A stretch of DNA of 64,000 bases, from positions 1 through 64,000 of the forward strand of contig JAFGLY010000125.1 in assembly GCA_016927815.1 (NCBI GenBank), read 5' to 3'. A program made the translations under genes and the position numbers. The notes beneath the pieces are model-generated. The model had not been told where the DNA came from. It did no database searches and saw only the letters and a program-made list of their open reading frames with translations. Shown here one piece after another: positions 1 through 64,000 of the stretch. Position 1 is the first letter of the stretch. Every line of letters starts with the position of its first letter. This stretch comes from Deltaproteobacteria bacterium. GTDB taxonomy: Bacteria > Myxococcota_A > UBA796 > JAFGLY01.

Positions 1-184
1 AGGTCCCCCTCTGTTGAGACAGGCGACCGACCAGGTCCCCCTCTGTTGAGACAGGCGACCGACCAGGTCCCCCTCTGTTGAGACAGGATCTCCTCCAAGT
101 GGCTCAACTCAGGGGGACCTGCTGCCCCTGCTGTCTCAACTCGGGGGGACCTGCTGCCCCTGCTGTCTCAACTCGGGGGGACCT
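1..184. repeat. Head-to-head array of six 22-bp repeats, 32-bp period
   Basis: Three direct copies of a 22-bp unit (aggtccccctctgttgagacag) start at 1, 33 and 65. Three copies in inverted orientation end at 120, 152 and 184. Both arms have the same 32-bp period, but the 10-bp spacers differ: gcgaccgacc in the left arm, gctgcccctg in the right. The inverted copies read TGTCTCAAC and the direct copies end in GAGACA, so TG/CA termini face each other across positions 86-98. This could be the remains of abutted insertion-sequence ends of the multi-repeat kind (IS21-like), or an iteron-type binding array; that is inference. The array may continue left of the window. Bases 185-314 hold nothing I can identify. 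Confidence 0.85.
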
Positions 185-314
185 GGGGAGGTGGCCCCGA
201 ACCCACCCCGTCCGCGCGTTGGCCTGTGGTCCGCGTACCCCGCCCGTGCCCCAGGGGGAGCGGGGTCCAACGTGTTCCGTTAGTCCCTGCCCGCCTCCGG
301 CCCGTGGGTGCCCG

Positions 315-1031
315 GTGCGGCGCGACGTCCGTCCCGATCCGGCCTTTCGCTTCCACCAGCGTGACCTGTCCGAGTACCGGGACGCGGACCTCAACCCGTA
401 TCTCAAGCTCCACCTCGCCTACGGCCCTCCGGTGCTCACGGCCGACCAGGCCCACGCTGCCCGTGGCCGGTGGGCCGAGACCTTCGGTCGAGCCGCGCCC
501 CTCCACGTGGAGGTCGGTAGCGGCAACGGCTTCTTCCTGGCCGGCATGGCCGGCCTGCACCCCGACTGGAACTGGCTCGGCCTGGAGATTCGGTTCAAGC
601 GCGTGGTCCAGACGGCGGGCAGGATCCGGGCCGCGGGTGCGGCCCATGCCCGAATCGCTCGGTACGATGCCTTCTGGATGGGCGATCTGTTCGACGACGG
701 GGAGGTTTCCGGTCTGTACGTGAATCATCCAGACCCCTGGCCCAAGCCCCGCGAGACCCGCAATCGTCTGCTCGCACGTCCGTTCGCCGAGACCGCCGCG
801 CGGCTGCTCGCCTCGGGCGCACACCTCCGCGTGAAGACCGACTCCGTCGCCTACGTGGACGGCATCCTCGCCGTTCTGGACGGCCTTCCGTTCGAGGTGG
901 TCGGACGCAGCGACGACATCGCTTCCGAGGGACCTCCCTGGCCCCCGGACGACGACGTGGTCAGCTCCTACCAGCGCAAGTTCCTGGACCGCCAGGCCCC
1001 CGTCCACGCGCTCTGGATCCGGCGCCTCTGA
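315..1031 (+). CDS. trmB: tRNA (guanine-46-N7)-methyltransferase TrmB
   Basis: The SAM-dependent enzyme makes m7G46 in the variable loop of tRNAs, in the cytoplasm. The SAM-binding motif is visible as VEVGSGNGFFL, followed by GLEIRFKRV and the family segment YVNHPDPWPKPR. The listed ORF starts at 78, but its first part merely translates the repeat array and low-complexity DNA. I place the start at the in-frame GTG at 315, giving 238 aa, close to the family's usual 210-240. No good Shine-Dalgarno site is visible, so the start is uncertain. The 3' end overlaps the convergent MYXO-CTERM gene by 71 bp. Confidence 0.88.
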   Translation: MRRDVRPDPAFRFHQRDLSEYRDADLNPYLKLHLAYGPPVLTADQAHAARGRWAETFGRAAPLHVEVGSGNGFFLAGMAGLHPDWNWLGLEIRFKRVVQTAGRIRAAGAAHARIARYDAFWMGDLFDDGEVSGLYVNHPDPWPKPRETRNRLLARPFAETAARLLASGAHLRVKTDSVAYVDGILAVLDGLPFEVVGRSDDIASEGPPWPPDDDVVSSYQRKFLDRQAPVHALWIRRL

Positions 1032-2814
1032 CCCTGCGCCGTCCCGAGGCCAGCGCAAGCGCCACCAGCCAGAGGATCGAGACGCCCCCCGTTCCCCGGG
1101 TGGCGCAGCCGCAGGCCCGGGGCCCCCTCGCACCAGGGTCGCCGTCCGCGAGGTACTCGTCGAGGTTGGTCAGGCCGTCTCCGTCGGGGTCCTCCTCGGC
1201 GTCGTCCCGCTCGGGATCCAGCCCGTTCTCGCGCTCCCAGGCGTCCGCCATGCCGTCCTGGTCGTCGTCCACCGGGAGCACGAGTTCGAACCCCCTGCGG
1301 GACCGGCCCTCGACGAGGTCGACGAGCGTGGCGTCCTCCTCCCGCCGGGCTCCGTCCCACCACGCGGGCGCCCAGTTGGGGTCCCCAGGGCACCAGGCTT
1401 CGCGGGAGCCTGCGAGGCGTAGGGACCCTGGCGGAAGGCCCGGTACGGTCCAGGTGCCGTCCCGCTCGCTGGTGGCGCTCCAGGTCTCGCCGAGAACCGG
1501 ATCTTCCACCGTCACGGCCGCTCCGGCGACCAGCGCTCCCGTGTCGTCCCGGACCGTCCCCGAGAGCCGGCTTCCCGGGGGGAGCGGGATCTCCCCGCCC
1601 AGGTTCTGTGCCGAGGCTTCCACCGCGAACCACCGGATGTCCCCCTGGCCGTCCCGGATCCAGTCGTCGCGGTGTCCGTGCTCCGCCGCCCACACGTGGA
1701 GGGCCCAGGCGCCCCCGCTCAACGTGTCGATCTCGAAGGAGCCGTCGGCCCCGACCCGTCCCGTACGTCCGACCGTGAAGGCGTCGTTGTAGAGGATCAC
1801 CCAGATGCCGTCGCAGTCCGCGGGACCGACGAGCCTGCCCGAGAGGGTGGCCTCGGCGGGCATGTCGAGGTCCACGTCCTCTACCACCTCGCCGTCCACG
1901 AGCGCCGAGATCCACTCCGAGGGCCGGTCCGCGTCGGGCCACCAGGTCGTCGCGAGGCCCCGGGCCAGGGCCCATACGAGCACGTCTCCGGGCGGGACGG
2001 CGGCCGCGGACCAGAAGCCATTCGGATCCGTGACGGCGGAGATCATCTGCCCGGTCCCGTAGACCTGGACGCTCGCGCCCGGGGCCGGGCCTTCGGGTCC
2101 GCGAACCGTTCCCTCCAACGCGACCCCGGGCTTGAGCAGGATGTCCCCCACGTCCACGACGTCTGTGCGACCCAGGACGAGGGTGTGCGCCTCCTCCTTC
2201 GTCCAGGCGCCGTCGAGGTACTGGGCGGGAAGCCCTTCGGCCTCCACGAGCAACCGCCACGCGGCCGTGCCGCCGTCCGGGGCATCGAGGCCGTTCACCG
2301 TGAAGGTTCCGTCGCCGTCGGCAACCGCCCCACGCTCCAAACCGATCGTGTGGTCGTCGGCTCCCTTTGCGGTGACCACGGCGTCGGCCAGGGGAAGGCC
2401 GTCGAGCCCGAGCACCCTGCCCTCGATGTCGCCTCCCGCCGGCAGCACGAAGTCCACGCCCTCGACCGTCTCGGACCCCTCCAGTTCGACGGGTTCGGCC
2501 TCGCAGTACACCCAGGTGTCGGGCCACCATCGGCCGACCGCGTCCGTCCCGTCGGGCGGGACCGCACCGATCCTCCAGGCCCCGGGGTCGAGCCACCTCA
2601 CGGCGTAGTCCCCATCGGGATTGGCGGTCGTGAAGGTGATCTGACCCGTGAGGTCGTAGGCGAGGATCACCGCCTCGCTCACGGGGAGGCCGTGCGGGCC
2701 CGCCACGTGGCCCTGGATGGTCCCGGCCTGGACCCACGTGGAGATGAAGACGAGTCCGACGAGCAGGGCGCCTCCTCGAACGGTATCGTAGCGGGTGCGC
2801 GCCACGGGATCCAT
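961..2814 (-). CDS. Secreted multi-domain surface protein with MYXO-CTERM-like tail
   Basis: The protein has 617 aa from the ATG at 2814, just before a signal peptide (GGALLVGLVFISTWVQA). About five successive modules of carboxypeptidase-regulatory (prealbumin-like) type follow; each opens with patterns such as GTIQGHVAGPHG, GDIEGRVLGLDG and ALEGTVRGPEG. Near the C terminus lies a calcium-binding, thrombospondin type-3/dockerin-like stretch (DDDQDGMADAW, DPDGDGLTNLDEY). It ends in ACGCATRGTGG, a hydrophobic helix and an Arg-rich tail, the architecture of MYXO-CTERM sorting signals. The upstream part of the listed 743-aa ORF is the shadow of the divergent gene. A surface-anchored structural or adhesive role is inference; no enzyme domain is visible. 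Confidence 0.8.
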   Translation of the reverse strand: MDPVARTRYDTVRGGALLVGLVFISTWVQAGTIQGHVAGPHGLPVSEAVILAYDLTGQITFTTANPDGDYAVRWLDPGAWRIGAVPPDGTDAVGRWWPDTWVYCEAEPVELEGSETVEGVDFVLPAGGDIEGRVLGLDGLPLADAVVTAKGADDHTIGLERGAVADGDGTFTVNGLDAPDGGTAAWRLLVEAEGLPAQYLDGAWTKEEAHTLVLGRTDVVDVGDILLKPGVALEGTVRGPEGPAPGASVQVYGTGQMISAVTDPNGFWSAAAVPPGDVLVWALARGLATTWWPDADRPSEWISALVDGEVVEDVDLDMPAEATLSGRLVGPADCDGIWVILYNDAFTVGRTGRVGADGSFEIDTLSGGAWALHVWAAEHGHRDDWIRDGQGDIRWFAVEASAQNLGGEIPLPPGSRLSGTVRDDTGALVAGAAVTVEDPVLGETWSATSERDGTWTVPGLPPGSLRLAGSREAWCPGDPNWAPAWWDGARREEDATLVDLVEGRSRRGFELVLPVDDDQDGMADAWERENGLDPERDDAEEDPDGDGLTNLDEYLADGDPGARGPRACGCATRGTGGVSILWLVALALASGRRRVRGAGSRARGRGPGGPGTCAGRS

Positions 2815-2902
2815 CGCGTCCCGGCGAGGGATTGCGGAGCACACACGGACGGCGGTAGACTCGATCCCGGTCTTCGGACCGTACCCTCGAGAGGCAGCGT
2901 CC

Positions 2903-3661
2903 ATGGAGTACCACGGCCGAAAGCTCTCCGGCGAAGGCATCACGGTGGCCGTCATCGACAGCGGTGTCGACGCCCGGGATCCACGTCTGACGGGCACGAC
3001 CGTCGAGGGGTACAACATCCGGTTCGGTGCCACGGGCCACGCCCTTTTGGGGGCCGACTTCCACGACGAGTCGGGGCACGGCACCGAGGTCGCCGCCGCC
3101 GTGGTGCGCATGGCGCCCCACGCCCGCATCCTGGCCGTGAAGATCATGGACGCCCAACTGAAGACCACCGCCGATCTCATGGCGGCCGGCATCGAGACGG
3201 CCTACCGGAACGGATCCCAGGTCATCAACCTGTCTCTCGGCACCTCGAACATGGGAAAGGCCCTCCTCCTCCGGGACTGCTGCGCCCTGGCCGCAGAGGC
3301 GGGGTCGGTCATCGTGGCTGCCGCCAATCCAAAGGGCGAACGGGCCTATCCGGCGGATCTTCCCGAGGTGATCGGCGTGTTCGCCCACCCCGAGTGCCCG
3401 TTCGAGAAGTGTTGGTGGTTCAACCCCACGACGTACCCGGCCTCGCAGTGGAAGGGCCTGTCCGGCAAGTACCTGGCCTGCGGGTACGCCTTTCCGCTCT
3501 CGGGGGTCACCGCTGGGCGCGTCTGGCGCGGATCCGGGGTGGCCACCGCGTACATGTCGGGACGCGTCGCCTGCTTGAGGCAGGCGGATCCCCAGGGCCC
3601 GATCGTCGAACAGATCCGGGAGATCGCCCACGTACCGGAACCCGACGCCGGGTATCGCTGA
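2903..3661 (+). CDS. Subtilisin-fold (S8-like) protein, probably catalytically dead
   Basis: The protein has 252 aa from the ATG at 2903. The S8 fold shows in the Asp motif (AVIDSGVDARD), the His motif (DESGHGTEVAAAV), the INLSLGTS strand and an Asn region (VAAANPKG). Where subtilases have GTS-M-A-T-P, this protein reads GSGVATA, so the nucleophile Ser is replaced by Gly. There is no signal peptide or prodomain. Three cysteines lie in the late insertion (CPFEKCWW and YLACGY). It diverges from the MYXO-CTERM gene across 88 bp, which must hold both promoters. It is either a pseudoprotease or binding protein, or a divergent enzyme using another residue. Confidence 0.75.
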   Translation: MEYHGRKLSGEGITVAVIDSGVDARDPRLTGTTVEGYNIRFGATGHALLGADFHDESGHGTEVAAAVVRMAPHARILAVKIMDAQLKTTADLMAAGIETAYRNGSQVINLSLGTSNMGKALLLRDCCALAAEAGSVIVAAANPKGERAYPADLPEVIGVFAHPECPFEKCWWFNPTTYPASQWKGLSGKYLACGYAFPLSGVTAGRVWRGSGVATAYMSGRVACLRQADPQGPIVEQIREIAHVPEPDAGYR

Positions 3662-3816
3662 CCGGGCCGCAACGGGTCGTCCGGTTCTCGGCGCCGGACT
3701 TGACGCCGCGCCTCCGGGTGTCCAGACGGGGAACATCCGGTCGCCGGCAGGGGTTCGGTCGGGCACGTCCCGTTCGGCTCCCGAGGTGCGACCCACCCAC
3801 CCCAGAGGAGATGCCC

Positions 3817-5280
3817 ATGCGCTTCATCCCTGCCTTCTTCGTCATGGCCGCAGGCGGCCTCCTCTTCGCGATCGCCTGCGCCGCGGACCCCACGCACGCC
3901 GGACCCGATCCGGCCCCGGCTCTGCCTGCCACCTACGACCCCATGCGCTCCTTCGCTCCCCTCGTGGAGGTCGTGAAGCCCGCTGTGGTCCACGTCTTCG
4001 TGGACAAGAAGGTGAAGGTTCCGAGGATCGCCATCGAGGGCTTCCCCTTCTTCCGCTTCGGCCCGGAGGGGCTGGTCCCCCCCATGGAGGAGGACCAGGA
4101 CCGCATCGTCTCGGGAGAGGGCTCGGGCTTCCTCATCTCCGCAAACGGCGAGATCCTCACCAACAACCACGTGGTGGAGCGTGCCGACAACGTCAAGGTG
4201 AAGCTCGCCGACGGCCAGGAGTACCCGGCCCGCCTGGTGGGCACCGATCCGCGTACCGATCTGGCTTTGATCCGCATCGAGGCCAAAGAGCCGCTACCCG
4301 CACTGGCCCTCGGGTCGTCGGACGATCTCCAGGTGGGGGACTGGGTGGTGGCCATCGGCAACCCGCTCGGCCTGGCCCACACCGTCACGGCCGGCATCGT
4401 GTCCGCCAAGGGCCGCGTCATCGGGGCCACCACCTACGACGACTTCATCCAGACCGACGCCGCGATCAACCTCGGCAATTCGGGAGGACCCCTGCTCGAC
4501 ACGCAAGGCCGCGTGGTGGGCATCAACACGCTCATCATCGGCCAGGGGACCGGCCTGGGATTCGCCGTACCCATCGACATGGCCCGGGAGATCCTCGACG
4601 AGCTGCGCTCGAGCGGGCGGGTGGCCCGGGGCTGGCTGGGTGTCCAGATGCAGAGCGTGGATGCGGACCTCGCCGAGGCCCTGGGGGTATCGGGAGGAAA
4701 GGGCGCACTCGTCAACCGGGTCTATCCCGACACCCCGGCCGCCAAAGCGGGCCTGGAGAACGGCGACGTGGTGACCGCGCTCGACAACCAGGAGGTGGAG
4801 GACAGCACCGCGCTCGTCCGGGAGGTGGGCCGGCACCGTCCAGGCGACACCGTGACGCTCCGGATCGTGCGAGGCGGCAAGACCCGGGACCTGCGCGTCA
4901 AGCTCGCCGAGCGTCCGGACGAGGACCAGCTCGCCCAGGGCGTGTACCTGGCGCCCGAGTCCGAGGAGGACCCGTCCGCCGAACCCCGGGGCACCGGACA
5001 CGCGGATCGGTTCGGCATCACCCTCTCTCTGCCCTCCGATACCTCGGGCCGGCGACGGGGCGTCTCCCAGCGCCCTGTGGTGGCCGAGGTGGCGGTGGAC
5101 GGGCCCGCCCAGGGCCGCCTCGAGCCGGGCGACGTGATCCTGGAGATCGACCACGAGCCGGTCGCCACGGTAGCCGAGGCCCATGCCGCCCTGAAGAAGG
5201 CCGGCGACGTGGCCCTCCTCCTCGTGGAGCGCCAGGACCTGACCCGGTACGTGGCCGTCCGCGCCCGCGACGCGAAGTAG
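3817..5280 (+). CDS. degP: HtrA/DegP-family periplasmic serine protease
   Basis: The protein has 487 aa. Two ATGs lie 6 nt apart; the AGAGGAG just before 3811 is better spaced for the ATG at 3817. An N-terminal signal peptide ends near FAIAC, a poor lipobox, so the protein is periplasmic or possibly a lipoprotein. The trypsin-like domain has the full triad: His in LTNNHVV, Asp in DPRTDLALI and Ser in NLGNSGGPL. Two PDZ domains follow, starting near GWLGVQMQ and near VVAEVAVDGPAQ. The family degrades or refolds damaged envelope proteins. The listed ORF starting at 1672 runs through the divergent genes and is not the real start. Confidence 0.93.
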   Translation: MRFIPAFFVMAAGGLLFAIACAADPTHAGPDPAPALPATYDPMRSFAPLVEVVKPAVVHVFVDKKVKVPRIAIEGFPFFRFGPEGLVPPMEEDQDRIVSGEGSGFLISANGEILTNNHVVERADNVKVKLADGQEYPARLVGTDPRTDLALIRIEAKEPLPALALGSSDDLQVGDWVVAIGNPLGLAHTVTAGIVSAKGRVIGATTYDDFIQTDAAINLGNSGGPLLDTQGRVVGINTLIIGQGTGLGFAVPIDMAREILDELRSSGRVARGWLGVQMQSVDADLAEALGVSGGKGALVNRVYPDTPAAKAGLENGDVVTALDNQEVEDSTALVREVGRHRPGDTVTLRIVRGGKTRDLRVKLAERPDEDQLAQGVYLAPESEEDPSAEPRGTGHADRFGITLSLPSDTSGRRRGVSQRPVVAEVAVDGPAQGRLEPGDVILEIDHEPVATVAEAHAALKKAGDVALLLVERQDLTRYVAVRARDAK

Positions 5281-5300
5281 CCCCTCTCGGGTCCGACGCC

Positions 5301-5328
5301 GCCCCGACCCTCCTCCGGGGGGTGGGGC
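5301..5328. terminator. Candidate bidirectional hairpin terminator
   Basis: The 58-bp gap between the convergent degP and Rieske genes holds a stem of nine pairs with a one-base bulge, GCCCCgACCC against GGGTGGGGC. It has no T tract on either side. The convergent context supports a terminator role, but this is not tested. Confidence 0.45.
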
Positions 5329-5338
5329 CTCCGGTCGA

Positions 5339-5758
5339 TCACCCGGTTTCGATCACCAGCCGCCCCTCCTCCTCCGTGACGGGGAACACCGCCACGGCCC
5401 CGTGGGCCAGGCCGCCCTGCACGTGACCCTCGTCGTCGTACCTGGACCGACCGAGGCTGCAGCACTGGAGCCCCACGTCGCCGGGCACCGGGTCGAGCCG
5501 GCGTCCCATGTGGCTGCAGCGGTTGTGAAGGGCGTGGAAGCGACCGTCTCCGCCTTGATAGACCAGGACGCGGCGGGCGAGTGCCTTCCCCTCCAGGCGG
5601 ACCGCCCCGTACGGTTGCGCCAGCTCCGGTGCCTGCGCGAGGGTCACCGTGACCCGGCTCCCCTCGACCTGCCAGCACCCGGCGTCCCGCGGTGGCAAGG
5701 TCGCACAGATGCCGAAGATGCGCTGGAAGAGGCTGCGCTTCAGGGTGGGCTGCGGCAT
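5339..5758 (-). CDS. Rieske-type [2Fe-2S] domain protein with altered second motif
   Basis: The protein has 139 aa and is a single small Rieske domain. The first ligand box is intact as RCSHMGRRL. The second box, normally CPxHGSxFD, reads CCSLGRSRYD: the GRSRYD end aligns, but the ligand His is Gly, and a second Cys precedes the motif. The cluster may therefore be absent or differently ligated. No signal peptide or partner oxygenase is adjacent. The gene is convergent with degP. Function is unknown; a ferredoxin-like or sensor role is possible. Confidence 0.7.
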   Translation of the reverse strand: MPQPTLKRSLFQRIFGICATLPPRDAGCWQVEGSRVTVTLAQAPELAQPYGAVRLEGKALARRVLVYQGGDGRFHALHNRCSHMGRRLDPVPGDVGLQCCSLGRSRYDDEGHVQGGLAHGAVAVFPVTEEEGRLVIETG

Positions 5759-5881
5759 GGAGGCCTCCGGATTCGAGGGAACGGAGGGGCACCATACGCC
5801 GCGCCCCCTGGAGCGGTCAAGGACCGCGCCGTACCCTCCCCGGCGTCCACGACGCGGGGTCCATCGGGTCGCTACGAGGCG

Positions 5882-6535
5882 TCAGTAGTTCCAGCCCAGG
5901 CCCACCCTGGCCACGAGGTTCATCAGGATGGGCACGGCGTAGATCGCCGCCACGAGCGCCCATTGACGGGAGCGCTTCCGGAGGCCCAGGACGAGGATGA
6001 TGGCGGCGTAGAACTCGAAGTAGCCGAACACGAAGATGAGCCAGATGCCGCCGAGAGATCGATTCCAGAAGGGGTATTCCCAGACGAGGTGTCCGCCGAC
6101 GTTGAGCAGGACCTCGACCAGGACGCAGAATGCAGCGTAGCCGACGGCCCAGAACCAGCGGTTGTTGAGACCGAGGATCCTCTCCTTCGGGTCATCGGAG
6201 ATCGTGTGGTAGTAGACGATGCCAGCGATGGCGAACATGAACATGATCTCGATGTTCCAGCCGACCATCGTCCGCAGGGCCGTGTCCCCCGGCGCCGTCC
6301 AGACGGCCGACCTCCCGGTCGCGGCCAGGACCCAGCCGTTCCAGGTCTCGTTGAAGAAGTCCATGCCGAAGAGGGTCAACCCGGCCAGCACGGCGTCCCA
6401 GTTGCCACGACGCCGGGCTTCCTTGATCTCCCGGGCGTAGATGTAGAAGACGATGGCCAGAAGCGGGATGACGTACCACTTGAGCATCGTCAGGTCCCGG
6501 AGCCCGTCGAGCGCGGCCAGAGTCGCCTCGGTCAT
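5882..6535 (-). CDS. Polytopic integral membrane protein, unknown function
   Basis: The protein has 217 aa with roughly five to six hydrophobic helices, for example WYVIPLLAIVFYIYA, IMFMFAIAGIVYY, FCVLVEVLLNVGG and GIWLIFVFGYFEFYAA. Many aromatic residues lie at helix ends (FFNETWNGWV, LNNRWFWAVGY). I do not recognise the family. The ATG at 6535 is preceded by GAAGGAGAA, a good ribosome binding site, which supports the start. It reads away from the small membrane gene at 6776 and is followed by the Rieske gene after 123 bp. Confidence 0.7.
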   Translation of the reverse strand: MTEATLAALDGLRDLTMLKWYVIPLLAIVFYIYAREIKEARRRGNWDAVLAGLTLFGMDFFNETWNGWVLAATGRSAVWTAPGDTALRTMVGWNIEIMFMFAIAGIVYYHTISDDPKERILGLNNRWFWAVGYAAFCVLVEVLLNVGGHLVWEYPFWNRSLGGIWLIFVFGYFEFYAAIILVLGLRKRSRQWALVAAIYAVPILMNLVARVGLGWNY

Positions 6536-6688
6536 GTTCGTTCTCCTTCGGCGATATCGGCGTACATCCGCCGGTCTGATTCGAAAAGCGAGGCGGGTGA
6601 CCGCCGCATGGCGGGAGTCTACAGCCTGGGAGAGGAGGAGATCAAGGCCGTCGTTGCCCCCACTGGGTCAGGCCCGGGTGGATGGAGC

Positions 6689-6720
6689 GAGCCCGGGCTC
6701 GACCTCCGCTCTCCGGAGGT
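6689..6720. other. Two adjacent inverted repeats in a divergent intergenic region
   Basis: The 240-bp gap between the genes starting at 6535 (minus) and 6776 (plus) holds a 12-bp palindrome GAGCCCGGGCTC (6689-6700). It is followed by a 6-bp stem, ACCTCC/GGAGGT, with a 7-base loop (6702-6720). These could be operators or 5' leader hairpins of the downstream small membrane gene. Nothing else is recognised in the gap. Confidence 0.35.
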
Positions 6721-6775
6721 TGGTGTTGGAGCCCGCGGCGGACTACCTGCCCGAGTCACGCGCGAAGGGTGTCCC

Positions 6776-7147
6776 ATGGTCCGACGTCGCCGCTGGTCGC
6801 GCATTCTCGTCATCGTCGGGCTCGTCGCCCTGATCCTCGGGGCGATCGATCCGCTCGAGGGATCGCTGGTCGTCCTCCTGGGCGCCGCCCTGGTGACCCT
6901 CGGCGCCTTCATGGCCGGGAGCCGCCATCGGCGGTTCCTCGCCTGGTCGCTCGCCTTGTTGGCGCTCGGCATCGGGACGATGTTCGGGTTGAGCGCCATC
7001 GGAGGGATCGGCGGTTCCACCGGCCGTTCGTCCTGGTGGGGGCTTGTGCTCCTGCCTTACCCGGTCGGCTGGATCATGATGCTCGTCGGTGCCATCCGCT
7101 GTCTGGGCGAGGCCCGGAAGGGGTCCACGCCACCCGGCGCGGGATGA
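6776..7147 (+). CDS. Small integral membrane protein
   Basis: The protein has 123 aa from the ATG at 6776, preceded by GAAGGG about 5 nt upstream. An Arg-rich start (MVRRRRWSR) is followed by about four hydrophobic helices (ILVIVGLVALILGAI, LVVLLGAALVTLGAF, LAWSLALLALGIG, LVLLPYPVGWIMMLVGAI). A Gly/Ser-rich loop lies before the last helix. The family is not recognised. The longer listed ORF from 5402 is antisense to the Rieske and membrane-protein genes and is not credible. The C terminus ends 63 bp before the convergent tRNA-Gly. Confidence 0.6.
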   Translation: MVRRRRWSRILVIVGLVALILGAIDPLEGSLVVLLGAALVTLGAFMAGSRHRRFLAWSLALLALGIGTMFGLSAIGGIGGSTGRSSWWGLVLLPYPVGWIMMLVGAIRCLGEARKGSTPPGAG

Positions 7148-7210
7148 AGCCCAGGAGCGGACGCCAGGAGGGCCTGCCGACCGTAAGCCCCCACCGACCC
7201 CCCGCGATCA

Positions 7211-7286
7211 TGGAGCGGGCGACGGGGTTCGAACCCGCGACCCCGAGCTTGGGAAGCTCGTGCTCTACCGACTGAGCTACGCCCGC
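7211..7286 (-). tRNA. tRNA-Gly(CCC)
   Basis: On the minus strand the acceptor stem GCGGGCG/CGCCCGC pairs perfectly. The D arm has TAGCTCAGTCGGTAGAGC, the anticodon stem CGAGC/GCTCG encloses TTCCCAA (anticodon CCC), and the T arm has GGTTCGAACCC. The 3' CCA is encoded at 7213-7211. Confidence 0.96.
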
Positions 7287-7489
7287 GACGTGCCGGCGGG
7301 GTAACCGGGCGTTCGGGCCTCCGGCAAGTGCCCGGCGAGACCCGGACCCCGAGGAGGCGCTCGGGAACGGCTGGCCGTCGCACATCCTCGGGTGCGCCGG
7401 ACCAGGGGTCGGGATAGGCGCTTCCTGCCGGCCTGTTCCGGATCCCGCCGCTTCCGCCCTCCCTCGATCTCCCCTCCTCCCTCCGCCCC

Positions 7490-9841
7490 ATGTCCCGCCG
7501 CGCCCTCCTCCTCGGCACGGGCCTGACGCTCGGGCTGATCCCGTCCCAGGCTCCCCCCTGTCGCGCCGATCCCGTCGATACGGGTGCGCCGTCGGCGACG
7601 GACACCGCCCCTCGGCGTACACCCGCGCCCCCCGGTCCGCTCGTCCCCGTGCCCGCGGCCCTGCTCGAGCCCGCGCTCACCCTGCCCCCCGAGCTGGCCA
7701 CGGCCCTGGCCACCCGGGCCTGGAGCACGGCGGCCCCGCTCCTGGTTGCCCTCCGAGCAGAACCTCCGGCCGCGGATCTCGCCTTCTTGAGAGCCTGGGT
7801 GGGCATCCGTACCGGGAACGCGGCCGCCTCGGTGCCGCTCCTGGACCTCGTCCGGCAGGCCCCCACGCCTCCTCCCGCCTACGTGGCCCTCACGGTGGGA
7901 GAGGTGCTCGCCGCAAACGACGAACCCGTGGCCGCCTCGGAGGTTCTGTGCGCCGTCTCCGAGGAAGAAGGAGCCATCTGGCCCCGTGCCCGCATCGGGT
8001 GCGCCGAGGCGCTCCGCGACGCCGGTCGTACGGCCGACTCGCGTGCGGTCTACGAGGCGCTCGTGGAGCGCTCCGATCCAGCCCAGGGCAACGCCACCGC
8101 GCTCCTGGCGCTGGCCCGCCGGAGCGGCTTCGGCTCCGACGCCGCCTACCCGCTGCTCCGCCGCATCTGGCGCGCCTACCCCGGCACCGCCGAGGACGAG
8201 GTGGCTGCGAAAGCGCTCGCCTCCTCCTACCCCCGGCGCGGCCCGGATGCGGGCGCCACCCTCGACGACAAGGCCGCCCGGGCCGACGCGCTCATGGAGC
8301 GGAACCGGTACAAGGACGCCATCGCCCTCCTGGAGCCCGCCGTCTCGGGCGTGACGAAGCCCTCGGAGGCCGCCTGCCGTGCCGGGTACGTGCTCGGCCG
8401 GTCGCGCTTCAAGCTCAACCGCCTCACGGACGCCATCCCCGTGCTGCGTCGGGTGGGAGAGGACTGCACCGCGATCGATCCCGACCGCGGAGCCCGCGCC
8501 CTCTACATCGCGGGCAAGGCCCTCGAGCGCCGCAAGCAATGGGGCACGGCCGCCCAGGTCTTTGCCCGGATCCCGGCGCTCTACCCCGATCACAGCATGG
8601 CCGACGACGGGTACACCTTCGCGGGTATCGGCTGGCAGGAGTCCGGGAACCCCGAACGGGCCCTGGAGGCCTGGGCCACCCAGGTCGAGGCCTACCCCGA
8701 GGGCGATCTCACGGCCGAGGCCTACTGGCGCCTGGCCTGGAGCACCTGGCTTTCGGGCGACACCGCTCGGGCCATCGCCTGGGCCGATCAGGCCGCCGAG
8801 CGGCTCGATCTGGAGACGGATCCCGTCCACGTGCTCGCCGCCGTCTACTGGCGGGCACGCTGGCGCGCGTGGCCCGATCCCTCGGATCCGGCTCGTCGCG
8901 TCGAGGATCCGTCCGTGCTGGCCGACGTCGCCTCCCGCCTGACCGCTCTGTGCACGGAGCACCCGCACCACTACTACGCGCTGCTGGCCGCCGGGCGCCT
9001 CGGATCCCTGGACCCGGAACGCCTTGCGTCCCTGGCCCCGGTCCCCTGGGGCCGCGATCCGGCTCCCTGGCAGGTGCGGGCGTCCTTCCTGGACGCTCCC
9101 CCGGTGCGCCGGGGCCTCGCCCTGGCCCGCCTGGGCCTGCTCGCCGAGGCCCGCAACGAGATCGATCGCTTCGACGGAGGAGACCTGACGGCCGGCGAAA
9201 CCGGCCTCCTGGCGGACCTGGTGGAGGGCACCGGCCAGTGGCTCTACGCCCACGACCTGCTGCGTCGCTACCTCAGGGAGCACCCGCCGGAGACCCTCGG
9301 GCCCAACCGCGACCGGTTCCTCCTCGAGGCCTACCCCGACCGGTTCGGGGACGAGATCCGCACCGCGGTGGCCTCCCACGGCTTCGATGCCCTCCTGTTC
9401 CATGCCCTCGTACGCGAGGAGTCGAACTTCAACGAGAGGATCGTGAGCCACGCCGGTGCGCGGGGGCTCTCCCAGCTCATGCCCGCCACCGCCCAGTCCG
9501 TGGCCCGCAAGATGGGGACCACCGTCACCCGGGCCCAGCTCTTCGAACCGGAGAAGAACCTTCCCATCGGGGCCTGGTACCTGGACTTCCTCCTCGATCG
9601 GTTCGAGCGCGATCCGTTCCTGGCGCTGGCGGGCTACAACGCCGGCGAGGGCGCGGTGGACCGGTGGCTCGCCGAGCGTGGGAACCGCCCGGTCGATGCC
9701 TTCGTGGAGGCCATCCCCTACCGGGAGACCCGCGAGTACGTGAAGCGGGTGTCCACGACGTGGCAGACCTACCGGCTGCTCGAGGACGCCTCTCCCCGCT
9801 TCCCGGACCTGTCCGCCTTCACCCTCGAGGCCGTTCCCTGA
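7490..9841 (+). CDS. slt: Soluble lytic transglycosylase with TPR-like N-terminal region
   Basis: The protein has 783 aa with a signal peptide at the start (RRALLLGTGLTLGLIPSQA). A low-complexity Pro/Thr linker follows, then a long helical, tetratricopeptide-like superhelix (for example GYVLGRSRFKLNRLTDAIPVL). The C-terminal SLT domain carries the catalytic Glu in LVREESNFN, then GLSQLMPATA and ALAGYNAGEGAV. Such enzymes cleave peptidoglycan glycan strands to 1,6-anhydromuropeptides in the periplasm. It is longer than typical Slt70 (about 650 aa), mainly in the helical part. The gene stands alone, divergent from tRNA-Gly; the 203 bp upstream hold nothing recognisable. Confidence 0.9.
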   Translation: MSRRALLLGTGLTLGLIPSQAPPCRADPVDTGAPSATDTAPRRTPAPPGPLVPVPAALLEPALTLPPELATALATRAWSTAAPLLVALRAEPPAADLAFLRAWVGIRTGNAAASVPLLDLVRQAPTPPPAYVALTVGEVLAANDEPVAASEVLCAVSEEEGAIWPRARIGCAEALRDAGRTADSRAVYEALVERSDPAQGNATALLALARRSGFGSDAAYPLLRRIWRAYPGTAEDEVAAKALASSYPRRGPDAGATLDDKAARADALMERNRYKDAIALLEPAVSGVTKPSEAACRAGYVLGRSRFKLNRLTDAIPVLRRVGEDCTAIDPDRGARALYIAGKALERRKQWGTAAQVFARIPALYPDHSMADDGYTFAGIGWQESGNPERALEAWATQVEAYPEGDLTAEAYWRLAWSTWLSGDTARAIAWADQAAERLDLETDPVHVLAAVYWRARWRAWPDPSDPARRVEDPSVLADVASRLTALCTEHPHHYYALLAAGRLGSLDPERLASLAPVPWGRDPAPWQVRASFLDAPPVRRGLALARLGLLAEARNEIDRFDGGDLTAGETGLLADLVEGTGQWLYAHDLLRRYLREHPPETLGPNRDRFLLEAYPDRFGDEIRTAVASHGFDALLFHALVREESNFNERIVSHAGARGLSQLMPATAQSVARKMGTTVTRAQLFEPEKNLPIGAWYLDFLLDRFERDPFLALAGYNAGEGAVDRWLAERGNRPVDAFVEAIPYRETREYVKRVSTTWQTYRLLEDASPRFPDLSAFTLEAVP

Positions 9842-9913
9842 CCGGGTGTGCCTGGCTGGATCTGCCCTCCCCTTGACGAGTGCGGGGACGGTGCTCACCT
9901 TGGGGGTGCCGCG

Positions 9914-9948
9914 GGCGTCCGACCCAACCGAAATACGGTTTGGACGCC
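9914..9948 (+). promoter_or_regulatory. Two-part inverted repeat upstream of the hsp20 pair
   Basis: The outer arms GGCGTCC (9914-9920) and GGACGCC (9942-9948) match perfectly. Inside is AACCG-AAATA-CGGTT. The element lies 75-109 bp before the first hsp20 start codon. It could be a heat-shock operator or a hairpin in the 5' leader; it does not match the CIRCE sequence. Confidence 0.45.
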
Positions 9949-10022
9949 TATGGAAATCGCGGTGCCCCACTGGGCGTGTGCCCGGTGACGGTTCCCGTTC
10001 CCAACCGAACCCTGGAGGCAAC

Positions 10023-10463
10023 ATGCTCTACGGATGGCTCGACTTCGACAGGCCCTGGGAGGCCATGGACGACTTCCGGCGCCGCATGGATCGGCTCTTC
10101 GACGACCTGGATCGCGAAACCGCTCCGGTCCGCGAGGGGACCTGGCCGCGCGGCGTGCTCTACGACGCGGGTGAGCACCTGGTCCTGCAGGTCGCCGTGC
10201 CCGGCCTCACCAAGGAGGAGGTCCAGATCAGCGGTTCCCAGGATGTCCTCACCGTTTCCGGCGAACGCAAGATGGCCGCGCCCGAGGGACACACCACCCA
10301 ACGCAGGGAGCGCCTGCCCGTTCGCTTCTGCCGTTCCTTCGCGTTTCCCGTCAAGGCGGACGTGGAACACGCCGAAGCGGGACTGAAGGACGGGATCCTC
10401 ACGATCACCGTCCCCAAGGCGCCCGAGGTGCGCCCCCGCTCCATCGCGGTCCAGGTTTCCTGA
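10023..10463 (+). CDS. hsp20: Small heat-shock protein, Hsp20/alpha-crystallin family
   Basis: The protein has 146 aa from the ATG at 10023, preceded by GGAGG. An amphipathic N-terminal arm (WEAMDDFRRRMDRLFDDL) leads into the alpha-crystallin domain. The domain shows VAVPGLTKEEVQI and the family signature AGLKDGILTITVPK. The C-terminal tail ends SIAVQV, an oligomerisation-type motif. It is an ATP-independent holdase in the cytoplasm. A second hsp20 follows after 25 bp, so the two are probably co-transcribed. The listed start at 9846 lacks support. Confidence 0.94.
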   Translation: MLYGWLDFDRPWEAMDDFRRRMDRLFDDLDRETAPVREGTWPRGVLYDAGEHLVLQVAVPGLTKEEVQISGSQDVLTVSGERKMAAPEGHTTQRRERLPVRFCRSFAFPVKADVEHAEAGLKDGILTITVPKAPEVRPRSIAVQVS

Positions 10464-10488
10464 CCCCATCCATCCCAGGAGGTTCACC

Positions 10489-10881
10489 ATGTCCAACAAG
10501 CACGAGATGACCCGGCAGGACGAGCGCCTGCCCAGCAACCTGAGGGGCCGCCTGGTGGCCACGCCGCCGGTGGACATCTACGAGAACGACGAAGAGTACG
10601 TGCTCGAAGCGGACGTCCCGGGCGTGGCTCAGGACCGTGTCACGTTGCGCCTCGAGAACGGGGAACTGTCCCTCGAGGCCCAGTGGAGCGTGCCCGAGAT
10701 CGAGGGTGCCACCGTGCTCGCCCGGGAGTTCCGACCCGTGGACTTCCGCCGTTCCTTCGTCCTCCCGGACACAGTGGATGCCGAGAAGGTCTCCGCCTCC
10801 CTGAAGGACGGCGTGCTCACCGTCCGGATTCCCAAGGGCGAGGCCGTCCGTCCCCGGTCCATCCAGATCCGCGCGGGGTAG
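10489..10881 (+). CDS. hsp20: Small heat-shock protein, Hsp20 family (second copy)
   Basis: The protein has 130 aa. A strong AGGAGG site sits 6 nt before the ATG. The alpha-crystallin domain shows EYVLEADVPGVAQDRVTL, FRRSFVLPDTVDAEKV and ASLKDGVLTVRIPK. Its N-terminal arm is shorter and more polar than in the upstream paralogue. Paired, divergent Hsp20s often form mixed oligomers; that is known of the family, not shown here. The gene ends 43 bp from the convergent waaA-lpxK gene. Confidence 0.94.
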   Translation: MSNKHEMTRQDERLPSNLRGRLVATPPVDIYENDEEYVLEADVPGVAQDRVTLRLENGELSLEAQWSVPEIEGATVLAREFRPVDFRRSFVLPDTVDAEKVSASLKDGVLTVRIPKGEAVRPRSIQIRAG

Positions 10882-10924
10882 CCACCGCGGGCGCAGGCCC
10901 TTCCCCGCGCCGGCGACGGACGTC

Positions 10925-13075
10925 CTATCCGGGTCGGGGTGCCTCCGAGAGGAGGGCTCCGACCCGGGCGTTCATCTCGGACGCGCCACGGATCGGGACG
11001 CTCTCGATGCACAGGGCGTGAAGCCCCGGAATCCGGACACCCCGCGCGAGATCCTTCTCGGTGGCCACGAGCGTCCGCCCCCCGGCCCAGGCCACCAGAT
11101 CCCGGATCTCGCGCGCGGTCCAGGCGTGGTGGTCCGGGAACACGCGACGGCGCTCCACCCGCGCGCCCGTGGCCGCCAGCATCCGGAAGAAGCCCGCCGG
11201 TCGGGCGATTCCCGCGAATGCCGCGACGGGTTGCCCCGCCAGGGCCTCGACCGCCGTTTCTCCCTCGGGCCCGAGGAGGGCGGTCGCTTGGTACCGGGCC
11301 TCCACCACGAGCGCGTCGGGCGCGAGCAGGTGGCGCCAGTCCTGGGGGAAGGAGCCGTGGTGGACCCACACCACCTGCGCCCGGCGGATCGCAGCGAGGG
11401 GCTCGCGCCGCGTGCCCGCAGGGATCACCCCCCCCGCCTGGGGTTCTCTCCCGTCGATCACCACGACGTCCAGATCCACCTCCACGTCGCGCTGCTGGAA
11501 CCCGTCGTCGATCACCGCCACCCGTGCGCCCAGCCGGGCGGCCTCGCGCACCGCGGCCAGCCGATCCGGGCACGAGATCGCGAGGAACCCGCGCCGCGCC
11601 GCGAGGGCGGTCTCGTCTCCCAGGAACCGCCCGTCCGGCACCGCCCCAGCCACGCGGACGTCGTTTCCTCGCGGCGCTCGCCGGTACCCACGGGACACCA
11701 CGGCCACGGAAGCGTTCGGCCGGCCGCCAATCCGGCCGGCGATCCAGAGCGCCACAGGGGTCTTCCCGGTGCCGCCCGCGGCGAGGCTCCCCACCGACAC
11801 CACGGGCACGGGTCCGGCCCTCCGCCGCCGTAGGACACGCCTCGAGGCGCCGGCCGCGAGCCACAGGGGCACGAGGGGCACCCCCAGCGGTCGGTGGATC
11901 GCCTCGCCCGGCACGGGCGCGTCCAGCAGGGGGGCCAGGACCCGAAGCGCCCGGTCCACGGCGCCCCCGGTCGGCAATGGCGCGAGGGGTGCCCCGAGCG
12001 CGGAGGACAGGGCAGCGCATAGGTCCCGGGGGTCCGGTGCCGGGAAGGTGCGCCTGCCCTCCAGCGCGGTGGCCCACACGTGGGGTCCATGGACGACCGG
12101 CACGCCCGCCCCGAGGGGCTCGGCCGCGCTGTGGCCGCCCACCTCGGGGTCGAAGGTGCCGCCCACGAAGGCCGCCCGCGCGCCGGCATAGAGCCCGGCC
12201 AGCTCGCCCAGGGTGTCGAGCAGCACCACGTCCACGTCCGGAGGCACGCGCCCGTCCGGCAGCGCGGTGCGGCGCACCCAGCGCACCCGCCGAGCGTCGA
12301 GGAGAGTCGCCACCTCCTCGAAGCGGTCTGGGCGCCGGGGTGCGAGCACCACCAGGGGAGGCGCGGGCAGGTGGGACGCAGCGTCCAGCAGGTAGCCCTC
12401 CTCTCCGGGATGGGTGGATCCGGCCACCAGCGCCGGGCGTGCCCACGACAGGGCCGGGCGAGGGGGAGTCGCCTCGAGCTTCAAGTCGCCGCACACCGGC
12501 ACCTCGCCTCCTACTGTGGGCTCGAGAAAGGCGGCGTCCTCCTCACTCCTCGCGGTCCACGTCCCCACGCAGGCGACCATCTCCCGCCACAGGCCGGGCC
12601 AGCGGCGCACGAGGCGACGGGTCCCCTGCCCCACGCGTGCGCCTGCCACGGCCACGGGCAGGTTCCGGCGGCGGCACGCGAGCAGGAGCGCGGGCCACAG
12701 GTCGCCCTCCACCAGCACCAGGGCCCGGGGCCGCACGCGGCGGAGGAATCGACGGACGAGCACGCCCGCGTCGAGCGGAAGGCAGCCCGAGGCGTCGGCC
12801 CCCACATCCTGCCCGGCTCCGGCCGTACTCGTGGCGGTGCGCAGGAGCGGCAGATCGGGCCGAAGGGCACGTACGGCCGAGAGGAGGGCACAGGCCGCCC
12901 GGCCCTCTCCAAGGCTCGCGGCGTGGACCCACAACGCCCCCGGCTCCACCTCGGGGAGGGTCCAGGTCAGCCGGGCCGCCACCTGGGACCGCGTGCGGGG
13001 CTCGAGCGCCGCCCAGGCCGCGATGCCCGGCAGGAGCAGCCCCTCGACGGTCGTGGCGATCCCAAGCGCCCTCAC
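10925..13075 (-). CDS. waaA-lpxK: Fused Kdo transferase (WaaA/KdtA) and lipid A 4'-kinase (LpxK)
   Basis: A single 716-aa frame joins two lipid A enzymes. Residues about 1-395 are a GT30 Kdo transferase: an N-terminal hydrophobic segment, the ASLGEG box holding the catalytic Glu, EGDLWPALL, and EPLGAGVPVVHGP. Residues about 396-716 are LpxK: a membrane-proximal helix, the P-loop AAGGTGKTP, DDGFQQRDV and FPDHHAWT. Together they would phosphorylate the disaccharide 1-phosphate to lipid IVA and add Kdo. In most bacteria these are separate genes. The GTG start at 13075 overlaps the preceding stop by 4 nt (GTGA). I see no stop or frameshift at the junction. Confidence 0.92.
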   Translation of the reverse strand: MRALGIATTVEGLLLPGIAAWAALEPRTRSQVAARLTWTLPEVEPGALWVHAASLGEGRAACALLSAVRALRPDLPLLRTATSTAGAGQDVGADASGCLPLDAGVLVRRFLRRVRPRALVLVEGDLWPALLLACRRRNLPVAVAGARVGQGTRRLVRRWPGLWREMVACVGTWTARSEEDAAFLEPTVGGEVPVCGDLKLEATPPRPALSWARPALVAGSTHPGEEGYLLDAASHLPAPPLVVLAPRRPDRFEEVATLLDARRVRWVRRTALPDGRVPPDVDVVLLDTLGELAGLYAGARAAFVGGTFDPEVGGHSAAEPLGAGVPVVHGPHVWATALEGRRTFPAPDPRDLCAALSSALGAPLAPLPTGGAVDRALRVLAPLLDAPVPGEAIHRPLGVPLVPLWLAAGASRRVLRRRRAGPVPVVSVGSLAAGGTGKTPVALWIAGRIGGRPNASVAVVSRGYRRAPRGNDVRVAGAVPDGRFLGDETALAARRGFLAISCPDRLAAVREAARLGARVAVIDDGFQQRDVEVDLDVVVIDGREPQAGGVIPAGTRREPLAAIRRAQVVWVHHGSFPQDWRHLLAPDALVVEARYQATALLGPEGETAVEALAGQPVAAFAGIARPAGFFRMLAATGARVERRRVFPDHHAWTAREIRDLVAWAGGRTLVATEKDLARGVRIPGLHALCIESVPIRGASEMNARVGALLSEAPRPG

Positions 13076-13430
13076 GGGAGGGCCCCCGGGAGGTCCAGGA
13101 GCGCCTCCAGGTCTTGCTGGTCGGGCCGCCAGCGATGCCGGGCCATGTCGACCCGGTCGCCGCGAAACCGAACCCCCTCCTGCTCGAGGAGCGCACGCTG
13201 GAGGATCGGCCGCCCCGGCGCGCCCCCCCAGGCGATGGCCCCGGTGGCACGCAGCACCCGGTGCCAGGGGACGATCTCGTCGCGCAGCGCCGCCATGGCG
13301 TACCCCACCTGGCGGGCTGCGCCCGCCGCGCCCGCCAGCGCGGCCACGTCCCCGTACGAGGCCACCTTTCCCTCTGGAATGGCCCGCACCAGCGCGTAGA
13401 CCCGCGCCCGGAAGCCTCGCCCCAGAGGGG

Positions 13431-13434
<4 letters not shown>
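13072..13434 (-). CDS. Alkyltransferase-like protein (ATL, MGMT-related)
   Basis: The protein has 120 aa and matches the C-terminal DNA-binding domain of O6-alkylguanine-DNA alkyltransferase: RVYALVRAIPEGKVASYGDVA and RQVGYAMA. The active-site PCHR is PWHR (VPWHRVLRA), so Cys is replaced by Trp, as in ATL proteins. Known ATLs bind O6-alkylguanine without repairing it and recruit nucleotide excision repair. The gene overlaps both neighbours by 4 nt (ATGA with msbA, GTGA with waaA-lpxK), which is an odd setting for a DNA-damage protein. Confidence 0.88.
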
Positions 13435-15136
<1,702 letters not shown>

Positions 15137-15140
<4 letters not shown>

Positions 15141-16588
15141 GGCGTCGGTCCACTGCCTGGATCCACCAGGCCGCGTACCTCGTAGACCTGCCAGCGGCCG
15201 GCCACGCGACCTCGCTCGTCCCGGGCCACGACCGAGTTGGGCCCCGCCCGATCCGACCAGTACCGGCCCATCCACCTGGGGGGTTGCGAGCGCCAGGGTC
15301 GGACCACGAGCGCGTGGTCCGCCAGGGCGTTCCGGGGCCACAGGTCGTACTGGCTGGGTCTCCCCTCCCCGGGCAGGACCTCGGCCCGGATCCGCCCGTA
15401 GAAGCGTATCCAGGACGCTTCCTGGTACCGGATGGCGTAGACCGGTTCGATGCCCCACGCCTGCACCGCCTCCCCCAGGACGCGGCCGGCCTCGACCTGG
15501 ACCGTCGGGTCCCTGGGCAGATCCACGACCGGCCGCACCACGTGGACGAGCAGGAGGATCGAAGCCACGGCCCCCGTACCCACGCCGACCCAGGCCACAC
15601 GCCGCCAGCGGGCCGAGAGGTGGCCGAGACCCAGGACCACGCCCACCCAGACCGGAGCGGTCCAGTTCGCCTCGGACCTCGCCAGGAGGGAGGCCCCGGC
15701 GAAGAGGAGAAAGGGGGGAAAGGAAGCCCACCACCACAGCCGGACGGCCCCGCGCTCGCGCCAGGCCACGGCCCAGAACGCCGCGGCGCACAGCAGCAGG
15801 AAGGGCCCGACCAACGCGGCCTGCCCACCCAGGAAGGCCAGGAGCCCTCCCCATCCCGGCGCCGGCTCGGTGCCCCCGATCCCCAGTCCGTGACGCACCT
15901 GGAACGCGAGGCTCACCCCCTCGTGGCCGAGCAACCAGGCCACGTGGGGAGCAACGAGGGCCAGGAAGACGAAAAACCCCAGCCAGGGCCAGCGGCTGCC
16001 CAGGTCCCGGGGTCGGCCCAGGGCCAGGAGCGGCGGCAGCAGGAAACCGGGGGCCTTGCCCAGGGCCGCCAGTCCTGCCCCGAACCCGGCCAGGAGCCAC
16101 CAGGCGCCGCCCCGTGCGGCGCCCGCGAGCGCGAGGGCCCAGCCCAGGACCAGAGGCACGTCCGGCGTGGCGAGGGTCCCGCCGAGCACGAACAACGGCA
16201 TGGAGCACGCCGCCGCGACCGTCAACCAGGGCCTCCGGGAGGTGAGCGCCACGGCAACGGCTGCCAGGGCCGCCAGGAGAACGGTCACGGCGCGCACGCC
16301 GCGCTCGTCGTCGCCCAGGAGGGCGGTCCCCAGGCGGATGGCCCAGGCCACACCGGGCGGGTGGTCGTAGTAGCCGGCCGCGAGGTCGCGGCTCCAGGTC
16401 CAGTAGTAGGCCTCGTCGGCCACGAGCCCGGGAAGCCCGGCATACCACAGGCGGAAGGCGAGGAGCACCACGACGAGGACCAACGGGCCGACCCACCCCT
16501 CGGCCCGATCGATTCGGGGGCCGGGCCGGTCCGGCTCGGCGGGCCGGCCGGGAAGGACGCGGAGCGAAGCGCGCCGGGAGGGGTCCAT
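15137..16588 (-). CDS. GT39/ArnT-type membrane glycosyltransferase
   Basis: The protein has 483 aa with about ten hydrophobic helices. The early motif LVADEAYYWTWSRDLAAGYYDHPP is the DE-Y-Y loop of the PMT/ArnT superfamily, which uses polyprenyl-phosphate sugars as donors. The start at 16588 is the first ATG after the preceding gene, with a 2-nt gap. The upstream gene encodes a polyprenol-phosphate hexose synthase that could supply the donor. The acceptor (lipid A, glycolipid or protein) cannot be told from the sequence. Confidence 0.85.
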
Positions 16589-16590
16589 CG

Positions 16591-17292
16591 CTACCGCTGC
16601 CACCGGAACGTGGGGATCCGCCAGGCGGCTTCGAGGGCGATGCGGGCGCTCAACTTGCTCGTCCCCGAGGCTCTCCGGGCGAAGACGATGGGCACCTCTG
16701 CGACCTGGAACCCCGCGAGGACCGCCCGCCACGTGGTCTCAACCTGGAAGACGTACCCTTCGGACCGCACGGACCGGAGGTCCACGGCCCTCAGGCAGCT
16801 GGCGCGCCATGCCTTGAACCCGCCCGTCAGGTCGTGCTGGGGAAGTCCCAGCCAGAACCGGACGTAGCGGGTACCTGCTCGCGAGAGCCAGCGGCGTGCG
16901 AGGGGCCAGCCCTCGCTTCCCCCTCCGTCCATCCAGCGCGTCCCGAGGACGAGGTCCCCGTCCGTTTCGACCAGCCGGTCCACGTCCGCGGGATCGTGGG
17001 ACAGGTCGGCATCCATTTGGACCACCGGGTCGAATCCGGCCTCCAGGGCGGCCTCCAGCCCCTCGCGGTAGGCGCTGGCCAGGCCCTGGCGCCGGCCCCT
17101 TCGGATCACGCGGACGCGCCCGGCCCCGGCCTGTTCGGCCACCTCGGCGGTGCCGTCGGGGGACCCGTCGTCCACCACCAGGATCCGTGCCTGCGGATCG
17201 CTCCGGAAGGTCCGGGTGTCGAGCAGTCGCCGAACGAGGACCGCTACGTTGGAGGCCTCGTTGAAGGTGGGGGTGACGACGGCGGTGGGCAT
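16591..17292 (-). CDS. Polyprenol-phosphate mannose synthase-like GT2 glycosyltransferase
   Basis: The protein has 233 aa from the ATG at 17292. The GT-A fold shows TPTFNEASNV, ILVVDDGSPDGTAE, the DxD-type metal site in VVQMDADLSHDP, and the acceptor region DLTGGFKAWR. This matches the Dpm1/Ppm1 class, which transfers a hexose from a nucleotide sugar to a polyprenyl phosphate on the cytoplasmic face. It lacks the C-terminal membrane helices of some homologues. It sits 2 nt before the GT39-type gene, so donor synthesis and use are probably coupled. A farther in-frame start at 17376 is less likely, because it would abut the fhs stop. Confidence 0.88.
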   Translation of the reverse strand: MPTAVVTPTFNEASNVAVLVRRLLDTRTFRSDPQARILVVDDGSPDGTAEVAEQAGAGRVRVIRRGRRQGLASAYREGLEAALEAGFDPVVQMDADLSHDPADVDRLVETDGDLVLGTRWMDGGGSEGWPLARRWLSRAGTRYVRFWLGLPQHDLTGGFKAWRASCLRAVDLRSVRSEGYVFQVETTWRAVLAGFQVAEVPIVFARRASGTSKLSARIALEAAWRIPTFRWQR

Positions 17293-17372
17293 GAGGGGAA
17301 GACCCCGGAGGTGTGGGGAATCTTGCCTCTCCGACGGGCTCGCGTCCAGGCCCGGGGTGGGGCCCGATGACC

Positions 17373-19031
17373 TCACCCCCCGAGCAGCCCCTCCACCCTG
17401 CCTTCGACCCAGTCCATCCGCTCGGCCTGAGGTTGCTCCGGCAGGCCCGGCATGCGGATGATCTCCCCGAGCAGCGGGACCACGTACCCGGCCCCAGCCG
17501 CGAGGAGCACGCGCCGGACGGTGATGTCGAAGGCCTCCGGACGGCCGACCACCCTGGGGTCGTCGGTGAGGGAGCTGGGGGTCTTGGCCATGCAGACGGG
17601 GAGGCTCGCATAGCCCAGGCGCTCGATCTCCCTAAGATCGCGCTCCGCTGCACGGGTGAACTCGACGTTCTCGGCCCCGTACATGCACTGCGCGATCCGG
17701 TTCACCTTCGCACGGATCGGGAGCGCCAGGTCGTAGAGCGGCCGGAAGGGCTTGGAGTGCTGCTCGGCCTGCTCCACCACCGCCTGCGCCAGCTCGCGGC
17801 CCCCCTCGCCGCCCGAGGCGAACACGTCCGCCACGGCGCACGGAACGCCACTCGCCTCGCAGGCTCGGCGCACCACCGCAATCTCGTCCTCGCTGTCGGT
17901 GGCGAACCGGTTGATGGCCACCACGGGCGTCTCGCCGAACAGGCGGATGTTCTCGACGTGCTTGTGCAGGTTCCCGAGGCCCCGCTCGACCGCTGCCGGA
18001 TCGGGGATCGCCAGGTCTTCCTGCCGCGCCACGCCGCCATGGCGCTTCAGGGCCCGCATGGTCGCGACCAGCACCACGGCCGCCGTGTCGAGTCCCGCCT
18101 GGCGGCACTTGATGTCGTAGAACTTCTCCGCCCCCAGATCGAAGCCGAACCCGGCCTCGGTGACCACCCAGTCTGCGTGGGCGAGGGCCATCCGGGTCGC
18201 AATGACGGAGTTGCAGCCATGGGCGATGTTGGCGAACGGTCCGCCGTGGACGAACGCCGGCACCCCCTCCCCGGTCTGCACGAGGTTGGGCATCACGGCG
18301 TCCTTGAGCAGGACCATCATCGCGCCCACGGCCTTCAAGTCCGCTGCGGTGACCGGGGCGTCGTCCAGAGTCATGGCGACCAGGAGGCGGGCAAGGCGCT
18401 CACGCAGATCGTCCGCGTCCTTGGCGAGGCACAGGGCAGCCATGACCTCCGAGGCAGGTGTGATGTCGAATCCCGTTTCGCGGGGCACGCCCTCGAGCAC
18501 GCCCCCCAGCCCGATGACCACGTTGCGCAGGGAACGATCGTTGAGATCGACCACGCGTCTCCAGTACACCCGCCTCGGATCGATACAGCGCTTGTTGTCG
18601 TGGTGGATGTGGTTGTCGAGCAAAGCCGCCAGCAGGTTGTGCGCCGTCGAGACGGCGTGGAAGTCTCCGGTGAAGTGGAGGTTGATGTCGACCGTGGGCA
18701 CCAGGATCGAACGGCCGCCGCCCGTGGCCCCGCCCTTGAGCCCGAAGGTCGGTCCGAGCGACGGTTCGCGCAGCGCCAGGCAGACCCGCTCGTGGATCGC
18801 GGCCAGGCCCTGGGCCAGCCCGATGGATACGGTGGTCTTCCCCTCTCCCGCCGAGGTGGGGGTGATGGCCGAGACCAGGATCAACCTGCCCTGGGGTCGG
18901 TCCGATGCCTCGCGGGCCTCGAGGCGGACCTTGGCCTTGTCGTCACCGTAGAGCACGAGGTGGCTTCGCGCGATGCCCAGGTCTCCCGCGAGCCCGGCGA
19001 TGGAACGGGGGGTCGGATCGGCTGCGGTCAT
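17373..19031 (-). CDS. fhs: Formate--tetrahydrofolate ligase
   Basis: The protein has 552 aa, close to the family's 550-560. It makes 10-formyl-THF from formate, THF and ATP. Visible motifs are the P-loop (TPTSAGEGKTT), EPSLGPTFGLKGGATGGG, the FTGDFHAV segment, and VTEAGFGFDLGAEKF. A strong AGGAGG site precedes the ATG. It lies 19 nt after lpxB in the same direction and is metabolically unrelated to its lipid A neighbours. Confidence 0.97.
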   Translation of the reverse strand: MTAADPTPRSIAGLAGDLGIARSHLVLYGDDKAKVRLEAREASDRPQGRLILVSAITPTSAGEGKTTVSIGLAQGLAAIHERVCLALREPSLGPTFGLKGGATGGGRSILVPTVDINLHFTGDFHAVSTAHNLLAALLDNHIHHDNKRCIDPRRVYWRRVVDLNDRSLRNVVIGLGGVLEGVPRETGFDITPASEVMAALCLAKDADDLRERLARLLVAMTLDDAPVTAADLKAVGAMMVLLKDAVMPNLVQTGEGVPAFVHGGPFANIAHGCNSVIATRMALAHADWVVTEAGFGFDLGAEKFYDIKCRQAGLDTAAVVLVATMRALKRHGGVARQEDLAIPDPAAVERGLGNLHKHVENIRLFGETPVVAINRFATDSEDEIAVVRRACEASGVPCAVADVFASGGEGGRELAQAVVEQAEQHSKPFRPLYDLALPIRAKVNRIAQCMYGAENVEFTRAAERDLREIERLGYASLPVCMAKTPSSLTDDPRVVGRPEAFDITVRRVLLAAGAGYVVPLLGEIIRMPGLPEQPQAERMDWVEGRVEGLLGG

Positions 19032-19050
19032 GTCGTGCCTCCTGGAGGGT

Positions 19051-20295
19051 TCATGGTTCCCGGGGATCGAGCCCGATCCTCGGCGGGGTGGGTATCGGGG
19101 GCGCCGGGTTCGGGCCAGCCGGAGCCAGGCCGCCGAGAAGCGCCTCTGCGGCCCGTGCCGATGCGCCGGGGGCCCCCAGCCGTGCCCGGACCTCGGCGAG
19201 GTCGGTCCCTACCCCGGGATCCTCGGCCACGCGCAACAGGTCCTCGGCCAGGGCGCCCGGGTCGAGCCGCTGGAGGTGCTCGGGGACCCCGCGCCGTCCG
19301 ATCAGGATGTTCGGCAGGGCCATGTGCTCGAGGTTCCGGGCGACCCGCCTCCCCACGGCCCAGGTGACCGGGTGGACCGCATAGGCCACCACCATCGGCA
19401 CCCCCAGCACGCTGCACTCCAGGGTGGCCGTGCCCGAGGCCACCAGCGCGGCGGCGGCCTCCTCGACGGCCCCGGGCAGCCCATCCGTGATGCGAACGCC
19501 GCTGGCCTCGGCACGGGCGAGGAGCGCGCGGGGGACCGTGTTGGCCCGACCCAGCGTGAACCGGGCGCCCGGCACGCGGGCCCGCACGACCTCGACGGCC
19601 TCCAGGAAGACCGGGAGGAGCCGGCGGACCTCTTGGACGCGGGATCCAGGAAGGAGCGCGAACGTCCTCGGGTCCGGTGCCCGGCGCACCCCGGCCAGGC
19701 GGTCCAGGATGGGATGGCCCACCCAGAGCGCGTCGAGTCCGGTTCCCGCGTACAAGGCCGGCTCGAAGGGAAAGAGGCAGAGGAGCTGGTGGAGAGAGGC
19801 CGCCACCCGGGTCACCCGTCCCGGGCGCCAGGCCCACACCTGGGGGCTCACGTACCCGACGGTCCGGATGCCGAGCCGCCGCGCCCGCCGCGCCAGTGGG
19901 AGGTGAAAGTCGGGTCCGTCCACCACGAGCAACAGATCGGCACCCTCCCGGAGGGCCCTGAGCAGTGCCGCCCGCGCCGCCCGGAGCGGGCCGAGGCGAC
20001 CCGCGATCTCCACGAGCCCGGCCGAGGCCACGTCCTCCACCCGGGCCAGGGGTCGGACCCCCGCGCCCCTCATGGCCGGACCGGCCAGGCCGCTCGCCTC
20101 CACCGGTCCCACGTTCCGAAGGGCCGTCACGAGCTCCGCGGCCAGGGAATCCCCCGACGCCTCCACCGCCGATACCACCAGGCCGAGCGGACGAGCGCCC
20201 CTGGCCCGACCCACCGGACGGTCGCGAGGCGGCGCGTCGCACGAGGACGCCACGGCGCCGACGTCGATGCCTCCGTGGACGACGGGGGGGGTCAT
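19051..20295 (-). CDS. lpxB: Lipid-A-disaccharide synthase
   Basis: The protein has 414 aa. This GT19 enzyme joins UDP-2,3-diacylglucosamine and lipid X. The family features are SAVEASGDSLAAEL near the N terminus (usual start GExSGD), YVSPQVWAWRPGR, LLPGSRVQE and ASGTATLEC. A GAGAGG site precedes the ATG at 20295. About 35 residues at the N terminus are extra and poorly ordered, so a later start remains possible. The gene follows the selenoprotein candidate after 16 nt. Confidence 0.95.
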   Translation of the reverse strand: MTPPVVHGGIDVGAVASSCDAPPRDRPVGRARGARPLGLVVSAVEASGDSLAAELVTALRNVGPVEASGLAGPAMRGAGVRPLARVEDVASAGLVEIAGRLGPLRAARAALLRALREGADLLLVVDGPDFHLPLARRARRLGIRTVGYVSPQVWAWRPGRVTRVAASLHQLLCLFPFEPALYAGTGLDALWVGHPILDRLAGVRRAPDPRTFALLPGSRVQEVRRLLPVFLEAVEVVRARVPGARFTLGRANTVPRALLARAEASGVRITDGLPGAVEEAAAALVASGTATLECSVLGVPMVVAYAVHPVTWAVGRRVARNLEHMALPNILIGRRGVPEHLQRLDPGALAEDLLRVAEDPGVGTDLAEVRARLGAPGASARAAEALLGGLAPAGPNPAPPIPTPPRIGLDPREP

Positions 20296-20311
20296 GAACC
20301 CTCTCGGCCGA

Positions 20312-20587
20312 CTACCCGGGCGGATCCCCGCCCGGGCGCAGGTCGGGGGGCAGGCCCTCGGCTTCCCAGGCGCGTTCCTTTCGATTCCGCTCGCGTGCCC
20401 TCCGGATCTCGCTCACCACGAGCCATCCTGCCAGCACGCCCATCGCACCCATGTACCATGGGTTTCCCGTGAGGCCTCAAGCACCGTGGCATCCGATGAA
20501 GGTCGCGTAGAGCACGCCGAGACCCCCACCCAGGACGACCCCGATGGCCCGGACGCCGGCTCGAGAGGCCAGGGAGGATCCGCTCAT
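20312..20587 (-). CDS. Candidate selenoprotein: DUF6132-like small membrane protein with in-frame TGA (Sec-37)
   Basis: The frame runs from ATG 20587, which overlaps the previous stop (ATGA), to TAG 20312. It has 92 codons with one internal TGA at 20479-20477. Before it the protein reads ...GVLYATFIGCHGA; after it GLTGNPWYMGAMGVLAGWLV, then a charged Arg/Glu tail. From memory, DUF6132 proteins have a helix, a GC-x4-C-x-IT-x-NP loop and a second helix. Here the loop is GC-HGA-[TGA]-GLTGNP, so TGA falls near the second Cys, with one residue fewer between. About 80% of codons after the TGA end in G or C, so coding character continues. A hairpin just downstream fits a SECIS. The alternatives are a pseudogene, a sequencing error, or a separate 46-aa ORF starting at 20452. 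Confidence 0.8.
20441..20476 (-). promoter_or_regulatory. Candidate bacterial SECIS hairpin
   Basis: In the mRNA sense, a perfect stem ACCCATG/CATGGGT with loop GTA (20463-20447) starts 14 nt after the TGA. The loop begins at nucleotide 21. Bacterial SECIS elements have a short apical loop with G among its first two bases, roughly 16-37 nt from the UGA; this fits on both counts. Outer pairing is weaker (GCC with GGC). The stem lies inside the reading frame, as expected for bacteria. Confidence 0.7.
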
Positions 20588-21177
20588 GGCGCGGGAGCCC
20601 TCAGGTTGTCGGCCTGATCGGCATCCTCGGGCGACCACACCTCCACGAGGTCGGCGGCCGCGTGGTAGAGGGCGGCGGATCCGGACAGGTGCAGCTCCGC
20701 GCCCCCACGGGCGTACGCAGCCTGCACCTCGGTCTCGTCGAACGGTTCCACGCCCACCGCCCGGGCGGCCTCCAGCTCCAGGGCGCCGCGCTGGGCGTCC
20801 ACCCGCTCCGGCAACTCCACGCTTCCGAGGTAGACGGGCATCTGGGTCAGGTCGGGCCGGCCCGGCACGATCAGCACGACACGGCCCTCCGAGGCGGCGA
20901 TGTTCACGCGTTCCGCCGGCGTGTCTCCGACGTACAGGACCGGCGAGGCCACCTGGCGCAGCCGGGCGAGCTTGGGGTCCACCTCCACCACCACGATGAG
21001 CCCTTCGGTCACGGGCGGGTGCCCGCGCATCCACGGGTAGTCGTGCGGCCGATCGAGCCGGAAGGGACGGGCGTAGAGCAGGGCGCACACCGCGTCCCCG
21101 TCGTCCACCGGCTCCACGGGAGGGGGGTTGGCCAGGCCCAGCGGCACCAGGAGGCCAAAGAGGAAAGAGGCGTTCAT
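20584..21177 (-). CDS. Secreted hypothetical protein
   Basis: The protein has 197 aa. A short signal peptide (NASFLFGLLVPLGLA) is followed by an alpha/beta-like domain without motifs I recognise. The ATG at 21177 overlaps the stop of the hydrolase lipoprotein (ATGA), and its own stop overlaps the ATG of the selenoprotein candidate. The three genes are therefore probably one translationally coupled unit. The listed 1000-aa ORF is mostly the shadow of the hydrolase gene. Confidence 0.65.
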   Translation of the reverse strand: MNASFLFGLLVPLGLANPPPVEPVDDGDAVCALLYARPFRLDRPHDYPWMRGHPPVTEGLIVVVEVDPKLARLRQVASPVLYVGDTPAERVNIAASEGRVVLIVPGRPDLTQMPVYLGSVELPERVDAQRGALELEAARAVGVEPFDETEVQAAYARGGAELHLSGSAALYHAAADLVEVWSPEDADQADNLRAPAP

Positions 21178-23816
21178 GGGACGATCTCCAGGTCGTCGAA
21201 CCCGATGCGGCCCAGGGCGGATCCCACATCCGCGCCGACGTCGAAGCGCACCTCCACGATGTGAGTGAGGTCGAGGGGCGTACCGTCCGCCTGGAACTCG
21301 ATCAGGCGCAGGCGGACGGTGGCGAACTCGTTGGCCCAGCCGCTGCCGCTGCCCAGCCCGTCGCGCTTGTAGGGGGTGGTCAGCCCGCCCACCACGCCGA
21401 AGTCGATGGAGGACCAGGCGCCCGATCCGTCCACGAGGGTGACCGTGAACGAGAGCGGTCCGTCGAGCGCCACCGTCCAGGGGTGTCGGGTCTGCTGGGC
21501 CGCGCGGAGGGACAGGAACCCGTACCCGCTCCAGTCCCCGAATCCCTCGGGGATCTCGAAGGAGAGCGAGTTCGCGTCCCCCTCGCTCCACTCGAGGATG
21601 CCCCCCCGGGTGGCATCCACCGTGTCCACGGCCTGGGTCATGCCGTTGTAGGGATCGCCCTCGGTCCACCCGAGGACCGAGTCGCGGTCGTCCAGCTTCC
21701 CCTCCCGCAGCACGTCCCCGTCGTAGGAGACGGAACCCCCGCAGTCCGAGATGGCGATGTCGCTGCCGTTCTGGAAACCCTCGAGCACGATCAGATCCCC
21801 CTCCCGGTCCACCCGGTACTGGTTCGCCACGACCGTGGTCTCGGCCAGGCTGGATCCGTGAAGATCGTCGTACAAGCGCGAGAGGTACTCCATGAGCAGT
21901 GGTTCGCCCTCGACACGGCCCTCCAGCAGGGCCAGCCACGCCGCCTTCGCCACGGCCTGGGCCTCCTCGGGTCCGATGAGATCGGGCCCCGTGCCATCGT
22001 CGAAGCCGCAGCAGTTGAAGTCGTTGTGGGATGCGCCCTGGACGTAGGTGACGTGCGTGTCGCCCGTGGCGGCCTGGGCGATGCGGAAGAACTGGCACTG
22101 CACGCAGTCGGGCCCACCGGTGACGTCGCCATCGGCCGCGCCCGCGATGAGGTGGTACGGTCGGTCGTGGGGATCGGACTCCGTGACGTCGTTGAACACG
22201 GTGGGGGCGATGCTGCTGATGAGCACGATGTCGCTGGGGGAGTAGGCGGTGACCTCGATGTCTCCCTCCACGAGGCGGTCGTAGGCCCTGACCACGCCCT
22301 CGCCCCCCCGGCTGTGCCCGATCCAGACGATGCGGTGGCCGTCCACGTGGCCCAGGAGCACGCCCCCCTCGATGTTGTCGAGGTTCTCGAGGAAGTAGTC
22401 CGTGTTCAGGAGCGTGGTGGTGGATGCCGTCTCGATCCCCGGCCCGGTGTTGTTCTGGTGGGACATCACCACGTAGCCGTGGGAGGCGAGGTGCTCGCCC
22501 AGGTAGTCGTACCAGGTGTAGTCGTGCCCGTTGCCGTGGGACACCACCACCAGCGGCACCTGCCCCATCGTGCCGATGTCCTGGGGGTAGTAGAGGACCT
22601 GCCCGAGCCAGGATCCCCCCGAGTACTGCGCCATCACCACCTTGTGGGGCCCCTCGGCGGACAGGTCCTTCACGGCGGCCAGGCCCACGGTATCGCCCCC
22701 GTCGAGGAGATCTCCGGGGCCGTAGGCGCCGTCCCGGTCGAAGTCGAGGACCACGTCGAGCGGGCGCGCCACCTGCCCGTCGGGGTCGAGGGTGCTCCAG
22801 ACCTCCACGACGTTGGAGGCCACGGAGTCCCCCGCCACGGTCAGGGTCTCGACCGTGCCGGTCACATCCACGAGGGTGGGATCCGAGGCCCAGGCCTCGG
22901 CCTCCCGGTGCTCCACCACGTAGACGTCGGCGGCCAGGCCCACGCGATCCGCGAACCGGAAGGGGTCGAGGGCCACCCAGGCCGGACCTGTGGCATTGAA
23001 AGCATCCACGTAGGAGAACCAGGGGAACCCATCCCGCGGCACCCCCGAGAGGCCCGCCCAGTCCACCACTCGGACGTTCACGGTGTCCGACACCTCCCCA
23101 CAGTCGCCGAGCCGGAAGGTCGCGGTGACCTGGCCCTCCGCGGCGGCCTCTCCACCGACGTAGAGGGTCGCGGGGAGCTCGCCTTGGGCAAAGGAAGCGG
23201 GCGTGGCGAGCGCCAGGCCGTCCCCGTCGAACAGCGACACCCCCGAGGCATCGACGATCACCATGGCTCCGGGCGTCGAGGACGTGAGGGTGAGGGCTCG
23301 CATCCGCACCAGGGCGAGCGGGCTGTGGAGGGGCGCCGCCGCGACGACGATGCCCGGATCCTCCTCGTCCTCCTCGCCAACGACGGCGTCCGCGAGGTCC
23401 ACGTGGCAAGGCGCGCAGCCCACGCCCTCGATGCAGATGTCCTCCCCGAAGCACGTCTCCCGAGAGACCACGTCCCCGGCCTCGTCGCAGGTGACGGCCT
23501 CCTCGTCGATGCAGAGGACCCAGTTCGGCGTGAGGTCGCACTCGTCGGGCAGCTTCATGCAGCCCTGCCCCTCGACACACTCCCATCCCTCCTCGCAGGT
23601 CTCCCGCGAGGCTACGTCCCCGGCTTCGTCGCAGTGGACGGCATCCCCATCGATGCAGACGATCCAGCCCGGCGGCACCTCGTCGCAGGGGTCGGTGGGG
23701 CCGCTGTCCTCCGGAAGACCGGTCTCTTGGGGCGTTTCACCGTCGTCGCAGGCGGCTGCCAGCAGGGCGAGGGCGAGGAGGATCGGGATCGGTGGGCGCA
23801 TGCGTCTCGGTAACAT
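21174..23816 (-). CDS. Large lipoprotein with alpha/beta-hydrolase (lipase/esterase-like) domain
   Basis: The protein has 880 aa. Its signal peptide ends in the lipobox LLAAAC. The next 110 residues hold two Cys-rich repeats (PPGWIVCIDGDAVHCDEAGDV and PNWVLCIDEEAVTCDEAGDV), a myxobacteria-style secreted module. A central alpha/beta-hydrolase domain shows an oxyanion region (VVSHGNGHDYTWYDYLG), the nucleophile elbow WIGHSRGGEG and a late His (QGASHNDFNCCG). The C-terminal third is beta-rich (WTVALDGPLSFTVTLVDGSG), perhaps a carbohydrate- or lipid-binding module. Its substrate is unknown. The 5' end overlaps lpxD by 80 bp; starting at the second ATG (23801) would cut this to 65. Confidence 0.8.
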   Translation of the reverse strand: MLPRRMRPPIPILLALALLAAACDDGETPQETGLPEDSGPTDPCDEVPPGWIVCIDGDAVHCDEAGDVASRETCEEGWECVEGQGCMKLPDECDLTPNWVLCIDEEAVTCDEAGDVVSRETCFGEDICIEGVGCAPCHVDLADAVVGEEDEEDPGIVVAAAPLHSPLALVRMRALTLTSSTPGAMVIVDASGVSLFDGDGLALATPASFAQGELPATLYVGGEAAAEGQVTATFRLGDCGEVSDTVNVRVVDWAGLSGVPRDGFPWFSYVDAFNATGPAWVALDPFRFADRVGLAADVYVVEHREAEAWASDPTLVDVTGTVETLTVAGDSVASNVVEVWSTLDPDGQVARPLDVVLDFDRDGAYGPGDLLDGGDTVGLAAVKDLSAEGPHKVVMAQYSGGSWLGQVLYYPQDIGTMGQVPLVVVSHGNGHDYTWYDYLGEHLASHGYVVMSHQNNTGPGIETASTTTLLNTDYFLENLDNIEGGVLLGHVDGHRIVWIGHSRGGEGVVRAYDRLVEGDIEVTAYSPSDIVLISSIAPTVFNDVTESDPHDRPYHLIAGAADGDVTGGPDCVQCQFFRIAQAATGDTHVTYVQGASHNDFNCCGFDDGTGPDLIGPEEAQAVAKAAWLALLEGRVEGEPLLMEYLSRLYDDLHGSSLAETTVVANQYRVDREGDLIVLEGFQNGSDIAISDCGGSVSYDGDVLREGKLDDRDSVLGWTEGDPYNGMTQAVDTVDATRGGILEWSEGDANSLSFEIPEGFGDWSGYGFLSLRAAQQTRHPWTVALDGPLSFTVTLVDGSGAWSSIDFGVVGGLTTPYKRDGLGSGSGWANEFATVRLRLIEFQADGTPLDLTHIVEVRFDVGADVGSALGRIGFDDLEIVP

Positions 23817-24891
23817 GCTCGGGCGCCGTGTCGTGGGGGGCGGTGCGGGGCACGACGTCCACGTGCGCCTCCAGGATCGCGACCCGGGCGTCGAGCCTGC
23901 GGACGACGGACAACAGGCCCGGAAGCTCCTTCAGGGAGAGGGCCGCGCGCCGCCAGAGGGCGTGGGCGAAGGCCGGGTGACCGGACACGCGCGCGCCGTC
24001 CGGGAGATTCCGCGTGACGGTGCTTGCCGCTCCGACCTGGACGCCGTCCCCGATCTCCAGGTGACCCAGCACCGAGGCCCGGGCGGCCAGCGTGACGAAC
24101 CGGCCGAGCCGGCTCGATCCGGCGACGCCCGAGCAGGCCACGAGCAGCGCGTGTTCTCCCACCGTCGCGCCGTGTCCCACCTGGACGAGGTTGTCGAGCT
24201 TGGCACCCCGACGGACGCGCGTCTCCCCCACGGCCGCACGGTCCACGCAGGTGCACGCCCCCAGTTCGACGTCGTCCTCCAGGACGACCCGGCCCACCTG
24301 GGGGATCTTCACGTGGCCGTCCGGCGTGGTCGCGAACCCGAACCCGTCGGACCCCACCACGGCGCCGGGATTGAGCACCACGCGGTCGCCGACCACGCAC
24401 GCCTCGCCCACCACCGCGCGGGCGCCGATCCGGCAGTCCCGGCCCACCACCGCCCAAGCTCCGACCACCGCACCCGGCTCCAGGCGCGTGCCCGGTCCGA
24501 CCCGAGCGTGGGCACCCACCACCGCGAGGGGTCCTACGGCGGCGCCCGTCACGTCGGCCGTAGGGTCCACCACCGCCGAGGGATGGACGCCCGGCACCAC
24601 CTCCGGGTACGGGTGGAAGAGCGCGAGGGCTCGCGCGAACCCGAGGTAGGGATCCGGGACGCGGAGGGTCGTGCGGCCGGGGGCAGGCGTGTGAGGGTCC
24701 AGCAGGAGGACGCCGGCCCGGGTGGTGGCGATGTGGCGTGCGTAGCGGCGGTTGGCCACGAAGGCCAGGTGCTCGGGACCCGCCTCCTCGATGCTCCGGA
24801 TGTCGTCCAGGACGGTATCCGCGTCCGCTCCCGCTCCCACCTCCAACACGCCACCGAGGGACCGGGCCACGGCCGCGACGGTGACGCCCAC
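23737..24891 (-). CDS. lpxD: UDP-3-O-(3-hydroxyacyl)glucosamine N-acyltransferase
   Basis: The protein has 384 aa. It adds the second hydroxyacyl chain in lipid A synthesis. An N-terminal uridine-binding domain (IRSIEEAGPEHLAFVAN) is followed by a left-handed beta helix of hexapeptide repeats. The expected GSDGFGFA segment is present, and the catalytic His lies in LVQVGHGATVGEH. The C-terminal tail beyond about residue 350 is longer than usual and rich in Pro/Thr; it overlaps the downstream lipoprotein gene. The GTG start has GGAGG at the right distance and lies 13 nt after skp. Confidence 0.95.
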   Translation of the reverse strand: MGVTVAAVARSLGGVLEVGAGADADTVLDDIRSIEEAGPEHLAFVANRRYARHIATTRAGVLLLDPHTPAPGRTTLRVPDPYLGFARALALFHPYPEVVPGVHPSAVVDPTADVTGAAVGPLAVVGAHARVGPGTRLEPGAVVGAWAVVGRDCRIGARAVVGEACVVGDRVVLNPGAVVGSDGFGFATTPDGHVKIPQVGRVVLEDDVELGACTCVDRAAVGETRVRRGAKLDNLVQVGHGATVGEHALLVACSGVAGSSRLGRFVTLAARASVLGHLEIGDGVQVGAASTVTRNLPDGARVSGHPAFAHALWRRAALSLKELPGLLSVVRRLDARVAILEAHVDVVPRTAPHDTAPEHVTETHAPTDPDPPRPRPAGSRLRRR

Positions 24892-24904
24892 CGGGGCCTC
24901 CGGG

Positions 24905-25432
24905 CTACCGGGCAGGATGCTTCTGGTTGTAGCGGGTGACGAGGTCCGTCGTGAGGTCGTCGAGGGAGGAGGAGTACACGACGTTGCTCTTTTCGAGGAT
25001 GAGCGTGTATCCGCGCTCGCGCCCGATGGCCGAGGCCTCGTCGCGCAGCTTGGAGATCAGGCCGTCCATGATGCTCATGTAGGTGCTCTGGAGATCCTGC
25101 TCGGACTGCTGGGCCAGCTGCTGGAACTCGGCCTGGGCCTTGATGAACGCCTCCTCCTTGGCCGTCCGGGCCTGCTCCGAGAGCAGCGCCGACTGGTTGC
25201 GGAGCTCGGTCTGCATGGACGCCAGCGCCTGGCGGCGTCCATCGATGACCTTCATCTTCTCCTCCCGCATGCCCTCCAGCCGGGCCATGGCGGTGGTGCC
25301 CTCCTCGACCTGGTTGAGCGCCGCCTGGAAGTCCACCACCGCGATCTTCAGCTCCGCTGCGGACGCGGTGGCGGGCAGGACGAACAGGGCGACGAGCGCC
25401 AGGAACCGCAAGAAGATGCAGAGGCGGGACAT
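24905..25432 (-). CDS. skp: Periplasmic chaperone Skp/OmpH
   Basis: The protein has 175 aa with a signal peptide (FLRFLALVALFVLPATASA). The mature start ELKIAVVDFQAALNQVEEG is the typical OmpH strand. A long Ala/Gln/Glu-rich coiled coil forms the tentacles. The C terminus returns to the body strand (YTLILEKSNVVYSS). Skp holds unfolded outer-membrane proteins in the periplasm. The skp-lpxD order is a common arrangement in Gram-negative bacteria. Confidence 0.95.
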   Translation of the reverse strand: MSRLCIFLRFLALVALFVLPATASAAELKIAVVDFQAALNQVEEGTTAMARLEGMREEKMKVIDGRRQALASMQTELRNQSALLSEQARTAKEEAFIKAQAEFQQLAQQSEQDLQSTYMSIMDGLISKLRDEASAIGRERGYTLILEKSNVVYSSSLDDLTTDLVTRYNQKHPAR

Positions 25433-25505
25433 CGCGAGACTCCGAGAGGCTTGGGACCGGCCCCTTGTAGCGCCGGTTCGCCTCGGGGTCCAGCCGGGGG
25501 CGTCG

Positions 25506-26270
25506 CTAGGGACGGTTCCGCTCCCAGAGCAGTCTCAAGCCGTCGAGCGTGAGGAAATCGTCCACGCGGTCGATCTCTTCGCTGTCCGAGGCCACCATGT
25601 TGGCGAGTCCGCCGGTGGCCACACAGGCGGAGTCGCCGCCCAGTTCGGCCTTGCAGCGCCGGGCGATGCCGTCGACCAGGCCCACGTAGCCCCAGTAGAG
25701 GCCCGATTGCATGGAGGCGACGGTGTTGGTCCCGATGGCCGCACGCGCCCGCTCCAGCTCGATGCGGGGCAACTTGGCGGTCCGCGCGTAGAGCGCCTCG
25801 GCCGAGATCTGGAACCCGGGGGCGATGGCGCCGCCGACGTAGTCGCCCTCAGCGTCTACGCAGTCGAAGGTGGTGGCGGTGCCGAAGTCCACGATCACCA
25901 CGGGCGCCCCGTACCGTTCCCGCGCTGCGACCGCGTTGACGATCCGATCCGCGCCCACCTCCCTCGGGTTGTCGGTGTGGACGCGCATCCCGGTCCGGGT
26001 GCCGCGCCCGATGACGAGCGCGTCGACCTCGAGGTAGCGCCGGATGGCCTTCTCCAGGCCATACAGCAGGCTGGGGACCACGCAGGAGATGGCCGCGCCA
26101 TGGACGTCTTTCGGACCCAGCCCCTGGAGTCCCAGGTGCTGGACCAGGATGAGCCCGAACTCGTCCGTGGTCCGGGGGCAGGTGGTGAGTCGCCAGTGAT
26201 GGCGGACCTCCTCGCCCTGCGCCATGCCCATGACGATGTTGGTGTTGCCTACGTCCAGCACGAGCAGCAT
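25506..26270 (-). CDS. coaX: Type III pantothenate kinase
   Basis: The protein has 254 aa. It catalyses the first committed step of CoA synthesis. The ASKHA-fold motifs are visible: DVGNTNIVMG at the N terminus, GADRIVNAVAA, IVDFGTATTFDCV and VATGGLA. It lies 9 nt after birA. panB and panC of the same pathway are elsewhere in this window, at 48-50 kb. Confidence 0.96.
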   Translation of the reverse strand: MLLVLDVGNTNIVMGMAQGEEVRHHWRLTTCPRTTDEFGLILVQHLGLQGLGPKDVHGAAISCVVPSLLYGLEKAIRRYLEVDALVIGRGTRTGMRVHTDNPREVGADRIVNAVAARERYGAPVVIVDFGTATTFDCVDAEGDYVGGAIAPGFQISAEALYARTAKLPRIELERARAAIGTNTVASMQSGLYWGYVGLVDGIARRCKAELGGDSACVATGGLANMVASDSEEIDRVDDFLTLDGLRLLWERNRP

Positions 26271-26279
26271 GGCCTTCCC

Positions 26280-27029
26280 CTACCGCAGCGGTGCGGGCTC
26301 GACGTCGCCGGCGAGGATCGCCTCGACCGCGCCTCCGTCGAGCCCCAGGAGCAGGGCGCCGTCCTCTCGGAGGCCGAGGGCGAGCCCCTCCCGACCCCCC
26401 GCGCGCACACGTCGTCCGAGGGTCGCGCTCCTCTGCCGCCACTGGGCGAGAACGGTTTCGCGTCGGTCCTCCACCTGGGTGAGCCGAGCCTCCATGGCGG
26501 GGACCACCCTGGCCAGGATCTCCCACCGGTCCAGCGCCGAGCCCCGGATCATGGCGAGGCTCGCGGCCGTGGGGATCTCTGGGGGGAACGACGGCTGGTT
26601 CACGTTGATTCCGACCCCCACCACCACGTACCGCACCGAGAGGCCCTGGATCTCGGCCTCGGCGAGCAGGCCCGCCACCTTCCGATCGCTGGAGTCCACG
26701 ACGTCGTTGGGCCACTTGACCCGGAGATCCAGGGCCTCGGCCACGCCCAGCCCCGCCGCGAGGCAGAGGAGGGGCGTGTCCTCGGGCCGGGTGCCCGGGC
26801 GCAGCACCAGGGAGAGGTAGAGGTTCTGCCCGGGTGGGGAGTACCAGGCCCGACCCAGCCGGCCCCGGCCGGCGGCCTGCGCGTCCGCCACCACGAGGGT
26901 GCCCGACGGCGCGCCGGCCTCCGCGAGCCTACGGGCGTCGTCGTTGGTGGATCCGGTGGTCGCCGTCCAGTGTACGGGACGGCCCAGGCGGGAGGCCAGC
27001 ATCTCGGCCATCGGGAGGCTCGGGCCCAC
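26280..27029 (-). CDS. birA: Biotin--[acetyl-CoA-carboxylase] ligase without DNA-binding domain
   Basis: The protein has 249 aa and is the ligase domain only: TGSTNDDARR, the biotinyl-AMP loop AAGRGRLGRAW, and VKWPNDVV. The C-terminal SH3-like domain is present (GRREGLALGLREDGALLL region). It lacks the N-terminal helix-turn-helix of E. coli BirA, so it should biotinylate but not repress. The GTG start at 27029 is 1 nt after the nadC stop. Confidence 0.95.
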   Translation of the reverse strand: MGPSLPMAEMLASRLGRPVHWTATTGSTNDDARRLAEAGAPSGTLVVADAQAAGRGRLGRAWYSPPGQNLYLSLVLRPGTRPEDTPLLCLAAGLGVAEALDLRVKWPNDVVDSSDRKVAGLLAEAEIQGLSVRYVVVGVGINVNQPSFPPEIPTAASLAMIRGSALDRWEILARVVPAMEARLTQVEDRRETVLAQWRQRSATLGRRVRAGGREGLALGLREDGALLLGLDGGAVEAILAGDVEPAPLR

Positions 27030-27030
27030 T

Positions 27031-27852
27031 TCAGGCCTCCAGATCGAGAGCGAAATCCACCCAGCGCGCCCGGTGGACGAGCCCTCCCACGCTGACGAAA
27101 TCGATGGGCACCTCGAGGGTGGCGAGTCGGGCGATCCGCTCTGGCGTCATCCCTCCGCTGGCCTCGAGCACGACGCGCCCGGCGAGCTCCTTCGCCAGGG
27201 CCTGGAGCGCGTCGTCGTCCATGTTGTCGAGCAGGAGGGCATCGGCGCCCGCGGCCAGGGCCTCGAGCGCCTGGTCGCGTCCCTCCACCTCGACCTGCAC
27301 CTTGAGCAGGTGGTGGGTCCGGGCGCGCACCCGGCGCACCGCCTCGGCGATCCCCTGGGCCGCGACGATGTGGTTGTCCTTGACGAGCACGCCGTCGTAC
27401 AGGGCGAAGCGGTGGTTTCGGCCGCCACCCGCCCGGACCGCGGCCTTCTCCAGGGTCCGATGGAGCGGCGTGGTCTTCCGGGTGTCCACCACCGCGAAAG
27501 CGCCTCGGGCGGCCTGCACGTGCACGCGCGTCCACGTGGCGATGCCCGAGAGCCGCATGAGGAAGTTGAGGGCGGTCCGCTCGGCGGTGAGCAGGGCCCG
27601 AACGGGCCCCTCGGCCGTACCGACGAGCCCCCCCCTCTCCACGCTCGTTCCGTCGGCCGCAGCCGGCGTGTACCGCGCCCCCAACAGGGCGAACACGCGC
27701 CCGGCCGCTTCCTGCCCGGCCACCACCGCGGGTTCGCGGGCCACCACGCGGGCTTTGCCCTGGAGGTCGCCCGGCACGCAGGCTTCGGTGGTGACGTCGC
27801 CCGGGCCGACGTCCTCGACCAGGGCCAGTCGGATCAGCTCGTCGAGGTTCAC
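27031..27852 (-). CDS. nadC: Nicotinate-nucleotide pyrophosphorylase (carboxylating)
   Basis: The protein has 273 aa. The quinolinate phosphoribosyltransferase of NAD synthesis is recognisable from EDVGPGDVTTEA, the loop DTRKTTPLHR, GGGRNHRFALYDGVLVKDNH and the C-terminal VSVGGLVH. The GTG start overlaps the valS stop by 4 nt. nadB lies at the far right end of the window, so de novo NAD genes are split across it. Confidence 0.97.
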   Translation of the reverse strand: MNLDELIRLALVEDVGPGDVTTEACVPGDLQGKARVVAREPAVVAGQEAAGRVFALLGARYTPAAADGTSVERGGLVGTAEGPVRALLTAERTALNFLMRLSGIATWTRVHVQAARGAFAVVDTRKTTPLHRTLEKAAVRAGGGRNHRFALYDGVLVKDNHIVAAQGIAEAVRRVRARTHHLLKVQVEVEGRDQALEALAAGADALLLDNMDDDALQALAKELAGRVVLEASGGMTPERIARLATLEVPIDFVSVGGLVHRARWVDFALDLEA

Positions 27853-30500
27853 CGGTCGGTCTCCAGGAGGGCTCGGGCGGCTTCGAGCGCGGCCACCCGG
27901 TCACGGGCCGCCGCCCGCTTGCCGCGGAAGGACTCTACCACCTCGGCCGGTGCGCGTTGGGCGAAGCCGGGGCTCGACAGGCGGCGCTCGATCGCCTCCA
28001 GGTCCCGCGTGGTCTTCTCGATGGCCCTGTCCAGCCGGGCGCGCTCGGCCTCCACGTCGATCACGCCTTCCAGGGCCACGAAGGCTCGTTCCCCTCCCAC
28101 CAGGATGGCGGCCGACACCCCCTCCGGTCGGCCGGCGGCGAGGAACCGGGTGACGTGGGCGAGCGTGCGCAGCGCGGGCAGGTGGCGGCCGAGGCAGGCC
28201 GCCCGCTGGCCGTCGGACTGGAGCGTAAGCCCGATCCTGGGCGACAGCTCCATCTCGCTGCGAATCCTGCGCACCTCCACGACGGCCTCTTGTAGCAGGT
28301 GGATCTCGTCGAGCACCGCCGGATCCGAGGGGAACTCCTCGGGCCGCGGAAACGGCGCCTGCATGACGGAGCCGGTGGTGCCGGGCAGGTGCTGCCAGAT
28401 CTCCTCCCCCAGGAAGGGCATGATCGGGTGTACGAGACGGGCCACCGCACCCATCCCCTCGACGAGGGTGCGCCGCGCGGCGCGTCGGGCTCCAGGGGTG
28501 GCGTCGCCGTAGAGCACGCCCTTGGCCAGCTCGAGGTACCAGTCGCAGAGCTCGTCCCAGGTGAAGGCGTAGATCTCGTTGGCCGCGTCGTTGAAGCGGT
28601 AGGACTCGAACGCCTCCCGCACCCGTCGGACCGCCTCTCCCAGGCGGGCCAGGATCCAGCGGTCGTAGACCGAGGGCTCGACCGGGCCCTCGAGCCCCTC
28701 GTCGCCGAGGTTCATCGTCACGAATCGGAAGGCCTGCCAGAGCTTGTTGGTGTACCGGCGTGCGCTCTCGACCCGGCCGTCCTCCCAGGCGATGTCGGAC
28801 CCCTGGGTGGTGGCCTGGGTGAGCGCGAAGCGGAACGCGTCCGCCCCGTACCGATCGATGGTCAGGAGCGGATCCACCGCGTTGCCCTTCGTCTTGGACA
28901 TCTTCTGCCCCTGGGCGTCGCGGATGAGGCCATGGATGCAGACGTCTCGGAAGGGCACGCTCCCGGTGTGGTGGATCCCCGAGAAGACCATGCGGGCCAC
29001 CCAGAAGAAGATGATGTCGTAGGCCGTGACGAGCACCGTCGTGGGGTACCAGCGTTCCATCTCCACCGTTCGCTCGGGCCAGCCCAGGGTGGAGAAGGGC
29101 CACAGCGCGGACGAGAACCAGGTGTCGAGCACATCCGGATCCTGCTCGATGCGGTCGGACCCGCAGCGCGCACAGGCTTCGGGATCCTCACGGGCCACCG
29201 TGATGTGACCGCACGCCTGGCAGTACCAGGCGGGGATCCGGTGGCCCCACCACAGCTGCCGGGAGATGCACCAGTCGGTGATGCCCCGAAGCCAGGAGAA
29301 GTAGGTGTTTTCCCACTGCTTCGGAACGAACCGCGTGAATCCGTGCTCCACGGCTGCCGTCGCGGGCGCCGCGAGCGGCTTCATGCGGACGAACCACTGC
29401 GTGGACACCATGGGCTCCACGAAGGCTCCCGAGCGCTGCGATCGCCCGATGGCCATGACGTGAGGCTTCGAGCCCCGGTCCAGTCCCAGCTGCGCCATGC
29501 GTTCCTTGACGGCCTCGCGGGCCTCGAACCGATCCATGCCGGCGAACGGACCGCCCTCGGAATTGAGCGTTCCGTCCCCTTTCAGGATGTTGACGAACGC
29601 GAGGCCGTGCCGCTTGCCCACCTCGTAGTCGTTGGGGTCGTGGGCGGGCGTGACCTTGACGGCGCCGGTGCCGAACGCGGGGTCCACGAGGATGGCATCG
29701 GCGATGATCGGGACCTCGCGTTCGCAGAACGGGTGGCGCACCGTCCGCCCCACGAGGTGGGCGTAGCGCGGATCCTCGGGGTGGACCGCAACCGCGGTGT
29801 CCCCGAGCATGGTCTCCGGCCGGGTCGTGGCGACCACGATCTCTCCCGATCCGTCGGTGAGCGGGTAGGCGAAGGACCACATCTCCCCCTGGATGCCCTC
29901 CTCGTGCACGACCTCGAGATCGGAAAGGGCGGTCTGCCCCACGGGATCCCAGTGGATGAGGCGCGTGTCCCGGTAGATCAGGCCCTGCTCGTAGAGGCGC
30001 ACGAACGCCTCCCGCACGGCTCGGGTGAGCCCCTCGTCGAGCGTGAACCGCTCGCGCGTCCAGTCGCAGGACGCGCCCAGGCGTCGGAGTTGCCGGGTGA
30101 TCGTGCCCCCGTAGGTGGCCTTCCAGGCCCAGGTGCGCTCCAGGAAGGCCTCCCTCCCGATGTCGTGGCGGGTCCGCCCCTCCTTCGCGAGCTCCTTCTC
30201 CACGATCCACTGGGTGGCGATGCCCGCGTGGTCGGTGCCCGGAATCCAGACCGTGTTGTCGCCGGCCATCCGGTGGTAGCGCACGAGCACGTCCTGCAGC
30301 GTGAGGTCGAGCGCGTGCCCCATGTGCAGCGATCCCGTGACGTTGGGCGGAGGGATCACGATGACGAAGGGTCTTCCGGGCGCCTCTGGATTGCCCCGGA
30401 AAAAGCCGGATTCCTCCCACCACGGGTAATACCGTTCGGCGGCCTCGTGAGGATCGTACAGGCGCGCCACGGGCTCGGTGGGATCGGCGGGGCCGGACAT
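27849..30500 (-). CDS. valS: Valyl-tRNA synthetase
   Basis: The protein has 883 aa from the ATG at 30500, preceded by GAGG. The class I signature HIGH appears as HMGH in PPNVTGSLHMGHAL, and KMSKS as GQKMSKTKGNAVDP. The editing domain shows ATTRPETMLGDTAVAV. The zinc-type cysteines are present in YCQACGHITVA and CARCGSDR. The C-terminal coiled-coil arm is recognisable in DVEAERARLDRAIEK. The listed start at 30578 adds 26 unlikely residues. valS appears to lead the long minus-strand block. Confidence 0.97.
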   Translation of the reverse strand: MSGPADPTEPVARLYDPHEAAERYYPWWEESGFFRGNPEAPGRPFVIVIPPPNVTGSLHMGHALDLTLQDVLVRYHRMAGDNTVWIPGTDHAGIATQWIVEKELAKEGRTRHDIGREAFLERTWAWKATYGGTITRQLRRLGASCDWTRERFTLDEGLTRAVREAFVRLYEQGLIYRDTRLIHWDPVGQTALSDLEVVHEEGIQGEMWSFAYPLTDGSGEIVVATTRPETMLGDTAVAVHPEDPRYAHLVGRTVRHPFCEREVPIIADAILVDPAFGTGAVKVTPAHDPNDYEVGKRHGLAFVNILKGDGTLNSEGGPFAGMDRFEAREAVKERMAQLGLDRGSKPHVMAIGRSQRSGAFVEPMVSTQWFVRMKPLAAPATAAVEHGFTRFVPKQWENTYFSWLRGITDWCISRQLWWGHRIPAWYCQACGHITVAREDPEACARCGSDRIEQDPDVLDTWFSSALWPFSTLGWPERTVEMERWYPTTVLVTAYDIIFFWVARMVFSGIHHTGSVPFRDVCIHGLIRDAQGQKMSKTKGNAVDPLLTIDRYGADAFRFALTQATTQGSDIAWEDGRVESARRYTNKLWQAFRFVTMNLGDEGLEGPVEPSVYDRWILARLGEAVRRVREAFESYRFNDAANEIYAFTWDELCDWYLELAKGVLYGDATPGARRAARRTLVEGMGAVARLVHPIMPFLGEEIWQHLPGTTGSVMQAPFPRPEEFPSDPAVLDEIHLLQEAVVEVRRIRSEMELSPRIGLTLQSDGQRAACLGRHLPALRTLAHVTRFLAAGRPEGVSAAILVGGERAFVALEGVIDVEAERARLDRAIEKTTRDLEAIERRLSSPGFAQRAPAEVVESFRGKRAAARDRVAALEAARALLETDR

Positions 30501-30620
30501 GGAGACCTCGAGAGGGGCGGGAGCGGGCGACTGTGTCGCGGGCCCCCCTAGTAGCGCCCCTTCCCGGAACGTCCACACCCAGCCCTCGACCGCCGTGCGC
30601 GCCGCTCCGGGTCGGGGATT

Positions 30621-31343
30621 CTATCGTGGATCGTCGCCGTTTCGAGGCCTGAGGAGCTGCTCCGCCACGGCCCGGCGCACCGCGTCCTCGAAGACCGCCC
30701 GCACCCTCCCCGGCTCGAGCAGCGCCTTGGCCAGGACCCCCTCGAGGGTCTCCGGGAGAACGGCCAGCACGGCTCGTTCCACCTCGACGTCCGGGGTGGC
30801 GGCCCTTGGAGGGAAGACCTCCTCTTCGGGCACGAAGGTGGCCAGTCGCTCCGACCCCACGAGGGGTACGAAGGTCGCACGCGACGGAGGGGGTTCGAGG
30901 AACTCCACGTTCGCAGGAGGAAGATCTTCCTCGACCAAAGGACCGTCGTCGCCCGGGGCGTCGGGGTCCTCCGGGGCCAGTTCCCCGAGCGCGGACTCGA
31001 GCTGAGCGCGCACGGCCTCGACGTCGAGCGGGCGCCGCACGCCTGCCGTGACGCCGCTGGCCCGGGCCCGCACACCGTCTACCACGTCGGCCTCACCCCA
31101 CACCAGGAAGATCGGTGCATCCGGGCAGGTCTCGCGAACCCTGCGGGCCAGGTCGTATCCGTTGCCCCCAGGCAGGAGGAGCGCCGTGAAGAGGGCCGCG
31201 AGATCGCAGGAGCCGGCCAGGGCGATGGCCTCGTGGAAGCTCCGGGCGGGGAGCACCTGGATCGACGAGGGGTCCAGCGCGGCGCGCACGCTTCCCAACG
31301 TGTCGGGCTGCGGGTCGACGACCATGACCGTACGGGGCGGCAT
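30621..31343 (-). CDS. Degenerate receiver-domain protein (pseudo-response regulator)
   Basis: The protein has 240 aa from the ATG at 31343. Residues about 5-115 look like a CheY receiver (VMVVDPQPDTLGSVRAAL, LLPGGNGYDLARRV). The phosphoacceptor Asp position reads TALLLPG, with no Asp, and the acidic pocket is DP rather than DD. An acidic linker follows, with three roughly repeated segments ending in FLEP, FVP and FPP. A C-terminal helical pair (VLPETLEGVLAKALLEPGRV) completes it. Myxobacteria have several receiver-like domains that work unphosphorylated as protein-binding modules; a similar role here is inference. Confidence 0.65.
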   Translation of the reverse strand: MPPRTVMVVDPQPDTLGSVRAALDPSSIQVLPARSFHEAIALAGSCDLAALFTALLLPGGNGYDLARRVRETCPDAPIFLVWGEADVVDGVRARASGVTAGVRRPLDVEAVRAQLESALGELAPEDPDAPGDDGPLVEEDLPPANVEFLEPPPSRATFVPLVGSERLATFVPEEEVFPPRAATPDVEVERAVLAVLPETLEGVLAKALLEPGRVRAVFEDAVRRAVAEQLLRPRNGDDPR

Positions 31344-31516
31344 GCGGATCCAGTGCTCCGGATACCCTCCCCTATCCGGTACCGTTCCCATGGGCGGCAC
31401 GTCGAGGGAGAACCCATGGCCGCCGCCAGGGCACACGATCCCGGGCCGGTGCTCCGGAATCGGCTTGCCTCCCGACCGTGACCGTGCGAACCTGACAGGG
31501 AGACGGCTCTCCTCCC

Positions 31517-31599
31517 GGGGGCGTGGCGGAACGGCAGACGCGCCCGACTCAAAATCGGGTGAGCATACGCTCTTGAGGGTTCGATTCCCTCCGCCCCCA
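31517..31599 (+). tRNA. tRNA-Leu(CAA)
   Basis: The acceptor stem GGGGGCG/CGCCCCC pairs perfectly. The anticodon stem CCCGA/TCGGG encloses CTCAAAA (anticodon CAA). A long class II variable arm (TGAGCATACGCTCTTG) and the T arm GGGTTCGATTCCC follow. The discriminator is A. The genome continues CCT, so CCA is not fully encoded, unlike the tRNA-Gly in this window. Confidence 0.95.
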
Positions 31600-31639
31600 C
31601 CTCCCCGTCCGTCTCGCTGGGGCGCCGCGCCCCGGGGGC

Positions 31640-32974
31640 TCACCTCTGGAGGAACGTCGGCAGCTCCCCGGGCCACCGGGGTTGGTCGAAGGGCGGATCC
31701 ACGTGGAGCCGGTGGGCCTCCCCCACCGGCACGTCCGCGAGCAGGGCGTCCAGGAATCGCACCTCTCCGAGCGGATCGAGATGGCCGAAGGTGCCGGCCC
31801 GCCCCACGCCCACGATGCCGAGAGACGCGAACGCGGCCCGGGCCCGGATCCAGGACGGGGTGGTGGCCAGGGACCAGCAGGGCTCATCCGCCGGCTGGCG
31901 TCGCACCACGACCCGGCCGGCGTTCAGGTGGATGCCGCGAATCTCCTCGAGCGCCGAGCGCGCCGCCGCCTCCACCTCGCGGTCGGTCGCCGTCCACAGC
32001 GGGTCTTCCGGGTCGAGCGCAGCGTGCAGCAGCAGGTGTCCGGCCAGGTCCCGATACGCGGGGAGCCGTCCCGGCCGCGTGATCCGGAAGAACGGCCCAC
32101 CGTGGCCGACAAGGTGGACCTCGTCGGGCAGTTCGGCGTCCTCCGCGGGAACCAGCACCTGGAGCCCGTGCCGGTGCCCGAGGCGTGCCACGTGGATCCG
32201 GATGGGCTCCGGAAGCGCCTCTCCGAGCCAGGTGGCCACCTCGGCGGGCGGGCTGGCCACGAGAAGGGTGCCCTCCACGCGGGAGCGTCGGTTCCCGGCG
32301 AGCAACACGGCTGCCACGTGACCGTCGCGAACCACGAGCCGGCGCACCGGGAGGCCGGAGCGCACGCTCCCCCCCTTGGCTTCCACCTCGTGCCGAGCGC
32401 GCTCGAAGCGAGCGGACACGCCCTCGGAGGGGGTCACCCAGGCGTGGGCGGAGGCCACTCCGTGGTACCAGCGAGCCAGCGCGGCTCCCACCTGGTCGGG
32501 GGGCCCCCAGCGACGGGCGCAGTACGGTCCGAACAGCCCCTGGAAGAGAGGCTCTCCGTACCGCCAGGACACCCAGTCCCGGTAGGAGCGGATCTCGCTC
32601 CAGGAGCCGATCACGCCTCCCATGGCCTCCCGCGCCCGGACTCGGGCGAAGCCCCAGGTCGCGGCCCCGGTCGCGGACGGACCCAGGATGGAAAGCAACT
32701 GCCCAGGGCGAAGGGGCAGGCGGTGCATGCGCCCGCCCACGGCCAGCGCGCGCTCCGGCGCGGCGAGGGGCTCCAACGGTCCCAGGACGTCCTCGGCGAG
32801 CGGTCCTGGGGGCTCGGACGCCTCCAGCCGACCCGATCCCTCCGGAAGGTCCGGCGTTCCAACTGCACGTTCATCGGGGCAGATCCACGTGACGCGATGC
32901 CCGCGCTGCGCACAGGCCGCTGCCGCCCGGACGGCTCCGGCCGCACTCCCGACGACGACGATCTCACGTTCCAT
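31640..32974 (-). CDS. FAD-dependent oxidoreductase, amine-oxidase/PPO-like
   Basis: The protein has 444 aa. The N-terminal strand-turn-helix EIVVVGSAAGAVRAAAACAQRGHRVTWI resembles a dinucleotide-binding fold but lacks the strict GxGxxG. The C-terminal segment FASLGIVGVGRAGTFGHLDP resembles the FAD-closing motif of protoporphyrinogen oxidases and UDP-galactopyranose mutase-like enzymes. WSEIRSYRDWVSWRYG and GPYCARRWG also fit that superfamily. The substrate cannot be inferred. It is divergent from the AttH-like gene across 102 bp. Confidence 0.65.
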   Translation of the reverse strand: MEREIVVVGSAAGAVRAAAACAQRGHRVTWICPDERAVGTPDLPEGSGRLEASEPPGPLAEDVLGPLEPLAAPERALAVGGRMHRLPLRPGQLLSILGPSATGAATWGFARVRAREAMGGVIGSWSEIRSYRDWVSWRYGEPLFQGLFGPYCARRWGPPDQVGAALARWYHGVASAHAWVTPSEGVSARFERARHEVEAKGGSVRSGLPVRRLVVRDGHVAAVLLAGNRRSRVEGTLLVASPPAEVATWLGEALPEPIRIHVARLGHRHGLQVLVPAEDAELPDEVHLVGHGGPFFRITRPGRLPAYRDLAGHLLLHAALDPEDPLWTATDREVEAAARSALEEIRGIHLNAGRVVVRRQPADEPCWSLATTPSWIRARAAFASLGIVGVGRAGTFGHLDPLGEVRFLDALLADVPVGEAHRLHVDPPFDQPRWPGELPTFLQR

Positions 32975-33076
32975 GTTGGGTGCCTGGGTGCCCAGGTAGC
33001 GCGGCCTGCCCGCCGAGGCGACCGATGCGCCCCAGATCGGGCCGGTGCATTAGAATCGTCACGGCACGGAGCCTCC

Positions 33077-34063
33077 ATGCCCCTCCCCCACGATCGGATC
33101 GTCGCCGTCTCGGGCGCAGGCCTGTACGAGACCCACGCGCTGTCGGCCCACAGCCCGGACGGCGCGAAGGCCCTGTGGATACGACACACGCTCCTGCGCC
33201 CCCTGCACCGCCCTCCGACCGTCGAGATCAGGTTCGTCTGGTTCGAGCGTGGCTTTAGACCTCGCGTGGTTCGGGCGGACCACCGCTGGGAACGTTGTGA
33301 GCTCGAGGAGGGTCCCTCCATCCGGGGACCGGACCTGGCGTTCTCCCCAGGACACGCCTCCGGATCCGTCGGGGGCATCTCCTGGGACCTCGAGATCCGC
33401 GGCGGGATCTCCCCGATTCTCCATCTCCCCTACCGCTTCCTGTACGACATCCACTGGCCTCGCAAGAAGATCTGCACGCCGTCTCCCGGGGTCCGCCTGG
33501 ACGGTCGCGTCACGCTCGACGGGCACCCCACAAAGGTCGAGGCCTGGAGCGGATCGAGGGGGCACTCCTGGGGCGGAGAGCAGGCCGCGAGCTGGGCCGC
33601 TGGAACGTGTACGGTCTGGGACGACGCCACCCCGCGCGTGCTCGACGGCTTCACCGCTCGCATCCGCATCGGGCGCGGCCTTTCCTCTCCGAGCCTCACG
33701 TGCCTCGTGATCCGGGATCCCGCCGGAGACCGGGTGCTCAATGCACCCCGCCACTGGCTGCGCCACGCCCGGTTCGAGGCCACCGCATGGGACGTCCGCC
33801 GGGACGACGTCCACCTCTCGATGGCCTGCGAGCCCACGGACCTCGTGGGCTTGAGGCTCGAGCAACCCCGATCCGGCGAGGGCTACGCCTATGCCGCCTG
33901 CCACGCCCGGGTCACGCTCGAGGTCGGGCGTCGGGCCGCCACGTCGTCGTGTGGAGGGCTCGAGACCTTCTTTCCGAAGCCTGTGGCCGGCGTGACGCTC
34001 CATCCTCCCGCCTCCTGGTCGGCGGACGACGGACCCTACGACAGCGCACGGTACGGCCTCTGA
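33077..34063 (+). CDS. AttH/carotenoid-hydratase-like lipocalin-fold protein
   Basis: The protein has 328 aa from the ATG at 33077, with no signal peptide. The sequence is beta-rich and contains GSRGHSWGGEQAASWAAGTC. This resembles the GHNWG-type box of the CrtC/AttH and tocopherol-cyclase-like lipocalin families, with Ser in place of Asn. The C-terminal part (MACEPTDLVGLRLEQP) also fits that type. Family members act on or bind hydrophobic lipids. Sitting beside an FAD oxidoreductase, it may belong to a lipid or terpenoid modification pair, which is inference. Confidence 0.55.
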   Translation: MPLPHDRIVAVSGAGLYETHALSAHSPDGAKALWIRHTLLRPLHRPPTVEIRFVWFERGFRPRVVRADHRWERCELEEGPSIRGPDLAFSPGHASGSVGGISWDLEIRGGISPILHLPYRFLYDIHWPRKKICTPSPGVRLDGRVTLDGHPTKVEAWSGSRGHSWGGEQAASWAAGTCTVWDDATPRVLDGFTARIRIGRGLSSPSLTCLVIRDPAGDRVLNAPRHWLRHARFEATAWDVRRDDVHLSMACEPTDLVGLRLEQPRSGEGYAYAACHARVTLEVGRRAATSSCGGLETFFPKPVAGVTLHPPASWSADDGPYDSARYGL

Positions 34064-34089
34064 CCGGGGTCGCGGAAGCCGCCGAAGAC

Positions 34090-34494
34090 CTACGTCTCCG
34101 ATCCGGTCGGATCCACGCGGGGCGGCAGTTCCCTCGGGATCCGCTGCAGGGGCGGCCCCGGGAGGATCTCCACGATCGTCCAGCTGCACACCCCCTCCCG
34201 ACAGCCACAGGCCTGGAGCGCGCCGAAACAGGGCAGCACCTCGCACGTGGTGATCACGTCCGGCGCGCGGACAGCCGTCGTGCAGACCTCGGACGAGCAC
34301 CCGGCCACCGCGCAGTCGGCATCGGTGGTGCACTCGCCCGGCTCCTCCGGACCCTCCAACCGATCGCGGCACTGGGCGTAGAGCAGGGCCGGGGTGACCG
34401 CTTCCACGGCGACCGGCGCGGGCTGGGCCGCAGGTTCGGGTGCGGCAGGGTGGTTGCACCCCAGGACCAGGAGGCACGACAAGATCGCGGGCAT
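34090..34494 (-). CDS. Small lipoprotein with eight-cysteine cluster
   Basis: The protein has 134 aa. A short signal peptide ends in the lipobox LVLGC. After a Pro/Ala linker, eight cysteines cluster in the mature domain: the pattern runs CTTDADC, AGCSSEVC, then CEVLPC and CGCREGVC. This fits the eight-cysteine-cluster domain described from myxobacteria. A GAGAGGTGA site precedes the ATG. It is probably lipid-anchored and disulfide-rich; its role is unknown. Confidence 0.75.
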   Translation of the reverse strand: MPAILSCLLVLGCNHPAAPEPAAQPAPVAVEAVTPALLYAQCRDRLEGPEEPGECTTDADCAVAGCSSEVCTTAVRAPDVITTCEVLPCFGALQACGCREGVCSWTIVEILPGPPLQRIPRELPPRVDPTGSET

Positions 34495-34557
34495 GGGTCA
34501 CCTCTCCCGGTTCCCTAACCCGGCCCGGGATCGGTCCAGCACCCTACAGCCTACCGT

Positions 34558-36225
34558 CTACAGCCTGCTGGCCCGCTCGAGGCCCTCCCGGTACGCGGAC
34601 ACGAGCGGGCACAGCTCGACGGCCTTGGAGAAGCAGAGCATCGCCTCCTTCCGATCCGCCTTGAGCAGGGCCATTTCGCCCTTGCGGCCGAGGATCTCCG
34701 CCGATCCCTCGATCTTTGCCTTCTCGACGACCTCCTGCCGGTAGGTCCGGCGCCGCTTGTCGTCCGACAGAAACGCGAGGGAGGTGTCCACGGCCTCGCG
34801 GATGGCCGCGAGCTGTACGACGAGGTCCTCGGGCAGGTGGGCGAAGTCCGCCGGGTCGTACTCCCGGCGGACGCGGGCGGCGCCCTCGGCCACCTCCTCG
34901 CCCAGGCAGATCCAGTGGATCTCCAGGATCTCGAAGTGGGTCGCGGTCTGGAGGAGCCGGGCCTTCTGCCGGATCCGGTTGCCGATGCGATCCAGGTACC
35001 GCTCCCGGGTCTCCTCCTCCCGGTACTCGAGGAACCCCATCTCGTTGAGGGCGAAGACCACCACCGAGGTCTCGGTGCGACTCAGGTTCGATCGGGAGAA
35101 GAGCTCCCTCAGTCTCCAGGCGTTGGAGCGCACGATCTCGAGAAACTTCTTCTCCTGGGGCGTGAACCGGATCTCCGCCAGCACGAGGTCCACGTCCGGG
35201 GCGACGAACACGTAGCGGTCGAGGTTGGGCCGGTGGACCGCAGCCATGTCCTCGGCGGAGAGACTCCGTGCGTGCTGGGCGAGGGCCCGCAGGAAGATGG
35301 ACGGTACCTGCAGGGGGGGATTGACGAACCGCTCGGGCAGATCCTCCAACCCGAAGAAAGCCCAGTACCCGTCGCGCAGGCGCATCACCCTCTGGAGGGC
35401 CGCCTCCACCTGCTTCTGGAGGAGCAGCACGAGTTGCGGAAAACTCAGGAGGCCCATCTGGATGAGCGCCTCTCCCTGCCGGATCCCCTGCTCCTCCATC
35501 AGCCGGAGGCTCTGGGCGAGTTGCTCCTGGGTGATCCGGCGGGCCCGGAACAGGAGCATGCCGAGCACGAGTTCGGGGTCGACCGGCTCGCTCCGGAAGC
35601 CCACGGGTCCTCCGCGATGCCAGAGCCCGAACCACCGGGGCCCCTCCTGCGTGACCACGACGAGCAGGCCGGTGATGCGCCGTATGGCGATCTCCACGAG
35701 GGAATCGCGCAGGGAACGGTCGCCCATCGGTCCGTCCACGAGCGGTTCGTCCTCGGAGACGTCCGGGACGAGGTGCCCCCGCGGACGTGGCCCCGACGCG
35801 TACACCCCCGAGGCCGAGGCTCCCCCTGCCAGAACCCGGCGTTCGAGGTGCGCTCGCTTCCGCTCCTCCTGGGCGAGCCTCGCCTCCACCAGGTCGGCGG
35901 GAACCACGTCCCCCCGGGCCACGAGGTGGGCCCGCACCTCGCGGGCCGCCGCGAGCAGCCCATCGATCCGCGCCTTCACGTTCGGCGGCAGAGACGACAG
36001 CCTGAGACCGATCGTTCCGTCGGGCCCTTGCGACACGACCTGGGCCTGCACGGGACCCACGCGCCCGACGAGCGGAAGCAGGAGGTCGAGCTTGATCTCG
36101 GGAGCCGGGTCGTCGTCCAGATCCGCGCGCCGGATCGCGAGCGCCCCCTTCCCCAGGGTGCCCTCCCACTCCTCGAGAAACTCCCCCATGCCTGAGAAAC
36201 GGCGGGTGGCGTGCCGGACGGGCAT
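34558..36225 (-). CDS. PilZ-like / DUF4388 / J-like multidomain protein
   Basis: The protein has 555 aa from the ATG at 36225, preceded by GGAGGT. Residues about 1-90 look PilZ-like (beta strands around DLLLPLVGRVGPVQAQVV). From about 165 to 410 lies a DUF4388/PATAN-like region: SLVEIAIRRITGLLVVV, QEQLAQSLRLMEEQGIRQGEAL and EAALQRVMRLRDGYWAF. The C-terminal 150 residues resemble a J-domain and TPR pair (THFEILEI, then SLAFLSDDKRRRTYRQ), but the HPD tripeptide of true J-domains is missing. It diverges from efp. Its nearness to the Hsp70-PilZ gene suggests a functional link, which is inference. Confidence 0.65.
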   Translation of the reverse strand: MPVRHATRRFSGMGEFLEEWEGTLGKGALAIRRADLDDDPAPEIKLDLLLPLVGRVGPVQAQVVSQGPDGTIGLRLSSLPPNVKARIDGLLAAAREVRAHLVARGDVVPADLVEARLAQEERKRAHLERRVLAGGASASGVYASGPRPRGHLVPDVSEDEPLVDGPMGDRSLRDSLVEIAIRRITGLLVVVTQEGPRWFGLWHRGGPVGFRSEPVDPELVLGMLLFRARRITQEQLAQSLRLMEEQGIRQGEALIQMGLLSFPQLVLLLQKQVEAALQRVMRLRDGYWAFFGLEDLPERFVNPPLQVPSIFLRALAQHARSLSAEDMAAVHRPNLDRYVFVAPDVDLVLAEIRFTPQEKKFLEIVRSNAWRLRELFSRSNLSRTETSVVVFALNEMGFLEYREEETRERYLDRIGNRIRQKARLLQTATHFEILEIHWICLGEEVAEGAARVRREYDPADFAHLPEDLVVQLAAIREAVDTSLAFLSDDKRRRTYRQEVVEKAKIEGSAEILGRKGEMALLKADRKEAMLCFSKAVELCPLVSAYREGLERASRL

Positions 36226-36342
36226 GGCACCTCCCTGGGGGGACAGCCCAGATAACCGGGCGCCCGCCCGGCGGGCTGTCCGCTTGCCCACCGTGATAGG
36301 GGGGCGCCCGTTCGTGCCCACCCCCGTCCGAGAGGCCCCACC

Positions 36343-36906
36343 ATGGCCACGTTCGAGACATCCGACTTCCGCAACGGGCTGAAGGTCGAGATCGACGGCG
36401 ATCCGTACACCATCACGTGGTTCCAGTTCGTGAAGCCGGGCAAGGGGAACGCCTTCACCCGGACCCGGCTCAAGAACCTCCGCACCGGTTCGGTCATCGA
36501 GCGCACCTACCGCACCGGCGAGACGGTGAAGGCGGCCGAGGTGGAGGAGTTCAGTGCCCAGTATCTCTACAATGATGGAGAAACCTGGTTCTTCATGAAC
36601 ATGTCCACGTTCGAACAGATCGGGCTCAGCGTCACTGCCCTCGAGAACCAGGCCGGATACCTGACCGAGAACCTCGAGGTCCAGCTCATGTTCTTCCAGG
36701 GGCGTCCGGTCGCGGTCACCCTGCCCTACTTCATCGAGTCCGAGATCGTGTACTGTGAGCCTGGCCTGCGTGGGAACACGGCCACGGGTGCCACCAAGCC
36801 CGCCACGCTCGCCACCGGGGCCACCGTGCTGGTCCCGCTCTTCGTGAACCAGGGCGAGCGGATCCGGGTGGACACGCGCACGGGCGAGTACGTCTGCCGC
36901 GTCTGA
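36343..36906 (+). CDS. efp: Elongation factor P
   Basis: The protein has 187 aa, the usual length. EF-P relieves ribosome stalling at polyproline. The N-terminal KOW-like domain carries the modified-residue loop KPGKGNAF with Lys at its tip. The two OB domains follow (MNMSTFEQIGLSV and the C-terminal RVDTRTGEYVCRV). Proline-rich products are common in this window, including the Hsp70-PilZ linker and the sigma-like protein. Confidence 0.98.
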   Translation: MATFETSDFRNGLKVEIDGDPYTITWFQFVKPGKGNAFTRTRLKNLRTGSVIERTYRTGETVKAAEVEEFSAQYLYNDGETWFFMNMSTFEQIGLSVTALENQAGYLTENLEVQLMFFQGRPVAVTLPYFIESEIVYCEPGLRGNTATGATKPATLATGATVLVPLFVNQGERIRVDTRTGEYVCRV

Positions 36907-36927
36907 CGCTGCCGGCGTCCGGAGGGG

Positions 36928-39426
36928 TCAGGGGCGTCTCAGGCCGGCGAGGAGCGCGTCCAGGCGCTTGCGGGTCTGGTCGTCGAACCGGTAGTCGACC
37001 CACATGCCCTGCCGGCCGTCGGGCGACCCTTCCGTTGCGTGGGACCGGACCACGCCCGGGAGGATCAGGGTCTCCGTGAGCCCGGGCGCGCTGACCTCGA
37101 ACACGCAGGCCCGGCCTATCGCGACGGGGTTCCGGGTGTGGACGAAGGCTCCGCCGCGGGCGAGGTTGTGCGTGAGATCCGCACCGAGGGCATCCACGCT
37201 CCGGTAGGTCATCTTGACGCGCGCCGGCTTGCGGGCGCGAATGGGTTCGGGGTCGGCCTCCGGTACGTCCGGGGGCTCGGGCGTCCCGCTGGGATCTGCG
37301 GCACCGGGATCCGGCCCGGGCTCCTCGAGAAGCGGCGCGTCGGGTTCGGGCATGGGCGTCTGCCGGTCCTCGTCGTCGAGGAAGGGCAGGGCCCCACCGG
37401 AAGCCTCCGAGAGGAGATCGAGGGGCGTGACGTCGTCGTCGCCCAGGGGCATCACGTCTTCTTCCCTCGGCGTGCCCGGCAGGGTCCGTTCCGCGTCGCC
37501 CTCGTACCGCAAGAGCCCCTCCACTCCCCCGTAGTCCTGGATGTCGCCCTCGTCCTCCTCGTCGCCCAGGGGCAGGAGCGTGGACTCCTCCATCTCGAAG
37601 GGCGGGAACACGGCCTGGGGAGCGACGGGCGGCGGTTCGGCGTCGGGGGGAGCCCCGCTGACCTCGGGCCGGTCGCGGTCCACGAGCCGTACGTCGCGGA
37701 CTGCTTCTGCGGCCCCGTCGGCCGGGCTCGTCGCCGGGGTCTCCTCGCCGGCCTCCGCCGAGGGTGCGACCCTGCGCCTGAGCACATCGAGGAGAGACCG
37801 GCGGCGGCGAACCCGCACGCCGGAGGCGAGGCTGGAATCCGTTCTTGGGGATCCAGAGGCGGAGGATGGGGGTACCTGATCGCCCTCCACCGTCACCTGG
37901 GGCACGGGGGCCTGGGTGGACCGATTGGCCACGTCCGCGTAGTTGCGGATGGTGATCTGCTTTCGTTCACCCGTTGCGGGGTCCGCGGCCTGGACGTGGA
38001 GCATTCCGTTGGAGTCGAGACGGAAGGTGACGTTGACCCTGGCTTCCATGCGCGGCGCGGGCCGGATGCCCTCCAGGAGGAACTCGCCCAGGAACTCGTT
38101 CTGTTGGGCCTTCAGGGCCTCTCCCTGCCGGACGGTGATCCGGACGCGGTCCTGGTTGTCGTGCACCGTGGCGAACGTGCGCGTCCGGCTGGCGGGGATC
38201 TTCGTGTTCCGCTGAAGGATGGGGGTGAAGAGCCCCCCGGCCGCATCGATCCCGAGGTCGAACGGCGTGACGTCCAGCAGGATGGGCTCGGCCGTCGCGC
38301 CCTCCTCCAGGGACGCCGCATGGATGGCCGCACCGATGGCCACGACCTCCTCGGGGTGTACGGAGCGGTTGGGCTCCCGCCCGAACAGGCCGGAGACGGC
38401 CTCCCGGATCTTGGGCATGCGCGTCTGTCCGCCGACCAGGATGACGTCGTCGATCTCTCCGAAGGCGAGCCCGGCGTCGGTGAGCGCCCGTCGCGTGGTC
38501 TCCAGGGTGCGTGCCACGAGGTCATCGACCAGGGACTCGAGGGTGGCCCGGGACACCACCATCTCCAGGTTCGAGGTCCCCGAGATCCGCGGGATGAGGA
38601 GGGTGGTGCGATCCGTGAACGACAGCTCGCACTTGGCCCGCTCGGCGGCGTCCTTGAGGCGCTGCAGGGCGCTCCGATCCTGGCGCAGGTCCACCCCGTG
38701 TTGGGACTGGAAGGCGTCTGCCAGGTGGTCCACGAGGCGGAAATCGAAATCCTCGCCGCCGAGGTAGGAGTCGCCCCGGGTGGCCATGATCTCGTAGTAC
38801 CCGCCGGAGATCCTCAGGATGCAGACGTCGAAGGTGCCGCCTCCGAGGTCGAAGACGACCACCGTGCGCTCGAGGTCCTTCCGGTAGCCGTAGGCGAGCG
38901 CCGCTGCCGTCGGCTCGTTCAGCAGGCGGTGGCACCGGAGACCCGCCATGCGGGCCGCGTCGAGGGTGGCCTGTCGCTGGGCGTGCGTGAAGTACGCCGG
39001 CACCGTGATGACGGCCTCCTCGACACGCTCCCCCAGGGCGCGCTCGGCGATCTGCTGCGCCACCTGCAGGAGGATGGCCGAGATCTCCGGGGGGGACAGG
39101 GACTCGTTCCCCAGCCTCATGCGGACGCCCCCGTCCGGTGCCGCTTCGATCTCGTAGGACACCCGTTCGCGTGCGTTCTCGACCTCGGGGGCGTCCCAGC
39201 GCCGCCCCATGAGTCGCTTGATGGCGTAGACGGTGCGCTCCGGGGCCGAGAGGATGAGGCTCCGGGCCGCGAGCCCCACGATGTACCGGCCCTCGCCCTT
39301 GGAGGACACGCACGAGGGCAGGACCTTGTAGCCCTTCTCGTCCTCCAGGACCTTCGGCCGGCCGTCCACGACCACGGCGACGGCCGTGTTCGTGGTGCCG
39401 AGGTCGATCCCGATGGTCCTGCTCAT
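36928..39426 (-). CDS. Hsp70 (DnaK-like) ATPase fused to a C-terminal PilZ domain
   Basis: The protein has 832 aa. Residues about 1-365 are an Hsp70 nucleotide-binding domain (GIDLGTTNTAVAVV, VFDLGGGTFDV, ILVGGQTRMP). About 370-490 is the substrate-binding beta sandwich (VTPFDLGIDAAGG, RITVRQGEALKAQQN). The helical lid is absent; a roughly 240-residue acidic and Pro-rich linker replaces it. About 730-832 is a PilZ domain of the myxobacterial type (ARVKMTYRS, THNLARGGAFVHT, GMWVDYRF). The c-di-GMP motifs are imperfect: no clear RxxxR, and NLARGG for D/NxSxxG. It may be a regulated chaperone-like ATPase rather than housekeeping DnaK. It ends 21 bp from convergent efp. Confidence 0.88.
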   Translation of the reverse strand: MSRTIGIDLGTTNTAVAVVVDGRPKVLEDEKGYKVLPSCVSSKGEGRYIVGLAARSLILSAPERTVYAIKRLMGRRWDAPEVENARERVSYEIEAAPDGGVRMRLGNESLSPPEISAILLQVAQQIAERALGERVEEAVITVPAYFTHAQRQATLDAARMAGLRCHRLLNEPTAAALAYGYRKDLERTVVVFDLGGGTFDVCILRISGGYYEIMATRGDSYLGGEDFDFRLVDHLADAFQSQHGVDLRQDRSALQRLKDAAERAKCELSFTDRTTLLIPRISGTSNLEMVVSRATLESLVDDLVARTLETTRRALTDAGLAFGEIDDVILVGGQTRMPKIREAVSGLFGREPNRSVHPEEVVAIGAAIHAASLEEGATAEPILLDVTPFDLGIDAAGGLFTPILQRNTKIPASRTRTFATVHDNQDRVRITVRQGEALKAQQNEFLGEFLLEGIRPAPRMEARVNVTFRLDSNGMLHVQAADPATGERKQITIRNYADVANRSTQAPVPQVTVEGDQVPPSSASGSPRTDSSLASGVRVRRRRSLLDVLRRRVAPSAEAGEETPATSPADGAAEAVRDVRLVDRDRPEVSGAPPDAEPPPVAPQAVFPPFEMEESTLLPLGDEEDEGDIQDYGGVEGLLRYEGDAERTLPGTPREEDVMPLGDDDVTPLDLLSEASGGALPFLDDEDRQTPMPEPDAPLLEEPGPDPGAADPSGTPEPPDVPEADPEPIRARKPARVKMTYRSVDALGADLTHNLARGGAFVHTRNPVAIGRACVFEVSAPGLTETLILPGVVRSHATEGSPDGRQGMWVDYRFDDQTRKRLDALLAGLRRP

Positions 39427-39505
39427 GTGCGGCCGGCGCTTGGTGGGAGGGGGAGTCTAGCCCTCCCATCGGTCCGGGGAAAGGGTCGGGTACGAACCCG
39501 CCGGG

Positions 39506-40150
39506 TCAGAGCTGTCCGTTCCTGTCCGGGGTCGGCGGGGGCGGTTCCTGGGGGCGAGGCTCCCGGGTGCGCAGTCTCTTCGTGGCTGCCTCGATCTGGA
39601 TCGCGACGCCGGGAACCACCTGGAAGGGAATGTCCCCGAGGACGTACGACCCGGAGGGCAGAAGACCCTCGAAGCGCCCTTCGTTCCGCAGGCGGGTGGC
39701 GGCGAACTCCACCGCCGCTCGCTGGTCCGGGGCGAACGGCAGGGCTTCCGCGCGCAGCTCCACGCCCTTGGGGGGGTTGGTGCTCAGGACCACCTTTCCG
39801 TACAGGGTGTCCAGGGCCCACAACCAGTCGACCACTTCCTTGGAGGCCTCGAGCACGGCGGCCTTCCTCAGACGCTCGTACGAGGCGGCGGCATCGCCCA
39901 GGCCCCGTGCGGCGTAGGCCCCGTTGAGGAGGTCCCGGAACTCGAGCGCCACGGCGAGCGCTTCGCAGGCCCGGAACTTGTGCTCGGCGCCCACCCAGAT
40001 CTGACGCTCCACCAGGCGTTGGAGCTCGTCGGAGAGGCGGTGGTGCTCGGCGGCCACCACAGCGGGGTCCGAGTTCGCAGGCGCCTCCTCCCTTCCGGCC
40101 AGGGCCGACAGGGCTGCCAACAGGATGCAGATCGAGGGACCGGTGGGCAT
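39506..40150 (-). CDS. Putative secreted or periplasmic hypothetical protein
   Basis: The protein has 214 aa. The signal peptide is GPSICILLAALSALAG. The mature part is mostly helical and Ala-rich (RLSDELQRLVERQIW, AAASYERLRKAAVLEA), with a beta-rich end (LLPSGSYVLGDIPFQVV) and a Pro-rich tail. No family is recognised. It is divergent from the phosphopantetheinyl transferase across 94 bp and follows the Hsp70-PilZ gene's start by 79 bp. Confidence 0.55.
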   Translation of the reverse strand: MPTGPSICILLAALSALAGREEAPANSDPAVVAAEHHRLSDELQRLVERQIWVGAEHKFRACEALAVALEFRDLLNGAYAARGLGDAAASYERLRKAAVLEASKEVVDWLWALDTLYGKVVLSTNPPKGVELRAEALPFAPDQRAAVEFAATRLRNEGRFEGLLPSGSYVLGDIPFQVVPGVAIQIEAATKRLRTREPRPQEPPPPTPDRNGQL

Positions 40151-40244
40151 CGCGTTGCCTCGTGGATCTCTTCCTCTATCCTCCGACCCGGACCGGCGCC
40201 TCCATCATCCTCTCCCGGCTGCCCTCGCGGGCGGGCTCCGTGCT

Positions 40245-41162
40245 ATGGAGAACCGGTCCAGCGCCCTGTGCGCCCTCTCCCCTCCCACCGCATTGACCCT
40301 CCTCCCCTCCGACCCGGCCTGCGCCGGGCCCTTCCAGACGGCTTTCTGGCTCACCCTTCCTCACGGTGTCGCGGTCGGGATCGCGCTCCCGGAGCACCCC
40401 GGCGCTGGGGGGCAGGCCGTACCCGAGTCCGTACTGGCTCGCCTCCTGCCCGAGGAGCGCGCTATCGCACGCACCTTGAGGGGCCATCGTGTCCTCCGCT
40501 GGGTGGGCGGCCGGCTCGCGCTGCACGAGGCGCTGCGCCACCTGTGGGCGGATCCGGTGCCCCTCCTGCCGCTGCCGGGTGGCGGCGTGGAGGGTCCCCC
40601 GGGATTCACCGTGTCGGTGAGCCACAAGCGGACGCTCGCGGTGGGCATGGCTGCGCGATCCGCAGGCGGCACGCTCGGTGTGGACCTGGAGGACGTGATG
40701 CCCACACGTCTCCACGTGGCGCCGGTCGTCCTGAGGCCCGAGGAGATCGACCTCGTACGCCACCTGTCCCCCGAGCGCCGCTGGCTGTCGATGCTGGTCC
40801 GCTTCTCGATCAAGGAGGCCCTCTACAAGGCCCTGTTCCCCCACCTGTCCCGCTTCGTGGGCTTCCAGGAGGCCTTTGTGGTGCTGGCTCCGAACGGCTC
40901 GGCCCGAGTGCAGTTGTCCCTCGAGGGCCAGGAGGGTCCCTTTCGGGTAGAGGCACGCTACCACTGGCTCCCAGGCCGCGTGCTCTCGTCGGTGCGCGTG
41001 TGGCCCGAAGCGTCCCGGTCCACGCAGCAGAGCCCCGCGGGCGCCGCGTCCGGCCTCCCCGACGACGCCGGGGGAACGGCCCAGGGCAATGGGTCTCTTG
41101 CACGCGGAGGCCCTCTCTCCTACACTGACGCACCCCCGCACCCGGAGCACCTCCATGGCTGA
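40245..41162 (+). CDS. 4'-phosphopantetheinyl transferase (EntD/Sfp type)
   Basis: The protein has 305 aa from the ATG at 40245. It transfers phosphopantetheine from CoA to carrier proteins. The Mg-binding motifs are visible: GVDLEDV and FSIKEALYKAL. Upstream, RTLRGHRVLRWVGGRLALHEAL and SVSHKRTLAVG match the EntD arrangement. The final 55 residues or so are disordered extension. No PKS or NRPS gene lies in the window. The stop overlaps the next start by 8 nt. Confidence 0.88.
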   Translation: MENRSSALCALSPPTALTLLPSDPACAGPFQTAFWLTLPHGVAVGIALPEHPGAGGQAVPESVLARLLPEERAIARTLRGHRVLRWVGGRLALHEALRHLWADPVPLLPLPGGGVEGPPGFTVSVSHKRTLAVGMAARSAGGTLGVDLEDVMPTRLHVAPVVLRPEEIDLVRHLSPERRWLSMLVRFSIKEALYKALFPHLSRFVGFQEAFVVLAPNGSARVQLSLEGQEGPFRVEARYHWLPGRVLSSVRVWPEASRSTQQSPAGAASGLPDDAGGTAQGNGSLARGGPLSYTDAPPHPEHLHG

Positions 41163-42081
41163 CCCGAACGTCTCCTCGATACCCTCCCTGTACAAGCGGT
41201 GGAGGAGCGGCGAGGGCGAGGCCGGTCAGGAGATGGCCCAACGGTTCAGCGACTGGTACTACGCCCTCACCGCGTCCCGCCTCGGCGAGCAGGCGGGCCG
41301 GGATCCCCTCCAGCGCTCCTGCGAACGTTTTTCCCAGGAGATCCTCGCGATTTCGAGTGCCAACGAGTTGGTGGAGTGGGCCCACGGCGTGGTCGTCTCC
41401 GAGATGGAACGTGCCGGATCCCGCATCCGGGGAGGCGACTTTCCCAGCACCCTGACCCAACGCCGGCCGCCCTCCGAGATCCTCGCGGGGGCCTGGAAGG
41501 ATCTCCCCCGAGAGAGCCTCGCCCTCTTGTCCCACGCCTACGACGCCTCCTACTCCATGGACCAGATCGTGCAGGAGGCCGAGGGCATGGGCGGGTACCC
41601 CGTCGCCGTCCTCCAGGCCCGCCTGGACCTGAAGCGCTGGCTGCGCGATGCCTGCGGCGTTCCGTTCGTCGTCGTGCCCGACACCCCGCACCTCGACTCC
41701 GCACCCCTCCCCGTGTACGAGGCGGGTCGGATGACGAATCCCAAGGAGGAGTCTCGCTTCGAGCGCTGGCTGCTCACGCGGGAGGACCAGTGCCGCGACA
41801 TCGCGGAGTTCGCACCCTTCGCCCTCTCCATCCGTAGCGGCTCGCTGGCTCGTTCGGCCCCGCCCGCAGCGCCCGAGAGTGCGCCCCCCCGGCGACCCGC
41901 CAGCCCGCCGCCTGCCCGACCGGCGGCCGGGGCCGCGCCCCGACCCGCCTCCCCACCCATGAGGGAGACCGCACCCACCTTTCCCGAGCGCAGGCGTTCC
42001 CCCATCCTCCTCTTCGGCGGCCTCGCCTTCGTCGTCCTGGTGGGGATCCTCCTGGTGCTCCTCATCGCGTTGCGGTCCTGA
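41155..42081 (+). CDS. Tail-anchored protein with sigma-factor-like N-terminal region
   Basis: The protein has 308 aa. The N-terminal LYKRWRSGEGEAGQEMAQRF resembles the opening of ECF sigma factors. LPRESLALLSHAYDASYSMDQIVQEAEG followed by VAVLQARLDLKRWLRD resembles region 4. A Pro/Ala-rich linker then leads to one C-terminal membrane helix (PILLFGGLAFVVLVGILLVLLIAL), so the head faces the cytoplasm. Whether it binds DNA or RNA polymerase is untested; the similarity is weak and could be convergent helical sequence. It is followed by the TPR gene after 3 nt. Confidence 0.5.
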   Translation: MADPNVSSIPSLYKRWRSGEGEAGQEMAQRFSDWYYALTASRLGEQAGRDPLQRSCERFSQEILAISSANELVEWAHGVVVSEMERAGSRIRGGDFPSTLTQRRPPSEILAGAWKDLPRESLALLSHAYDASYSMDQIVQEAEGMGGYPVAVLQARLDLKRWLRDACGVPFVVVPDTPHLDSAPLPVYEAGRMTNPKEESRFERWLLTREDQCRDIAEFAPFALSIRSGSLARSAPPAAPESAPPRRPASPPPARPAAGAAPRPASPPMRETAPTFPERRRSPILLFGGLAFVVLVGILLVLLIALRS

Positions 42082-42084
42082 GGC

Positions 42085-42924
42085 ATGTCCGATCGCGACC
42101 GATCCGAACCTGCCGTGTGGGGGGTCGATCGGGCCTCCCTCGCCGCCATGAGGTTGTCCCGGGTCCGGCAGGCCTACGAGGCCGAGGACCTGTGGACCGC
42201 CGTACTGGAGGCCGAGGAGATCCTCGACGATAAACCCGACGACGTCGAAGCCCTGGAACTTCTCGGAGACGCCGAGCTGGACCTGGGCCACGGCCGAGAG
42301 GCCGAGCTGATCTTCGCGCGGCTCCGAGGGTCCGACGAACGCAACCCGACCTACCTGTCGGGCCTCGCCATCGCACGCTTCCTGTCCGTGGACTTCGAGG
42401 GCGCCCTGGCGGCTGCGACCGCCGCGCTGGCGATCTCCCCGGACGACGCCGAGGCCCATGCCTACGCGGGGCTGTCCCTGGAACGCCTGGGTCGGTACGA
42501 GGAGGCGGCCGGCCACGTCTCGGAGGCCGCCCGGATCGATCCGGAGGGGTTCCCTTCCCCCCTTGCGGTCGAGGACGTGTCCTGGAACGGGCTCCTGCAG
42601 CGAGCCTTGGACGGTCTCCCCGAGGCCTTTCAGCCCTTCTACCGCCGCGTCCCGGTGGTCTGGCACCACTACCCGGACCCGGCGGTCCTGCGTGCCGCCG
42701 ATCCCCCGCTCTCTCCCTTCTCCCTTGCTCTCTACGAGGGCACACCGCCCCCGGAAGGCGAGCCCCGGGTCGACCCCCGGTCGGTGCGCGCCTACCGCGG
42801 CAACCTCCTGCGGTTCGCACGGGACATGGCCCGCCTGGAGGAGGATTTCTCCCTGGCACTGGCCTTCGAGGCCGCAAGTTGGCTGGGCATCGAGCTTCCC
42901 CTCCGCCTGGAGGCCGGCCGGTGA
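42085..42924 (+). CDS. TPR protein with degenerate zincin (MMP-like) C-terminal domain
   Basis: The protein has 279 aa. Three to four TPR-like units occupy residues about 20-150 (AVLEAEEILDDKPDDVEALELLGDA and AHAYAGLSLERLGRYEEAA). The C-terminal part follows the small zincin family (PF06262 type): LPEAFQPFYRRVPVV, SLALYEGTPPPEG and VRAYRGNLLRFARD. The family's HExxHhfG helix reads AFEAASWLG, so both metal-ligand His are lost. It probably acts as a scaffold. The stop overlaps the MBL gene start (GTGA). Confidence 0.65.
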   Translation: MSDRDRSEPAVWGVDRASLAAMRLSRVRQAYEAEDLWTAVLEAEEILDDKPDDVEALELLGDAELDLGHGREAELIFARLRGSDERNPTYLSGLAIARFLSVDFEGALAAATAALAISPDDAEAHAYAGLSLERLGRYEEAAGHVSEAARIDPEGFPSPLAVEDVSWNGLLQRALDGLPEAFQPFYRRVPVVWHHYPDPAVLRAADPPLSPFSLALYEGTPPPEGEPRVDPRSVRAYRGNLLRFARDMARLEEDFSLALAFEAASWLGIELPLRLEAGR

Positions 42925-43685
42925 GGGTCACCATCCTGGGCAGCGGCACCCATGTCCCGGATCCCGATCGGGGTCCGGCCGGCTTCCTCGTGGAGGAGGG
43001 CGGAGCCCGCGTACTGGTGGACGGCGGTTCAGGCACCATCGGGCGCCTCGCGCGGGCGGGCGTGGACGCCCGGGACCTCGACGCGCTGGTCTATACCCAC
43101 CGCCATGTGGATCACTGCGCGGATCTCGCGCCCATCCTCTTCACGCTCTGCGTACCGTCGGCCACGGTGCGGACGCGCGAACTGCCCGTCTGGGCCGGAG
43201 AGGGCTTCGCCTCCTTCCTGGCCGCTCTCCAGGCCGCCTGGGGTTCCTGGATCGTTCCCTCGACCTTCCCCCTCCGGGTCGTGGAACTGCCGCTCGACGG
43301 CCCGGGTCGGGCCGACCTCCCCGGAGGGCTCGTGCTGGACACCCTTCCCGCCCTCCACTCAGCGGGCGCGCTCCACCTGAAGTTCACGGCTCCCGACCGC
43401 CGAACGGTCGTCTTCTCAGGCGACACCGCCCCTTCGGCGGGCCTGGTCGATCTGGCGCGGGGCTGCGACCTGCTCGTCTGCGAGTGCTCTCTCGAGGACG
43501 GCCAGGACGTTCCCGGGCACCTTGCGCCAACGGACGTGGCCGCGCTGGCGACGCAGGCCCGCCCCGGGCGGCTGGTGCTCACGCACATGTACCCGCGTGA
43601 ACATCCCGACGGAGACGTGGTTCGAATCGCGTCCACCGGCGTGCCCACCCTCCGCGCACGGGATGGGGATGCCTTCGACCTGTAG
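42921..43685 (+). CDS. Metallo-beta-lactamase-fold hydrolase, RNase Z-like
   Basis: The protein has 254 aa from the GTG at 42921. The MBL motifs are complete: GSGTHVPDPDRGP at the start, YTHRHVDHCAD as HxHxDH, VFSGDTAPS, and VLTHMYP. The layout matches ribonuclease Z-like and related phosphodiesterases. The tRNase Z exosite is not apparent, so the substrate is open. It is coupled to the TPR gene by a 4-nt overlap. Confidence 0.85.
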   Translation: MRVTILGSGTHVPDPDRGPAGFLVEEGGARVLVDGGSGTIGRLARAGVDARDLDALVYTHRHVDHCADLAPILFTLCVPSATVRTRELPVWAGEGFASFLAALQAAWGSWIVPSTFPLRVVELPLDGPGRADLPGGLVLDTLPALHSAGALHLKFTAPDRRTVVFSGDTAPSAGLVDLARGCDLLVCECSLEDGQDVPGHLAPTDVAALATQARPGRLVLTHMYPREHPDGDVVRIASTGVPTLRARDGDAFDL

Positions 43686-44544
43686 CCCGATCCTCCTGGC
43701 CGCCATCCTCTGGGGGGGCGCCTGCAGCCGGGATCCGGCCCGGGCACAGACCGATCGCGAAACCTACGTGGCCCTCCTCCGCAGCTCGGACACGCCCATC
43801 GCTGAGCGCATGGATCGGTGCCTGGAACTTGCGGATCCGGCTTTGCGGAGCGACTGCGCCCTCGTGACCGCGGAGGCAGCTCCGCGGCAGGGCGCAGGCC
43901 GCATCGAGGCATGGTGCGACCGGGTCCCGGCGGGCACATGGCGTGACGAGTGCTGGTTTCAGGCCTCCGAGCAGGCCCGTCGCGCGGGCGACTGGATGCG
44001 CGCCTTGGCCCTGTGCCGTGAAACGGGTCCGTTCTCCACGGACTGCAGGCAGCACCTCTGGCAGCTCGCGCTCCATGCCAGTGTGCCGCCGGAGGGCCCG
44101 GCCGGCTTCGCCACCCACCTCGAGACGGCTCGGGAGGTGTTCGAACGGTTCCGCCCCCTGCTCGCCGAGGATCCGGAATTCGAGGAGCGGTTCTGGCTTC
44201 GGTGGTTCCAGGAGGGATTCGAGCAGGGCCTCGGCCTCGACGTGTCCGCCTGCGATCCCCTGCCCGTCCGGGACGCCGCACGGTGCCGACTCGCAGCCAC
44301 CCACGTCTACCGGACCCGCCTGGATCGATCCCTGCTCACCTCCGCACCCAGCCTGGCCGGGTTCTGCGACCGAGCGACCAAAGACCCCACGGTCGCGGGC
44401 GTCCTGGGATTCGAGTTCGGCCTGGTGGAGGGGAATCCGGGCAGCATCGCCACGCCTTCTCCGGTGCTGGACGAGGTCGTCGTCCAGGAGTACCGTCGCC
44501 TTTGCGACGCGCCCACACCTACCGGACGTGCGCGCCCACCCTGA
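43669..44544 (+). CDS. Putative lipoprotein, Cys-containing helical repeats
   Basis: The protein has 291 aa from the ATG at 43669; an alternative ATG lies 6 nt upstream. Both fall inside the end of the MBL gene. The signal peptide CSPILLAAILWGGAC ends in a plausible but weak lipobox. The mature part has spaced Cys in helical segments (DRCLELADPALRSDCALV, WCDRVPAGTWRDECW, LCRETGPFSTDC), suggesting disulfide-stapled Sel1/TPR-like repeats. The family is not recognised. The 3' end overlaps the convergent gene by 26 bp. Confidence 0.6.
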   Translation: MPSTCSPILLAAILWGGACSRDPARAQTDRETYVALLRSSDTPIAERMDRCLELADPALRSDCALVTAEAAPRQGAGRIEAWCDRVPAGTWRDECWFQASEQARRAGDWMRALALCRETGPFSTDCRQHLWQLALHASVPPEGPAGFATHLETAREVFERFRPLLAEDPEFEERFWLRWFQEGFEQGLGLDVSACDPLPVRDAARCRLAATHVYRTRLDRSLLTSAPSLAGFCDRATKDPTVAGVLGFEFGLVEGNPGSIATPSPVLDEVVVQEYRRLCDAPTPTGRARPP

Positions 44545-45112
44545 GCGCGGCTCCCACGAGCCACCAGTCGTCCAGGGCGCTGCCCGGCTCGGTGCCGGGG
44601 CCCCGGGCGCTGCCCCAGGAGGCCCGGATCGCGAGGTCGAGGAAGCCGGGGTTCGACGGGTGCCCCACCCGGCGGCGGGCCCCCGCCTCGAACGTGGCCA
44701 TGGGCACCGCGTACGACGCGCTCCAGAAGTCGTCGAGATCCAGGCGCCCGAACCCGACGGATGCGAGTCCGCCCCACGTCGCCTGCGGATCGGGCCGGAT
44801 CGCCACGAGCATCCCCCAGTGGACATAGGAGAACGGGAACACCCGCACGGCCTCCTCACCCACCTCTCGCGCCTCCTGCCGCACGATCGCGCTGCCCTCG
44901 GCAAAGAGGCTGGCACCCACCCTCGGTCCGGGGATGTCCCGGGAGTCGGGGAAGGCCTCGAACCGGACCTGCCACGCGGTGTGGATCCCAGGCCGGGGCC
45001 ACTCGCCCAACAGGCTCCCCGCGCCGATCCCCGCAGACAGGTCCGTGCCGAAGGACCCGCCGTCCTGGGCCGAGGCGGCGACGACGAGCGGGAGCAGGGA
45101 GAGAAGCGCCAT
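44519..45112 (-). CDS. Putative outer-membrane beta-barrel-like protein
   Basis: The protein has 197 aa with a signal peptide (ALLSLLPLVVAASA). The mature part has alternating polar and hydrophobic strands rich in Gly and aromatics (FGTDLSAGIGAGSLLG, YVHWGMLVAIRP, GLASVGFGRLDLDDFW, WWLVGAALRVGAHVR). This is consistent with a small barrel of about eight strands, although it lacks a C-terminal Phe. No family is recognised. Confidence 0.55.
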   Translation of the reverse strand: MALLSLLPLVVAASAQDGGSFGTDLSAGIGAGSLLGEWPRPGIHTAWQVRFEAFPDSRDIPGPRVGASLFAEGSAIVRQEAREVGEEAVRVFPFSYVHWGMLVAIRPDPQATWGGLASVGFGRLDLDDFWSASYAVPMATFEAGARRRVGHPSNPGFLDLAIRASWGSARGPGTEPGSALDDWWLVGAALRVGAHVR

Positions 45113-45178
45113 CCTGGTCCCCGTATCCGCCCCCGGTCGGCTTCGCGACGGTCCAGCCGTCCCAGTCCCTCGAGGCGT

Positions 45179-46255
45179 TCAGTACCCGATCTCCAACTGG
45201 AGACCGTCGAACCAGGCCGTACCGCTCATGGTGCAGGCCATCGCCACCTGTACGTACGCGGTATCGGCGGGCGCCACCCCCCGCACGACGAACTCCCTCC
45301 AGTCCATGTCTCCGGTGGGTACCTCGGCCTCCACCGGCCGGCCCACGGGCGCACCCGAGATGTCCAGCCACACGAGTGCGAACTGGAAGATCCTCTCCTG
45401 GTCGCGCTCCTTCCGCACGAACCGGGTTCGGATGTGTCCGCGGAGCACGAGCGACGTGCCGGGCGCGATGGTGACCACCTGGGACACCTGGGGCCACGAA
45501 CGGGTGCGGGCGTCCGCGTGGAAGCGCAGGCTGGCCCTACCGTCCATGGCCACGTCGGGATCCATGGTCACCTCGGCGGCCGGGAGCGGGTTGCCCTTCT
45601 CCACGAGCGTGGCGATCTGCCAGTGCCTGGCCAGGTCCCGGTCCTCGAAGGAGGCGTCCTCGAGGGGAACCCGGGTGCCCGGCCCCGACGTGATCTCGGC
45701 CGGACGGGCGTGGAACCGCGTGGCCAGGCGATCCCGGGCCCTCTCCTCCCGGGTCGGGGCCGGCGGGATCGCGAGGGTCACCTCTCGGCTGTCCTTCCGG
45801 CCGATCATCTCGAACCTCAAGGTCGCCCCGCCCACGGTCCCGATTCTCACGGCCGTCAGGGAACGGGCCTTCAGGCCGTAGAGGTCGGCGATTGCCTCCA
45901 ACCGTTGCCGCTCGAGGTCGCTCCAGGTCTCAGCGTTGCGGACCACGGTCTGCCCGGCGCGCAGATCCGACATCCGGGTGGCGGGCAGCACCGCCACCCA
46001 GGCGAGCACCGCCGCGATCTTCTCGTCGAGCACCTCGTCCACCAGCACCGGATCCGCGCCCGCCAGCAGGAAGAGCGCCCCCTCGGACAGGTCCCGGGCC
46101 TGCAACATGCGCACCAGCCGGTCCTGTGGACTGTCGTCCTCCATGCGGGCGATGGTCTCCGCAGCGACGCGGTCGTCGTCGGTGGTCGGGGGGGGCGGGT
46201 CCGCGATGGCGGCGAGGGGAATCGTCCAGGCGAGCATGAGCGGGATCCAACGCAC
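45179..46255 (-). CDS. Secreted protein with C-terminal jelly-roll-like domain
   Basis: The protein has 358 aa. The signal peptide is RWIPLMLAWTIPLAAIA. The N-terminal half is helical (RLVRMLQARDLSEGALFLLA). The C-terminal 150 residues resemble a galactose-binding or CBM jelly roll (LEDASFEDRDLARHWQI, ASLRFHADARTRSWPQVSQVV, GTAWFDGLQLEIGY). It may bind a surface glycan. No catalytic motif is visible. It ends 66 bp from the OMP-like gene in the same direction. Confidence 0.55.
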   Translation of the reverse strand: MRWIPLMLAWTIPLAAIADPPPPTTDDDRVAAETIARMEDDSPQDRLVRMLQARDLSEGALFLLAGADPVLVDEVLDEKIAAVLAWVAVLPATRMSDLRAGQTVVRNAETWSDLERQRLEAIADLYGLKARSLTAVRIGTVGGATLRFEMIGRKDSREVTLAIPPAPTREERARDRLATRFHARPAEITSGPGTRVPLEDASFEDRDLARHWQIATLVEKGNPLPAAEVTMDPDVAMDGRASLRFHADARTRSWPQVSQVVTIAPGTSLVLRGHIRTRFVRKERDQERIFQFALVWLDISGAPVGRPVEAEVPTGDMDWREFVVRGVAPADTAYVQVAMACTMSGTAWFDGLQLEIGY

Positions 46256-46287
46256 GGACCACCTCCGCTGGCGAGCCTACCACGGTG

Positions 46288-47304
46288 TCACGGCACAGGT
46301 GTCGGATCTCGGGCCAGCGTGGGGGGCCACGTTCGCAGGGTCGCTTCCACTTCGGACAGATCCCGGGCGTGAAACACGCGGCGGCGCAGCGCCCCCCCGT
46401 GCGGCAGGGCCCGGGTGGTGTACGCAGCGAGCTTCTTCACCCGCCCCAGTGCGCCGGACTCGGTGCGGAACACGGACCTCGTGCCCTCGATGTAGGCGAG
46501 CAGGAAGGCGCACCGGTCGGCGGGGGTGGGCGGCTCGAAGGGCTCTCCCGCAAGGGTGCGCGCGACCTCGAGGGGCAGCCACGGATCGCACAGGGCACCG
46601 CGGCCAATCATCAAGGCGTGGCAGCCGGTCTCGTCGAGCAGCCGGAGCGCGGAAGGCACGTCCACGACGTCTCCGTTGCCGACCACGGGGATCCCGACCG
46701 CCCGGCGCACCTCGGCGATGGGTTTTGGGTCGAAGGTACCGCCGAAGGCATCCTCGCGCGTCCGCCAGTGGACGACGATGCCGTCTGCTCCTTCTCCCTC
46801 GCAGATCCGGGCGATCTCCAGGTGGTTGCGGTGGCCTGGCGTGAGCCCGGATCGGATCTTCACGGTGAGCGGCACATCCACCGCAGCCCGGACGGCCGCG
46901 ACGATCGACCTCGCCAGGGCGGGATCGCCCAGCAGGGCCGCCCCCCCCGAGTGGGCGCAGACCTTCCGGGCCGGGCACCCCATGTTGATGTCCACCACCG
47001 ACGCCCCCGAGGCCGCGACCCATCGTGCGGCCTCGGCCAGCACCTCGGGCCTCCGGCCGTAGATCTGCACGGCGCCCGGCCGTTCGTCGGGATCGAGCAT
47101 GGCGGTCTCGCGTACCCGGCGGACCTGCCGCACCAGGCCCTCTGCGGGCACGAACTCGGTGCAGGTGAGGCCGATGCCTCCGATCCTGCGGATGAGACGA
47201 CGGAAGGTGACGTCGGTCAGCCCTTCCATCGGGGCCAGGAGGACGGCTGGCCGGATCTCGAGGCCCCTCAAGCGCAACAGGGTCGGGCGGCAGGGCGGGT
47301 GCAC
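46288..47304 (-). CDS. dus: tRNA-dihydrouridine synthase
   Basis: The protein has 338 aa. This FMN/NADPH TIM-barrel enzyme reduces uridines in tRNA. The start LLAPMEGLTDVTFR, the catalytic Cys loop DINMGCPARKVC, KIRSGL, VVGNGDV and GRGALCDPW are all present. The subfamily (A, B or C) is not certain. The start codon is GTG at 47304. Confidence 0.95.
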   Translation of the reverse strand: MHPPCRPTLLRLRGLEIRPAVLLAPMEGLTDVTFRRLIRRIGGIGLTCTEFVPAEGLVRQVRRVRETAMLDPDERPGAVQIYGRRPEVLAEAARWVAASGASVVDINMGCPARKVCAHSGGAALLGDPALARSIVAAVRAAVDVPLTVKIRSGLTPGHRNHLEIARICEGEGADGIVVHWRTREDAFGGTFDPKPIAEVRRAVGIPVVGNGDVVDVPSALRLLDETGCHALMIGRGALCDPWLPLEVARTLAGEPFEPPTPADRCAFLLAYIEGTRSVFRTESGALGRVKKLAAYTTRALPHGGALRRRVFHARDLSEVEATLRTWPPTLARDPTPVP

Positions 47305-47405
47305 GCTGAAGGGCTATCCCGTCCGCCACGACGCCCATGAGGTCCGGCCGCCGCCCTGCCCCCGACGGGAGGTCGGGCGGCGGCCCCGGCGGGGGACCGC
47401 CGTCC

Positions 47406-47840
47406 TCACCGCTCGTCGTCGGGACCCTCCTGCTCCACCTCGGGGGGCAGGGGATCGGGGAGCACGGCCCGAGAGCGCACCTCCCGATCCACCTGCGGGT
47501 ACGAGGCGGGACGGCTGCCGGCGATGGCGCTGAACCGACGCGCCGCCACCTCCACCACGCGGTGCCGTCTGCCCTCGCCGTCGTCCCACGACCGGGGCAC
47601 GAGGCGCCCCTCGACGAGGCAGAGGGTTCCCTTGGAGAGGGTCCGGCTGGCACGCTCGGCGAGGTCATCCCAGAGGACGATGTCGTGCCAGTCGGTTTCC
47701 TGCACCCACTCGTCCTCTCGACGGGCGGAGCGGTTGGTGGCCAGGCGGAGGCGACAGCACGCCTTCCCGCCGTTGGTGTGGCGCAGCTCGGGGCTGTTTC
47801 CGAGGTGGCCGAGGAGGAGGACCTGGTTGATGCCCTGCAT
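47406..47840 (-). CDS. ssb: Single-stranded DNA-binding protein
   Basis: The protein has 144 aa from the ATG at 47840, with GGAG 6 nt before it. The OB fold is typical: MQGINQVLLLGHLGNSPELR, TDWHDIVLWDDLAE and LVEGRLVPRSW. The C-terminal tail is short and acidic (EQEGPDDER), but the canonical DDDIPF tip is missing, so contacts with repair partners may differ. The listed start at 47945 extends into the intergenic region. Confidence 0.92.
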   Translation of the reverse strand: MQGINQVLLLGHLGNSPELRHTNGGKACCRLRLATNRSARREDEWVQETDWHDIVLWDDLAERASRTLSKGTLCLVEGRLVPRSWDDGEGRRHRVVEVAARRFSAIAGSRPASYPQVDREVRSRAVLPDPLPPEVEQEGPDDER

Positions 47841-48148
47841 GCGGGACTCCTTTCGTCTACGGGGCGTCCAGGAACGAAGCACGGATCGTGCCAAGGCTGT
47901 CCCATCGGGTTTTCGGGCGTTCGAGGCCGTTCCGAGATCCTCCATCCGGCCCGGGGTGTCGGACGGATCGTCGGACCGACGACACCTGCCGACACCCCCC
48001 TCCCCCGGGTGTTATGATGCGCCCGCCGTCGCAGCCCTGTGGACCGACCCGCAGAAGGCGTGGCGGTTTCGCCTCCCGATCCCCTGGACCGACACCCCGG
48101 CCGGGAGGATCCGCCGAATCCGGCAGGGAGGATCACTCGGAGATCGCA
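47841..48148 (+). promoter_or_regulatory. Divergent ssb-panB intergenic region with promoter and operator-like repeats
   Basis: This 308-bp gap holds an extended -10 (TGTTATGAT, hexamer TATGAT at 48013-48018). A CCGACA -35-like hexamer (47989-47994) lies 18 bp upstream, pointing toward panB. Overlapping it are an inverted repeat, GTGTCGG (47956-47962) with CCGACAC (47989-47995), and a palindrome, CGTCGGACCGACG (47969-47981). A regulator could bind there. The leader before panB would be about 125 nt. No promoter toward ssb is clear. Confidence 0.55.
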
Positions 48149-48985
48149 ATGGCTCGAACCACGGTACCGGACCTTCAACGCCTGAAGGCCGAGAACCGAA
48201 AAATCGTGATGGTCACCGCCTACGACGCCACCATGGCGCGCCTGGTGGATGCTGCGGGGGCGGACATGGTGCTCGTCGGCGACAGCCTGGGCATGGTGAT
48301 CCAGGGCAACGAGGACACGCTCGGGGTCACGCTCGAGCACATCGCCTACCATGGACGCTGCGTCGCCCGGGGCCTCAAACAGGCGCACCTGACTCTCGAC
48401 ATGCCCTTCCTTTCCTTCCAGATCTCGCCCCAAGAGGCGCTCCGCAACGCCGGGCGCCTCGTGCAGGAGGGCCAGGCCCAGTCCGTCAAGCTCGAGGGGG
48501 GCGAGCGGTCGTCCGAGGCCATCCGGCTCATCGTGGAGGCCGGCATCCCGGTGGTGGGCCACGTGGGTCTGACACCCCAGTCGGTCCACGCGCTGGGCGG
48601 CTTCCGCGTCCAGGGGCGCTCCCAGGAGGCCGCGGATCGGATCGTGCGCGACGCGCACGCGGTCGAGGACGCCGGGGCCTTCTGCATCGTGCTGGAGTCC
48701 ATTCCCGAGGACGTGGCCGCCCGCATCACCGAGGAACTCGAGATCCCCACGATCGGCATCGGCGCAGGGCCCTCCTGCGACGGCCAGGTGCTGGTCTGCT
48801 ACGATCTCCTGGGCTTCGACCTCTCCTTTCAGCCGCGCTTCGTCAAGCGCTACGCCGAGATGGAACCCGCCATCGTGGGGGCGGTGCGTTCCTACGCGTC
48901 CGAGGTCCGCAGCGGGGCGTTTCCTACCGCAGAACACTCCTTCCAGCGCAAACAGGCCCCGGCCCGACTGAAGCGCGTCTACTAG
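48149..48985 (+). CDS. panB: 3-methyl-2-oxobutanoate hydroxymethyltransferase
   Basis: The protein has 278 aa. It makes ketopantoate, the first step to pantothenate. Family features are MVTAYDATMARLVDAAGADMVLVGDSLGMV, LTLDMPFLSFQ, VKLEGG, GHVGLTPQSVHALGGF and IGIGAGPSCDGQVLV. GGAG lies about 8 nt before the ATG. panC follows after 14 nt. Confidence 0.97.
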   Translation: MARTTVPDLQRLKAENRKIVMVTAYDATMARLVDAAGADMVLVGDSLGMVIQGNEDTLGVTLEHIAYHGRCVARGLKQAHLTLDMPFLSFQISPQEALRNAGRLVQEGQAQSVKLEGGERSSEAIRLIVEAGIPVVGHVGLTPQSVHALGGFRVQGRSQEAADRIVRDAHAVEDAGAFCIVLESIPEDVAARITEELEIPTIGIGAGPSCDGQVLVCYDLLGFDLSFQPRFVKRYAEMEPAIVGAVRSYASEVRSGAFPTAEHSFQRKQAPARLKRVY

Positions 48986-48999
48986 CCCCCAAGGCCTCG

Positions 49000-49824
49000 A
49001 TGCGAACCTGCAACGACCCGGACGACGTCACCGCCTGGGCCCGGTCGTGGCGTTCCGAGGGCGCCCGGGTGGGATTCGTCCCCACGATGGGCTTTCTCCA
49101 CCGTGGTCACGCCTCGCTCCTGGACCTCGCCCACGCGCGATGCGACCGCGTGGTCGTATCCATCTACGTGAACCCGCTCCAGTTCGGGCCCAGCGAGGAT
49201 CTCGACCGCTACCCCCGCGATCCGGAGGGGGACCTTCGCCTGTGTGCCGCTCACGGGGTGGATCTCGCCTTCCTGCCCGAAACGCTCTATCCTCCAGGTT
49301 TTTCCACTCGGGTGAGGGTGGAGGGGCTCACGTCCGTGCTCTGTGGAGCGGCCCGTCGGGGCCACTTCGAGGGCGTCACCACCGTGGTCGCACGCCTGTT
49401 CGGCATCGTGGGGCCCTGCACGTCCGTGTTCGGGGAGAAGGACTGGCAGCAGTACGTGGTCGTGCGCCGCATGGCCGAGGATCTCCACCCGGGGGTCGAG
49501 GTGGTCGCCGGCCCGCTCGTCCGCGACGACGACGGCCTGGCGCTCTCCAGCCGGAACCGCTACCTCTCGGCGGCCGACCGGGTCCGGGCCCTCTCCCTCC
49601 ACCGGGCGCTCCGAGCGATCCGCGACAGCCGGGAGCCCTCCGTCCCGGCGCTCCTCGAGGAGGGCCGCTCCCTGCTCGAGGTGGATCGCCTCGACTACAT
49701 CGCCATCGTGGATCCCTGGTCCCTCGCCCCGCTCGAGCGGGTGGACCGCCCGGCCCGCGCGCTCGTGGCGGCCTTTGTCGGGAATACGCGCCTCATCGAT
49801 AACGTGGCGGTGGATCCCCGATGA
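49000..49824 (+). CDS. panC: Pantothenate synthetase
   Basis: The protein has 274 aa. It condenses pantoate with beta-alanine using ATP. Motifs are VPTMGFLHRGHASLL (HxGH), SIYVNPLQFGPSEDLDRYPR, FGEKDWQQ in place of the usual FGEKDYQQ, and LALSSRNRYLS. It is co-directional with panB, and its stop overlaps the next start (ATGA). Confidence 0.97.
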   Translation: MRTCNDPDDVTAWARSWRSEGARVGFVPTMGFLHRGHASLLDLAHARCDRVVVSIYVNPLQFGPSEDLDRYPRDPEGDLRLCAAHGVDLAFLPETLYPPGFSTRVRVEGLTSVLCGAARRGHFEGVTTVVARLFGIVGPCTSVFGEKDWQQYVVVRRMAEDLHPGVEVVAGPLVRDDDGLALSSRNRYLSAADRVRALSLHRALRAIRDSREPSVPALLEEGRSLLEVDRLDYIAIVDPWSLAPLERVDRPARALVAAFVGNTRLIDNVAVDPR

Positions 49825-50117
49825 ACGTGGATGCCGCCACCTGGTCGTTCCTGATCCTGCTGGTCGTGATTGCGGCCAACCGCCTCCTGCTCCCGGCGCT
49901 CGGCCACCGCGCCGGTGCCTGGTTCTACTGGCCGATCCAGGCCCTCGACGCCCTGGGCGCCGTGTTCCTCCTGGTCTGGGGCATGCCCGGCCTCTCCGGC
50001 GCTCTCCGCATCCTGGACTTCTTCGTGGCTGGCGTGCTCGTGCTCCACATCCTGGAGAACCACCTGCGCAGGGGGCGGGTCCGCCGGTCGCCCGTGGAGC
50101 GGTCGCCCACCTCCTAG
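49821..50117 (+). CDS. Small membrane protein coupled to panC
   Basis: The protein has 98 aa with three hydrophobic segments (WSFLILLVVIAANRLLL, WPIQALDALGAVFLLVWG, ILDFFVAGVLVLHILE) and a basic tail. The family is not recognised. The ATG overlaps the panC stop by 4 nt, so it is probably translated with panC. Confidence 0.65.
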   Translation: MNVDAATWSFLILLVVIAANRLLLPALGHRAGAWFYWPIQALDALGAVFLLVWGMPGLSGALRILDFFVAGVLVLHILENHLRRGRVRRSPVERSPTS

Positions 50118-50195
50118 CCCGACGCCGGATCCGGATCGGTTGACGGCCGTCCACTCGGCGGACAGGATGAAGCGTCTCCTCGCTTCTGGAACCCG

Positions 50196-51341
50196 ATGCC
50201 GCACTACCGCATCCGACGCGCTGGGATCGAGTTTCCGGTCTCCGGGCTCCAGGCGCTCGTGCAGATGGTGGCCGACGGCACGCTCTCCGCCGAGGACCGC
50301 GTCTGGGACCCCGAACGACAGGAGTGGCTGCCGGCTTCCGAGATCGCACGCCTCGACGAGGCCTTCGCCCGACGGGAGGCGCTGCGACTGCGCCTGTCCG
50401 CGCCCCGTGTACCCGGATTCCGCTCGCCTCCTGCCCCGACCCCCGTAGACCGCCCTCCCACCGGTCAGGCGTCCTCCGACGCGGATCCGCCCGCCAAGGA
50501 ATTCCCGGAGCGAACGCCCTTCCTTTCACCCGATACGGGGGTTCCGAGCGAGTGGCCCCCAGAGGAGATCTCGCCCGAACCCCGAGGCCTGGTGATCCGC
50601 TTCCCCACGCCCGACACTCGTTGCTCGGAGGGAGCCCTGGCCCGCGAGCCCCGGGACGAACCCCTCGACCCCGCGCTCTTCCGGCCCGCCGAGGTGCCTC
50701 TCGCACGACCCCCCTCCACCTGGCGCGTCCGCCCCATGGTTCTCCTCTCCACGTTGCTCATGGGCGGAACGCTCCTGCTCGCCGTGGAGATGCACGTCCG
50801 CGGCACGGCCGGGCAGTACTTCCAGCCGGTCCAGACAGCGCGCACGATTCCCACCGTGGTCCCGGGTACGCCCCCGTCCACCGGGGCGCCCAACCTTCCC
50901 GAGGGTGTGGCCGACTTCTACGAGACGATGGAAGACGACCTGAGGAGGCGCATGGTGCCGGGCGACTTCGAGATCCGCTCCAAGGACGCCCTCGAGATGG
51001 CCCTCATGGTGGAACTGTCGCGTCTGCGCGTGGACCTGGTCCGGGTGAGCGCTCCCATCCTCTCCTGGGGCGGTCGCAAGGGCGACGTGCCCTTGAGCGC
51101 CGAGATCCACATCTGGTACGAGAGCCAACCGAGCGATCTGGACCAGGAGCTCGGCGCCATCGGACTCGCCGTGGGGCGTTACGTGCAGCGGTACAACCTC
51201 GAGGTGCCCGTCTGCGAGGTGTTGATCCAGGAACCCGGGGGAGGGATCCGCGCCCGCCCGCTCGATGCCGAACTGGCCCGCGCCTTCTACCTCCAGCGCA
51301 TCTCGCTGGTGAAATTCCTGGCGGGCGGCGAGGCTTTGTGA
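50196..51341 (+). CDS. GYF_2-like domain membrane protein
   Basis: The protein has 381 aa. Residues about 1-50 resemble a GYF_2/DUF4339 domain (FPVSGLQALVQMVADGTLS, then VWDPERQEWLPASEI). A long Pro-rich linker leads to one membrane helix (MVLLSTLLMGGTLLLAV) near the middle. The C-terminal half is a soluble domain outside the membrane (PEGVADFYETMEDDLRRRM, VCEVLIQEPGGGIRARP). The final domain is not recognised. The 78 bp to the convergent aminotransferase hold no clear terminator. Confidence 0.6.
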   Translation: MPHYRIRRAGIEFPVSGLQALVQMVADGTLSAEDRVWDPERQEWLPASEIARLDEAFARREALRLRLSAPRVPGFRSPPAPTPVDRPPTGQASSDADPPAKEFPERTPFLSPDTGVPSEWPPEEISPEPRGLVIRFPTPDTRCSEGALAREPRDEPLDPALFRPAEVPLARPPSTWRVRPMVLLSTLLMGGTLLLAVEMHVRGTAGQYFQPVQTARTIPTVVPGTPPSTGAPNLPEGVADFYETMEDDLRRRMVPGDFEIRSKDALEMALMVELSRLRVDLVRVSAPILSWGGRKGDVPLSAEIHIWYESQPSDLDQELGAIGLAVGRYVQRYNLEVPVCEVLIQEPGGGIRARPLDAELARAFYLQRISLVKFLAGGEAL

Positions 51342-51419
51342 CTCGGTGAGGCCCGGCGGAACGGCTCGGCCGTCGCCGCGTCTCCTTCTGGGGCAAGGTG
51401 TCGCTTCTCTGTCCGCCGT

Positions 51420-52880
51420 CTACCGGTTCACGTACGCGTTGTGGAACTCGATCCAGCGGGGCAGCACCCGCTCGATCAGTTTCTTCGGCGGCAGAAAGGC
51501 GATTCTCAGGTGGTGCGTGCCCTCCTTCTGCCCGAATCCCGAACCGTTGACCGTGCAGAGTCCCGTCGTCTCGAGGAGATTCATGCAGTAGTCGAAGTCC
51601 GTGGTTCCCACGGGGAGCTTGTTCAGTCTCGGAAACAGGTACATGGCTCCGGTCCGACCGAAGCACTCGACCTGGTCCATGTGCTTGAACCCCTCCCGGA
51701 TCAGGGTGGCCTTGTCCCACAGGTCGGTCAGGATGGTCTGTTTCTCCTGTGCGAACAGCCGATAGGGCTCGCTCCCCTCCTCGGGAGGATTCACCACCAG
51801 GTACATCAGGAGTTGCCCGGCGGTGTTCGGGCACAGGCACACCGAGGCCTGCTTCAGGAGAATCTCCGTGAAGGACAGGGGGGTACCCGCAGCCTTCGGG
51901 GGGTTCCTCACCTCGAGATATCCCCCTCGATGTCCACACTCTCCATAGAACCCCTTCGAGATGCTGTGCAGGCTGAACAGGGGGACTTCCTCTCGTCCGA
52001 GCACCTTGGCGAAGGACGTGAAGGTCGCCCCGTAGGTATTCTCCTGGTAGACCTCGTCGGCGATCAGGACAATCTCATTGTCCCTCGCGAAGTCGATGAT
52101 CTCCCGGATGGTTTCTGCGCCCAGGATCGCTCCGGTGGGGTTTCCCGGATGGATGACCACGAGTCCCTTCACGCGGATGCCGTCTCTCCTGGCTGCGCTC
52201 AGGGCCTCCTCGAGAATGGATCGGTTCAGGACCCACCCGCTGTCCTCGTCGGGATAGTAGTTGACCTGGGTGCCGCCGGATTTCTTGATCGTCGCCGAGT
52301 AGAGCGGGTACTGGGGAATCGGGATCATGATGCCGTCCTTGGGATCGGCGATCAACAGGTCGATGACGTACTTGGCACCTTCGCTGGCGCCGTTCGTGAC
52401 GAAGATGCCGTCCGGATTCGAAGGCGACCCGTGCGTGGTGTCCACCCCATCTCGCTTGTCTATGAACCTCGCGATGGCCTCCCGGATGAAGAGCGGGCCA
52501 TTGCTCTCCGAGTAGGCGCCGAGACCGCTCTTCATGTTGGAGAGGAACTGCTCGCTCACCTTCAGGACGTGCTCGGACACGCGCTCGATGTCCCCCAACC
52601 CGGCCGGGGGTCCGCCGTCGGTCTTCCATCGCTTCTCGAGCGCCCGTTCTCGATCGATCTTCGCGGGGTCCTCCACGAGGCTCAACACCTGGCGGTAGTA
52701 CGTGATCGGCTTCTGCCCGAGTGCTTGCGGGTTCCCGATGTTGCACAGGATCGTCTCCCTCCCCTGCTGTCTCAACTCGGCGGCCCTTCGGGGGATGGGT
52801 CCTCTCACCGCATATTCCATCTCCAGGATGTTCTGGTTCACCGTGAGGTGGATCGGCTCGCGGGCGTTCATTGCGTTCAT
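51420..52880 (-). CDS. Alanine aminotransferase of the eukaryotic-like class
   Basis: The protein has 486 aa. This class I PLP enzyme has the PLP Lys in SLHSISKGFYGECGHRGGY, closely matching eukaryotic glutamate-pyruvate transaminases. CNIGNPQALGQKPITYYRQV and VIHPGNPTGAIL also match. AGGAG lies 1 nt before the first ATG and 9 nt before the second (52871), so the latter may be the true start. By eye its GC content is lower than its neighbours', which hints at transfer. It is 13 nt downstream of the OCD/AlaDH gene. Confidence 0.88.
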   Translation of the reverse strand: MNAMNAREPIHLTVNQNILEMEYAVRGPIPRRAAELRQQGRETILCNIGNPQALGQKPITYYRQVLSLVEDPAKIDRERALEKRWKTDGGPPAGLGDIERVSEHVLKVSEQFLSNMKSGLGAYSESNGPLFIREAIARFIDKRDGVDTTHGSPSNPDGIFVTNGASEGAKYVIDLLIADPKDGIMIPIPQYPLYSATIKKSGGTQVNYYPDEDSGWVLNRSILEEALSAARRDGIRVKGLVVIHPGNPTGAILGAETIREIIDFARDNEIVLIADEVYQENTYGATFTSFAKVLGREEVPLFSLHSISKGFYGECGHRGGYLEVRNPPKAAGTPLSFTEILLKQASVCLCPNTAGQLLMYLVVNPPEEGSEPYRLFAQEKQTILTDLWDKATLIREGFKHMDQVECFGRTGAMYLFPRLNKLPVGTTDFDYCMNLLETTGLCTVNGSGFGQKEGTHHLRIAFLPPKKLIERVLPRWIEFHNAYVNR

Positions 52881-52893
52881 CTCCTACAAGGGG

Positions 52894-53889
52894 TCAGATC
52901 TCGATCTCTCGTCCCACGCCGCCTTCTCGGGCCAGAGCGTAGACGCGCGCCGCTGCGGCCACGTCCTGGACGGCCAGACCGCCGGACTTGAAGAGCGTGA
53001 TCTCCCATGGGGAGGTGCGCCCTGGCTTCAGGCCCGCGATCACCTCACCGAGATCGGCACGGGGGTGCGACTCCGCGATGACACCCTCCCGGAGGGGGAT
53101 CTGGAGGTCGGCGTCCTCGGCGAACCGAGCCGAGGCGAGGTCCGTGATCAGCACGCTTCGGCGGATGGTCTCGCTGTCGAGCTCGCGTGCGTCCGGGGAG
53201 TGGGAGCCGATGGCGTTGAGGTGGGTCCCGGGCTGAAGCCACGCACCGTCGAAGAGCGGGGTGCGGCTCGAGGTGGCCGCCACCACCACGTCGCACTCCA
53301 GGCAGGCTCGGGGATCGGAAGCCACGGTGACGGGGATGCCGAGCCGATCACCCATGTCCGCCGCATACCGCTCGCTGGCCTCGGGCACGACGTCACAGAC
53401 CACGGCCCGCTCGATGGAGCGGACCTCGGCCACGGCCAAGAGCTGGGTCCGGGCCTGGACGCCCGCCCCGAACACGCCCACCGTGCGGGCGTCCTCGCGT
53501 GCGAGCCAGCGGGTGGCCACCCCTGAGGCAGCGCCGGTGCGCATGGCGGTGAGGAAGCCTGCGTCCATGATGGCCACCAGCGCGCCGGTGCGGGCGTCGT
53601 TGAGCAGGAGCGTGCCGATGGTGGTGGGCAGGCCGTATTTCGACGGGTTCTGGGCGAACACGGTGACGACCTTGAGGGCGAGCACACCGGGGTCGTCGGG
53701 CCCGTCGCCCGCGATCCACGCGGGCATGCCGAGGTGGAGGCCCGGGGCGTCGGCCACGCGGATGGCGGTGCGCTGGGGCATGACCACCCGGCCGCGACCG
53801 AGCTGGCGAAACCCGGCCTCGACGGCTTCGATACAGTCCTTCATGGTGAGGACGGACTCGACGTCCTTGCGGGTGAGGAGGAGGGGCAC
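52894..53889 (-). CDS. Ornithine cyclodeaminase/mu-crystallin family dehydrogenase, possibly alanine dehydrogenase
   Basis: The protein has 331 aa. The NAD-binding fold shows VGVFGAGVQARTQLLAV; the substrate side shows MPQRTAIRV, ALKVVTVF and MDAGFLTAMRTGAASGVATRWLA. This superfamily includes ornithine cyclodeaminase and archaeal-type alanine dehydrogenase. The adjacent alanine aminotransferase makes alanine dehydrogenase the better guess, but a precise assignment needs structure-based comparison. Confidence 0.85.
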   Translation of the reverse strand: MPLLLTRKDVESVLTMKDCIEAVEAGFRQLGRGRVVMPQRTAIRVADAPGLHLGMPAWIAGDGPDDPGVLALKVVTVFAQNPSKYGLPTTIGTLLLNDARTGALVAIMDAGFLTAMRTGAASGVATRWLAREDARTVGVFGAGVQARTQLLAVAEVRSIERAVVCDVVPEASERYAADMGDRLGIPVTVASDPRACLECDVVVAATSSRTPLFDGAWLQPGTHLNAIGSHSPDARELDSETIRRSVLITDLASARFAEDADLQIPLREGVIAESHPRADLGEVIAGLKPGRTSPWEITLFKSGGLAVQDVAAAARVYALAREGGVGREIEI

Positions 53890-53992
53890 GGCAGACTCCG
53901 GGTTCGAGGAAGGGGAAATGTACCACCCGGCCCAACTGCCGGCCGCTCCCCGAGACCCCGCGGGACTTGCGGTCGCCGGAGCCCGGGTCGCC

Positions 53993-54532
53993 CTACACTC
54001 CGTCGGGGGTGGCCTGCCGGATCGCCAGCACGGTGCGCACGACCGCCTCTGCGGGTGGGACGCCCCGCTGGGCCATCCTCAGCGTGCCTCGTGGGTTCAC
54101 GAGGTAGGCCGTCGGGACGATCCAGGGCCCGAACGGCGTCCGGATGGCCGCGTGGAAACGTACGGCCACGGCACCGTTGGCGTCGCTGCAGAGCGGGAAC
54201 CCGAGCCCCAGGCCCGCGGCGAGCCGTCCGAGCGGTTCGACGGCCTTTGGCATCACCACGAAGATGCGGACGTCGAGGGACTCGATCCGATGCCGCCGGT
54301 CCTCCAGGTCTTCGAGAATCGCTCTCACCGAAGGGCCTTCTCGCCACGGGGGCAGAAAGGCCAACCAGGCCCAGAACGCTCCGGGATGGTACGCCTGCCG
54401 GTCGTGGCCCGTCAGGTGCCACGCAGGGGCAGGCCGGCCCTCGGCCAGCAGCGGGGGAACGAGGCCTGCCTGTATGGCCCGCTTGCAGGATCCCGCCCCG
54501 AGTGCACGGCGCAACCCGCGGCCCGCTAGCAC
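53993..54532 (-). CDS. Thioredoxin-fold, peroxiredoxin-like protein lacking the peroxidatic Cys
   Basis: The protein has 179 aa from the GTG at 54532, which overlaps the glycerate kinase stop. It fits an AhpC/TSA-type fold: EGRPAPAWHLTGHDRQAYHPGAFWAWLAFLPPW, FPLCSDANGAVAVRF, and the cis-Pro region WIVPTAYLVNPRGTLR. In peroxiredoxins a Cys follows the strand after FYP; here that region reads AWLAFLPPWREG with no Cys. The enzyme is probably not a peroxidase. It is the last gene of the mevalonate operon. Confidence 0.6.
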   Translation of the reverse strand: MLAGRGLRRALGAGSCKRAIQAGLVPPLLAEGRPAPAWHLTGHDRQAYHPGAFWAWLAFLPPWREGPSVRAILEDLEDRRHRIESLDVRIFVVMPKAVEPLGRLAAGLGLGFPLCSDANGAVAVRFHAAIRTPFGPWIVPTAYLVNPRGTLRMAQRGVPPAEAVVRTVLAIRQATPDGV

Positions 54533-55584
54533 GACGCGGGCTCGGCAAGGCGCGCGGCGAGCCGGTCCGCAGCGGCGAGGAAGCGGCCCAGATCGGGGGG
54601 GCTCCCGGCGACCTCCACGAGGTCGGGTCCTCCGGGAGGGAGTGCGTGCGCCTCCCCCACGAGCGCAGCCACCCGGATCGATCCCACCCTGCGGGCGGTC
54701 CGGAGCACCGTCTCCACCACCTTGCCCTCGAAGGAGGTGGCATCGAGCCGACCCTCCCCGGTGATCACCACGTCGGCACCGTCCATCGCCGCCTCGAGGC
54801 CGGTCGTCCTCGCCACCCAGGGCGCACCCTCCCGGATCGGCCCCCCCGTGGCCACCGCGAGCGCGTACCCGAGCCCGCCTGCGGCGCCTCCTCCAGCCAG
54901 GTTCACCGGGAGGGGGGGGAGCCCGTTCTCCTCCCGCCACGCCGCAAGGACCCCGGCCCACCGGTGGAGCATGGCCTCCACCCGTCCGACCCGGTTCGCG
55001 GGCAGGCCCTTCTGCAGACCGAAACGCCGGGGGGCCTCGACGATCGGGGTCCGGACATCCGCGAGCAGGGCCACCACGGTACCCGCGAGGGGGGGGTCGC
55101 CGACGATCCGGTGAACCCGCTCCAGGTCCGCGCCCGTGATCGGCGCCTCCATGCGCCGGCCTTCAGAGTCCAGCGGCACCAGTCCCAGGGCTGCGAGCGC
55201 TCCCACCCCGCCGTCCAAGGTGGACGTCCCCCCGAGCCCCACGAGGTAGGGGCCGGCCTCTCCGGCCGCCTCCAGATCGATGAGCAGCCGACCGAGCGCG
55301 TGGCTGGATCGATCCAGGCAAGGCCGCTGCATGCCGGGGGATTCCCGCCCCAGGAGGCGGGCGGACTCGATCGCCACGACATCCCCGTGTCGCCTCCAGG
55401 CCTCGGCGGAAGGCGCGAGCCCGGCGTGGTGGCCGAGCACCGAGAGGAAGCCCTCGCCACCGTCGGCCATGGGATGGTCGGACACCCGGAGGCCTCGCGC
55501 CTTCAGCCGGGGTCCCACGAACGCGCACGCCGCCACGGCGGAGCAGAAGCCGCCGTAGGAATCGGGTGCCAGCAGCACCCTCAT
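54526..55584 (-). CDS. Glycerate kinase (GlxK/GarK type)
   Basis: The protein has 352 aa from the ATG at 55584, overlapping the fni stop by 4 nt. Family motifs are VLLAPDSYGGFCSAV, DHPMADGGEG, GLGGTSTLDGGVGAL, GGGAAGGLGYAL and VITGEGRLDATSFEGK. Such enzymes phosphorylate glycerate at C2 or C3. Its place inside a mevalonate operon is unusual, and the substrate could be another hydroxy acid. Confidence 0.87.
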   Translation of the reverse strand: MRVLLAPDSYGGFCSAVAACAFVGPRLKARGLRVSDHPMADGGEGFLSVLGHHAGLAPSAEAWRRHGDVVAIESARLLGRESPGMQRPCLDRSSHALGRLLIDLEAAGEAGPYLVGLGGTSTLDGGVGALAALGLVPLDSEGRRMEAPITGADLERVHRIVGDPPLAGTVVALLADVRTPIVEAPRRFGLQKGLPANRVGRVEAMLHRWAGVLAAWREENGLPPLPVNLAGGGAAGGLGYALAVATGGPIREGAPWVARTTGLEAAMDGADVVITGEGRLDATSFEGKVVETVLRTARRVGSIRVAALVGEAHALPPGGPDLVEVAGSPPDLGRFLAAADRLAARLAEPASC

Positions 55585-56663
55585 CCGCGGGGTGCTCCGC
55601 AGCGGCGTTCGCACAGCGGTGCGCCCGGGGGCACCCAGGGCAGCAGCCGCGGGCCGATCACCACGGGCTGCGTCCTTAGATCCTCTGGCGTGCGGGCTCC
55701 CGCCAGGAGGAGTCCCATACGGATCTCGTCTCCGATCTCCTCGATCCGGATCCGTACCGCGTCGGGATCCGGATCCACCGCGTAGGGCAGGAGGTGACGG
55801 GCGAACCCGACGGCCTTGGCACCCAGAGCCAGGGCCCGGAGGGCGTCGAGCCCGTTCGCGAGCCCTCCCGTAGCCACGATCTCGAACCCGAGGTCATGGA
55901 CCTGGGCGATGCTGGCGGCGGTGGGAATGCCCCAGTCCCAGAAGGTCTCTCCGACGCGGGCAGGTCGGCCGGCCGTTCTCAGCGCCTCCACGCCGACCCA
56001 GGACGTGCCTCCGGCACCGCCCACGTCCACGCAGGTGACCCCCGCCTCCCGGAGGCGCATTCCCACGCTCCGCGAGAGACCGCACCCGGTCTCCTTGACC
56101 ACCAGAGGCTTGCCGAGTTCCTCCACCAGCCTCTGGATCGTCTGGAGCCCGGCCCTGAAGTCCCGCGCACCCTCGGCCTGGACCACCTCCTGGGCGACGT
56201 TGAGATGGAGGCACAAGGCGTCCGCCCCACTGATTTCGAGCATCTCGAAGAGCGCCTCCGGGGAGGCGCGGCGGGCCTGCGCCAGACCGATGTTGCCCAG
56301 GATCAGCGTCTCGGGTGCGACGTCCCGGACCTCGAACCCGGTGCGGATGCCCTCCTCGAGCAGAAGCCGCTGGGATCCGAATCCGAAGGCCGTTCCCTCT
56401 GCCTGGGCTGCGGCGGCGAGGCGACGGTTGATGGCCTCCGCACGCTCCGTACCCCCGGTGATGGCCGAGATCACGACGGGCAGGCGCAGCTGCCGGCCCA
56501 GCAGCGTGACCGAGGGGTCCACGGACTCCAAGGCAAAGTCCGGGAGGGCGTCGTGGACGACCTCCACCTCCTCCAGGAGCGTCGTCCGTTGCCGAAACCC
56601 CACGTCGGCACCGAGGCAGAGATCGAGATGCTGGTCCTTGCGGGAGCGGTGAACGTCGGTCAC
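55581..56663 (-). CDS. fni: Type 2 isopentenyl-diphosphate isomerase
   Basis: The protein has 360 aa from the GTG at 56663, preceded by GGAGG. This FMN-dependent enzyme interconverts IPP and DMAPP. Motifs are SRKDQHLDLCL, VVISAITGGTERAEAINR, FGFGSQRLLLE, LHLNVAQEVVQAEG, VVKETGCGLS, DVGGAGGTSW and ATGGLANGLDAL. The start overlaps the mvaK2 stop by 4 nt. Confidence 0.96.
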   Translation of the reverse strand: MTDVHRSRKDQHLDLCLGADVGFRQRTTLLEEVEVVHDALPDFALESVDPSVTLLGRQLRLPVVISAITGGTERAEAINRRLAAAAQAEGTAFGFGSQRLLLEEGIRTGFEVRDVAPETLILGNIGLAQARRASPEALFEMLEISGADALCLHLNVAQEVVQAEGARDFRAGLQTIQRLVEELGKPLVVKETGCGLSRSVGMRLREAGVTCVDVGGAGGTSWVGVEALRTAGRPARVGETFWDWGIPTAASIAQVHDLGFEIVATGGLANGLDALRALALGAKAVGFARHLLPYAVDPDPDAVRIRIEEIGDEIRMGLLLAGARTPEDLRTQPVVIGPRLLPWVPPGAPLCERRCGAPRG

Positions 56664-57538
56664 GAAGTACCTCCAGGAAGGGGAAGAACGGGCCCGGCGG
56701 CTGGGGCCGGACGGATGGGAATCACACGGTAGCCGGCGTCCGCAACGGCTACCTCGAATCGTTCGCGCCTCTCGGCATCCGGGAAGACGGCGATCGCGCA
56801 GTCCCCGCCTCCGGCTCCGGAGGGCTTCGCAGCGCCGCCAAGGGACTCGGCGATGTCCGCGATGCGGCGGAGCGCTTCCGTCTCCCACACGATGCGGGCG
56901 GACCGGGTCATGCCGTCCAATACCCCCCGCGCCTCCCGTACCGCGGCTACGGGATCCTCCGAAAAGGCCTCGACGAGGGCTTCCATGCCCTGCAGGAAGG
57001 CGCTCCGGTCGGCGCGCCAGGCCCGGTACGCGGCCACGCGCGGTGCCGTGGCGGCCGAGGCGCCGGACCAGACCACGGCGGGCAGCGGGTCCACCAGCGG
57101 GAGAGGGACGACCGCTCCCGCACGATACCGGATCAGGCCTCCCGAGAGGCTCGCGGCCACGTCGGCACCGCTGCCGCCGTCCTGGACCCCGCGGTGGGCC
57201 TCGAAAGCCTCGGAGCCCCGTCCACCCCCGGCCAGCACCGCCGCCACGGTGGCCGCCGCCGACCCCCCGAACCCGGGCTTGTCGGGCAGCCCGGTGGGAT
57301 GCTCGTCGGCGAACACGTAGCGGGCCGGCGGAGCGTCCACGGCCTCGAGGCCCGCCACCGCGAACCGATCGTCTCCGGGGGTGACGACGACCCTTCCCCC
57401 TCCGGGCGCGACGGGCCACACGGTGCACCGTACCCCCCGATGGATGGCGAGCACCAGGGCGCTTCCACCGTCCAGAACGGCATACTCTCCGGCCAGCAGG
57501 AGCTTCCCGGGGGCGACGATGGCGCGGAGGGGGCCCAC
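56660..57538 (-). CDS. mvaK2: Phosphomevalonate kinase
   Basis: The protein has 292 aa from the GTG at 57538, preceded by AGGGGA. It is a GHMP kinase: VAPGKLLLAGEYAVLDGG at the N terminus, GFGGSAAATVAAVL as the ATP loop, DGGSGADVAASLSGG, and the C-terminal KPSGAGGGDCAIA. It is short compared with other PMKs (about 330-360). The frame upstream of 57538 overlaps mvaD and is a shadow. Identity rests partly on its place in the operon. Confidence 0.88.
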   Translation of the reverse strand: MGPLRAIVAPGKLLLAGEYAVLDGGSALVLAIHRGVRCTVWPVAPGGGRVVVTPGDDRFAVAGLEAVDAPPARYVFADEHPTGLPDKPGFGGSAAATVAAVLAGGGRGSEAFEAHRGVQDGGSGADVAASLSGGLIRYRAGAVVPLPLVDPLPAVVWSGASAATAPRVAAYRAWRADRSAFLQGMEALVEAFSEDPVAAVREARGVLDGMTRSARIVWETEALRRIADIAESLGGAAKPSGAGGGDCAIAVFPDAERRERFEVAVADAGYRVIPIRPAPAAGPVLPLPGGTS

Positions 57539-57549
57539 GAGTCCCCTGC

Positions 57550-58530
57550 CTATCCCGAAAGCGCCGTCTCGGACTCCACGACGGCCGGTCCGCCCGGCGT
57601 GAGGACGTGGACGGCGCTCACCAGCGGTCCCAGGATCCCGGCCACGCGATCGGCTTCGGAGGCCGTGCACAGGACCTTCACGTTGGGTCCGGCATCCATG
57701 GTCCAGCCACAGGTCAGCCCCTGGGCCCGCAGTCCCTCCACGGCATCGACCACCGCGAGGCTGTCGGGCCGTACGTAGCGGACGGGCGGCACGGCGGTGG
57801 TCATGGTGGCCTGCATGAGGAGGGTCGAACGCTCCATGGCGTCGACCAGACCCAGGAGATCGCGGGTTTCGACGCACCGGGCGGCCCAGGAGGCCAGTCG
57901 TTCGTTCTCTCGTACGAAAGCCGGGTAGCAGGGGCTGGTGAGTCTGGACCGTTCCATGCCCTCGGTGGATCCGATTGCCTTGGGCCCGGCGTCCACCACG
58001 GCTGCGACGATCCTCAGGTCCCAGGCCCCGGCGGGCAGGATCGGCACCGCACGGGAGTCGGACCCGTCGGGTGCCGCGCCACGCTGCCAGTGCACGAACC
58101 CTCCGTGGATGCTCCGGCACGCCGACCCGGACCCCTGCCGTGCGAGGGCCGAGAGGGCCCCCGGATCGAGATCCAGGCCCGCGACCCGGGCCGCGGCCAC
58201 GGCGAGCGCGGCGAACGCGGAGGAGGACGACGCCAGGCCGGCAGCCACGGGAAAGTCGCTCTCGCTCTCCACGCGGCACGGCGGCCGTTTCGGATCCACG
58301 CGGTCCAGGAACCGGCGCACGCGATCCGCTACGGGGCCCGTCGCGGTCCGACCGTCGATCCGCACCCCGTCTTGCGCGACCCCCCAGGTCACGGTGGTCC
58401 GCGTCCGAAATCCCCCCAGCGTGACCGACACGGACGAGGTGGAGGGCAGGTTGAGGGGACGATCGCGCTTGCCCCAGTACTTGACGAGGGCGATGTTGGG
58501 GTGGGCGATGGCGGTGCATGCACGGGTCAC
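57550..58530 (-). CDS. mvaD: Diphosphomevalonate decarboxylase
   Basis: The protein has 326 aa. It produces IPP from mevalonate diphosphate. The signature AHPNIALVKYWGKRD and the LPSTSSVSVTL loop are diagnostic. FPVAAGLASSSSAFAALA is the GHMP ATP loop, and GSGSACRSIHGGFVHW follows. The start is GTG at 58530, 10 nt after mvaK1. Confidence 0.95.
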   Translation of the reverse strand: MTRACTAIAHPNIALVKYWGKRDRPLNLPSTSSVSVTLGGFRTRTTVTWGVAQDGVRIDGRTATGPVADRVRRFLDRVDPKRPPCRVESESDFPVAAGLASSSSAFAALAVAAARVAGLDLDPGALSALARQGSGSACRSIHGGFVHWQRGAAPDGSDSRAVPILPAGAWDLRIVAAVVDAGPKAIGSTEGMERSRLTSPCYPAFVRENERLASWAARCVETRDLLGLVDAMERSTLLMQATMTTAVPPVRYVRPDSLAVVDAVEGLRAQGLTCGWTMDAGPNVKVLCTASEADRVAGILGPLVSAVHVLTPGGPAVVESETALSG

Positions 58531-58540
58531 GGCCGTCTCC

Positions 58541-59416
58541 TCACCCTTGCGGGACGACAGCGGTGAAGGCGTTGATTCCGGCCCATCCCGCGGCCCTCCT
58601 CAGGGTCTCCTCCTCGCCGGGTCGGGTCAGGGCGATCACCACCCCCCCGCCACCGGCGCCGGAGGGCTTGGCCCCCAGGGCTCCGTGCTCACGGGCAAAG
58701 GTGGCCAGTTCCTCGATGGGGGGCGTAGAGACGCCCAGGTCGCGCAGGAGCCCATGGGCCTCGTCGAACAGGGCTCCCAGGGCGGGCAGATCCCCGAGCA
58801 CCGGCACGGCTCGGTCGGCCAACTGGCCGATGCGCTCGAGGATGGGGTCCACGGCCGGCCGCCGGCCGGCGACCGCAGCCACCAGGGCCCCCGTGTCCCC
58901 GGCGGCCCCGGTGTCGAGCACCACGAGCGGCAGGGTTGTGGGCAAAGGCTGCCGCCGCGCCTCGGGAGGCGGACCCCGGCGATACCACATCGCGCCCTCG
59001 CGGAGGATCACCGCCACGTCGATGCCCGAGGGATTGCCGTGGAACAGGCGCTCCACCTCCAGGGCCCGGGCAAAGGCCGTCTCCGGGGCCAGCGTGTCGC
59101 CCGCGAGGTCCGCAGCCGCCCGCACCAGCGCCACGGCCAGCGACGCCGAGGAGCCCATGCCCCGGCCCACCGGGAGTTCGGTCCGGATCTCCACGTCCAC
59201 GCCCCGGTGCGGCAGGAGGCGGGCGAGCGCCTCCAGCAGGCGGGCGTCGCGCACGGCAGCCCGAACCGCCCGGGTGGGCCCCGTCCCTGCTCTCAAGGTG
59301 ATCCGCGTGTACATGGGCACCGCCGCGGCCAACGCGGGGTGACCGTACACCACGGCATGCTCGCCGAGGAGGATGACCTTTCCGGCCGCCCGACCCGTGG
59401 CGGGCAGCCCACTCAA
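58541..59416 (-). CDS. mvaK1: Mevalonate kinase
   Basis: The protein has 291 aa. The GHMP kinase motifs are GKVILLGEHAVVYGHPALA, LPVGRGMGSSASLAVAL, FHGNPSGIDVAV, and KPSGAGGGGVVIAL. The start codon is TTG at 59416, whose TTGA overlaps the mvaA stop by 4 nt. TTG is rare for a start and may lower its translation relative to mvaA; that is inference. Confidence 0.94.
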   Translation of the reverse strand: MSGLPATGRAAGKVILLGEHAVVYGHPALAAAVPMYTRITLRAGTGPTRAVRAAVRDARLLEALARLLPHRGVDVEIRTELPVGRGMGSSASLAVALVRAAADLAGDTLAPETAFARALEVERLFHGNPSGIDVAVILREGAMWYRRGPPPEARRQPLPTTLPLVVLDTGAAGDTGALVAAVAGRRPAVDPILERIGQLADRAVPVLGDLPALGALFDEAHGLLRDLGVSTPPIEELATFAREHGALGAKPSGAGGGGVVIALTRPGEEETLRRAAGWAGINAFTAVVPQG

Positions 59417-60714
59417 GGGTCGTCCCCGGCGCGGAGGTCCGCCAGCACGGCGCTGGCCCGGGCGTCGGAGAAGTCTCCGTCCTTCACGAGACGCGCCACC
59501 ACCGTCTCCACCTCGTCGCCCTCCGCGCCTGCCAGCAGGGCCACCGAACGGGCGTGGAGGCGCATGTGACCCTCCTGGATGCCGGACGTGGCCAGCGCCC
59601 GCAGGGCTCCCAGGTTCTGGGCCAGGCCGACCGCGGCGACGATTTCGGCCAGCTCACGAGCACTCCGGACGCCCATGAGGGCGAGGTTGGCCCGCACCCC
59701 CGGGCGTACCCGGAGGGTCCCGCCCACCGTGCCCAACTGGAGGGGCAGCTCGATGGTACCGAGGAGCGCGCCCGTCTCGTCCACGCGCCACGTGGTGAGC
59801 GGACGGTAGGTCCCGTGTCGGGCGGCGAACGCATGGGCGCCCGCCTCGACGGCCCGCCAGTCGTTCCCCGTGGCGAGCACCACGGCGTCCACGCCGTTCA
59901 GGACGCCCTTGTTGTGCGTGGCTGCACGGTAGGGGTCGGACCATGCGAAGCGCCAGGCCGAGGCGATCCCCTGGGCCACCACGGGCCCGGGATAGCGCGG
60001 CGTCCCCAGGGCGCTGGCGGGGATGGCCACCCGGGCCCGTGCGAGCCGCCGATCCGCGAGGTTGGAGAGGATGCGCAGGCCCACGGTGTCACCGGTGAGC
60101 GCCTCCACCTCCGGGGCGAGCCCCTCCACCACGGTGTTCACCATGTTGGCACCCATGGCGTCCAGGCAGTCCACGTGGACGTGGAGCACGACCCGTTCCT
60201 CGGCCGGCTGGCCCGGCTCGTCGTAGCGCACCCAGCGAACCTCGATCCCCCGCACCCCTCCCCCCATGGCCACGAGCTCCGGCAGGCGTTCGTTGCCCAG
60301 GGCCACGAGGGAGTCCCGCATGGCCTCGAGCACCGCGGCACAGGCCTTGGGGTCTCGGGGCGACGGAATCTCGATCTGCCCGATCATCACGCTGGGATCC
60401 GCTTCGGCGACGAACCCGCCGCCGGTGCGGGCGAGGCGAGCCATGTTGGAAGCCGCAGCCACCACGCTCGGCTCCTCCACCACCATGGGCACGAGCACAT
60501 CTCGTCCGTTCACGCGGAAGTTCACCGCTACGCCCACGGGCAGGGCGAACGTACCGACGACGTTCTCCACGAGTCGATCCGCCGTGGCGACATCGAGCCC
60601 GCCCGAGGCCCAGGCATCGATGGCCTCGGGTGGAAGATCGGCCGCGACCGCCACTGCGGCGCGACGTTCGAGGAGGGGGAGTCGGTGGAGACCGGGCAGG
60701 CGGGAGTCAACCAT
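59413..60714 (-). CDS. mvaA: Hydroxymethylglutaryl-CoA reductase, class II-like
   Basis: The protein has 433 aa from the ATG at 60714. Catalytic regions are VENVVGTFALPVGVAVNF (Glu), DAMGANMVNTVVEG, HNKGVLNG (Lys), GNDWRAVEAGAHAF (Asp) and EGHMRLHA (His). This pattern matches class II bacterial enzymes. It leads the operon mvaA-mvaK1-mvaD-mvaK2-fni, divergent from the lipase gene across 112 bp. No HMG-CoA synthase is in the window. Confidence 0.95.
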   Translation of the reverse strand: MVDSRLPGLHRLPLLERRAAVAVAADLPPEAIDAWASGGLDVATADRLVENVVGTFALPVGVAVNFRVNGRDVLVPMVVEEPSVVAAASNMARLARTGGGFVAEADPSVMIGQIEIPSPRDPKACAAVLEAMRDSLVALGNERLPELVAMGGGVRGIEVRWVRYDEPGQPAEERVVLHVHVDCLDAMGANMVNTVVEGLAPEVEALTGDTVGLRILSNLADRRLARARVAIPASALGTPRYPGPVVAQGIASAWRFAWSDPYRAATHNKGVLNGVDAVVLATGNDWRAVEAGAHAFAARHGTYRPLTTWRVDETGALLGTIELPLQLGTVGGTLRVRPGVRANLALMGVRSARELAEIVAAVGLAQNLGALRALATSGIQEGHMRLHARSVALLAGAEGDEVETVVARLVKDGDFSDARASAVLADLRAGDDP

Positions 60715-60826
60715 GGGCAGGGCGGTATTCGCCAAGGGGCCCTCGGGCAAGCCACCCGAACCCTGGGGCCGATCCGGGCACCGGGCCTCCCACCTGCCGG
60801 GTTACCCTTTCGCGCACGGAGGATCC

Positions 60827-61657
60827 ATGGACGAACAGCACACCTTCCTCACCAGCCAGGACGGCACCCGGATCCACACGGTCACGTGCGGCTCCTCCGA
60901 TGCTCCAAAGGGAGAACTGCTCGTCCTGGGCGGTCTCGCGGACCATGCCGGCCGGTACCGCCACGTGTCCGAACGCTGCGTCGAGGCCGGCTTTCGCGTC
61001 ACCATCGCCGAGCCCCGAGGTCATGGGGACAGCGAGGGCCGACGGGGCCACGTGTCCCGCTGGTCCCTCTACGGTGACGATCTCCGCGTGGTCCTGGGCA
61101 GCCTGCCACGACCGGCCTGGATCCTCGCGCATTCCATGGGGGGCCTGATCGCGCTCGACGTGGTGCGGGACCCCCTTCCCCGGTCCCCCTTGGGCCTGGT
61201 GTGCACCAATCCGCTGCTCGGGCTCGCGCTGACCCCGCAGCGCTGGAAGACCTCCCTGTCGTCGCTGCTCTCGGTGCTCCTGCCCATCCTTCCCCTCGGC
61301 AACGAGATCGATCCCGAAGTCCTCTCCCACGATCGCGCGATCGTCGAGGCCTACGAGACGGACCCCAAGGTGTTCCGCACGGTCACTCCCCGCTGGTTCG
61401 TCGAGATGCGTGCGGCCCAGGAGCGGGTCCTGTCCGATCCGGGCCGCATCGCGCTGCCCCTTCTCATGGTCACGAGCGACGCCGACCGGCTGTGTGCCTC
61501 GGAAGTCGCCCGCACGTTCGCATCGAGGGTCCGGGGCGCCGCCCAGCGGCACTACCCCGGGCTCTACCACGAGGTCCTCAACGAACCTGAGAAGGATGCC
61601 GTCCTGGACGACATCCTGAGCTGGTTCGTCACCCACGCACCCACGGAGCTGCGATGA
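60827..61657 (+). CDS. Alpha/beta-hydrolase, monoacylglycerol-lipase-like
   Basis: The protein has 276 aa from the ATG at 60827, preceded by ACGGAGG. The fold resembles PldB/monoglyceride lipases: LGGLADHAGRYRHVSERC, EPRGHGDSEGRRGHV, nucleophile elbow LAHSMGGLIAL, Asp in VTSDADRL and His in GLYHEVLNE. It has no signal peptide. The next gene starts inside its stop (ATGA). Confidence 0.9.
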   Translation: MDEQHTFLTSQDGTRIHTVTCGSSDAPKGELLVLGGLADHAGRYRHVSERCVEAGFRVTIAEPRGHGDSEGRRGHVSRWSLYGDDLRVVLGSLPRPAWILAHSMGGLIALDVVRDPLPRSPLGLVCTNPLLGLALTPQRWKTSLSSLLSVLLPILPLGNEIDPEVLSHDRAIVEAYETDPKVFRTVTPRWFVEMRAAQERVLSDPGRIALPLLMVTSDADRLCASEVARTFASRVRGAAQRHYPGLYHEVLNEPEKDAVLDDILSWFVTHAPTELR

Positions 61658-63048
61658 TTCGTCCCGAGCACCACGCCTCCCGCCGGCGGGCCCTCGTCTC
61701 CCGCCTCGGAGCCCCGGCCCTGTTCGTCGGAAACCGGATCCGCCAGAGAAATCCAGCCAACGATTTCCCCTTCCGTCAGGACAGCACGTTCTCGTGGCTC
61801 ACCGGCTGTACCGTTCCGGGCGCGGCCCTCCTGCTCGACGGGGACCGGGAGGTGCTGTTCGCTCCGCCCCCCAGCGAGGACGATCTCGTGTGGACCGGCC
61901 GCATCGAGCCGCTGGCCGACCTCGGTGCCCGACTCGGCTTCTCTGACGTGCGCCCGGTCGCCGAGCTCCCGGCCGCCTGCGAGGCCCTCGGTCGCGTCCC
62001 GTTCGCCCTCGCCGTTCCGGACGGCGACGCCACCGCCCTTGCCGCCGCCTGCACGGGGCTGGACCTCCACTACCCGGACCGCTCCGGGCCCGAGGCTCTG
62101 CTCCGAGCCATCGCGGATCTCCGAAACGTAAAATCCGCCGAGGAGATCGCGGAGATGGAGGCAGCTGCGCGCATCACCGCGGAGGCCTTCCGCGTCGCCA
62201 TGGCCGCTACGGTGCCGGGCGAGACGGAGGCCACCGTCGCCGCGCTGGTGGATGCGGTGATGGCGGCGCGGGGCGCGGCCCCCTCGTTTTCCACCATCTC
62301 CACCGTCCATGCCGAGGTCCTCCACAACACGGACCGCTCGAACCGCCTCGAGGCGGGCCAGCTCTTCTGTCTCGACGCAGGGGCCGAGGTACCCTCGGGC
62401 TACGCGGCCGACGTCACCCGCGTCTGGCCGGTGAGCGGGCGGTTCGATCCCCGCCAGAAGGCGGCTTATGAGGCTGTGTTCGAGGCCAACGCCGCAGCGG
62501 TGGCCGCCTGCCGGCCCGGTGCGCGATACCGCCACGTCCACGATACCGCCAGCCGTGTGATTGCCCGGTTCCTGGTCGACGAGGGGCTGCTGCGCTGCTC
62601 TCCGGACGCCTCCGTCGAGACCGGCGCCCATGCCCTCTTCTTTCCCCACGGCGTGGGCCACCTGCTCGGGATGGACGTGCACGACCTGGAGAACCTGGGC
62701 GACCTGGCCGCCTATGCTCCCGGTCGCCAGCGCTCGACCCAGTTCGGCACGCGCTACCTGAGGCTCGACCTCGACCTCGTCCCGGGCATGACGGTCACCA
62801 TCGAGCCGGGGTTCTACGTGGTCCCCGCCATCTTCGCCCGAGCGGACTTCCGCGATCGCTTCGGTGCCCTCGTGGACTTCGACCGCGCGGCCCAGTGGGT
62901 GGGCTTCACGGGCATTCGTATCGAGGACGACGTGCTCATCGAGTCGGACGGCCCACGCGTGATCACCACGGGCATCCCCCGCAGCGTGGCCGACGTCGAG
63001 GCCCTGGTCGGTACCGGCCTGCCTGCCTCGGCGCGCTTCCGGGTCTGA
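61654..63048 (+). CDS. pepP: Xaa-Pro aminopeptidase-like M24 metallopeptidase
   Basis: The protein has 464 aa. It has the aminopeptidase P N-terminal domain (FPFRQDSTFSWLTGCTVPGAALLL) and the pita-bread catalytic domain. Metal ligands are visible: Asp in CLDAGAE and YAADVTRVW, His in FPHGVGHLLGMDVHD, Glu in TIEPGFYV and GIRIEDDVL. It releases N-terminal residues before proline. It is coupled to the lipase gene by a 4-nt overlap. Confidence 0.93.
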   Translation: MIRPEHHASRRRALVSRLGAPALFVGNRIRQRNPANDFPFRQDSTFSWLTGCTVPGAALLLDGDREVLFAPPPSEDDLVWTGRIEPLADLGARLGFSDVRPVAELPAACEALGRVPFALAVPDGDATALAAACTGLDLHYPDRSGPEALLRAIADLRNVKSAEEIAEMEAAARITAEAFRVAMAATVPGETEATVAALVDAVMAARGAAPSFSTISTVHAEVLHNTDRSNRLEAGQLFCLDAGAEVPSGYAADVTRVWPVSGRFDPRQKAAYEAVFEANAAAVAACRPGARYRHVHDTASRVIARFLVDEGLLRCSPDASVETGAHALFFPHGVGHLLGMDVHDLENLGDLAAYAPGRQRSTQFGTRYLRLDLDLVPGMTVTIEPGFYVVPAIFARADFRDRFGALVDFDRAAQWVGFTGIRIEDDVLIESDGPRVITTGIPRSVADVEALVGTGLPASARFRV

Positions 63049-63064
63049 TCCCTCCGCCTCATGA

Positions 63065-63078
63065 CCGCCCACGGGCGG
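63065..63078. terminator. Weak candidate hairpin between convergent genes
   Basis: CCGCC (63065-63069) and GGCGG (63074-63078) form a short stem in the 40-bp gap between the convergent pepP and nadB genes. There is no T tract. The role is uncertain. Confidence 0.3.
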
Positions 63079-63088
63079 GCGCCCGCGA

Positions 63089-64000
63089 TCAGAGGCGCCG
63101 CTCGAGGACGGTGTCGTGGAGAAACCGTTCGTCCGTTCTCGGAAAGTCCGCGGTCCAGTGCAGGCCGCGGCTCTCCTGGCGCCGGAGCGCGCTCTCCACC
63201 ACGAGTCCGGCCACCGTAGCGAGGTTGCGCAGTTCCACCAGGTCGGCCGTGAGGCGGGTGTCCCAGTAGTACTCCTGGATCTCGTCGTTCAGGAGATCCA
63301 CCCGGTGCCGGGCGCGCTCCAGCCGCCGGTTGGTTCGGACGATCCCGACGTAGCTCCACATGCATCGCCGGATCTCGTCCCAGGTCTGGGTGATGAGCAC
63401 CTGCTCGTCGGCGTCGACCGCGCCCCCGGGATCCCATGCCGGCAGGTCGGTCCTCAAGTCCATCTCCCGAATCCGCTCGGCTCCGGAGACCGCCGCACGA
63501 CGGGCGAACACGACCGCCTCGAGCAGCGAGTTCGAGGCCAGCCGGTTGGCCCCGTGGAGCCCCGTGCAGGAGGTCTCCCCCACGGCGTAGAGGCCCCGGA
63601 TGCTGCTTTCTCCGAACAGGTCCACGTCCACGCCACCACAGCAGTAGTGGGCCGCAGGGACCACCGGGATGGGCTGGGCGGCGATGTCGATCCCGAGCGA
63701 GGCGCACCGCTCGTAGACCGTGGGGAACCGCGAGGAGAGGAACGCGCGGGGATGGTGCGTCATGTCGAGAAACACGCACTCTTCGCCGGTTCGCTTGAGC
63801 TCCGCGTCGATGGCGCGAGCCACGACGTCCCTCGGAGCCAGTTCCCTCCGTGGGTCGTACCGCTCCATGAACGTTCCACCGTCGGCCCGGCGCAGCACCC
63901 CGCCCTCCCCGCGCATGGCCTCCGTGATCAGGAAGTTCTTGGCCTGGGGATGGTACAGGCACGTCGGGTGGAACTGGATGAACTCCATGTTGGCGATGCG
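63089..64000 (-). CDS. nadB: L-aspartate oxidase, 3' part (gene continues beyond window)
   Basis: The protein is cut by the window edge, so about 303 C-terminal residues are visible. Family segments are MEFIQFHPTCLYHP, LITEAMRGEGG, VVPAAHYCCGGVDVD, GLYAVGETSCTGLHGANRLASNSLLE, and the C-terminal helical domain. It oxidises aspartate to iminoaspartate for quinolinate synthesis. The listed ATG at 63988 is an internal Met and not the start, because the frame is open to the edge. Confidence 0.95.
   Translation of the reverse strand, partial: RIANMEFIQFHPTCLYHPQAKNFLITEAMRGEGGVLRRADGGTFMERYDPRRELAPRDVVARAIDAELKRTGEECVFLDMTHHPRAFLSSRFPTVYERCASLGIDIAAQPIPVVPAAHYCCGGVDVDLFGESSIRGLYAVGETSCTGLHGANRLASNSLLEAVVFARRAAVSGAERIREMDLRTDLPAWDPGGAVDADEQVLITQTWDEIRRCMWSYVGIVRTNRRLERARHRVDLLNDEIQEYYWDTRLTADLVELRNLATVAGLVVESALRRQESRGLHWTADFPRTDERFLHDTVLERRL

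Follow-up and report, generated by a model that had tools for sequence, protein, structure and literature searches.

The window, the 64,000-nucleotide stretch of DNA analysed here, carries on its minus strand a gene for a small two-helix membrane protein that is very likely a selenoprotein, with the in-frame TGA at codon 37 read as selenocysteine (Sec). This assignment is inferred from sequence comparison, there being no selenium data, and Sec insertion is supported because the recoded site is found in ten genomes, a hairpin downstream of it is conserved, and selA, selB and selD are present. The protein would serve as a small relay in the membrane, within a reducing pathway linked to thioredoxin, a function which, given Sec, we consider as likely to be wrong as right, with a similar balance applying to the statement as a whole, in which Sec insertion and a thiol/selenol relay are combined.

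The window gene

The features of the gene and its immediate neighbours are listed in Table 1. The read-through product, MSGSSLASRAGVRAIGVVLGGGLGVLYATFIGCHGAUGLTGNPWYMGAMGVLAGWLVVSEIRRARERNRKERAWEAEGLPPDLRPGGDPPG, contains the loop GC-HGA-U-GLTGNPW, with Cys at codon 33 and Sec at codon 37. The preliminary description of this locus, made from the sequence alone, had proposed a candidate selenoprotein at 20312-20587 with a TGA near a conserved Cys; the observation is confirmed and the selenoprotein reading supported. The coordinates held, as did a single frame of 92 codons with one TGA (91 codons and a terminal TAG, the TGA at 20479-20477), a start codon overlapping the upstream stop as ATGA, and coding-type third-position GC of about 80% continuing past the TGA (0.83 before, 0.75 after). 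The strand, which had not been stated, is the minus strand, the plus-strand reading being unrelated, and the remark that standard callers give only a 36-aa fragment is consistent with gene finders cutting the gene at the UGA.

The gene lies within a run with coaX, ompH, lpxD and lpxB, and an Rfam search at the gene gave no match. The pattern GGNTGYCAYN6TGAGGNVTNAC occurs in only 2 of 379 genomes of the phylum, those being the source genome and the sole other searched genome of its family, with both matches lying in homologous genes in the same gene order; the TGA-interrupted frame is therefore more than chance. The coaX-ompH-lpxD-lpxB run also holds, at 21174-23816 on the minus strand, a gene whose 880-aa product has a PETase-like hydrolase domain (PF12740, 38.0 bits), at a place where the family mate (L053) has just a thioredoxin gene.

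Table 1. Positions of the window gene, its recoded site and its adjoining genes, in window coordinates.
Feature	Position	Strand	Remarks
Gene for Sec-form, DUF6132-like two-helix membrane protein (Sec very likely)	20312..20587	-	91 codons + TAG
In-frame TGA, codon 37, very likely read as selenocysteine	20477..20479	-	In alignment, matches a TGA in nine other genomes and the second Cys of the Cys forms
Cys33 codon, presumed partner of Sec37	20489..20491	-	Invariant in four Sec forms (alignment A1) and 18 Cys forms (alignment A2)
Putative SECIS hairpin, ACCCAU-GGUAC-AUGGGU	20447..20463	-	Same place in 8/10 Sec genes, 0/40 Cys genes
Directly upstream gene, ATGA overlap	20584..21177	-	197 aa, no Pfam family
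lpxB, directly downstream	19051..20295	-	PF02684, 228 bits; likewise directly downstream in L053

Relatives and family assignment

An in-frame TGA is present at one homologous site in ten genomes, that of the window and nine others, from at least two phyla, and these ten forms were compared with 40 Cys forms. Among 284 genomes of the phylum, a search returned Cys-type homologues and one further TGA form, from the sole other searched genome of the same family. A DNA pattern scan of public genome contigs gave eight stretches, of which three are real, namely that same family mate (L053, titled uncultured proteobacterium), a groundwater ‘Deltaproteobacteria’ bin (L054) and Candidatus Raymondbacteria (L058). 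The remaining five (L052, L055, L056, L057 and L059) are chance matches, and a degenerate-peptide scan of public genome contigs found no relative. The window protein, L053, L054 and L058 have the motif GCHxxUG[IL]TxNP in common, and a profile of these four, run over 168 genomes of the phylum of the Raymondbacteria genome, brought in a further six TGA forms, L085 to L090, in which five to seven residues separate Cys from Sec and the motif closes as U-x-[LM]-T-x-N-P-W. Many rows marked ‘1 TGA’ were Cys forms that simply end in a TGA stop; these were excluded from the Sec count.

In all ten Sec forms the TGA aligns with the second, invariant Cys of the Cys-type DUF6132 proteins, with the protein sequence conserved after the TGA and closed by proper stops. 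Alignment with hhalign of the four-Sec-form profile to a Cys-form profile (99.4%, E 4.2e-21) likewise places Sec on the second Cys. Homologues with Cys at the TGA site, which the preliminary description had proposed to look for, were found.

Membership of DUF6132, also proposed there, held in part. The window protein gives no match to DUF6132 (PF19628) in Pfam at E up to 10 and so falls below the cut-off; its link to the family comes from its relatives, with three Cys forms scoring 33.9-37.2 bits and the Sec form L087, its Sec read as Cys, scoring 42.1 bits against a cut-off of 23.2. Through these relatives the window protein is homologous to DUF6132 proteins that pass the cut-off. The proposed C-x3-U redox pair also held only in part, as anywhere from 3 to 7 residues lie between C and U in the Sec forms, and what stays constant is U-x-[ILM]-T-x-N-P. 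In a tree of 50 short sequences, L085 to L090 form one clade (99/100), and the tree does not resolve one origin of Sec from several. The Cys form L081 (genome G382) reads GCHSGGC; its first Cys is followed by His, as is invariably the case in the GCHxxUG Sec forms, and it is possibly an intermediate.

The hairpin downstream of the TGA

The window hairpin begins 13 nt downstream of the TGA and consists of the stem ACCCAUG/CAUGGGU with a GUA loop, the stem reaching 7 bp if the G-C by the loop also pairs; the perfect 7-bp stem with a GUA loop of the preliminary description held, with the start measured one nucleotide nearer than its 14 nt. Taken alone, this hairpin has a z of -0.96 against dinucleotide shuffles and a P of about 0.11 against synonymous recoding; it is not significant by itself, and its significance comes only through its relatives. 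A hairpin lies at an equal distance in L053 (ACCCGU-GGGUC-ACGGGU), and L085 to L090 carry AUCCCU-GGUC-AGGGAU, with a GGGC loop in L088. Among the eight hairpins two stem positions are altered on both sides and no pair is broken, the pairs having been read by eye because the automatic alignment was made without loop gaps. At least 6 bp form at the fixed place in 8 of the 10 Sec genes, compared with at most 3 bp in the 40 Cys genes, including 11 with NPW (Fisher 8e-8), whilst the hairpin is absent at that place from L054 and L058.

Because the place of the hairpin had been named earlier on the window sequence only, the remaining sequences serve to test it. Which loop sizes to permit was decided after the relatives had been seen, and L085 to L090 are closely related to one another. 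The loops of the Sec-form hairpins lie 19-20 nt from the UGA, inside the range of 16-37 nt given for bacterial SECIS loops (PMC10778597). In E. coli, the fdhF loop to which SelB binds is GGUC. The window protein, L053 and L085 to L090, all eight, have a Gly at two or three residues past NPW, which none of the 11 Cys forms with NPW has; its codon contributes to the 3′ arm of the hairpin, and it is possible that the RNA hairpin dictates this Gly.

Selenocysteine machinery

The source genome encodes selA (497 bits), selB (313 bits) and selD (367 bits), all above curated cut-offs, with selD at 75172-76095 on the same contig as the window. Of the four sel genes that the preliminary description had suggested seeking in the genome, selC alone was not found there, whether by a tRNA-Sec model search (150 of 864 candidates scored, in a draft 97.3% complete), by a strict selC pattern, which had no match, or in the stretches around selA, selB and selD, which hold no tRNA-Sec. 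The RF01852 matches in this genome were, where checked, tRNA-Ser, tRNA-Leu and others, not tRNA-Sec.

selA is present in 9 of 10 Sec-form genomes versus 19 of 40 Cys-form genomes (P 0.016) and, within the phylum of the Raymondbacteria genome, in 6/7 versus 4/15 (P 0.015), with related genomes treated as independent in these counts. One Sec-form genome (G418) has no selA match. In four other Sec-form genomes (G415, G420, G286 and G416), selA has a tRNA-Sec gene nearby. G415 has two full-length selA genes (L097 and L098) on different contigs with a tRNA-Sec gene near each, so that either the Sec system is duplicated or the bin is mixed.

Gene neighbours and proposed function

A thioredoxin gene is the usual neighbour of the Sec forms, with a gene for a WCGPC thioredoxin directly upstream in 7 of the 10 Sec genes and in both Sec groups (L053, L058, L085 to L088 and L090). 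No thioredoxin gene lies beside the window gene; the family mate L053 has one, in a gene order as in the window. Thioredoxin also often adjoins the Cys forms, several of which have a DsbD_TM gene downstream, and some adjoin rhodanese (L040, L078) or ArsR-type regulators (L070, L077, L078 and L083). The AlphaFold2 model, built from four sequences only (pLDDT 74), shows two helices joined by the Cys-Sec loop, and in most forms the charges place this loop outside. Searches with Foldseek and against PDB sequences yielded nothing of use.

In the mechanism we propose, the UGA would be translated as Sec by the SelA/SelB/SelD pathway, directed by the SECIS hairpin just downstream, to give a 91-residue hairpin of two membrane helices with Cys33 and Sec37 in the connecting loop. 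By the positive-inside rule both ends would lie in the cytoplasm and the loop would face outward, an orientation that is inferred. Sec37 would occupy the place of the second conserved Cys of DUF6132, and the Cys33/Sec37 pair would most likely cycle between the thiol/selenol and selenenylsulfide states, the protein serving as a small membrane relay for thioredoxin-linked reduction. Redox cycling and the direction of electron flow, like Sec insertion itself, are inferences.

Several findings count against this explanation, namely the failure to find selC, the lack of a selA match in G418 and of the hairpin at its place in L054 and L058, the weak statistics of the window hairpin on its own, the small number of sequences behind the model, and the window gene's lack of a thioredoxin neighbour. 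Furthermore, a thioredoxin with no evident export signal would be cytosolic, opposite the predicted position of the loop, which speaks against the relay. A bolder reading, which is no more than possible, is that of a minimal membrane thiol-selenol relay passing reducing equivalents from cytosolic thioredoxin to the outward-facing side of the membrane, in a previously unlisted family, with Sec perhaps gained more than once within DUF6132.

Alternative explanations

The main functional rival accepts Sec insertion and holds that the Cys-Sec pair handles sulfur, selenium or metal species, such as persulfide, thiosulfate, arsenic or mercury, rather than passing electrons from protein to protein. 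It is favoured by the rhodanese and ArsR-type neighbours of some Cys forms, by the ArsP-type permease adjoining L085, and by the existence of small metal-moving membrane proteins with Cys/Sec pairs (MerT, which PMC13188914 lists as a selenoprotein). Against it, plain thioredoxin is the commonest neighbour of the Sec forms (7/10) and no transporter family is matched, and we judge it more likely to be wrong than right.

Decoding of the TGA as an ordinary amino acid, either Cys or Trp, through a suppressor or a different genetic code, is suggested by the failure to find selC in the source genome; it is very unlikely given the presence of selA, selB and selD, the conserved SECIS-like hairpin specific to the TGA forms, and neighbouring genes that read normally with TGA as a stop. 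A sequencing error or nonsense mutation, leaving the gene truncated or dead, could be entertained for a draft assembly in 216 contigs assessed without reads, and is very improbable given a TGA common to ten genomes, conserved protein after it and proper stops.

Relation to known families

Among the nearest known systems are the Cys-form DUF6132 proteins (Pfam PF19628, function unknown), which have the same two helices around a GC...C-x-IT-x-NP loop and match at the profile level (E 4.2e-21). The Sec forms differ in having Sec in place of the second Cys, a shorter spacing between the pair, and the SECIS hairpin that the Cys forms lack. An in-frame UGA aligned with the Cys of homologues, a SECIS-like hairpin and Sec genes in the genome are also features of known bacterial selenoprotein families. 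The DsbD/CcdA transmembrane thiol reductases are alike in proposed role only, carrying thioredoxin reducing equivalents through membrane Cys residues; DsbD_TM genes adjoin several Cys forms, but the window protein has two helices only and no DsbD_TM match. The Sec form of the MerT-type mercuric transport protein, a listed selenoprotein (PMC13188914), is also a small membrane protein with a Cys/Sec pair, however the window protein does not match the MerT Pfam family.

The preliminary description could not tell whether this Sec form had been described. The 2026 inventory in PMC13188914, which covers 119 families and subfamilies of prokaryotic selenoproteins, has no DUF6132 or like entry; the groundwater MAG survey cited there as a source of new candidates (Deng et al. 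2026, Cell Rep 45:116760) was not covered, and an earlier listing is not excluded. NCBIfam models gave no match, and a literature text search for DUF6132 returned a single paper, on an unrelated subject.

Most characterised selenoproteins have a thioredoxin-like fold (PMC13188914), and the family, if the reading is true, would add a small membrane-embedded one to the selenoproteome, easily missed because gene callers cut the gene at the UGA. The contrast between Sec and Cys forms, together with the thioredoxin neighbour, would supply a redox hypothesis, open to testing, for a domain whose function is unknown. Some genes adjoining Sec-DUF6132 encode proteins of kinds that are in the selenoprotein inventory, these being the ArsP-type permease at L085, an FmdB-type zinc ribbon protein at L088 and, identified by eye, an FAD-dependent disulfide reductase-like protein at L086.
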